Source: a virus
Direction: 5' to 3' (one strand)
IMG/VR virus record: IMGVR_UViG_3300004369_000100
Span: 1-29,120 of that record
Length of the DNA: 29,120 bases
This document shows positions 1 through 29,120 of this stretch, one piece after another. The position numbers were made by a program, and so were the translations under genes. Under the pieces are notes generated by a model. The model did no database searches. It worked only from the letters and a program-made list of their open reading frames with translations, and was not told the DNA's origin. Within the stretch, counting starts at the first letter, position 1, and each line of letters opens with the position of its first letter.

Positions 1-516
1 AAGTATCTAGGATCTTTCATCCCGTCTAATACTTATACGGACTATTCAGAATTATTTTCTGAAGAAATTTTTTTGTTAAAAAACATATTCAATGTGGCCT
101 CATATTTGAGTTCAAGTTCAAGCGCTAAAATTTTGCTGTCTAATTCATCTAATGATCAATTGGTGTCTTTCAACGAATCCGGAAGCCAAATTAATCTAAA
201 CGAAGGTGATTTTTACATAGACGTTGGGTCCGGTATTAAGGTCGCGCTTGAGGATGACGTGCAAAGTTATGATGACGATGAAGGAATCTTTATTCGCATT
301 GCATCTGGAGCACAATCGAGTTTTTATGATTACGTTTCTACAGCGCATTCAAACGACAGCCTAATTGATGTATTTGTCGTTACTGACAATGAAATAAACG
401 GTGATTTCCTTAGGGGTCAATACGCTGAGGCTGCAATAGACCTAGGTAGCGGCAATTTTGAGCTATACTCACTTAACGTAAACTACGAGCCAACTGATTT
501 AGACCACTCTAAGTAA
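1..516 (+). CDS. C-terminal part of an unidentified, probably virion-associated protein (partial)
   Basis: The frame is open from the first base of the window to a TAA at 514-516, so at least 171 residues of a longer protein are present and its start lies outside. A TTG at 73 could be read as a start, but nothing supports it because the frame continues upstream without a stop. The visible part is acidic and rich in Ser, Asp and Asn, with alternating hydrophobic residues suggesting beta structure, and it shows no signal peptide, membrane segment or enzyme motif. It directly precedes a promoter-like box and the ejection-protein-like genes, which suggests a structural or tail-associated role. 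That is inference from position only. Confidence 0.6.
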   Translation, partial: KYLGSFIPSNTYTDYSELFSEEIFLLKNIFNVASYLSSSSSAKILLSNSSNDQLVSFNESGSQINLNEGDFYIDVGSGIKVALEDDVQSYDDDEGIFIRIASGAQSSFYDYVSTAHSNDSLIDVFVVTDNEINGDFLRGQYAEAAIDLGSGNFELYSLNVNYEPTDLDHSK

Positions 517-523
517 TAATCAT

Positions 524-531
524 TATATTTG
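524..531 (+). promoter_or_regulatory. Bacteroidota-type -7 promoter box (TATATTTG)
   Basis: TATATTTG matches the Bacteroidota -7 consensus TAnnTTTG. It ends five bases before the ATG at 537, so transcription would start almost at the start codon and give a leaderless or nearly leaderless mRNA. No clear TTTG -33 box is seen. A near-identical box lies at 12610-12617. Confidence 0.55.
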
Positions 532-536
532 CAATT

Positions 537-1472
537 ATGGATCCACTCACTATAGCCTTAATTCTTTCGGGAACAAAACTTCTTACTGAAACTGGTCAGG
601 GCATTAGTTTAAAAAGTAGAGCTAAAAAACAAAGAGAGCAGGGAGAGCAAATCGCTCAGGATGCCATGGACAGGCTTGACAAGCTTAATTTTGAGGTTGG
701 GCCTCAGTTTGGCGTCACTCAAGAAACGCGTGATTTGGCTGAACTTCAGATGCGTCAAGGCGCTGAAGCAATCGAAAATCTTAGAAATCAAAACCTTGCC
801 TTGGCTCAACAAGCTATTGCATCAGGCGTGCAAGATCCAACAAGATCTGGTCAAACGATTGCAAATATTGCCCCAGCTCTTGCCCAACAGCTAGAACAGT
901 CAGAATTGACTGCCGCTATGCAGTCTACAGAAGCAAAGCAAAAGGTTGCAGACTTGGCTGAACAGTATTCTAAAGCAAACATCTTAAGGGAGCAGGGTGT
1001 AATGGACCTGAATATTCAATCCGATAGAGCGCTACAGGAGCAGATAAGAAGAGAGGGTATGCAGGCTGCAGGTTTGGGCTTTGCTTCGGAGGGACAGGGT
1101 GTTGGTCAGATGATTAACGCCCCAGCAACTGGCATTGACACTGGAATATCGGCGTATAATTTGATGATTAAGAAAAATGGTGGCATGCTTAACGATCAGA
1201 TATATGTAACTGGAGGCGAGTTCAACCACGACACTAATAAGAAGGCTTTGGTTGATGAGGAAACTGGGGAGAAAGAGGCTGAGCTGACTGGTAATGAGGC
1301 GGTTCTCAATCCAGAGCAGACAGAGAGCACAATGGCTGCATTTAAGATGCTTAAGCAAGCTGTTGCAAAGATGGAGAACCCGCCCGAAGAACTTCTTGCG
1401 GCCTTGGAAAAGATGAGCCACTTCGATGAGCCTCAATTCCAAGTTCCTCAAATGGAAATTGAAATAGAGTAA
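537..1472 (+). CDS. Putative internal virion / ejection protein (311 aa)
   Basis: The protein starts with a short hydrophobic stretch (residues 3-16, PLTIALILSGTKLL). A long Gln/Glu/Ala-rich helical region (about 25-180) follows and is likely coiled coil. The C-terminal part (about 205-275) holds a Gly-rich segment around GGEFNHDTNKKALVDEE and TGNEAVLNPEQ, a type of motif that I recall from virion proteins of other phages, where its function is unknown. Size and position before two longer virion-like genes resemble the T7 gp14-gp15-gp16 internal core cluster, but I see no direct similarity to gp14. Its TAA overlaps the ATG of the next gene by one base, indicating translational coupling. The promoter-like box at 524-531 leaves almost no leader, so this may be the first gene of a transcription unit. 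The functional call is inference. Confidence 0.55.
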   Translation: MDPLTIALILSGTKLLTETGQGISLKSRAKKQREQGEQIAQDAMDRLDKLNFEVGPQFGVTQETRDLAELQMRQGAEAIENLRNQNLALAQQAIASGVQDPTRSGQTIANIAPALAQQLEQSELTAAMQSTEAKQKVADLAEQYSKANILREQGVMDLNIQSDRALQEQIRREGMQAAGLGFASEGQGVGQMINAPATGIDTGISAYNLMIKKNGGMLNDQIYVTGGEFNHDTNKKALVDEETGEKEAELTGNEAVLNPEQTESTMAAFKMLKQAVAKMENPPEELLAALEKMSHFDEPQFQVPQMEIEIE

Positions 1473-3166
1473 TGCCAGTAGCATATACAACCGGACTATC
1501 AATTACGACCGGAGCCGACTTTAAGCAGACACTTGCTACGCTTGATCAGCAAAAGAAAATGATGGCCGAACAACAAAAGGCTATTGTTGATCAAATGAAT
1601 TCTCGTCAAAAAGCAGCTGACAAAATGCTTTCCGAGACTGAGGGTTACGACGTATCAAAGCTTATCCCTCCATTGCGCCAGCATTTCAAGGATTACTACA
1701 ATCAGAAGCTGCAAGAAATAAACAACTTTGCTATTGACGACCCCGTCGCTGCACGCAGAGCTGTACAGGATATTGCAAACTGGTTCAACACTTATGCCGC
1801 ACACAACAGCGATGAGGTTCAAAGCAGTAGAGAGACGTACAATAAAGTTGCTACTGATGCGGCGTCTGCGGCCAAGTTTAACGATCAGCTTCCAGTTTAT
1901 ATGCAGTCTGCTGCATCTCCTCAATCTATGATTCAGGCTCAACAGGCCTTTGAGGGTACAAACATTGTCACTCAAATGGGGGCTGACGGAACCGTCATGT
2001 ATAAGTCTATCGATCCAGAAACTGGGGAACCAACTGGTGATTGGTCAGATATCACTAGCTGGGACGCTTGGGCCAACCCAGCCACCTTCACCGTTCCAAC
2101 ACAGGCACGCTATGGCAAGAGTGCTATTCAGATTGGTGAAGGAACAGTCAGGGATTCAGTTAAAGCCTTTAACAAGGATACTTGGAGTCGAGATGAGGCT
2201 TATAGAGTTGCTCGCGGTATTGTTAATGGTGGTATTGACAACGAAGACTCTGCTGCGGCGCGGGCTTGGGCTGTGGTAAACCTGTTTACAGACGCAATGA
2301 GAGACAATGAGTCATTGGTAACATCTTATATTCAGGGGGATATCAACAACGAAGCCTATAAGCTTAACTCTCAATACATTTCAGACATCAACGAGGAGCT
2401 TGTTAAGCAGATGGCAGAATCGTCTAGATTCATTGTTGAGGAAGACGAAGCGAAGAAGACTGGAGCGGAAAAAGACGCTGATATATATAGATCAGACTTT
2501 GACAGCCGTCAAACATTTGTATTAGATTCTCTTGAATATCTCAGAAGCGGGGAGCTCATGGAGACCGACGAAGACGGAGTTCTTGTGCCTATCAATAACT
2601 TTGAGATGTACGGAGGCGTTAACGGCAGCTCATATGTTTTATCTGCGCTTGACAAAAAGGGGGAAACAGTCGTTATTGATAACCCACGGGCTGGTGAGGA
2701 AAACAGAAGGCTTTCTGACCTTAACGAACGGTATGACGCTATAAAGGATAAAAGTTCTTCAGAGGCTCAATCACTCATGCGTCAAATTGATCAGCTCACA
2801 TACTCTCTCGGAGATATGGCTCTTGAGCCGGTACAGTTTGAGATTCAACCCAAAGAGATTGGCTTCCTTCCAAATGGAAAAGTTGTACTTATGGACCTTT
2901 CGGTTAAGAAGACTGGATCACAATACGATAAGGTCAAGACTATTATTCTTGATCAACAAAGAGACAGAGAGGCAGTGCAAACCATTTTGCAATCTATTAG
3001 AAGGACATATAGAGACCCTAACATTACTCTTGAGGGGTTACAGTCTGGAATTGTATTTGGCCCACAGGCAGAGCGGGAAAACGCCGTGAACGATGCTGTC
3101 AATCAAGTAGAACAGGCCACTCAACAAGGCGGGTTGTTTGATAATTATGGTCAAGAAGAGGAATAA
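1472..3166 (+). CDS. Putative internal virion protein, unknown family (564 aa)
   Basis: I do not recognise the family. The first ~150 residues are helical and rich in Gln, Lys and Ala, including a coiled-coil-like stretch at about 25-55. The middle is mixed alpha/beta, and the C-terminus is acidic (ends GQEEE). There is no signal peptide or membrane segment. The start overlaps the stop of the preceding gene (TAATG), and the stop is immediately followed by the ATG of the 1639-residue gene. Being locked between a gp14-like and a gp16-like gene suggests it is the middle member of an internal-core or ejection set, analogous in position to T7 gp15. That role is inferred from gene order only. Confidence 0.55.
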   Translation: MPVAYTTGLSITTGADFKQTLATLDQQKKMMAEQQKAIVDQMNSRQKAADKMLSETEGYDVSKLIPPLRQHFKDYYNQKLQEINNFAIDDPVAARRAVQDIANWFNTYAAHNSDEVQSSRETYNKVATDAASAAKFNDQLPVYMQSAASPQSMIQAQQAFEGTNIVTQMGADGTVMYKSIDPETGEPTGDWSDITSWDAWANPATFTVPTQARYGKSAIQIGEGTVRDSVKAFNKDTWSRDEAYRVARGIVNGGIDNEDSAAARAWAVVNLFTDAMRDNESLVTSYIQGDINNEAYKLNSQYISDINEELVKQMAESSRFIVEEDEAKKTGAEKDADIYRSDFDSRQTFVLDSLEYLRSGELMETDEDGVLVPINNFEMYGGVNGSSYVLSALDKKGETVVIDNPRAGEENRRLSDLNERYDAIKDKSSSEAQSLMRQIDQLTYSLGDMALEPVQFEIQPKEIGFLPNGKVVLMDLSVKKTGSQYDKVKTIILDQQRDREAVQTILQSIRRTYRDPNITLEGLQSGIVFGPQAERENAVNDAVNQVEQATQQGGLFDNYGQEEE

Positions 3167-6100
3167 ATGACTGATCCAACAAAGACTCAAAAACCTAACA
3201 AGGCTCATCAGCAGCTTTATCAGGGACTAACAGAAAAAGGCTTATACACAAAGTCTTATGAGGATTTCACTATTCAATTCTCTATGCCTAAGGCACAAAA
3301 GTCCCTGTATGATGGGTTGGTGTCTCAGGGGCTGTACACGAAGAGTGCTGATGATTTCTACGCTCAGTTCTTCGACGTAAAAAAAAAAGAAAAAGCCGAA
3401 CTGCCTCCGCAACAAGTCTCGGCGCCAGTTTCGGAAGTGGCTTCTACGGTTTCTACCTCAGGTACAGTTCCGCAGCAGGCAGTCGCGAGTGGAGATTCGG
3501 ATTCTCCTACAGTAACGCAGTCTGAAGGGAGGATCTTTGATGACGTAACCGTTGAAGGTACTGAGACTCAGTACCTTGACGGGGACTTTGGCGATCTTGT
3601 AAACAGGATGGGAAGGATTGGCGATGTCTTTGACGACATGGCCAGAGCTTGGGGGCAAGGTCAAGCCACTGGTGAGATGGTGGCTATCCCGTATTCTATT
3701 GCCGTAGGTGATTTGGCCGTTAGCGATGAGGTAATTAATCAGCTTGTTAATGACGTAAATAGATACGACGACAAGATGAGAACCATTGGGAGATCCGATG
3801 AGACAGAGTCTTTTTATGCCACAATGGATGAAAATGGTGGAGGGGCGTGGGGTTGGCTTGCTGCTACGGCTAAGCACCCTCAAGCTATGGCTGAGGTTCT
3901 GCTGAGCTCTTCATCAGGAATGATTAATACAACATCAGCAACCAATGCTCTTGCCATACTTACTGGTGGTACCGCAGGTGGAGCAGCAGTCGGATTGGCT
4001 GGCGGTCCACTGGCTCCCGTCACCGCTCCAGCCGGTGCGACTGTAGGTGCGGTTACTAGTTTGCCATTTGCTTTTGGTGCTGCAGGAGCAACGGTTGAGG
4101 TTGCCAGCTCTTTTGTAGATTTCTTAAAGGAAGAAATTGGAGATAAAGAATTTACATACGAGAATGTGGCTCCCATTCTAAAGGATGAGAACAAGCTTAG
4201 AGAGCTAAGGAAGAGATCTGCTGTTCGTGGTGGAACAATATTTGCTGTTGATGCTTTTGGCGGGGCCGTTCTTTCGAAAGGAGCCAAGGCCATGAAGCAA
4301 GCTGGCAGATCTGGAATTACTACTGTTGGTGTTACGGCTACTGGTGAGGCGGCTACTGGATTTGGCGGTGAGATGAGCGCTCAGGTGCTGTCTGGCCAAG
4401 AGCCAAGTATTGTAGAGGGCTTGATGGAGGCTGGTCCCGGAGTGGTTCAAACTCCATTCACTCTAGCAAGCGCTGGCGTTCAGGACGTCATGGAGGGTAA
4501 GCCACGTCCAGTTGAGGGTAAGCAAGAGCAGCAAAACGTCATCGATCAGCTAAACACTGAGGCCCCCAAGGGTGAGTACAAAGTAAATGGAGGTGCCGTC
4601 ACAAGAAAGACACTTATGGAGTTGCTTGCTGATGTGACAGACGAGGAGATGGGGAGCATTAACATAGAAATCAAAAACGACCAAGAGGTTCAAGCATTGC
4701 TTGAAGAGCGCGGTCGTAAGTATCAGATTTCCAAGGACATACCGTCTGAGTTCTCTGAGCAGGACAGGAGGCTACTGATCAACCTTGAATACGAAAGACA
4801 GCAGCTTGAGGGTAAGACCACGGCTACGGCTAAGCGAAGACTTAAGAACGTAGAGGCCCAGATCGAAACAATCAATGCCAGATACGATGAGCAAATAACT
4901 GCTTCTACTGAGGCAGTTGAATCACCATCTGTATCGGAGCAGCTGAACAGAATTGTAGTGATGGAGGATGGTACGCGTGGCGAACTCAGAAGAGACAGGG
5001 AATACGGGGACAGGGTTGTCATTGAGACTGACGACCGCATTATTGATCTCGGCAATGCTGCCGAGGTTATGGACAAACCAATATCAGAACTTAACCTTGC
5101 AGAGGATAAAGCTGGCGTTGAGGTCACTCCTGACGGAACTCTTATATATGATGGTAATGAGTATGGGATTCAACGTGACATTCCTACTCGCGGCATTGAA
5201 TATGATGATAGTGGAAATGTCACTCGCGTATCACTTAAGGACGCTGAGGGCAAAACCATTATGCTTGAAGGGCAAGATGCACAAGACGCTGCATATCAAA
5301 TTCTTCTGGACCAAGCTCAGACCCCAGAGCAAGAGCAAGCAGTAAACGAAGCACTAGAACAAGACGAAGAATTTAAAAGAGACCATGATGAATACGTCAG
5401 AAAAAAGCAACAAGAACTCTTTGGACAACCTACAGAAGCTACGCCAGTTGCCAAGGAGCAAGCAGCTCAAGTATCTGAGCAAGCACCTCCGCAACCTGCC
5501 CCAGAACCAGTCTCCCCAGTAAGAGCTGGACCCGTTGAAAACCCTAAGGCTCACAGGGAGGCCCTTGAAAGGGAGGGTGTATATGTAAAGGGCAAGGGGC
5601 TAAAAAGTAAGCTTGATGGTATCCGCCGCAGATTCTTTTCTGCTCGCGGCTTTATGCCGCGCAGTATGTTCCGCGACAGAGAGCAGAGAGAAGCTAACAT
5701 TGCCAAGTCTGCTAACGTGGCGCAGCAGCATATTCGTGAGTTCAACAGGCTACTCAAGAGATTCAAGGGTGACGAAGATGTATTGCTTGCGGACTTCGAT
5801 GACGCCTTGCGCGGAGGAGAGGGACTGAATCGTTTACCCGAGGAGTTTGCTGGACTGGCTCAGGAGATGAGAAATCAAATCGACAAGCTTTCTATCGACC
5901 TCATCAATCTTGGCGTTGTTCCAGACTCACAGATAGACAACGTGATTTCAAACCTTGGTGAGTACTTGACTAGATCTTATGAAGTATTTACCAATAAGAA
6001 CTGGAAGAATCAGGTTGGGCAGGAGAAAATAAACGCTGCTAAAAATGTAATCAGGGAGCGTGAGCGAGCTCAAGCGGGCATCGATTATCTTGATGCAACC

Positions 6101-8086
6101 AAAAACCCACAGGGGCTTGACGCAGAGGCATACCTCGAGTCAGTTGTTAATGGGTACGTTGACAAGTACCTCAGCCCCGATGACGCCAAGGCTTTTGTTA
6201 CTGCCGCTAGCGATAGCAAGAACACCAACATCCTTAAGGAACGTAAAGACATACCCAAGGAGATTCGTGCTTTGATGGGTGAGTACACCGACCCAGCACA
6301 GAACTTTGCGGCCTCTGTTCTCAAGATGACGCAAACTGCAGAGTCTGCTAGGTTCCTCAACAAGGTCAAAGAGAATGGGAAGGGTGTGTTCTTGTTTGAA
6401 AAACCGAACGGTCCGTTCACTGCACAAATAGCTTCTGAAAACAGCGAGGCTATGTCTCCGCTCAACGGATTGTACACCACGCCAGAGATAGCCAATGAGT
6501 TCAACAAGGCTGGGGAGCAGATGACATCGTTTATGCAGACCTACATGAAAGCTATAGGTACTGTCAAGTGGGCCAAGACTATTGGGTCTGTTGCAACACA
6601 CTCTAAGAACGTAGTCGGTAACCTCGGATTTATGTGGGCTAATGGACATACCGATCTCACCCAGATGAATACCGCATATAAAGCGCTTAAAGCTGACTTG
6701 GCCGGAGGGTCTAAGGAATGGCAGGCTCGCATGAATAGATATGTGGAGCTTGGTATTGTGAAGCAGAGTGCAGCAATTGGGGAGATAAGAGATATGTTCA
6801 AGGACGCCAACATGGACGACGCCCTCGCTAATCGCATGAATGATAAGAACCTTAGCGTCAAGGATAAGGCCTTGAGAAAGGCTCGTGTTGGGGCAAAGAA
6901 AATTGAAGACCTGTATCAAGCGGAGGATGACTTCTTCAAGATTGTTGCGTTTGAAAACGAGAGCAACAGATATTCTGAGGCTATGTTCGGCAAGACACCA
7001 GATCAACTCAACGAACAGGAGAGGGCTGAGCTAGACGGATATGTGGCTGAGCTGGTGAAGAATACATACCCTACATACAGCAGAGTTCCTGAAGCCGTGC
7101 AGATGATTCGCAGATTCCCGATCATGGGGAACTTTGTATCGTTCCAAGCGGAATCATATAGGGTTGCATGGAACACTATGGCTCAGGCTAAGGCTGAGAT
7201 GGCGTCAGACAATCCAAAGATTAGAGCAATCGGCGCGAAACGCATGGCTGGTGCGACCACATACGTCGGAATGAAGAACGCAATCACTGGGATGGCTGGA
7301 TCTACTGTTGGAGCTGGTATCATGGGCGCAGCTGGTGAGCTTCTTGACAACGAACAAGAACAGCAAAGACAGGAAGACTTGAGAATGTTCATGGCTCCTT
7401 GGAGCCAGAACTCTAAGATTATACCATACGATCTTCAAGATGGTAAGTTCTCATACATAGACTTCTCATCTTCAGACCCTTACGGGCACTTCGACAAGAT
7501 CGGTAATGCCTTTATGAGAGGCGAGGATGGTATTGACTCATTTGCTACTGGACTGTTCACCGTGATAGAGCCATTCGTTGGGGAAGAAATCCTGACTAGA
7601 AGGCTTGTGAACGTCAGCAGAAACGTGAACGACTACGGCAAGCCCATATACAATCCAGAATCACCACAGGCTCAGCAGATTCAGGACGTCATGTCTTATA
7701 TGTACGAGGTTGTAGAGCCCGGAACAATCACGTCATTACGTAAGGTGTATGACAGTGGTGGCGAACCAGAAGAAATTATAGGTCAGCTCACTGGGTTTAA
7801 ACCATACCACGTTGATGTGAACCAACAGCTTGGATTCCAGATGGTTAAGTTCAAAGAAAGACTGTCAGACGCCAACTCCCTGAAGTACAGTGACGAGAAC
7901 CAAGCTTACGAGGCTAATAAGTCTATACAGCAGGAGATGCACGAATATGCTATGGCGGCGAACAGACTTGGCGTAAGTAAGGGTGACATCATCGCTACCA
8001 TGAGGCAGTACGCTAGGGTTAGCGAGCGTCAAGCAGAGGGCATCTTCGCTGGAGTATACAAACCACTAACCCCACCAAAACCATAA
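3167..8086 (+). CDS. Large virion/ejection protein with polyvalent-protein-like region (1639 aa)
   Basis: The N-terminus carries two copies of a ~26-residue repeat (about 13-38 and 43-68, each with LY-GL---GLYTKS--DF--QF). Such repeats are familiar at the start of large phage virion proteins. A Pro/Ser/Gln linker follows. A Gly/Ala-rich hydrophobic region (about 258-315) could insert into membrane. Acidic and coiled-coil stretches follow, and then a region around 1040-1160 that resembles the 'large polyvalent protein-associated' domain LPD38, with VKWAKTIGSVATHSKNVVGN in place of the usual NPxTHxRN signature. A second small-residue hydrophobic patch lies at about 1358-1393. No lysozyme, transglycosylase or protease catalytic motif was recognised. 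Length, position after two smaller internal-type genes and hydrophobic patches fit a T7 gp16-like ejection protein that forms a channel for DNA entry. That is inference. Confidence 0.65.
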   Translation: MTDPTKTQKPNKAHQQLYQGLTEKGLYTKSYEDFTIQFSMPKAQKSLYDGLVSQGLYTKSADDFYAQFFDVKKKEKAELPPQQVSAPVSEVASTVSTSGTVPQQAVASGDSDSPTVTQSEGRIFDDVTVEGTETQYLDGDFGDLVNRMGRIGDVFDDMARAWGQGQATGEMVAIPYSIAVGDLAVSDEVINQLVNDVNRYDDKMRTIGRSDETESFYATMDENGGGAWGWLAATAKHPQAMAEVLLSSSSGMINTTSATNALAILTGGTAGGAAVGLAGGPLAPVTAPAGATVGAVTSLPFAFGAAGATVEVASSFVDFLKEEIGDKEFTYENVAPILKDENKLRELRKRSAVRGGTIFAVDAFGGAVLSKGAKAMKQAGRSGITTVGVTATGEAATGFGGEMSAQVLSGQEPSIVEGLMEAGPGVVQTPFTLASAGVQDVMEGKPRPVEGKQEQQNVIDQLNTEAPKGEYKVNGGAVTRKTLMELLADVTDEEMGSINIEIKNDQEVQALLEERGRKYQISKDIPSEFSEQDRRLLINLEYERQQLEGKTTATAKRRLKNVEAQIETINARYDEQITASTEAVESPSVSEQLNRIVVMEDGTRGELRRDREYGDRVVIETDDRIIDLGNAAEVMDKPISELNLAEDKAGVEVTPDGTLIYDGNEYGIQRDIPTRGIEYDDSGNVTRVSLKDAEGKTIMLEGQDAQDAAYQILLDQAQTPEQEQAVNEALEQDEEFKRDHDEYVRKKQQELFGQPTEATPVAKEQAAQVSEQAPPQPAPEPVSPVRAGPVENPKAHREALEREGVYVKGKGLKSKLDGIRRRFFSARGFMPRSMFRDREQREANIAKSANVAQQHIREFNRLLKRFKGDEDVLLADFDDALRGGEGLNRLPEEFAGLAQEMRNQIDKLSIDLINLGVVPDSQIDNVISNLGEYLTRSYEVFTNKNWKNQVGQEKINAAKNVIRERERAQAGIDYLDATKNPQGLDAEAYLESVVNGYVDKYLSPDDAKAFVTAASDSKNTNILKERKDIPKEIRALMGEYTDPAQNFAASVLKMTQTAESARFLNKVKENGKGVFLFEKPNGPFTAQIASENSEAMSPLNGLYTTPEIANEFNKAGEQMTSFMQTYMKAIGTVKWAKTIGSVATHSKNVVGNLGFMWANGHTDLTQMNTAYKALKADLAGGSKEWQARMNRYVELGIVKQSAAIGEIRDMFKDANMDDALANRMNDKNLSVKDKALRKARVGAKKIEDLYQAEDDFFKIVAFENESNRYSEAMFGKTPDQLNEQERAELDGYVAELVKNTYPTYSRVPEAVQMIRRFPIMGNFVSFQAESYRVAWNTMAQAKAEMASDNPKIRAIGAKRMAGATTYVGMKNAITGMAGSTVGAGIMGAAGELLDNEQEQQRQEDLRMFMAPWSQNSKIIPYDLQDGKFSYIDFSSSDPYGHFDKIGNAFMRGEDGIDSFATGLFTVIEPFVGEEILTRRLVNVSRNVNDYGKPIYNPESPQAQQIQDVMSYMYEVVEPGTITSLRKVYDSGGEPEEIIGQLTGFKPYHVDVNQQLGFQMVKFKERLSDANSLKYSDENQAYEANKSIQQEMHEYAMAANRLGVSKGDIIATMRQYARVSERQAEGIFAGVYKPLTPPKP

Positions 8087-8088
8087 CA

Positions 8089-8526
8089 ATGGAGGAAAAG
8101 AAGATCAAAGACACTAATTTAGGTAGGTGGTTAAAGGATAAAGCCCCTAACGTCTTAGACGTAGTAGGTGATCTCCTTCCAGATCAGGGGGCGTTGGGTG
8201 TAGTCAAGAACTTGATTGTCAGGGAATACCCCGACATAGACCCAGAAGAAGTCAGGGCAAAGCTTGACGCAGAGATAGCTTTTCAGAACAACGTTACAGA
8301 GAGATGGAAGGCTGATATGGGTGGTGATGTGAAGCTAGCTAAACTTATCAGGCCCGTTACACTTATAGTCCTTATGTCTATGTTTATGGTTACCATGGTA
8401 CTTGACAGCATGGATAATCTTCCATTTAGCGTTAAGGATTCATATGTATCTTTGTTGGAAATATTAATGCTAACATCATTTGGTGCATATTTTGCTGGTC
8501 GAACTATAGAAAAGTCTAGGAAATGA
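8089..8526 (+). CDS. Holin of the 3TM / GTA-holin type (145 aa)
   Basis: Residues ~25-45 form an amphipathic helix. The ERWKADM segment at 71-77 and the RP at 88-89 lead into a first membrane segment (about 90-107), and a second lies at about 120-137 ending GAYFAGRTIEKSRK. This order, with an E-RW-ADM stretch before RP and a C-terminal G-YF-GR-IEK, is typical of the 3TM holin family (the Pfam gene-transfer-agent-release holin type). Such holins make lesions in the inner membrane at the end of infection. The start lies two bases after the previous stop, and the TGA overlaps the next ATG (ATGA), so it is part of the late operon. No endolysin is recognisable nearby. Confidence 0.8.
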   Translation: MEEKKIKDTNLGRWLKDKAPNVLDVVGDLLPDQGALGVVKNLIVREYPDIDPEEVRAKLDAEIAFQNNVTERWKADMGGDVKLAKLIRPVTLIVLMSMFMVTMVLDSMDNLPFSVKDSYVSLLEILMLTSFGAYFAGRTIEKSRK

Positions 8527-9857
8527 GGGTAAGAAAATACCAAGGCGGAGGCAACATCAATGATTTATTGAGGATGCTTGAGCAGCAAGAGGTTCAGAAA
8601 GAATCTCAGAAAAGACTCCCGCCAGCATTTCCTATGGATACTGAGCCAGCATCTGCTTTATCTACTGGGGTCTCTATGAGGCCAGTAAAGTCTTTAGAAG
8701 ACGCTAATATGGATGCAAGTCTATCTGGCATGAGGACTCTGCATGGAAGAGATTACGAGCCGTTTGATCCATCTAAAACTCAAGGGATCAATCCAGTATA
8801 TCCATTAGGGGAACTTACTGGAGCTGGAGACATTAAGGGCATATTGGAGTCTATTAAAGAAGAAAGATTTGGAGAAGCAGCTTTGATAGCTGGTCTTGCT
8901 CTTACGCCAATACCCGTTGACACGGTAAAGAGATTGTACAATAGTATTGGCAGCTTCGTGAGGCCTAGCAACATGGATCTGGCAGAGAATATTATAGACA
9001 TCATAAAATTCAGGGGTGATCCAGCTGATTTGCTTAAAACATCTGGCATTTCTGGAGATATCTTCAATATGTCGCAAGAGGCTAGAAGTAAATTGGCGGA
9101 AGACCTTAGGGCTCTTGGAGAAACTGAAATTTATGACAATGCAGAGATAGGTCAGAAAATTATCGATGCTGGAGATGCTATCGAATCATACTCAAAATCA
9201 ATGCCAAGGCAAGATCTTCCTGAGTCTATTGGAAGCTTTAAAAAAGAAATGACTCAAGAGGACGTGGCGCAGGGGATTGTTATGAGATACACCACTGAAG
9301 ATGGTGGCTTTATGGAGCTTAGAAAATTCAACGATCCATTTGGTGATTATGAGGAGGTTTACGAGATGGATATATTTGCTAGGCCCTCTGATGGCCCTTC
9401 AATAGAAGCAGGTAAACTTTTAAAGACAGCGATTCAAGAAGTACCTAAAGGTGGAATCATGAGCTTTGAAGGATCATTGAGCACTGATTCCTATCCACTG
9501 GTCATGAAGTATGTTGAGTCAGGTAAGGCATCTATTGTTGATTCAAAGAATCTAATGTCTCTTAACGCAAGCGGAAAGAACCCAGTTCTTTTTTCAAGAA
9601 CATTTAATGTCGACAAGCAAGATGTTTTGGATATGTTTGATGCAGATCCAATGAAGCAAAGGGCGGCTTATTCTAGGTCAAAAGAGGCTATAGACGAAAA
9701 GCTAAAATCCTTCGGCTTGCCTAAGAGTCAGTTCGACCCGTTTCAAGGTATACTTATGCCACATCCAGTTATAAGGAAGGAAATACCTGTAGGTACCTAC
9801 TACATGGGTGGCTCCCTTAGGGCTAGCAAGAAGAAAAAATACGTAAGGGTGACATGA
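8523..9857 (+). CDS. Tandem paralogue 1 of 3, unknown phage protein (444 aa)
   Basis: First of three consecutive paralogues. The conserved N-terminus (about 1-105) begins MRVRKYQGGG, continues DLLRMLEQQEVQK and reaches SMRPVKSLEDANM, YEPFDP and ELTGAGDIKGI. Residues ~120-225 have diverged most. A conserved block near 300-345 reads PKGGIMSFEGSLSTDSYPL followed by a GKA. The C-terminus ends GTYYMGGSLRASKKKKYVRV. The order G-L at 300, then P-GG, S-DSYP and KY---GKA resembles the central strand-helix of GNAT acyltransferases, but the match is weak. There is no signal peptide or membrane segment. It overlaps the holin gene and the next paralogue by ATGA. A late, virion-associated or ejected protein is likely from position. 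Confidence 0.6.
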   Translation: MRVRKYQGGGNINDLLRMLEQQEVQKESQKRLPPAFPMDTEPASALSTGVSMRPVKSLEDANMDASLSGMRTLHGRDYEPFDPSKTQGINPVYPLGELTGAGDIKGILESIKEERFGEAALIAGLALTPIPVDTVKRLYNSIGSFVRPSNMDLAENIIDIIKFRGDPADLLKTSGISGDIFNMSQEARSKLAEDLRALGETEIYDNAEIGQKIIDAGDAIESYSKSMPRQDLPESIGSFKKEMTQEDVAQGIVMRYTTEDGGFMELRKFNDPFGDYEEVYEMDIFARPSDGPSIEAGKLLKTAIQEVPKGGIMSFEGSLSTDSYPLVMKYVESGKASIVDSKNLMSLNASGKNPVLFSRTFNVDKQDVLDMFDADPMKQRAAYSRSKEAIDEKLKSFGLPKSQFDPFQGILMPHPVIRKEIPVGTYYMGGSLRASKKKKYVRVT

Positions 9858-11233
9858 GGGCAAGAAAATATCAAGATGGAGGCCGTGTAGACGATCTATT
9901 GAGGATGCTTGAGCAACAAAACATACAGAAAGGTGCTCAAAGGCGCCTTCCTCCTCCATCACCTATGACTGCTGAGCCTTCGGCTGCCTCATCTACATCG
10001 GTATCTATGCGTCCAATAAAGTCTTTGGACGATGCTAATATGGCAGCAGCATTGTCTGGTATGAAGACACTCTTTGGCCAAGACTATCCAGAGTTTGACC
10101 CAGCTGCCGGGCAGGGGATCAAACCCGTCTATCCTTTGGCTGAGCTTACTGGAGCGGGAGACGTTAAGGGTATAGCTGAGTCGGTGACTCAAGGGCGGTA
10201 TGGTGAAGCCACCGCTCTTGCGGCACTTGCTTGGGCACCGATCCCAACAGAGACCCTTCATAAAATGTTCAGGTACGTCAAAGATAATTTCGGAAACCGT
10301 TCCGACAAGATCTTAGATGTCCTTAGCTCAATAGAATCTGGAGGAGATGTTGCTGAGGGAATTGACAACACGTTCTTCAGAGTAAACTCAGATCTCTCTG
10401 AACTTGATAGAAAATACATTACGCAGGATGTAGCTGACGCTGCCGATGAGATGCTTAATGAAGGTATCATCTCTGAAGAGATCGCAGATCATATGTATAG
10501 TTCCGCTAGGATCGTACAAAAGGGACCTAAGTTGGATGTGAAGGCAGGCGTACCAAAATCAATAGGCCCCTTTAAACTTCAGCCACGAAGAAACCCAGAA
10601 ATTTTGCTGGAGTATAAGCTTGATAACCGTCATGGTGGAGCAACCCTATCGAAAAATCCTGATGACTATAACAGATACGATATAAGCATTATTGCAGATA
10701 AGCAGGGAGTATCTAAGTTTACTCAGGGAAAGCTTATGGGGGAGATGATTAAGGCTGTGCCGGAGGGAGGAATTGTAGACATCGGAAGCATGAGCACAGA
10801 CTCATACCCATACCTGCTCAAGTACATTGAATCCGACAAGGCAGAAGTTCTTAACAATACAACTACTGGCTCATACAAGATTGTATACGACAATCTCAAC
10901 GACGCGGGTAGCAATCCTGACTTGATGGCTAGGATGTTTGGCGTTGATCCAGTGGATGTACAGTTAACGTTTAATCACGAGCAAATGGAAGAGTCGGCAG
11001 AAGAAATTCTGGCTGCAGCGAAAAGAATCAAACCAAAGATTGACGCAAAGCTCAAGGAGCTTGGACTTCCAGAAAGCAAGCTGGTAGATCTTGATCTAGA
11101 GGATATCGAGTATGGTGATTCACCCCTAGAAGTCCCATACCCTATTGTTAAAAAGAAGATACCTACAGGTACCTACTACATGGGCGGTTCTCTTAAGCCC
11201 GTGAAGAAAAAGAAATACGTGAAAGTGAAATGA
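9854..11233 (+). CDS. Tandem paralogue 2 of 3, unknown phage protein (459 aa)
   Basis: It has the same architecture as its upstream neighbour. The N-terminus reads MRARKYQDGG then DLLRMLEQQ and SMRPIKSLDDANMAAALSGM. The middle is variable. The conserved GGIVDIGSMSTDSYPYLLKY block lies at about 304-323, and the tail is GTYYMGGSLKPVKKKKYVKV. It is closest to paralogue 1 at the C-terminus and to paralogue 3 in residues 50-75, a mosaic pattern consistent with gene duplication followed by recombination among copies. It overlaps both neighbours by ATGA, so the three are probably translated together. Function is unknown. The basic KKKK tail could contact nucleic acid or a virion surface, which is speculation. 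Confidence 0.6.
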   Translation: MRARKYQDGGRVDDLLRMLEQQNIQKGAQRRLPPPSPMTAEPSAASSTSVSMRPIKSLDDANMAAALSGMKTLFGQDYPEFDPAAGQGIKPVYPLAELTGAGDVKGIAESVTQGRYGEATALAALAWAPIPTETLHKMFRYVKDNFGNRSDKILDVLSSIESGGDVAEGIDNTFFRVNSDLSELDRKYITQDVADAADEMLNEGIISEEIADHMYSSARIVQKGPKLDVKAGVPKSIGPFKLQPRRNPEILLEYKLDNRHGGATLSKNPDDYNRYDISIIADKQGVSKFTQGKLMGEMIKAVPEGGIVDIGSMSTDSYPYLLKYIESDKAEVLNNTTTGSYKIVYDNLNDAGSNPDLMARMFGVDPVDVQLTFNHEQMEESAEEILAAAKRIKPKIDAKLKELGLPESKLVDLDLEDIEYGDSPLEVPYPIVKKKIPTGTYYMGGSLKPVKKKKYVKVK

Positions 11234-12570
11234 GAGTAAGAAGATATCAAGATGGCGGCAAGGTCAATGACTTGCTGCGTATGCTAGAGCAACAAGAGGT
11301 TCAGAAAGAAGCTCAGAGACGCATGTTACCGCCTATGCCTATGGCTACTGAGCCAGCAGCGGCATCATCGACGGGTGTGTCTATGCGTCCAATAAAGTCT
11401 TTGGACGATGCCAATATGGCAGCAGCATTGTCTGGTATGAAGACTTTGTATGGAAGAGACTACGAGCCGTTTGATCCTGCTTCCGGTCATGGAGTAAAAA
11501 TGATATCACCAATTGCCGAAACGCTATCTCCTGTTGGCGACATTTCAGCTATGGCGGAAGCAGAAAACATTCCTCAGCTTGCACTTGCAGCTGGCATGGC
11601 AATCCTTCCGGGTAATGCCAGAACGTTGAGGGAATGGGTGGATTGGAACGTATCACCATCGAATCTAAACACCATGAATAAGCTCCTCGATAAGCTTGTG
11701 GAGCCAAAGTCAGCTGATGAGATTATCTCTGAGAATGCGCATCTGTTTAATATTCCTCAGTGGAGAAGAGATGAGTTGGCTTTTGATTTGGAGGACATGT
11801 ATAGAGAGCATAACATGTTTATAGAAAATCCCGGAGAGCTCGATAAGATTCAAGAGATGGCGGACATCTTGAGATCCGGAAAGATTCCTAAGGTAAATGC
11901 ACCGGATCAAAGTGTTCCTGACATCGGAGACTTTGTGGGTGAAACCGATCCAGCCAATGGCCTTATCGTTAAATACGAAAGCAGTAAGAACCCCATGGAA
12001 TACATGGATGTTGTGGAATCTGCGCCAAATAGCAACGAGTACATAATAAATGTTATTGCCCCCAAGTCAAGCCCACTGACTAGAGGTAAGCTAATAATGG
12101 CTGGAATAGAAAAGATTCCTGTTGGGGGTAAGATTAGTTTTGTTGGCGATGAGTTTGGCATAGCCAATACCATGAGTGCCGATGCATACCCTATGATGTT
12201 TAGATTTTTTAAGAGAGGTAAGGCTGAGCCAATTTTGGATAGTGTTGAATACGGAAGACTAAACTCACTAGGAGAAAATCCAGATCTGTTTGCAGGCACA
12301 TTTGGAATCGACAAAGCTGATGCTATTAAGATCGGATCAAATACGCGTATTGACGATAAAACAATAAATAGAGTTTTACCAAGAATTAATAGCAAGCTTG
12401 CAGAATACGGAATACCACCAGCAAGATTAACCGATAAATCAGAAAACGGGTCTTTCATTGAGTTCCCGTACTTCGACATTTTGAGAACTGCAGAGGGGTT
12501 CAAAAATGGTGGTTCACTTCGTGTATTGAAGATGCGGGGTGGCGGTAGATTTAGGGTAAAGAAATATTAA
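11230..12570 (+). CDS. Tandem paralogue 3 of 3, unknown phage protein (446 aa)
   Basis: The third paralogue keeps the N-terminal module (MRVRRYQDGG, DLLRMLEQQEVQKEAQ, SMRPIKSLDDANMAAALSGM) and a version of the C-terminal block (GGKISFVG, then MSADAYPMMFRFFKRGKAE). It lacks the ELTGAGD segment and the TYYMGG tail, ending instead NGGSLRVLKMRGGGRFRVKKY. It has therefore diverged most, although the terminal Gly-Gly-Ser-Leu and basic end are retained. It is the last gene of the ATGA-coupled set and is followed by a 72-base gap with a promoter-like box. No enzyme motif was recognised. Confidence 0.6.
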   Translation: MRVRRYQDGGKVNDLLRMLEQQEVQKEAQRRMLPPMPMATEPAAASSTGVSMRPIKSLDDANMAAALSGMKTLYGRDYEPFDPASGHGVKMISPIAETLSPVGDISAMAEAENIPQLALAAGMAILPGNARTLREWVDWNVSPSNLNTMNKLLDKLVEPKSADEIISENAHLFNIPQWRRDELAFDLEDMYREHNMFIENPGELDKIQEMADILRSGKIPKVNAPDQSVPDIGDFVGETDPANGLIVKYESSKNPMEYMDVVESAPNSNEYIINVIAPKSSPLTRGKLIMAGIEKIPVGGKISFVGDEFGIANTMSADAYPMMFRFFKRGKAEPILDSVEYGRLNSLGENPDLFAGTFGIDKADAIKIGSNTRIDDKTINRVLPRINSKLAEYGIPPARLTDKSENGSFIEFPYFDILRTAEGFKNGGSLRVLKMRGGGRFRVKKY

Positions 12571-12609
12571 TCACTAATATTCAGTCTATTACATAATAAT
12601 TTTGCCTTG

Positions 12610-12617
12610 TATATTTG
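12610..12617 (+). promoter_or_regulatory. Bacteroidota-type -7 promoter box (TATATTTG)
   Basis: TATATTTG lies in the only intergenic gap of the late region and matches TAnnTTTG. Four bases later an ATG (12622) opens a five-codon frame (MNNTP, stop at 12637-12639), four bases before the real gene at 12643. Transcription from here would give a short leader carrying that mini-frame. No convincing -33 TTTG is seen. Confidence 0.5.
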
Positions 12618-12642
12618 CATAATGAATAACACCCCATAAGCG

Positions 12643-12855
12643 ATGATTGAAGAATACCTATCTCATTTTGAATTTCTTGTTGTGGCCAGCACGATCATTG
12701 GGGGGTGGATTAAATTTCAGGCAGACTACAACAGACTATCTGCTCGCGTTTACAACCTTGAGGTCGATAACAAAGAGTTCAAGGCAGACTTCAAGAAGCT
12801 TATGCAGGATATTCAAGAGATCAAGCTTCTTCTGGCCAAGAATCAGATGCAATAA
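12643..12855 (+). CDS. Small membrane-anchored coiled-coil protein, possible lysis accessory (70 aa)
   Basis: One N-terminal hydrophobic segment (about 9-23, FEFLVVASTIIGGWI) is followed by a helical, heptad-like region to the C-terminus (LSARVYNLEVDNKEF, then IKLLLAKNQ). The shape, an N-terminal membrane anchor plus a coiled coil, is seen in inner-membrane spanins and in small phage membrane proteins of the XhlA/Rz type, but it is short for a spanin and no partner outer-membrane lipoprotein is visible. It is the last plus-strand gene, has its own promoter-like box and runs straight into a terminator. A role in lysis is inferred from position and topology. Confidence 0.6.
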   Translation: MIEEYLSHFEFLVVASTIIGGWIKFQADYNRLSARVYNLEVDNKEFKADFKKLMQDIQEIKLLLAKNQMQ

Positions 12856-12858
12856 AAA

Positions 12859-12878
12859 AAAGGGGCTTAGGCCCCTTT
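12859..12878. terminator. Bidirectional intrinsic terminator between convergent genes
   Basis: AAAGGGGC (12859-12866) pairs with GCCCCTTT (12871-12878) around a TTAG loop. The stem is flanked by A-runs on one side and T-rich sequence on the other, so it can end transcription from both the late plus-strand genes and the minus-strand peptidase gene, whose stop codon begins at 12882 on the minus strand. Confidence 0.8.
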
Positions 12879-12879
12879 C

Positions 12880-14832
12880 TTATTGCAATACTTTTATTAC
12901 CTGTCGTATCCCCCCTATTTCTATCTCTGCAAGGTAGATCCCGAATGGAACTGGTCCAGCCTGAACTCTCTTTCCATCAAGCGTATAGTATACTGGGTTT
13001 AGGTTGAGGTCTTCGAGCTGTCTCACTGTCGGGGGTGCAAGCTCATTGCCATTGCAGTCTGTCCCGTATACAGCGATAAAGTTCAAGAAGTCTTGATTGT
13101 CTACATCAAAGTCACCGTCTGTGTCACAGACACAAGCCGCATCTTCCTTCCCCATCTCCATACAAATTTGCAAGAAGTCCTGAAGGTCTACCATCCCGTC
13201 CCCGTCAAAGTCACCCATACAATCTTGATTGTATACTGGGGTGTAGCTATCCTCTACGCATAAGTCGTACTCATAATCTGACGAAGGACCGCCTATATAT
13301 CCGATCTGGAACTCGTATGTACCATGATCGTAGATGGTGTCTGCTACGTACTCGTAAAGCGTTTCTGTGGGGCCTTCACTGCCGTATTCGATATAGATGT
13401 GCATACCACCGAGAATATCTACCAGAGACGTATCCCATACGTCTTGGGTCATACCATATCCGAAGTGACGGAAGAACCCTCCGTAGCACCCTTCGGTCAA
13501 ACAAATCTCATCGTGAGTGAACAATGGTTCGTAAGTGAACCCGTTATCCCAGTTGTCGTAGCTAGTCCATTCACCCCACGCACCTCCCTTTGCATACACG
13601 CCATTTGCATAGAGCGGATCTCCACAACAAGCCCCCTCCTTGTACAGCTTCCACTGCTCGTTCTCTGGCCAGATATCGTGTTGAATATCGATACTAAGAA
13701 CAGCCAAATCCTTCGGCTCGTGAGTGAACGACGTGATGTCGTTAAACGCATTCTCATCTTCGCTCCAGTATATCTCAGCCGTGCCACTGTATTCGTTCCA
13801 GAATGTTGCTGGGATTGGCTCCCCCACAAGAGTGACGATAGTGTTTGCAGGTACGTTAGCTGTAGTCATCCACATACCAGTCTCTATCGTCACGGATACA
13901 TCTACACCGAACGCATCATTGTTTGTCCAGTTAGCTATCTTTACCTCTGGCGTGAACTCCTCGTCACAATCGAAGTAATTGTCAATAGAGAGCAGAGCAA
14001 TATCAAACGAGTTAGGGTCAGCGCAAGATCCAGATTGCCAAACAGCGCTTCTCCCTCCGCTGACAAGGGCAGAGTGCATTCTTTCAATCTGACCATCAGT
14101 AAAGTGGTCTCTGCAGGGACCGGTGTAGTCCATGTAGTTAGTGATGTCAGCATCTGGGCAAAATGGTTCGATTAAACATGATTGATTTGTGTAAGTCGGT
14201 GGTGTATCGCATACTCTGTCGCCTTCCTGAGTACAGTCATCTTCAGAGCATCCTCCACCTTCAAATGTATGAAACAACCCGCAGTAGTGACCGATTTCAT
14301 GCACAAGAGTGTTTGATGTAGCCAACTCACCAAGGATGTATACGCCGTCGTAAGAAACCTCGGCGCTCTGATTTGGCCAGCTAAACCCACCAATGTTTGT
14401 TCCTAAGTTATTCATTACAAATACGTTACAAGCTTCACCTAAAGTATTGCTTGATGCAATGGATGCCATACCGTAGATAAGATTCGGTCCCTGCCAATTC
14501 TCGTAGTATACTGTATCTGGGTCGATGGACCACTCTTGGTAGAAGAACTCGTCGTGTCTGCATGGAATGATATCTGTACCCTCAAATCCCTGTTGAATCG
14601 TCTCCCACACATCATCTACCTGCGAAGCGTCCATAGCTCCGTTGATGTTGTGGATTGCGAACGGGAGGAACTTCGTAAATACGTCTTGGTTTCTAGATGC
14701 TTTACGCATCTCAAGATCGCGTTCGAAGTCATAATCTACATGTGAGCATTCAATCCCGCATATGTGAGTGGTTTGAGCTGCAGACAAAAGATTCAGTGCT
14801 GCGAACAGAGAAAAGAGCAGGAAGTTTTTCAT
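12880..14832 (-). CDS. Secreted M43-like (pappalysin/cytophagalysin) metallopeptidase with dockerin-like repeats and T9SS-type tail (650 aa)
   Basis: A signal peptide is evident (residues 1-19/20, LLFSLFAALNLLSAA), with no lipobox. The catalytic zinc motif HEIGHYCGLFH (178-188; ligands His178, His182, His188, catalytic Glu179) and the Met-turn region NYMDYTGPCRDHFTDGQ (232-248) are diagnostic of metzincins close to family M43. Residues ~270-530 are beta-rich with Cys pairs. Residues ~537-595 hold two Ca-binding, dockerin-like loops (GDFDGDGMVDLQDF and DTDGDFDVDNQDF). The last ~45 residues (YYTLDGKRVQAG, then FGIYLAEI and IKVLQ) resemble T9SS C-terminal sorting domains. It is therefore probably exported by the host's Sec and type IX systems. 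It stands alone, with AT-rich sequence upstream (14833-14900) and a terminator downstream. The biological role is unknown; an accessory (moron-like) gene is likely. Confidence 0.85.
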   Translation of the reverse strand: MKNFLLFSLFAALNLLSAAQTTHICGIECSHVDYDFERDLEMRKASRNQDVFTKFLPFAIHNINGAMDASQVDDVWETIQQGFEGTDIIPCRHDEFFYQEWSIDPDTVYYENWQGPNLIYGMASIASSNTLGEACNVFVMNNLGTNIGGFSWPNQSAEVSYDGVYILGELATSNTLVHEIGHYCGLFHTFEGGGCSEDDCTQEGDRVCDTPPTYTNQSCLIEPFCPDADITNYMDYTGPCRDHFTDGQIERMHSALVSGGRSAVWQSGSCADPNSFDIALLSIDNYFDCDEEFTPEVKIANWTNNDAFGVDVSVTIETGMWMTTANVPANTIVTLVGEPIPATFWNEYSGTAEIYWSEDENAFNDITSFTHEPKDLAVLSIDIQHDIWPENEQWKLYKEGACCGDPLYANGVYAKGGAWGEWTSYDNWDNGFTYEPLFTHDEICLTEGCYGGFFRHFGYGMTQDVWDTSLVDILGGMHIYIEYGSEGPTETLYEYVADTIYDHGTYEFQIGYIGGPSSDYEYDLCVEDSYTPVYNQDCMGDFDGDGMVDLQDFLQICMEMGKEDAACVCDTDGDFDVDNQDFLNFIAVYGTDCNGNELAPPTVRQLEDLNLNPVYYTLDGKRVQAGPVPFGIYLAEIEIGGIRQVIKVLQ

Positions 14833-14900
14833 AGTAATAATATGGTTTATACCGTAAAATTAAAAATAAAAAACAATATCATTTTATGTATCATTTTCAC

Positions 14901-15401
14901 CTAAATATCTGAAACTGAGTTTAAATCGGATATCGGAAGAACAAATCCATCGGCTTTATTTTCCCATCCAAAATCATCAAGATCTCCCTTCATCATAAGC
15001 TTTGCCTTGGCCATGTATTCATCTTTATTCATCCACCCAAGTATCCAAGCTCTTTTAGGAGACCTTTTTATTATGGTTTGGCAAAAAATATAAACGTCTA
15101 CGTTTTGATGGGCTGATGTAAGTGCAACGTGACACGTGTATATTTCCTGTGGCTCAACAGTCCTCTCCTTGGTCTTAACGTCTATCGTGTATTCAAAGTC
15201 AGTTCCTTTAAACCTGATTATATCATAGTCTCTTGTGTTGTGCTCTACACAATCGCTAATAGATGCAAGAACAATCTCTTCACCAAGATAACCTGACAGA
15301 TTTCCAGCACCGCGACGTATGCTATTTTTTATATCCCCATGCCTTCTAGCCTTCTTCTTGGCCTTTTCAACCATGTCTTCAGTTACTGAAATCTCTATCA
15401 T
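14901..15401 (-). CDS. PD-(D/E)XK nuclease-like protein (166 aa)
   Basis: A nuclease core is visible: GYLGEE (37-42, helical Glu), RDYDII (57-62), and YTIDVKTKER (71-80), which supplies the Asp74-x-Lys76 pair of the PD-(D/E)XK superfamily. The following VALTSAHQNVDVYIFC is a typical strand-helix-strand continuation. The length is that of a single-domain phage or restriction-type nuclease. The start ATG overlaps the stop of the upstream gene (ATGA). It is the last gene of the minus-strand replication block, followed by 68 bases of AT-rich sequence before the peptidase gene. The substrate is unknown; recombination-intermediate or host-DNA cleavage are both possible. Confidence 0.7.
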   Translation of the reverse strand: MIEISVTEDMVEKAKKKARRHGDIKNSIRRGAGNLSGYLGEEIVLASISDCVEHNTRDYDIIRFKGTDFEYTIDVKTKERTVEPQEIYTCHVALTSAHQNVDVYIFCQTIIKRSPKRAWILGWMNKDEYMAKAKLMMKGDLDDFGWENKADGFVLPISDLNSVSDI

Positions 15402-15610
15402 TCTTCGTTGTATTCTATACAGGATGATTTTATCATATCTAATTCTTCTGCTAGAACCTTCCTAGCTTCATGCAATATGCCAATTACATCCTCAGATTTT
15501 ATTTTGGGATTTCCGTCTTCATCGTGAATCAACTCGTATAGCTCGTCTATTACCTCGTGAGCCCTATGGCACGACATAAAGTAGTACTGACTCAAATCAT
15601 ATGCTTCCAT
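15398..15610 (-). CDS. Small acidic protein of unknown function (70 aa)
   Basis: A helical acidic protein (MEAYDLSQYYFMSCHRAHEV...) with no recognised motif, membrane segment or signal peptide. It lies between two nuclease-like genes, overlapping the upstream one by 14 bases and the downstream one by ATGA, so it is co-translated with them. It may assist or regulate a nuclease, but that is only inferred from its neighbours. Confidence 0.55.
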   Translation of the reverse strand: MEAYDLSQYYFMSCHRAHEVIDELYELIHDEDGNPKIKSEDVIGILHEARKVLAEELDMIKSSCIEYNEE

Positions 15611-16058
15611 TGTCTATTGACTTTATTATTTCCTGAATAGCTTGATCTACTTGGCTGCTATTCTTTGCCAAAAATACAATGTAATTCAAGTTATTCTCAC
15701 ATAAATACCTAAGAAAAAGCTTCCATCGCATTGGAAAGTCATGATGAGATGGTAGGTATCCTTTAGTCTCTATGATCCAGTTGTGGCCTTTTCCGGTAAA
15801 GTCTGGTGTATAAGTGATGGGGAGGACGATTGACCCAGATCGATCAATCATATCCCTCCCCCTTTGTGTCATCTTAAAGTACTTGTTGTTAAATCTGAAC
15901 TTTTTAATCAGTTCGAACGTGTGTTCTTCATAGTCAAAAGCTAGCCCATATTCACGTAACTGGTCTGCGCAATACTTCTCTATAGAGCTTTTATACTTAC
16001 CAAGTTGTTTTTTTTGGGATGTTCTTTTCTTGGTAGTTGTTTTATTCTGTCTCTTCAA
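15597..16058 (-). CDS. Phage endonuclease of the PD-(D/E)XK type, possible junction resolvase (153 aa, TTG start)
   Basis: A Lys-rich N-terminus is followed by SSIEKYCADQL (24-34, with Glu27), YTPDF (83-87, Asp86) and WIIETKG (94-100, Glu97 and Lys99). This E / PD / ExK order is that of T7 endonuclease I and similar phage junction-cleaving or debranching nucleases. The frame has an in-frame TGA just upstream and no ATG before the conserved core, so the TTG at 16058 is the likely start. It sits downstream of the primase-helicase, a usual place for a nuclease that resolves replicated concatemers. The T7-like role is inference; the fold is well supported by the motif spacing. Confidence 0.7.
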   Translation of the reverse strand: MKRQNKTTTKKRTSQKKQLGKYKSSIEKYCADQLREYGLAFDYEEHTFELIKKFRFNNKYFKMTQRGRDMIDRSGSIVLPITYTPDFTGKGHNWIIETKGYLPSHHDFPMRWKLFLRYLCENNLNYIVFLAKNSSQVDQAIQEIIKSIDNGSI

Positions 16059-16101
16059 AGCTCAAAGTTTTCAGCGAAGTTACACGACAAAACGATTAAA
16101 G

Positions 16102-17898
16102 TCAAGAAAGAAAGTTGTAGTTGGCACTCATCGATGTCTGACTTAAAAACTCAATTGGTTGAAAAAGAGACCTTTGGCCAATCCTTGTTGTGAATCCGGT
16201 GTGAGAAATATTCATCACAAGGCAGTATGGGTCGTCAATAAGTGTTGGTTGACCACCAGTCTCAACCTCCCTTACCTTTCTTACATGTAACTCACTCATT
16301 TTGCGTATCTCAGTGTCCATTGCTTGAACCTTTCGGTGAATCGTCATGAAGCAATCCGCTCTGTTTACGAACTTTCCACCACCCTCTGTGTCTTCTGCGT
16401 ACGGGGCTGTTGGCAATCCGTCAGGACCCTTGCGTCTTTGGGCCTCAGTAGCGGAGTGGCAGTTTAGCCACACAGCAACGTTGTTAGCCTTACTGAATGT
16501 CAGGAACTCTGAAGCCGCCTCGTAATGATAATCATGGGTGTTGATGTTGCTCCCCTTCATATCAAGCTTGAGGCTGTTGTATGGGTCTATAAAAATGCCA
16601 TCGACCTCTTGTTGCTTCATTACCTTCTCCATGAATACAATTATGTCAGAGTAACTGTATACGCTGTTATTGTTAATCACGGTGAAATGAGACATTACCC
16701 ACTTGTACGCGTTTTTCCTCTCTAGATACGTCATGTCTGCCACCTTTTTATCCATGGCAAACTGCATCAGACTCATCTTAACAGATGCGGTTCTGTTTTC
16801 AGACGAATAGATGATCCACTTCCAATTGTGACGAACAGATGAGTTGGCGATCAAATAAAGCATGGTCGTTGTTTTTCCTACGTTTGAATGACCATTTATT
16901 ACAACGAACTCTTTCTTGTATCTAAAGTGCTTGTCTAATCTTTCATCTCCAGTATCTAGACCTATCTCAATCATTCCCTGAGAGTAATCGTCAATCCATC
17001 TAAAATCTTCGTCATCAGACGATATAAAAGACATGTCTCCATCATTGATAAGCATGTCTCTCTGAATTGATTTCTCCTCATCAATAAGATCCCTGATAGG
17101 CATCTGTTTTCCATGCTCTATACCATCAATAATGGTAGACATAGCCTGACTTTCAGAAACAATATCTCTTTTACATATCTCTCTGTGCAAAATCCTGATT
17201 GCTTCATCCTCCTCCATTCGGCCAGCGGATATAAATCCACCCACAAGCCTTGATGCCTTCATTAGCATCGCGTGCTTTTCACCATCCTCCGCCTGCCTTA
17301 TCATTCGACAAGCGAGGTTTAGCTTCATGTAATCAGTGTGATCGTAGGCTTTGTTTGTAGGGGTCTGAGCTTCCGCATGCTCTGTAGTGAAAGCACCGAA
17401 CTTTTTATAATCATCCTTAATGATTATTTCTGGGTCGTATGACTCAAAACAAGCTCTTGATTCATTCGCTCCTGACGCGTCCACTTCAAGCCCATGAGTT
17501 CTCTCAAAGTATTTTACTAGGGCCCTAAAGTGATCCCTATGCCTTTCCGGATTGGTGATTTTAACCAGAGCTTTAACGCCTTGGCCAGACGGGGAAGTCC
17601 AACATGAATAAACAAAATCATCCGTGGCAAGAGACCTTTTGGTCGACTCAACATCAACGTGGTCAAAATCCAAAACAATGAATCCTGAGTGTTCGAAGAT
17701 TGCGTCATCGGCCCTTGACGAAAACTCCCCGCTGAAACATACAACGGGGAGCTCCTTCTTTTTTTCCTTATTGCCTTTTCGTATCTCATCAACCGTTCCA
17801 CTTGACTTCCCATCCCTGATCCGAGAAAGTGCTTGACTCATTGGGATGTGGTGAGGGTTTGTCTTGTCGAATACGCTCTTGAATATCGTTACTTTCAT
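16102..17898 (-). CDS. Primase-helicase: BT4734/VirE-N primase domain fused to a DnaB-like helicase (598 aa)
   Basis: Residues ~1-170 match the BT4734/VirE N-terminal primase-like domain: an opening KVTIFKSVFD, FSGEFSSR, the acidic FIVLDFDHVD (74-83) and SPSGQGVKALV (102-112). A helical linker follows. From ~310 comes a RecA-type DnaB-like helicase with Walker A GHSNVGKTT (336-344), Walker B VDGIFIDPYN (432-441) and downstream LNCHS plus an ADCFMTIHRK region. The fusion is analogous to T7 gp4 and would prime and unwind at the fork. A TTG four codons upstream (17910) also opens the frame, but the ATG at 17898 starts exactly at the domain. The first 110 bases overlap the DUF1599-like gene. Confidence 0.85.
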   Translation of the reverse strand: MKVTIFKSVFDKTNPHHIPMSQALSRIRDGKSSGTVDEIRKGNKEKKKELPVVCFSGEFSSRADDAIFEHSGFIVLDFDHVDVESTKRSLATDDFVYSCWTSPSGQGVKALVKITNPERHRDHFRALVKYFERTHGLEVDASGANESRACFESYDPEIIIKDDYKKFGAFTTEHAEAQTPTNKAYDHTDYMKLNLACRMIRQAEDGEKHAMLMKASRLVGGFISAGRMEEDEAIRILHREICKRDIVSESQAMSTIIDGIEHGKQMPIRDLIDEEKSIQRDMLINDGDMSFISSDDEDFRWIDDYSQGMIEIGLDTGDERLDKHFRYKKEFVVINGHSNVGKTTTMLYLIANSSVRHNWKWIIYSSENRTASVKMSLMQFAMDKKVADMTYLERKNAYKWVMSHFTVINNNSVYSYSDIIVFMEKVMKQQEVDGIFIDPYNSLKLDMKGSNINTHDYHYEAASEFLTFSKANNVAVWLNCHSATEAQRRKGPDGLPTAPYAEDTEGGGKFVNRADCFMTIHRKVQAMDTEIRKMSELHVRKVREVETGGQPTLIDDPYCLVMNISHTGFTTRIGQRSLFQPIEFLSQTSMSANYNFLS

Positions 17899-18151
17899 TG
17901 TCTTTGGCAATCATGAGGAGGATAATGTATCCCGCAAGATCTTGTAGCGTATCCTCCGTATCATCTACAAGGCCTGCATTTTTAATTCTCTTTAGCTTAT
18001 CGTCAATACGCGTCTTGATGCCAGTTACAGCATTAGCTTTAGAAAAAACATTCAGCGGTTCAAGTGCTGAATTTCCATATTTAGCATTCTTCTGCAGAAG
18101 CAGTTGCTCCAGCTGCTTGCATTTACTCTTGATTTTGTCTCTTGTGTTCAT
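17789..18151 (-). CDS. DUF1599 (Nmad1)/MazG-like protein (120 aa)
   Basis: The pattern LLLQKNAKYGNSAL (17-30), a helical stretch with R48, DDKLKRI, then DDTEDTLQDLAGYIILL (63-79) fits the DUF1599 / 'nucleotide modification associated domain 1' group, which is related to all-alpha NTP pyrophosphatases. These are common in phages and are thought to act on nucleotide pools or modified nucleotides. The conserved domain ends near residue 85. The remaining polar ~35 residues lie in the long overlap (110 bases) with the primase-helicase gene and may be dispensable. The start overlaps the previous gene by 29 bases. The exact substrate cannot be read from the sequence. Confidence 0.7.
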   Translation of the reverse strand: MNTRDKIKSKCKQLEQLLLQKNAKYGNSALEPLNVFSKANAVTGIKTRIDDKLKRIKNAGLVDDTEDTLQDLAGYIILLMIAKDNESNDIQERIRQDKPSPHPNESSTFSDQGWEVKWNG

Positions 18152-18374
18152 GTATAGTTAGTCGTGATTTTGATATGAACTTCTTATCGATGATACTCCT
18201 AACGATAATTTGCTTCTCTGACTTTGTGTTCCTTCCGTATAACTCGATGCCGAGTCGGTGCATTGTGTGCTTGTCATAATTGCTTATATCGTTAGGGGAG
18301 TCAAAGACGGATACCAACCACACGACACGCTCGTGTACAACCTTCGCTTTCTTGAAGGCGACACGAGCGGTCAT
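18123..18374 (-). CDS. Small basic protein of unknown function (83 aa)
   Basis: The frame is open further upstream, but that part lies under the 99-aa gene in another frame and is probably a shadow. The ATG at 18374, 16 bases past that gene's stop, is the sensible start. The product begins MTARVAFKKAKVVHERVVWL and is rich in Lys and Arg, with an IIVRSIIDKKF strand near the C-terminus. No family was recognised. It overlaps the DUF1599-like gene by 29 bases. A strong inverted repeat begins three bases downstream of the start codon and could influence translation. Confidence 0.55.
   Translation of the reverse strand: MTARVAFKKAKVVHERVVWLVSVFDSPNDISNYDKHTMHRLGIELYGRNTKSEKQIIVRSIIDKKFISKSRLTIHEHKRQNQE
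18328..18369. repeat. Strong inverted repeat just inside a start codon
   Basis: CGCTCGTGT (18328-18336) is a perfect complement of ACACGAGCG (18361-18369), with an inner CCTTC (18341-18345) / GAAGG (18354-18358). On the minus strand the hairpin starts three bases after the ATG at 18374-18372, so it could slow or gate translation of the 83-aa gene. Confidence 0.55.
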
Positions 18375-18390
18375 GTAGTAGATAGGAGCT

Positions 18391-18690
18391 TTAGAATGGG
18401 ACGTCATCCACAGACACCTCTGCTTGCTTCGCGGCTCTCCGCTCCTTAGCTGAAGCGCTGTTAGGGTCGAATACACGACAGCATGGCTTGCCATTCTTGG
18501 ACATGAACATTGTGACGTAGATGTTTCCACCCTGTCCCTGTTCGTTGCGAGAAGTGGCATACTTCTCAATCATCTCCTTGAGTTCGGAGTCCTTAAACCG
18601 GACGCCCCAACTCATCAATTGACCATCGTCATTGTAACGAGGTTCTTCCGAGTACCCTACGAGTACCGAATCATATTGTTTGTTGCTCAT
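18391..18690 (-). CDS. Small protein with SSB-like acidic tail (99 aa)
   Basis: The body has beta-type pattern (VLVGYSEEP, then MSWGVRFKDSEL and GGNIYVTMFMSKNGKPCCRVF). The last residues SVDDVPF match the acidic DDxPF tip by which single-stranded-DNA-binding proteins recruit partner enzymes. The length is short for a full SSB, and the OB fold is not certain from sequence. Its place between the exonuclease/annealing genes and the primase-helicase fits an ssDNA-binding role. The 71-base gap upstream holds a TATTATTTG that is one base longer than a Bacteroidota -7 box and may be a weak promoter. Functional call is inference from tail and context. Confidence 0.55.
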   Translation of the reverse strand: MSNKQYDSVLVGYSEEPRYNDDGQLMSWGVRFKDSELKEMIEKYATSRNEQGQGGNIYVTMFMSKNGKPCCRVFDPNSASAKERRAAKQAEVSVDDVPF

Positions 18691-18761
18691 AACAAAAAAA
18701 ATTTATGGGTTAAAAAAAGAGCCAAATAATATACAAGATTGTAACTACGATCTTGTCTCGA

Positions 18762-19547
18762 TTAGACAACAAGCTCGGCGTAGTGGGCCACCGTTTCTGT
18801 GTTTCCATTGAGCCAGTTGTTGATGTTTTCAAGCGCCTCATGAAACTTCATCTCCCCTTTGAATAGGGTATCTTCAGAGCACTTGACGTCTGCCGGGAAG
18901 TATGGGTATGCCTTCTCCTGAACAACCCAGTAGAAGTTTGGTATGTCGAACACCTTGGTGTATACATAGGCCTGTATGTCATAGCTAAAACTGCTTACAT
19001 CATACCTAAATTTGCTTACTGAACGAGATGATTTAGAGTCGATGATGCAATCATCCTGAAGGCAGTCTAAGAATCCCTTAAGGGGCACTCCGTTGTAGTC
19101 CACATTAAACTCTACCTGAAACTTACCACCCGCAAAACGCTTGTAGTACAGGCCGCAATCCTTCAGGCGCTGAATCATCTCTTCTGCCCTTTTCCAGTCC
19201 TCAATAGGCACGGATATTTGGTTTTTCTCGTTGATTTCATCAATCATTTGAGCCTCGATGGTCTTGTACTCTGTGGTCATCTGCGGCTTCCTCATGGATT
19301 GAGTCTTCTCAGAGCACCGCCCGAGGATTTTCTCGTCGTCGAGTACGACATATGTGGAGCGAGCTTTTTCTGGCTCAAACAAAAGCATGTCGTACATAGT
19401 TCCGAATGTGAGGGCTTCGGATTCTTTCTTGAGCTGTCCACGCATGTACATCTCCCACAACTTCATATCCCCAAGGGCATACTTGAGCGAAGAGTAAGAG
19501 AGGTGCGGTTTGCCCACACGCTCCTGCAGACTATTTCTTAGATTCAT
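18762..19547 (-). CDS. RecE-like PD-(D/E)XK exonuclease (261 aa)
   Basis: LTFGTMYDMLLFEP (46-59), VEFNVDYNGVPLKGFLDCL (145-163, with Asp161), CIIDSKSS (167-174, Asp170 and Lys172) and the QAYVY motif (192-196) are in the order and spacing of the exonuclease VIII-like PDDEXK family (PF12684 type). Such enzymes degrade one strand of duplex ends to give a 3' overhang for a partner annealing protein. The annealing-type gene lies two genes upstream at 19971, so the two probably form an ordinary phage recombination pair. The start ATG is 17 bases after the preceding stop. A UvrD-like helicase or ATPase partner is absent, as is normal for this family. Confidence 0.8.
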   Translation of the reverse strand: MNLRNSLQERVGKPHLSYSSLKYALGDMKLWEMYMRGQLKKESEALTFGTMYDMLLFEPEKARSTYVVLDDEKILGRCSEKTQSMRKPQMTTEYKTIEAQMIDEINEKNQISVPIEDWKRAEEMIQRLKDCGLYYKRFAGGKFQVEFNVDYNGVPLKGFLDCLQDDCIIDSKSSRSVSKFRYDVSSFSYDIQAYVYTKVFDIPNFYWVVQEKAYPYFPADVKCSEDTLFKGEMKFHEALENINNWLNGNTETVAHYAELVV

Positions 19548-19564
19548 TGCCTTGATATTTATTT

Positions 19565-19870
19565 TCAGATTTTCTTTAAGATGTTTTCTGGAGGCATGTT
19601 GTTCTTGATTAGAAACATGTCTATAGCAATCAAAGCTTCTCGCTCTGTATTAAATGTAGCCTGCATTTTATTACCCTTGATAGCCTTTTCTACATAGTAG
19701 ATTGTAAATTTCACATCCCTGTTCCTACCATCATATCTCTTGACACACTTACCTACATTGGTTTTTTTTATGAGACTCCATGGGACAAACTTTCCCTCCT
19801 TGCCACTCTTACCATTGTCAGGCAATCTTAATCCCTCTGGAGCAACTCTTATTTCTTCCGCTCTAATCAT
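19565..19870 (-). CDS. Possible AP2-like DNA-binding protein (101 aa)
   Basis: A small basic protein. Residues ~33-95 have the rhythm of an AP2-type domain: three strands (NVGKCVKRYDGRN, VKFTIYYVEK, MQATFNTEREAL) then a helix (ALIAIDMFLIKNN), where ATF-TEREA matches the usual F-T-EEA turn. AP2-like domains in phages usually bind DNA, often fused to HNH nucleases, but no HNH is present here. The start overlaps the stop of a tiny membrane-peptide gene by ATGA, so it belongs to the recombination operon. The family call is tentative. Confidence 0.5.
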   Translation of the reverse strand: MIRAEEIRVAPEGLRLPDNGKSGKEGKFVPWSLIKKTNVGKCVKRYDGRNRDVKFTIYYVEKAIKGNKMQATFNTEREALIAIDMFLIKNNMPPENILKKI

Positions 19871-19974
19871 TTTTTCTTTTTTCTTTCATTTCGTCTATGC
19901 TGCCACTCCACATAATATGCAGACGCAAAGACAAGCAATACTAGAGACGCAGTAAACATTAATGCTTCTTTCAT
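19867..19974 (-). CDS. Tiny membrane protein (35 aa)
   Basis: A 35-residue frame starting MKEALMFTASLVLLVFASAYY is locked between two genes by ATGA overlaps at both ends (19971-19974 upstream, 19867-19870 downstream). The first ~22 residues form a single membrane segment, followed by a charged tail ending in RRNERKKKK, so the C-terminus should be cytoplasmic. Perfect coupling on both sides is the main reason to accept such a short gene. No family was recognised. Host-membrane takeover or superinfection control are possibilities without evidence. Confidence 0.6.
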   Translation of the reverse strand: MKEALMFTASLVLLVFASAYYVEWQHRRNERKKKK

Positions 19975-20525
19975 CGCACAAACTTCTTAAGGCCTTCTAC
20001 CTGCTTGTCTGATAGCTGGCTACTGTATTTTTTCATGATTGAATTAAAGGCTTTTTGCTTGTCTGTTTGGGATTTGATGTACCCAACTGCCTTATCCATG
20101 ATGTTTTCTACTGGCGCATCCAACGCCTTGGAGAGAGTCTGAACGTGCGGATTGTCGACGATGGCTTGTTGCTTTGCGATTGCATCTTCAACTTCATTAG
20201 CTGACGCAATTGAAGTGTCGATTCCGATTCCGAGAAATGCAAGAGCGCGTCCGACGGCTGAGGTTTCGCAGTTTTCGACATAGCTTGTTTTGTTGATGTT
20301 AGAGGATGATTTTTCTTCGTGAGCGTGCCCTTGAGCTACGATCTGCCCGTCAGGGGTTGTGATTGTACACAGGCATAGGCACTGCTCCGAATCAATGATT
20401 GGAAACTCTGTGCGAACACCCCAATTTTTGTACTGCTCCTCCTGACGGAAGAACTTGATGCGTTCGTTGACCTCAACGTACTGCTTACCACGGATGTTTG
20501 TGGTTTTGAACTTGTAGTTTGACAT
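19971..20525 (-). CDS. Single-strand-annealing recombinase, Rad52/ERF-like phage family (184 aa)
   Basis: The sequence has GKQYVEVNERIKFFR (13-27), VRTEFPII, GHAHEEK (66-72) and the strong block SYVENCETSAVGRALAFLGI (81-100) with SIASANEVEDAI. This is the signature of a widespread phage ssDNA-annealing (ERF/Sak-like) family. It would coat and anneal the overhangs made by the RecE-like exonuclease. Residues 120-184 are a helical, Lys-rich tail. I chose the ATG at 20525, not the in-frame one at 20549, because a TAAATTTG promoter box on the minus strand (20554-20547) lies at that earlier start, so transcripts from it begin downstream of 20549. The stop overlaps the tiny membrane gene by ATGA. 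Confidence 0.8.
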   Translation of the reverse strand: MSNYKFKTTNIRGKQYVEVNERIKFFRQEEQYKNWGVRTEFPIIDSEQCLCLCTITTPDGQIVAQGHAHEEKSSSNINKTSYVENCETSAVGRALAFLGIGIDTSIASANEVEDAIAKQQAIVDNPHVQTLSKALDAPVENIMDKAVGYIKSQTDKQKAFNSIMKKYSSQLSDKQVEGLKKFVR

Positions 20526-20546
20526 GATAGTGAATTGAATTGTGTG

Positions 20547-20554
20547 CAAATTTA
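20547..20554 (-). promoter_or_regulatory. Bacteroidota-type -7 promoter box (TAAATTTG)
   Basis: On the minus strand TAAATTTG (20554-20547) matches TAnnTTTG, and an ATTG lies about 20 bases upstream as a weak -33 element. The box overlaps the stop codon of the DnaA-like gene and gives a leader of roughly 15-20 bases before the ATG at 20525. It would start a recombination-replication transcript. Confidence 0.6.
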
Positions 20555-20992
20555 AGAGTTAGTTTGCTGTTCGGCAATTATAGTCTGCATTTTTTTTACT
20601 CTTCGCTGTAATTCAGCGATGGTCTTTAGATACAAATGAATCTGTGACTGGATGTTATTGCTTGATGAACGTATGATTGGTAGAATTCCCGCCATCTCAG
20701 AAAGGTCTTCTGTAATCTTAACGGCAGTCATATATTTAGCCGCATAGTTTGGATAGTAGTGCATCATTGGCTCGTGCTCTTTTGAGTAGTGAACTATAGT
20801 GGAGTGGTCTTTATTGAATAATTGTCCGATATCTTTTGTCGTTGCGTATGGACGCAACGCATTGGATAGTGCCACACGATGCTCTACGTAGTCGTGAAGA
20901 CGAGATGCGTCCTTGATTTCACAACCAACAGCCCCCTCGTATGTCCTTCGAACCTCGAATAGAAGTGCGATTCGTTCATCCCTTTCTTTCAT
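20552..20992 (-). CDS. DnaA domain IV-like DNA-binding protein (146 aa)
   Basis: Residues ~5-72 are helical and end in ATTKDIGQLFNKDHSTIVHY (50-69). This corresponds to the DnaA C-terminal helix-turn-helix signature (xxIGxxFxxDHSTVxxA) that reads DnaA boxes. There is no AAA+ domain, so it is not a full initiator. The C-terminal part (about 100-146) is helical with a coiled-coil pattern and could dimerise. It may bind the phage origin or compete with host DnaA. It lies directly upstream of the recombination genes and overlaps the previous gene by 17 bases. Confidence 0.7.
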   Translation of the reverse strand: MKERDERIALLFEVRRTYEGAVGCEIKDASRLHDYVEHRVALSNALRPYATTKDIGQLFNKDHSTIVHYSKEHEPMMHYYPNYAAKYMTAVKITEDLSEMAGILPIIRSSSNNIQSQIHLYLKTIAELQRRVKKMQTIIAEQQTNS

Positions 20993-21368
20993 TATTGCAG
21001 TTTTTTATGTGTTCAAAAAGTTCTAAATAGTAGCATAGCGTGCTAATACCCCTGAAGTAATTTTTGTGCAGTGCCACAATAACTTTAGACATGTCTATCC
21101 TGTCTTGATTTTCTCCAAGACCTAGCTCGTCTAGAGCTTGCTCCGCATCGCAAATATTTAATATGTCCTTTATATTTTCGAAGTTTGAATCTACGCATAC
21201 ACTCATGAAATCCCAAGATATTTCTGAATAATTACGATTCATAAAACCCTTTGACCCCATTTCATTTAGGTCGGCTTCTGCCATGATAGAGGCTGTGATT
21301 TGTGATTCCTCATCCCCCTCACTTGGTGTCCAGATTTCTATTGCGCTCCTTATTTCTTTCGAGTTCAT
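20976..21368 (-). CDS. Acidic protein of unknown function (130 aa)
   Basis: The product begins MNSKEIRSAIEIWTPSEGDEE and is acidic and helical, with several Cys residues near the C-terminus (LCYYLELFEHIKNCN). No motif was recognised. It overlaps the DnaA-like gene by 17 bases and a basic small gene by 50 bases, so the three are probably co-translated. The opposite charges of this protein and its overlapping upstream neighbour could mean they interact, which is speculation. Confidence 0.55.
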   Translation of the reverse strand: MNSKEIRSAIEIWTPSEGDEESQITASIMAEADLNEMGSKGFMNRNYSEISWDFMSVCVDSNFENIKDILNICDAEQALDELGLGENQDRIDMSKVIVALHKNYFRGISTLCYYLELFEHIKNCNNERKG

Positions 21369-21489
21369 TGCTTTTACTTTTTGTTGAAGGGAACAACTTG
21401 TCGAGTAATCGTTCCATCTTACGCCTACGAGATCTCTTTGAGTGTGTATTTCTCGGGTGCGTTAGTTCAGTTCTTTTGTGCTTCTTCAT
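21319..21489 (-). CDS. Small highly basic protein (56 aa)
   Basis: A frame beginning MKKHKRTELTHPRNTHSKRS continues RRRKMERLLDKLF and ends NLDTK. About a third of its residues are Lys or Arg, which suggests nucleic-acid binding. It is joined to the DUF6717-like gene by an ATGA overlap, and its last 50 bases overlap the next gene in another frame. That tight fit, with no other gene able to fill 21369-21485, supports it. No family was recognised. Confidence 0.5.
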   Translation of the reverse strand: MKKHKRTELTHPRNTHSKRSRRRKMERLLDKLFPSTKSKSNELERNKERNRNLDTK

Positions 21490-21851
21490 TGTACCTTGAC
21501 GTAGATTTCTTCGGGAGCATCATCAAAGAATGCAAGCAGTGCCGGGCATAGCCAGAACTCAAAGCCCTCGACGGACGGGTAGTTGTTGAACTTCACGACA
21601 TTGTAGTAGTGTCCATCAAATCCATCTGGCCTGTCAAGCTTGACTTTGATGTCGTAGTTTGGGATAGGGGTTGAGCCGAATACGATTCCGCACTCCAGAA
21701 TGGTTTCATCTATGCATCGACCACTCATGAGGTCAAACATTGTGTCAGCTCCAGCAACGAATGGTTCTTCTTTGATGTCACGAGATTCATCATCGAACAT
21801 CCATAGTCCGTTCTTAAAGTAAGCGTGTAGAAAGTATAGTGAGTTAGCCAT
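21486..21851 (-). CDS. DUF6717-like protein (121 aa)
   Basis: The pattern YFLHAYFKNGLWMFDDE (6-22), EEPFVAGADTMFDLM (26-40), CGIVFGSTPIPNYDIKV and a C-terminal EFWLCPALLAFFDDAPEEIYVKV matches, from memory, the DUF6717 family found in phages and bacteria. The biochemical role of that family is not known to me. The frame extends upstream to 22007, but the conserved N-terminus starts at the ATG at 21851, which overlaps the preceding gene by eight bases. It is coupled downstream to the basic 56-residue gene by ATGA. Confidence 0.7.
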   Translation of the reverse strand: MANSLYFLHAYFKNGLWMFDDESRDIKEEPFVAGADTMFDLMSGRCIDETILECGIVFGSTPIPNYDIKVKLDRPDGFDGHYYNVVKFNNYPSVEGFEFWLCPALLAFFDDAPEEIYVKVQ

Positions 21852-22221
21852 ATATTTTTTTGTTGATTGTGTAAATAGTTGTGAATTTTCTTCCGTCCAC
21901 ATTGGGCATCTTGTCTGTGAACCAGTGTGGATTTTTCTTTGGGTTGTATTTATATTGCTGCTTGCCTCGAAGCCCTTGGGTTGGTTCTTCATCATAAACA
22001 GATACACTTTCGCACTCTATCCAAGCGCACACTGTTTTGTTTGCTCCTTCGTATATCTTCTTGGCTGTTGACGGGTGATTGCCTAGCTTACAATCACGCA
22101 GAATTAAGTATTTTTTTTCTGGGTCATAATATTCTTTGTGGTTGTTTTTCAGGTCAAACACTTGCCATTTCATGTAGTCTTTTCCATTGGCTAGATGAAA
22201 TCGAACTTTGTACCTACGCAT
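21844..22221 (-). CDS. Protein of unknown function (125 aa)
   Basis: A mixed-charge protein (MRRYKVRFHLANGKDYMKWQ...) with beta-type N-terminal half and a Lys-rich second half. Residues ~27-60 (HKEYYDPEKKYLILRDCKLG... STAKKIY) look like a small alpha/beta unit. No motif was recognised. It overlaps both neighbours by eight bases. The family is unknown to me; it belongs to the early small-gene cluster. Confidence 0.6.
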   Translation of the reverse strand: MRRYKVRFHLANGKDYMKWQVFDLKNNHKEYYDPEKKYLILRDCKLGNHPSTAKKIYEGANKTVCAWIECESVSVYDEEPTQGLRGKQQYKYNPKKNPHWFTDKMPNVDGRKFTTIYTINKKIYG

Positions 22222-22369
22222 TTTCTTTTAATTTTAATCTCATTTTGGATTCGTAGTCTTTAACCATACACTCAAGAATCATCTTGTCTTGTGGTCTGCG
22301 GTAGAGTTCATACGCCTGCATCTTGTTGTCGATGCGGCGCATGAGCTCATCCATGTATTCGTCAGTCAT
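22214..22369 (-). CDS. Small helical protein of unknown function (51 aa)
   Basis: MTDEYMDELMRRIDNKMQAY continues as a helical, Met/Lys/Arg-rich chain to KLKENA. The frame is open to 22432, but that extension lies under the coiled-coil gene; the ATG at 22369 overlaps that gene's stop by eight bases, the same overlap seen with the gene downstream. No family was recognised. Confidence 0.55.
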   Translation of the reverse strand: MTDEYMDELMRRIDNKMQAYELYRRPQDKMILECMVKDYESKMRLKLKENA

Positions 22370-23018
22370 TGTCGTCGATGCCGTGGATACGACACTCGAA
22401 CTCCTTGCTTGCACACAATCCCTTGAGTGCATCTACCACAAAGGACTCTTCGTACTGCCCAACTTTGTCGCGCACCCAGTCGAGGTCAAGCTCGTCGTCG
22501 AGGTCAAGCTCTCGTGAGAAGGACACCTCGAAGTCACCGACGTATTCGTTCTCTCTGATTTCGATGGTCTGTCCTCGGAGTTCATTGCAAGCGTCGTCAA
22601 CACCCTGCTTGATACCTTCGCGGAAGATGGCGATGGCAACAGCCTTGGGGATGACGGGCATAGTTGGTTGCTCTGGTTGTTCGAGGGCGTTGATGGTGCT
22701 TTGAAGCAGTTCTACCTCACGTTCGAGCATAACGATGTCGTCGTACTGACCCTGCACCTTGTTCTTGAGTTCGTCAGCCTCCTTCTTCCAAGCACCGGCT
22801 TGGGCTGTCTTGGCAGTGAGGTCGTATTCGAGTTCCCGAACTCGCTTGGCCAGCGCCTCTTCACGTCCTGTGGATTCTTGTTTGTTCATGGCTTGTTGTT
22901 TTGCAAGTTGTTGACGAAAGTCCATTGATTCGATTGTTGATTCCGCCGCAGAGATGGCGTTCTCGCAGTAGCGGATGGCGGCACGGAGTTCGGCCAAAGA
23001 TTCTTGTGCTGATTGCAT
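22362..23018 (-). CDS. Coiled-coil protein of unknown function (218 aa)
   Basis: Residues ~1-115 are an almost unbroken coiled coil (AALAKRVRELEYDL-type heptads, a VMLEREVELLQSTINALE stretch). A short Pro/Gln hinge (EQPEQPTMP) separates it from a C-terminal alpha/beta part with a very acidic stretch (SRELDLDDELDLDW) and several Cys. The frame runs upstream to 23153, but the ATG at 23018 is preceded by the recurrent TCAAACTTCAA leader and is the better start. The architecture suggests an oligomeric scaffold or adaptor. No enzyme motif was seen. Confidence 0.6.
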   Translation of the reverse strand: MQSAQESLAELRAAIRYCENAISAAESTIESMDFRQQLAKQQAMNKQESTGREEALAKRVRELEYDLTAKTAQAGAWKKEADELKNKVQGQYDDIVMLEREVELLQSTINALEQPEQPTMPVIPKAVAIAIFREGIKQGVDDACNELRGQTIEIRENEYVGDFEVSFSRELDLDDELDLDWVRDKVGQYEESFVVDALKGLCASKEFECRIHGIDDND

Positions 23019-23034
23019 TGTATTGAAGTTTGAG

Positions 23035-23241
23035 TTAAAGGATTCCGTTATCGTAGCATTTGTCTTGGAACATTCCGTAGTTGTCCAACCACCCATCGTC
23101 GATGAGTGCTCGTGCAGTTCGTCCGTAGTGGCCCTGCAAGCTCCACACCGCACCCGATCGAATGAGGTTGGAGAAAAGGCACAGGGTTTGCTCGTCGTTG
23201 AGTTCGCCTGCTTCGTACTTGATGATGTTGTCGATGTTCAT
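23035..23241 (-). CDS. DUF7417-like small phage protein (68 aa)
   Basis: MNIDNIIKYEAGELNDEQTL, then LFSNLIRSGAVWSLQGHYGR and TARALIDDGWL match the conserved core (IIxYExGEL, then GxxWxLQGxYGRxAxxLI) of a small protein common in phages and placed, from memory, in DUF7417. Its function is not known to me. It lies 16 bases upstream of the coiled-coil gene and is followed by no terminator, so both are probably in one transcript. Confidence 0.7.
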   Translation of the reverse strand: MNIDNIIKYEAGELNDEQTLCLFSNLIRSGAVWSLQGHYGRTARALIDDGWLDNYGMFQDKCYDNGIL

Positions 23242-23298
23242 GAGCCGTGTTGATTGTGTTATTCATTGTCTTGATTCAAATGAAATGTTATTGTCCAT

Positions 23299-23907
23299 TC
23301 ACTCTGACGAGGCGTCTTTGGGTTGGTCGTAATTGTCTGAGCCTTTGAGTTTAGGAATACGGAAAGCGTGCATCACGTAGTCGTCAACGTCAATGAAGGC
23401 ATGGTTGCCGTGGTACACCGAGGAGATGAAGTCGGTTAGTTGTTCGAGTCCGTGAACCGACTGGTCGTTGTCCATCACGTCGCTTGATACACGAGCCACC
23501 AAGGACAAACACAAGGGGTGGTAGTCCCATGCTTGGGTAGTGTTCTGTTGGTCCCACGTCAACCAACATGACTCGGTGGAGTCACTGCGGTTGGACATAT
23601 CGACCTCGATGATGCGGAACACCTCGACAGAGCAGTCGTCACCATTCTCTGCCACCCAATCGTCATGCTCCATGTCAGATGGGACGCAAGCGTGGTAGTC
23701 GTCGTACTCACGGGTCATAGTGACAAAGGTGTGCATCATGTCACCGCTTTGGTCGATGTTGACACACATCTCATCCTCTCGGTAGGTGTCAATGAGTTGC
23801 TTGATGTGTTTCTCTGCGTCCTCCCTTGTAGGGAAGAACTCACAGGTAGTGTCGGAGTACCCTTCGAAGAGTCCTGCGACAGCGTGGATTACTGCATATT
23901 GTTTCAT
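23299..23907 (-). CDS. Acidic protein of unknown function (202 aa)
   Basis: The product is rich in Asp, Glu, His and Met. The first ~45 residues (YAVIHAVAGLFEGY, then FFPTREDAEKHIKQLID) look like a small strand-helix unit of a kind seen in phage proteins that cover an 'FPTREDAxxH' turn; a similar FPTREA turn occurs in the 127-aa protein at 26612-26995. Otherwise no family was recognised. Its start follows the TTCAAACTTCAATTCAATC leader and the hairpin at 23950-23997, so it is probably the first gene after the structured RNA region. No other gene fits in 23242-23298. Confidence 0.6.
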   Translation of the reverse strand: MKQYAVIHAVAGLFEGYSDTTCEFFPTREDAEKHIKQLIDTYREDEMCVNIDQSGDMMHTFVTMTREYDDYHACVPSDMEHDDWVAENGDDCSVEVFRIIEVDMSNRSDSTESCWLTWDQQNTTQAWDYHPLCLSLVARVSSDVMDNDQSVHGLEQLTDFISSVYHGNHAFIDVDDYVMHAFRIPKLKGSDNYDQPKDASSE

Positions 23908-23949
23908 GCTGATTGAATTGAAGTTTGAAAATGTTGAGTCGTATAAGTC

Positions 23950-23997
23950 TCTCTAACTATACACTCTTCATAAATGAAGAGGGTGTATAGTAAGAGA
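23950..23997. terminator. Long hairpin downstream of the structured RNA region
   Basis: CTCTTCAT (23964-23971) pairs with ATGAAGAG (23974-23981), and ACTATACA (23956-23963) pairs with TGTATAGT (23984-23991) across a two-base bulge; TCTCT and AGAGA extend the base. It could terminate or process the RNA read leftward from 24468 or act as a leader structure for the 202-aa gene. Confidence 0.5.
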
Positions 23998-24000
23998 TAC

Positions 24001-24468
24001 TAAGTAGCAGAGGGTGGAGTCGAACCACCACATGGTCTCACTCTCGTTGCCATAAGCCCTCGGCAAAGGGTGGAAGGAGAGGCTATTGCCGTGTACACAC
24101 CAACGCGATGCCTCCATCGCCAGTGTCACTGCCATGTATCGAGTGCAGGTGGAGCCTGAACGTCTTAGTGTCACCCGTTCAGTGGCATTGCTCTCCTTGC
24201 CTGCACTCTCCCTTGATGCGTATTACCCCACAAGGTATCGGGGCGTGTGGAATATATCTCGGCTCTGTCCGCATCCACACCTGATAGGATTCAGAGCCAC
24301 TTGTTAAATATGCGTTTAACGTCCGCCGACTAACAGAAAGGAGGTTGTGATTCGAACACAACTACATTGGTAAACCAATAAAACCCAATGCACGCACCGA
24401 CTGCGCTCCCTTGAAGGAAGGTGAGGGAAAGGCGTGACGTTTCACGTCTCCCCCTCGATGGTCAAACT
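24001..24468 (-). ncRNA. Candidate structured non-coding RNA with two tRNA-like T-arms
   Basis: These ~470 bases have no acceptable protein gene but many complementary segments, read on the minus strand because flanking genes point that way. Stems include 24141-24149 with 24200-24208 (9 bp), inside it 24156-24162 with 24176-24182 (7 bp), 24105-24110 with 24115-24120, 24047-24051 with 24062-24066, and 24261-24267 with 24292-24298. Two hairpins have exact T-loops: TTCGACT on a GGTGG/CCACC stem (24013-24029) and TTCGAAT on GTTGTG/CACAAC (24344-24362). I could not complete a normal tRNA around either, nor find tmRNA or RNase P signatures. It could be one folded RNA, several tRNA-like elements, or decayed tRNAs. 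Confidence 0.5.
24337..24412 (-). ncRNA. tRNA-like cloverleaf with an oversized anticodon-position loop
   Basis: Read on the minus strand, AAGGGAG (24412-24406) pairs with CTCCTTT (24343-24337) as a 7-bp acceptor-like stem with one G-T pair. Inside are a D-arm-like CGC/GCG hairpin with AGTCGGT loop (24405-24393), a CATTGG/CCAATG hairpin (24390-24365) with a 14-base loop instead of seven, and a T-arm with loop TTCGAAT. Two bases normally between acceptor and D stem are missing. It is 76 bases, tRNA length, but unlikely to be a standard tRNA. It may be a decayed tRNA or a mimic. Confidence 0.4.
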
Positions 24469-24600
24469 TCAATCAACCAAATCCTTTGATTCTTTAGGTT
24501 TCTGTTCGTTGCTATCCATACCTGCAAGCACTCGATCGATTGCCTGCCCTTGCATACGGGATAGTTCGATGATGATGTTAAACATTCCTGTCTTGTTCAT
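24469..24600 (-). CDS. Small protein, paralogue of the gene at 25513 (43 aa)
   Basis: The product begins MNKTGMFNIIIELSRMQGQA and ends KPKESKDLVD. Its first 17 residues align with the 40-residue product of 25513-25635 (F-NI--ELSRMQ), and both share a KPKE near the end. The ATG overlaps the stop of the zinc-ribbon gene by ATGA. It is the last gene of an eight-gene coupled chain. No family was recognised; it is probably helical. Confidence 0.6.
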   Translation of the reverse strand: MNKTGMFNIIIELSRMQGQAIDRVLAGMDSNEQKPKESKDLVD

Positions 24601-24770
24601 TTCTCTATATTAAAGTTGCCTTCGAAAGTCATCTTGTACCAAGATTCGAATGATGTATTGCAGTCTTCGCACCACGCGGGGTAGTAGCACTCGTCGTCAC
24701 CAAGCATTACAATCGATTTGTAAGACAAGTTCTTGCTGTTGCAAGTAGGGCATACATTAGAATTTTTCAT
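24597..24770 (-). CDS. Small zinc-ribbon protein (57 aa)
   Basis: Two CxxC pairs are visible, CPTC (7-10) and CEDC (34-37), spaced as in a zinc ribbon, with an aromatic-rich tail (SWYKMTFEGNF). The protein is probably a single zinc-binding domain that contacts nucleic acid or another protein. It overlaps both neighbours by ATGA, which sets both ends of this short gene with confidence. Confidence 0.7.
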   Translation of the reverse strand: MKNSNVCPTCNSKNLSYKSIVMLGDDECYYPAWCEDCNTSFESWYKMTFEGNFNIEK

Positions 24771-24925
24771 GTCATGTATGAGATTTCAGATGGGTTGTAC
24801 CCAAGTTCGTATAGTGTTGATTCCAAATCCTCGACGTCATCGAGGTTGACGATGGTGATGATGTCCACCTCTCGTGTTGAGTAGTCGAGGATGGCTACTT
24901 GATTGTGTCCGAGTGTTAATTTCAT
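24767..24925 (-). CDS. Small acidic protein of unknown function (52 aa)
   Basis: MKLTLGHNQVAILDYSTREV continues DIITIVNLDDVEDLESTLYE and ends SYMT. It reads as three strands and a helix, a compact single-domain protein. No family was recognised. It is joined by ATGA overlaps at both ends to the genes on either side. Confidence 0.6.
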   Translation of the reverse strand: MKLTLGHNQVAILDYSTREVDIITIVNLDDVEDLESTLYELGYNPSEISYMT

Positions 24926-25182
24926 GAGTACTTTTCTTCGATTCGTTGCTTGGTTTCTTCACAGCACGCCACCCATGCCTCCATGTTTACGAAGGAGAAC
25001 TTGCCAGCTTCGCAGTTTGCTTTGTAGTCCGCAAGGATTTCATCCTTGTTCTCGATGTATTGGTCGAGTCCATTTTGTAGGCATCCGAGGATGACCATCT
25101 GCACGAGTGCACCGTGCTTGCTATACCCAGTCATGAGGTGTGTCATGAACTCGTCGTTCGTCATGTCTTTAGTGTCTTTCAT
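24922..25182 (-). CDS. Small helical protein of unknown function (86 aa)
   Basis: MKDTKDMTNDEFMTHLMTGY leads a mostly helical acidic protein with three Cys (GCLQNG, then NCEAGKF and VACCEE). The pattern NDEF--HLM--Y, with a hydrophobic ALVQMVILGCLQNG helix, suggests a small helical bundle. No family was recognised. It has ATGA overlaps at both ends within the coupled chain. Confidence 0.6.
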   Translation of the reverse strand: MKDTKDMTNDEFMTHLMTGYSKHGALVQMVILGCLQNGLDQYIENKDEILADYKANCEAGKFSFVNMEAWVACCEETKQRIEEKYS

Positions 25183-25325
25183 GTCAAATCAAATTGTGTG
25201 TTTTTGAATGCCTCTTCGAGGATTTGCTTGTTTGTTCTGTCTGCTCTAAACCATGCCTCGATGAGTGCTCGTTCGAAGCCACCGCAGTGGGTTTGTCGCA
25301 GGGAAAGTCGTTCGTATTGTGTCAT
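25179..25325 (-). CDS. Small basic helical protein (48 aa)
   Basis: MTQYERLSLRQTHCGGFERA continues LIEAWFRADRTNKQILEEAF and ends QFDLT. It is mostly helical with several Arg residues. No family was recognised. Exact ATGA overlaps on both sides (25322-25325 and 25179-25182) are the main evidence that it is a gene. Confidence 0.6.
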   Translation of the reverse strand: MTQYERLSLRQTHCGGFERALIEAWFRADRTNKQILEEAFKNTQFDLT

Positions 25326-25516
25326 TTGCCTGTTGTGTTAGATGCCCACCACTCAACCTCTTCGTCGTGGAGGCGGAACTCGATGCATCCGCTGAGGTCG
25401 CCATTCCACACCTCAATCCATACGCCATGGTCGTCAGGCGCACCCATCACATAGGATGCGTAGTAACCCGCATCTTGCAGTTCTTTCACTGCACGTTCGC
25501 ATTGTTCTTGTGTCAT
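25322..25516 (-). CDS. Small protein of unknown function (64 aa)
   Basis: MTQEQCERAVKELQDAGYYA forms a helix followed by strands (SYVMGAPDDHGVWIEVWNGD, CIEFRLHDEEVEWW). The alpha-beta-beta pattern and aromatic residues suggest a compact domain. The family is not recognised. It overlaps the neighbouring genes by ATGA at both ends. Confidence 0.6.
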   Translation of the reverse strand: MTQEQCERAVKELQDAGYYASYVMGAPDDHGVWIEVWNGDLSGCIEFRLHDEEVEWWASNTTGK

Positions 25517-25635
25517 TGTTCTTTCGGTTTGGTGTTGGACAACTGCTCCGCAAGGGACTTGTTGTGCTTGACAAGCTCTGCCTCTTGCATACGGGAGAGT
25601 TCTACTACGATGTTGAAGATTTCTTTGCTGTTCAT
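25513..25635 (-). CDS. Small protein, paralogue of the gene at 24469 (40 aa)
   Basis: MNSKEIFNIVVELSRMQEAE, with KPKEQ at the end, is clearly similar to the 43-residue product of 24469-24600. Both occur within the same coupled chain about 0.9 kb apart, so one arose from the other by duplication or both were captured. Likely a helical peptide. It has ATGA overlaps at both ends. Confidence 0.6.
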   Translation of the reverse strand: MNSKEIFNIVVELSRMQEAELVKHNKSLAEQLSNTKPKEQ

Positions 25636-25868
25636 GATTCAGAGTTTTCGGCTTCGTCAGCCCATGAGATAAGAGTGTCGATTACGAGCTTCGCTGTTGA
25701 GTCGTGGGCTTCGGGTGACCTTGCAAGCAAGGAGGCCATGCCCCTGACGTCATCAGGCACAAGCCGAGCGCACCGATTCAGGTCGTTGAGATGCTTCCCG
25801 TGATGGAAGTTGTTGAGGAACAGCACTGCCGCACCGACAGGTCTGTCGAAGAAATTGTCTTTTACCAT
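25632..25868 (-). CDS. Protein of unknown function, first gene after a hammerhead ribozyme (78 aa)
   Basis: MVKDNFFDRPVGAAVLFLNN, HHGKHLNDLNRCARLVPDDV and a helical C-terminus. No family was recognised. Its start lies 27 bases downstream of the predicted cleavage site of the ribozyme at 25890-25939, and the leader between them (TCAAACTTCAAACC) has the recurrent A/C-rich form. It starts the eight-gene ATGA chain that ends at 24469, so cleavage would define the 5' end of that whole message. Confidence 0.6.
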   Translation of the reverse strand: MVKDNFFDRPVGAAVLFLNNFHHGKHLNDLNRCARLVPDDVRGMASLLARSPEAHDSTAKLVIDTLISWADEAENSES

Positions 25869-25889
25869 TGTGGAAAAGGTTTGAAGTTT

Positions 25890-25939
25890 GATACAGACCC
25901 CGTAAGGGGTTTCGCCTATTCAAGGCTCATCAGTGTACC
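25890..25939 (-). ncRNA. Type I hammerhead ribozyme
   Basis: Read on the minus strand all core elements are present in order. Stem I is GGTACA (25939-25934) with TGTATC (25895-25890), 6 bp with one G-T. The core is CTGATGA. Stem II is GCCT/AGGC with loop TGAAT, followed by GAAA. Stem III is ACCCC/GGGGT with loop TTAC, then the cleavage triplet ending GTC. Stem I is the open one, hence type I. Cleavage is expected after position 25896. It begins seven bases past the stop of the 72-aa gene and releases a 27-base leader for the 78-aa gene. Confidence 0.9.
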
Positions 25940-25946
25940 TGTGGCG

Positions 25947-26165
25947 TTAGAATGAGATGTTACCTTCTTCGTCAACCCGAAGTCTGTGGATGCTGGGGTC
26001 ATACCCAATCGTCTCTGCGAGATAAAACTCCAGCTCTTCGTCTAGATGGTGCTTGAGGATGTACCGCTTTTCGGCGGGTTCGTGGCCAAGTACCCTGTAT
26101 ACATCTACACTTGTCATGTAGCCTGATTGGATGACGGAATCGATGATGTCTGAAACGTTTGACAT
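25947..26165 (-). CDS. MSNVSDIIDSVI-type small protein, copy A (72 aa)
   Basis: The product starts MSNVSDIIDSVIQSGYMTSV and has YRVLGHEPAEKRYILKHHLD followed by an acidic tail. It is a paralogue of the 67-aa product at 27077-27280. The frame runs upstream through the hairpin (giving a spurious SERSEES peptide), but the ATG at 26165 follows the usual A/C-rich leader. Each copy is preceded by a perfect or near-perfect hairpin and followed within eight bases by a hammerhead ribozyme, so the three elements form a duplicated unit. Probably a small helical, possibly regulatory protein; no family was recognised. Confidence 0.65.
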   Translation of the reverse strand: MSNVSDIIDSVIQSGYMTSVDVYRVLGHEPAEKRYILKHHLDEELEFYLAETIGYDPSIHRLRVDEEGNISF

Positions 26166-26203
26166 GATGATTGAGTTTTGAAGTTTGACATTGAGAGGTG
26201 TTG

Positions 26204-26242
26204 TATATATACTCTCTTCACTACGTTCAGAGAGTATATATA
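26204..26242. repeat. Perfect 14-bp hairpin with TCACTACGTTC loop
   Basis: TATATATACTCTCT (26204-26217) pairs fully with AGAGAGTATATATA (26229-26242). The 11-base loop is almost the same as in the hairpins at 27323-27366 and 28003-28043, and it resembles the CTTCG/GTTC loops of repeats common between Bacteroidota genes. It lies between the 27-aa and 72-aa genes and may terminate, attenuate or stabilise the transcript. Confidence 0.65.
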
Positions 26243-26256
26243 CTAACACTCTCTAT

Positions 26257-26340
26257 TTAGTGGTGGAGGACGGCAATCAATGCAAGCGTAGCCATCCACG
26301 CAAGGAACGCAAGGAACGCGTAGTTCAATCGTTTGTTCAT
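26257..26340 (-). CDS. Tiny membrane peptide (27 aa)
   Basis: A 28-codon frame with ATG at 26340 encodes MNKRLNYAFLAFLAWMATLA followed by LIAVLHH: two or three basic residues and then one continuous membrane segment. It fills the only gap between the 83-aa gene and the hairpin and reads in the same direction. Amino-acid composition of a real membrane segment over its full length supports it, but the length makes it tentative. Confidence 0.45.
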   Translation of the reverse strand: MNKRLNYAFLAFLAWMATLALIAVLHH

Positions 26341-26363
26341 TTGAGTTGGGTTAAATGGTTGAT

Positions 26364-26615
26364 TCACAGTGAGTAAGCCTTGTAGCTTGACAGTCTGTCG
26401 TAGTTCCATGGCTGGGATTTCCCGTCGCTCATGTTACGCCTCCCGCTACCTACGGGGGCGTCATCAGGTACACGGAACACACCGATGCAGTGTGCTTGTG
26501 GGTGTCGATTAGTGGCCCACTCAAGAGCCGAATCTGAAGATTCGAAATTCATAGTCCACTCCCACACATACTCAGGGGAGGATTCGCTCCTCCAAATACA
26601 TTTGTATTTGTTCAT
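26364..26615 (-). CDS. Small protein of unknown function (83 aa)
   Basis: MNKYKCIWRSESSPEYVWEW, then MNFESSDSALEWATNRHPQA and a C-terminal Ser/Arg-rich stretch. The aromatic-rich start suggests a small beta-rich domain. The frame is open far upstream but overlaps the 127-aa gene; the ATG at 26615 overlaps that gene's stop by ATGA and is the right start. No family was recognised. Confidence 0.6.
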   Translation of the reverse strand: MNKYKCIWRSESSPEYVWEWTMNFESSDSALEWATNRHPQAHCIGVFRVPDDAPVGSGRRNMSDGKSQPWNYDRLSSYKAYSL

Positions 26616-26995
26616 GGCATCTTGATTTCGCAGTTGTTCTTGAAGTCCCAGATGGAATCCTCTCCGCGCTCCACACCCAAGGCGATTGCCTCCTCGCGGT
26701 CGAACACGATGTCGGAGACTTCGATGAAGGCATCCCCTCCCCAGTTCACCCATGCACCGATTACCTGCATGGTCGTGTCGGGCTGACGCATCATGAACTC
26801 GATTTTCAAGTCCATGATGCTCTTGAACTTGTTGAAAGACAAGTCGTCGTTGTACACGCATTCGCATGAGTCGGACGCCCCGCCCACTGCATACGCCTCC
26901 CGTGTGGGGAAGTAGTCGTTGAGGTACTTGTCAACGGAGAATCCGTTGCCGCTCTGCACTTTCAGGTAGCGCATAACCATGAGGTCGTTTGTCAT
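26612..26995 (-). CDS. Protein of unknown function, first gene after a hammerhead ribozyme (127 aa)
   Basis: MTNDLMVMRYLKVQSGNGFS leads an alpha/beta protein with FPTREAYAVGG, a helical MDLKIEFMMRQP and VIGAWVNWGGDAFIEVSDI. The FPTRE turn recurs in the 202-aa protein at 23299-23907. No family was recognised. The ATG lies 27 bases downstream of the cleavage site of the second hammerhead ribozyme, and the leader (TGTGTCAAACCTTTAATTC) resembles that after the first. It is coupled to the 83-aa gene by ATGA. Confidence 0.6.
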   Translation of the reverse strand: MTNDLMVMRYLKVQSGNGFSVDKYLNDYFPTREAYAVGGASDSCECVYNDDLSFNKFKSIMDLKIEFMMRQPDTTMQVIGAWVNWGGDAFIEVSDIVFDREEAIALGVERGEDSIWDFKNNCEIKMP

Positions 26996-27015
26996 CGTAG
27001 ATGAATTAAAGGTTT

Positions 27016-27069
27016 GACACAGACACCACTAAAGTGGTGTTTCGTCCATTCAGGACTCGTCAGTGTGCC
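27016..27069 (-). ncRNA. Type I hammerhead ribozyme
   Basis: On the minus strand, stem I is GGCACA (27069-27064) with TGTGTC (27021-27016). The core is CTGACGA. Stem II is GTCC/GGAC with loop TGAAT, then GAAA. Stem III is ACACCAC/GTGGTGT with loop TTTA, then the cleavage triplet ending GTC. The loop of stem II is identical to that of the ribozyme at 25890-25939, while stems II and III have changed by compensating bases, strong evidence of a conserved fold. Cleavage is expected after 27022. It begins eight bases after the stop of the 67-aa gene. Confidence 0.9.
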
Positions 27070-27076
27070 TGTAGTG

Positions 27077-27280
27077 TCAGTATGGGGGCTTGTCAGGTGA
27101 TGATGAGAGAGCGGCCTCAATCGCCTTGGACATTAAGTACTCTTCGAGTTCTTCATCCAAGTGGTAGTCGAGGATGTACCGCCTTGCATCAGGGTCGTCG
27201 CCTAGCACCCTGTACACGTCTATACTTGTCATGAATCCTGAGTGAATGACTGAATCGATGATGTCTGAAACGTTTGACAT
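27077..27280 (-). CDS. MSNVSDIIDSVI-type small protein, copy B (67 aa)
   Basis: MSNVSDIIDSVIHSGFMTSI, then YRVLGDDPDARRYILDYHLD and a helical tail ending SSSPDKPPY. It aligns with the 72-aa product of copy A over about 50 residues and diverges at the C-terminus. The ATG at 27280 follows an A/C-rich leader just after a hairpin. With that hairpin and the ribozyme that follows its stop codon it forms the second copy of a three-part unit. No family was recognised. Confidence 0.65.
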   Translation of the reverse strand: MSNVSDIIDSVIHSGFMTSIDVYRVLGDDPDARRYILDYHLDEELEEYLMSKAIEAALSSSPDKPPY

Positions 27281-27322
27281 GATTGAATTTTGATGTTGAA
27301 TTTCCAGTTGGTTAGTGTGTTC

Positions 27323-27366
27323 GTGTGTATCACTTCCTTCACTTCGTTCAGGAAGGTGATACACAC
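27323..27366. repeat. Long hairpin with TCACTTCGTTC loop
   Basis: GTGTGTATCAC (27323-27333) pairs with GTGATACACAC (27356-27366), and TTCCT (27334-27338) with AGGAA (27350-27354), leaving one bulged G. The loop equals that at 28018-28028. Both hairpins are also followed on the plus strand by TCACACTACA. It sits between the HhH-like gene and copy B of the MSNVSDI gene. Confidence 0.65.
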
Positions 27367-27376
27367 TCACACTACA

Positions 27377-27979
27377 TTAGCTCCATCGGTCCCGAATCGT
27401 CAGCCAAATGGTGGCCTGCAACACGTGCCCACTCACACCCATCTCACGCGCTACTGCAAGGCAGTCAGATTGGAGCATCTCGTACTGACGTGGCGTACAC
27501 ACCTCCCTGCACCTGCGAGGTGACTTGGCTGTCGTCTGACAGGCCCGAAGATGCCACTTGTCGATGGTCACGAAGTTCTCATCCATCTCGCCTACGTTAC
27601 GTGCAAACGCATACGTCTTGGGAGACTGCTTCAAAATCCGTTGGTTGCCTTTGGCAATCTCGAAAGCCTTGCGCTTGTTGGCATCGTAAGTGCAGACCTT
27701 CACGTCCGCGCACTCGATCCCGTCACGCACCGCACGAAGCACTGACTTTGCATCAGCCTTGTTTCTCTCCCACCGATTGTTCGGTGACAACGCACTCACG
27801 ACGCCCGCCGCAACCTCACGACTGACATTGAACTCTTGAGAGAGTTGCTTCGCAAAGTCCTGAGCTTCAGCGTACCACGAACGTCCGTGTTCACGCTCCG
27901 CGTCAGTAGCCTCCGACCACCAATGGCGAAGGTTGGCTCGCATAATCTTGCGTGCTTTCGTACATGAAAGGTTTTTCAT
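27377..27979 (-). CDS. HhH DNA-glycosylase-like (endonuclease III-fold) phage protein (200 aa)
   Basis: The order REVAAGVVSALSPNNRWERN (54-73), NKRKAFEIAKG (101-111), KTYAFARNVG (121-130) and ENFVTIDKWHLRA (134-146) matches a phage-borne family of small helical proteins whose TxDxWxxR block corresponds to the VDTHVxR segment of endonuclease III-type glycosylases; Asp140 would be the catalytic Asp. There is no iron-sulfur Cys cluster. It probably acts on modified or damaged bases in host or phage DNA, but this is inferred by analogy. The frame opens upstream at 28021 inside the hairpin; the ATG at 27979 lies just after it and is preferred. Confidence 0.55.
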   Translation of the reverse strand: MKNLSCTKARKIMRANLRHWWSEATDAEREHGRSWYAEAQDFAKQLSQEFNVSREVAAGVVSALSPNNRWERNKADAKSVLRAVRDGIECADVKVCTYDANKRKAFEIAKGNQRILKQSPKTYAFARNVGEMDENFVTIDKWHLRACQTTAKSPRRCREVCTPRQYEMLQSDCLAVAREMGVSGHVLQATIWLTIRDRWS

Positions 27980-28002
27980 TCGACTTCGGTGTTTGTGTGT
28001 TC

Positions 28003-28043
28003 GTGTATATACTTTCTTCACTTCGTTCAGAAAGTATATACAC
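28003..28043. repeat. Perfect 15-bp hairpin with TCACTTCGTTC loop
   Basis: GTGTATATACTTTCT (28003-28017) pairs fully with AGAAAGTATATACAC (28029-28043). It is the third member of the hairpin family seen at 26204-26242 and 27323-27366, each directly upstream of an early gene on the minus strand. Here it precedes the HhH-like gene by 23 bases. Confidence 0.65.
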
Positions 28044-28086
28044 TCACACTACAAGGGATTTGACGGGGAGAGAAAGAGAGGGGTAA

Positions 28087-28112
28087 CGGGTGCGCCCCCC
28101 CAAGCACACCCG
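28087..28112. terminator. GC-rich hairpin after the Lys/Ala-rich gene
   Basis: CGGGTGCGC (28087-28095) pairs with GCACACCCG (28104-28112) with one G-T pair and a C-run in the loop. It follows the stop codon of the 190-aa gene (28128-28126) in the minus direction. The sequence after it on the minus strand is pyrimidine-rich (TTACCCCTCTCTTTCTC), so it may terminate or pause transcription. Confidence 0.5.
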
Positions 28113-28125
28113 CTCCCCGCAAGAA

Positions 28126-28698
28126 TCACTTGATTCCTGCTTCCTCCAAGCTAACTTCGTTAGCTGGAGAGGCAACATCAGCACTCATCAGCAGTGTTAC
28201 ACACTGAGTCAGAGCCGTCAACTGCTCCCGAAGCTCTTTCAGAGCTTCACTTTCAGTAGACTCAACCTTCGGTTGAGCGGCCTCCTTGGCGGCCTTCCGC
28301 TCCTGTGCCTCCGCCCTCCGCTTGGCCGCAAGCTGAGCTTTCGGTGACTTGGCTTTAGCCAAGGACCGCTTCTCCTCCATCTCTGCAAGAGATGCCTTAG
28401 CTTCGGAGACCGAAGCTGTCTTAGCCTTCGGAGAAGGCTTGACTGGAGTGTCAGCCTTCCCATGGAAGGCTTTCTCTTGACGGTCAGCAACTCGTTGCTG
28501 AGGAGTAGCTTTCCTCGACTTCGTCGTCTTACGACGACGCTTTGTTGGTGTTTTCGACTCCTTAACCTCTTCGAGGTTAGCGACGAAGTCCAAAGCTTCT
28601 TGCAGAAGCTTCGTGGCTGCGGCCTTGCGCTCTGCGGTGGGACGGAAGGTGGCTTGGTTGACAGCCTTGCGGCAATCGGCAAAATTGAAGTTTGACAT
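28126..28698 (-). CDS. Lys/Ala-rich basic protein encoded by a hairpin-packed sequence (190 aa)
   Basis: The product begins MSNFNFADCRKAVNQATFRP and then is dominated by Lys, Arg, Ala, Glu and Ser (e.g. KRRRKTTKSRKATPQQR, KAQLAAKRRAEAQERKAAKE), like histone-H1-like or other nucleic-acid-binding tails. The last ~40 residues form a helix (ALKELREQLTALTQ). The ATG at 28698 stands at the base of the hairpin 28699-28755. The coding sequence contains at least eleven perfect 6-8 bp inverted repeats (listed separately). It is the most upstream early gene in the window, so it may be expressed first. Function unknown; nucleic-acid binding is inferred from charge. Confidence 0.6.
   Translation of the reverse strand: MSNFNFADCRKAVNQATFRPTAERKAAATKLLQEALDFVANLEEVKESKTPTKRRRKTTKSRKATPQQRVADRQEKAFHGKADTPVKPSPKAKTASVSEAKASLAEMEEKRSLAKAKSPKAQLAAKRRAEAQERKAAKEAAQPKVESTESEALKELREQLTALTQCVTLLMSADVASPANEVSLEEAGIK
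28149..28611. repeat. Array of perfect short hairpins inside a coding sequence
   Basis: Perfect inverted repeats, mostly 7-8 bp with a 3-base loop, lie at 28149-28165, 28230-28248, 28261-28277, 28348-28363, 28378-28394, 28399-28417, 28423-28439, 28453-28471, 28484-28501, 28521-28537, 28563-28579 and 28593-28611. Examples are GAAGCTCTTTCAGAGCTTC and AAGCTTCTTGCAGAAGCTT. The stems differ in sequence, so this is not a copied repeat, but centres are often 30-31 bases apart. Weaker pairs lie at 28124-28137 and near 28326. Confidence 0.75.
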
Positions 28699-28755
28699 GA
28701 GATAATGTATTAGAATGAAACTCACTAGAGTTTCTTTCATTCTAATACATATCTC
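28699..28755. promoter_or_regulatory. Long leader hairpin abutting a start codon
   Basis: ATGTATTAGAATGAAA (28705-28720) pairs fully with TTTCATTCTAATACAT (28735-28750), GAGAT (28699-28703) pairs with ATCTC (28751-28755), and CTC/GAG close an ACTA loop. On the minus strand the base of the hairpin touches the ATG of the 190-aa gene at 28698, so folding could hide or present the start site. Confidence 0.65.
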
Positions 28756-28771
28756 TACATTTCGACCATAA

Positions 28772-28925
28772 TTACTCTAACTAGTTAGAGTAAAAGTTGA
28801 GCCAGCCTCGGTACCAACATGAAGCTCAACTAGTTGAGCCGCGTGGTACCGCCTGTATACGCCGCTCCGCCAAGTCGATTCTCCAACTTTCTGTTTGTAT
28901 TTTAATACTAACTAGTTAGTATTAA
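28772..28925. repeat. Three perfect palindromes sharing AACTAGTT
   Basis: Palindromes of 22 bp (28772-28793), 16 bp (28824-28839, GCTCAACTAGTTGAGC) and 24 bp (28902-28925) all have AACTAGTT at the centre, while their flanks differ. The middle one is enclosed by CGGTACC (28809-28815) and GGTACCG (28845-28851). Such iterated dyads suggest binding sites for a dimeric protein, an origin, or cruciform-forming DNA. Confidence 0.7.
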
Positions 28926-28950
28926 GGTTTACTAATTGTAACTGAATTGC

Positions 28951-28967
28951 CACCCCGTTAAGGGGTG
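28951..28967. terminator. GC hairpin, terminator-like
   Basis: CACCCC (28951-28956) pairs with GGGGTG (28962-28967) around GTTAA, with ATTGC (28946-28950) and GCAAT (28973-28977) able to extend the stem across a bulge. No long T-run follows, so it may be a structural or regulatory element and not a terminator. Confidence 0.4.
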
Positions 28968-29120
28968 AATTAGCAATGGTAAATGGATTGGGGAGGGATT
29001 GTTCCACCCTACAAGACCAATGCGTTGGAACGTGTGGTCTCCTGCAGTGGTCGACTCAACTCGGCCTAACCAATTGTGTTACAGTACCTTGTACTGTACC
29101 AAAAGCTGAAAAGTGTGGCG
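28968..29120. other. Non-coding end of the window with inverted repeats
   Basis: No protein gene is supportable here. GTTCCA (29000-29005) faces TGGAAC (29025-29030), AGACCA faces TGGTCT, and ACAGTAC/GTACTGT (29081-29087 and 29091-29097) forms a 7-bp hairpin with CTT loop, the same geometry as the hairpins in the 190-aa gene. The stretch is probably structured RNA or DNA belonging to a feature that continues beyond the window. Confidence 0.4.

Follow-up and report, generated by a model that had tools for sequence, protein, structure and literature searches.

Dense arrays of short, perfect hairpins run through a minus-strand gene (28126-28698) in a linear virus record of 29,120 bases, here called the window, and through homologous genes in related viruses. 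In the window, 13 non-overlapping hairpins (stem of at least 6 bp, loop of 2-5 bases) lie at 28149-28611, and 12 of the 13 have stems of at least 7 bp (Table 1). An earlier note on this DNA, which had counted at least 12 perfect hairpins in the same interval, proposed that selection acts on pairing and not on a repeated motif. This proposal is supported both by codon shuffles and by compensating changes in homologues. We give nearly an even chance to the idea that the array is a new kind of cis-element, in which dozens of sequence-unrelated, shape-recognised DNA mini-hairpins are spread through coding sequence and would form a supercoil-sensitive platform starting the early programme.

Hairpins in excess of codon composition

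Synonymous codon shuffling, a check proposed in the earlier note, does not reproduce the hairpins. Among 3000 shuffles that kept the protein and the codon usage, the mean number of stems of at least 6 bp is 1.95 (SD 1.26, maximum 7), and none reaches the 13 found in the gene. Similarly, 12 stems of at least 7 bp are found versus a shuffle mean of 0.62 (maximum 5), and 5 stems of at least 8 bp versus 0.14 (maximum 2). Chance and codon composition are thus ruled out as the source of the hairpins, in the window gene as in its homologues. Folded as a single DNA strand, the gene reaches -127.8 kcal/mol (z = -6.8, 100 dinucleotide shuffles). Hairpin counts in the other genes of the window are mostly near the expectation from codon shuffles; three genes (1472-3166, 9854-11233 and 12880-14832) show a mild excess consisting almost entirely of 6-bp stems.

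The stems show no sequence kinship or consensus except for a pyrimidine beside the loop, and apart from this base the earlier description of them as unrelated is borne out. The hairpins had also been described as often about 30 bases apart. Several spacings between centres are indeed 30-31 bases, but they range from 22 to 86.5 (42, 40, 30, 86.5, 30.5, 22, 23, 31, 30.5, 36.5, 42 and 31) and do not establish a 30-base period. In homologues, the spacings are grouped at about 20-50 bases, with modes near 21-23, 30-31 and 41-44. Neither a fixed 30-base period nor a 10.5-base helical period is significant once homologous gaps are clustered, although an unclustered analysis had looked suggestive. Helical phasing and bending were therefore dropped as ideas, and without a spacing rule a regular nucleoprotein is unsupported.

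Two points had been missed earlier: the loops are under strong constraint, and the array extends into the upstream non-coding DNA, which it fills to at least 29098. It may continue past the end of the window. Three of the upstream palindromes (28772-28793, 28824-28839 and 28902-28925) have AACTAGTT as a common core, which sets them apart from the hairpins of the gene, and they may be operator sites.

Table 1. Hairpins and palindromes of the array in the window
Feature	Position	Remarks
Hairpin AGCTAAC-TTC-GTTAGCT	28149..28165	coding strand reads C-GAA-G
Hairpin CAGTGT-TAC-ACACTG	28192..28206	GTA on coding strand
Hairpin GAAGCTCT-TTC-AGAGCTTC	28230..28248	
Hairpin CTCAACC-TTC-GGTTGAG	28261..28277	
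Hairpin CTTGGCT-TT-AGCCAAG	28348..28363	
Hairpin CATCTCT-GCA-AGAGATG	28378..28394	
Hairpin AGCTTCGG-AGA-CCGAAGCT	28399..28417	rebuilt in homologues with other centre and pairs
Hairpin AGCCTTC-GGA-GAAGGCT	28423..28439	
Hairpin AGCCTTCC-CAT-GGAAGGCT	28453..28471	within invariant protein motif KAFHGKA; homologues compensate synonymously
Hairpin TCAGCAAC-TC-GTTGCTGA	28484..28501	within conserved motif TPQQRVAD
Hairpin TCGTCGT-CTT-ACGACGA	28521..28537	RRRK codons
Hairpin TAACCTC-TTC-GAGGTTA	28563..28579	coding strand CTC-GAA-GAG; in 13/13 close homologues, two compensated pairs
Hairpin AAGCTTCT-TGC-AGAAGCTT	28593..28611	
16-bp inverted repeat	28705..28750	upstream non-coding; encloses hairpin GAAACTC-ACTA-GAGTTTC (28717-28734)
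Perfect palindrome TTACTCTAACTAGTTAGAGTAA	28772..28793	upstream non-coding
Palindrome GCTCAACTAGTTGAGC	28824..28839	upstream non-coding
Perfect palindrome TTAATACTAACTAGTTAGTATTAA	28902..28925	upstream non-coding; fold-back point of the contig of near relative L002
Hairpin CACCCC-GTTAA-GGGGTG	28951..28967	upstream non-coding
Hairpin TACAGTAC-CTT-GTACTGTA	29080..29098	upstream non-coding

Compensating changes in homologous genes

Array loci were gathered through homology of the encoded 190-aa protein, on contigs that are fragments. A direct search found 22 relatives in viral contigs, and 33 viral loci were found with alignment; no relatives were found in bacterial genomes or in the annotated phage collection. 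Full-length close relatives carry 11-15 hairpins in the gene versus 1-2 expected, most distant relatives carry 6-13, and the weakest relatives (L060-L063) only 2-4.

In a codon alignment of 13 close sequences, the 124 column pairs common to at least 4 of the 13 are Watson-Crick in 79% of cases, versus 37-54% in slid controls. Compensating changes, which the earlier note had suggested looking for, are present and the hairpins are kept: both sides have changed in 25 column pairs, versus 2-9 in slid controls. The RRRK hairpin TCGTCGT/ACGACGA, for example, has become TCTAGAC-GTAA-GTCTAGA in loci L007, L009 and L013, with an altered protein. At the C-terminus, GCTAAC-GAA-GTTAGC (28149-28165) is replaced in distant relatives by the compensated GCAAAC-GAA-GTTTGC, which changes Ser to Cys. 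Several sites carry a perfect hairpin whose centre is shifted from one clade to another (350.5 versus 352, 386 versus 388.5 and 471.5 versus 473). As judged from these alignments, the conserved property is a hairpin at roughly the same place and not a particular stem. Insertion of hairpin elements of the REP type, one of the origins first considered, is rejected because the stems are unrelated and the hairpins covary at fixed positions. The protein sequence appears to bend to the pairing need of the DNA, with synonymous sites and some amino acids set by the hairpins. If this is true, the gene offers an unusually clear overlap of a protein code and a DNA-structure code.

Loops and closing pairs

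Three-base loops are the commonest, two-base loops are frequent, and stems are of 6-8 bp. In the non-coding part, the two strands are equally represented among triloops (GAA 11:TTC 10, AAG 7:CTT 7) and among two-base loops (AA 8:TT 9). The closing pair is 5'-pyrimidine/purine-3' (C-G or T-A) in 94 of 98 non-coding cases versus 49% in shuffles, and loops of the GNA class on either strand account for 54 of the 92 non-coding triloops, where shuffles of the 500 upstream bases give 12%, and for 32 of 51 triloops in the gene, where codon shuffles give 18%; these ratios are indicative and not exact, the hairpin sample being phylogenetically non-independent. When closed by a C-G pair, GNA and GNNA loops are known to form extraordinarily stable, nuclease-resistant DNA mini-hairpins (Hirao and colleagues, PMC4686876).

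It is very unlikely that the array works as RNA, that is, as a string of mRNA hairpins with a part in translation, stability or the binding of proteins. Most of the hairpins do lie in a transcribed gene, and GAA loops dominate its coding strand, but this excess of GAA over TTC equals codon bias and so gives no evidence for RNA. The strand symmetry of the non-coding loops also argues against an RNA role, as does the abundance of two-base loops closed by perfect pairs. There is no enrichment of stems containing one G-T (the gene has 0 versus 2.6 expected), and at variable covarying pairs G-T is no commoner than A-C (44 versus 54). An RNA scaffold and translational pausing, both raised in the earlier note, are disfavoured by the strand-symmetric non-coding loops and the lack of a G-T preference. 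No Rfam family was found over the array. The nearest-neighbour energy parameters used, for DNA and for RNA, fail to separate the triloops, and hence we make no energy argument. Overall, the sequence evidence suggests that the property preserved is folding of the DNA and apparently not of the RNA.

Extent and genomic position of the array

In five long contigs from relatives (55-65 kb), the array is each time the sole dense hairpin region. The late and early operons diverge; the array starts in the gap that separates them and extends across the first early gene of substantial size. In the average of 17 loci, the frequency of hairpins of at least 7 bp is raised between about -800 and +600 relative to the gene start, and it fades by about +1600. 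Arrays contain from 13 to about 35 hairpins, the latter in G007, where they occupy 1.8 kb and span several ORFs. Outside the array, the same genomes contain 65 stems of at least 7 bp versus 55.5 expected, with no bias towards GNA loops. The strongest excess outside an array is in the giant virion gene of G008 (37732-46857, 3041 aa), with 25 hairpins of at least 6 bp versus 8.2 expected and 8 of at least 7 bp versus 1.6.

These distributions bear on a mutational origin, in which the polymerase, by switching templates where the DNA is locally single-stranded (quasipalindrome correction), would perfect the repeats and pairing would be a by-product. Template switching has been demonstrated to homogenise the arms of inverted repeats in yeast genes and to alter the proteins (PMC8604942); it predicts paired changes in both arms, protein-changing ones included, and the protein concerned, in which A, K, S and E are abundant, seems tolerant of change. 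However, no comparable hairpin excess or loop bias exists elsewhere in the same genomes, and the array is denser within the coding sequence than in the non-coding DNA next to it. Moreover, homologous loops have changed about 50 times by substitution and 4 times by inversion, spacer inversion being a hallmark of the process, and perfect 8-bp hairpins with synonymous compensations lie in the most conserved protein motif. We consider this origin unlikely, at least as a sole cause.

The association between the array and the gene is partly built in because the loci were found through the protein. The array is absent from the large-terminase relatives G016, G017, G018 and G020, long contigs in which the gene was not detected; among the other large-terminase relatives, G019 is a weak case. 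In G021, where the gene match is in the N-terminal part only, the array is present, with C-GAA-G and C-GTA-G loops, and in G022, which has a distant copy of the gene, that copy shows no hairpin excess. The array is also absent from two cultured relatives, Panino and elemoF (the first 50 kb of the latter), and from the uncultured relative MW202828 (L043), which has a repeated palindrome, GTGTCGTTAACGACAC, instead. Eight identical copies of this palindrome lie along the start of its early operon (43745-47668), and these are probably operators.

Contig breaks near the array are more frequent than seems expected and fall at varying points. A physical genome end at the array is rejected, as the break points differ and other long contigs hold the array in mid-contig. 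Over its whole length, the contig of L002 (1-9750) forms a perfect palindrome with its centre at TTAATACTAACTAGTTAGTATTAA, which lies 217 bases upstream of the gene. It is probably an assembly fold-back at this palindrome, and it shows an assembly cause for a contig break near the array.

The position of the array in a gene for a basic early-operon protein resembles that of the origin of phage lambda, which lies in the initiator gene O and uses repeated iterons. An origin of this kind, with hairpins loading a primase or an initiator on exposed strands, would agree with the primase/helicase and the DnaA domain IV-like protein encoded nearby. In contrast to the lambda iterons, the array hairpins share only structure. 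No DnaA boxes (TTATNCACA) and no outstanding AT-rich stretch were found in any array examined; the windows of lowest G+C are mostly elsewhere, though one at 28681 is among the six lowest of the whole stretch, and GC skew keeps its sign at the array. A replication origin is thus improbable. The more general suggestion of an origin or packaging site in the earlier note has likewise gained no positive evidence, since DnaA boxes are lacking and contig ends are not consistently at the array.

Comparison with known systems

No known system matches the array, and a search of open-access papers found no genomic array of such DNA mini-hairpins. The known case of a phage using mini-hairpins extruded by supercoiling is that of the N4 promoters. 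The N4 promoter has a 7-bp hairpin with a sheared G:A in a 3-base loop, which extrudes at sub-physiological supercoiling in a gyrase-dependent manner and is read by its protein through shape plus few base contacts (PMC4496689). The array is similar to it in the stem of about 7 bp, the 3-base loop with a sheared G..A, the C-G closing pair, the early-operon position in a podovirus and the freedom of part of the stem to vary if pairing is kept (PMC4496689). It differs in having 13 to about 35 hairpins, inside coding sequence and with GNA on either strand, and in lacking conserved stem bases; a virion RNA polymerase was not recognised in the giant proteins scanned.

The array could accordingly be a set of N4-like hairpin promoters at the head of the early operon, each read by an injected virion RNA polymerase that has gone unrecognised, but we regard this as distinctly unlikely. 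The stem length, the 3-base loop, the C-GNA-G motif and the early-operon position all match N4, and virion proteins of the ejected type (2000-3100 aa) are encoded that have no family match; PHROG and Pfam gave none in the giant virion proteins scanned. On the other hand, the stems are without the conserved bases that the N4 polymerase reads, and it would be odd for a single gene to contain 13-35 promoters, on both strands. A search for T7-type RNA polymerase motifs gave one weak, unconvincing match (in G008), and a search with PF00940 gave no match, with the control silent too. In the window, the search for T7-type or crAss-type motifs gave a DFDGD match that falls in an M43 peptidase.

In the target of a diversity-generating retroelement (DGR), a cruciform forms in which the stem may have any sequence (PMC3240598). 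Like the hairpins proposed for the array, it is a small DNA cruciform in a phage gene, with a free stem of 7-10 bp and a constrained loop (GRNA), but it has a single hairpin per target, a 4-base loop and an adjoining variable repeat. Identity with DGR targets is rejected, as no reverse transcriptase (RVT_1) was found in the 13 records tested, in a search whose control was positive. The d(GCGAAGC) mini-hairpins with GNA or GNNA loops (PMC4686876) share the loop motif and the C-G closing pair, but they are oligonucleotides. REP, BIME and REPIN elements are likewise many small hairpins; they share stem sequence and spread as copies, whereas the array stems are unrelated and their positions are homologous.

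A candidate platform for protein docking

The gene comprises 573 bases and encodes a basic protein of 190 aa plus stop (MSNFNFADCRKAVNQATFRPT...), with a helical N-terminus, a KRRRK-rich middle and a helical C-terminus that is likely a coiled coil. An AlphaFold2 model is all-helical, with a confident two-helix N-terminus but low confidence overall (pTM 0.26), and gives no clue to the fold. No relatives of the protein were found in Pfam, PHROG, NCBIfam or the PDB.

We tentatively favour, at somewhat less than an even chance, the reading that the array consists of supercoil-extrudable DNA mini-hairpins that form a protein docking platform, perhaps for the gene's own basic protein, at the start of the early operon. 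Both elements of this reading, cruciform DNA and binding by the basic protein, were among the candidates of the earlier note and stay viable. On this view, the array would be maintained because pairing of the DNA as such is under selection. Stems of 6-8 bp with loops of the C-GNA-G type would extrude as mini-hairpins under negative supercoiling, generated by gyrase or divergent transcription, or alternatively when the strands part during replication. The exposed hairpins would then serve a DNA-binding protein as numerous equivalent docking sites that it recognises by structure, and the basic, helical protein of the same gene is the most economical candidate for this role. The resulting nucleoprotein patch could control the start of early expression or replication. 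We infer both extrusion and reading of shape because N4 promoters and DGR targets behave analogously. If the encoded protein is the reader, it would represent a new class of shape-reading DNA-binding protein. The array family, with 13 to about 35 hairpins per genome at no fewer than 33 loci, would be a natural test system for mini-cruciforms in cells.

Other features of the genome

The window also encodes a BT4734-like primase/helicase, an exonuclease VIII and virion proteins. The array phages are a marine family whose hosts are probably Flavobacteriia, a host range suggested only by related cultured phages. A small protein encoded at 20552-20992 weakly matches the C-terminal DNA-binding domain of DnaA (E 2e-4, which falls below the Pfam cut-off) and is a possible DnaA-box-binding protein. 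Near the starts of neighbouring minus-strand genes, three hairpins of some 15 bp or longer (26203-26243, 27324-27364 and 28003-28043) resemble one another and have the common loop region TTCACT(T/A)CGTTC; they seem to be copies of a regulatory element belonging to the early operon. A sub-threshold match to the type I hammerhead ribozyme at 27025-27069 (E 0.09, 21 bits versus a cut-off of 34) is probably due to chance. At 12880-14832 the phage encodes an M43 (pappalysin-type) metallopeptidase of 650 aa, also present in G004, whose C-terminus resembles a Bacteroidota secretion tail. Finally, three tandem and clearly related genes at 8523-12570 encode MR(V/A)R(K/R)YQ(G/D)GG... proteins of 444-459 aa.
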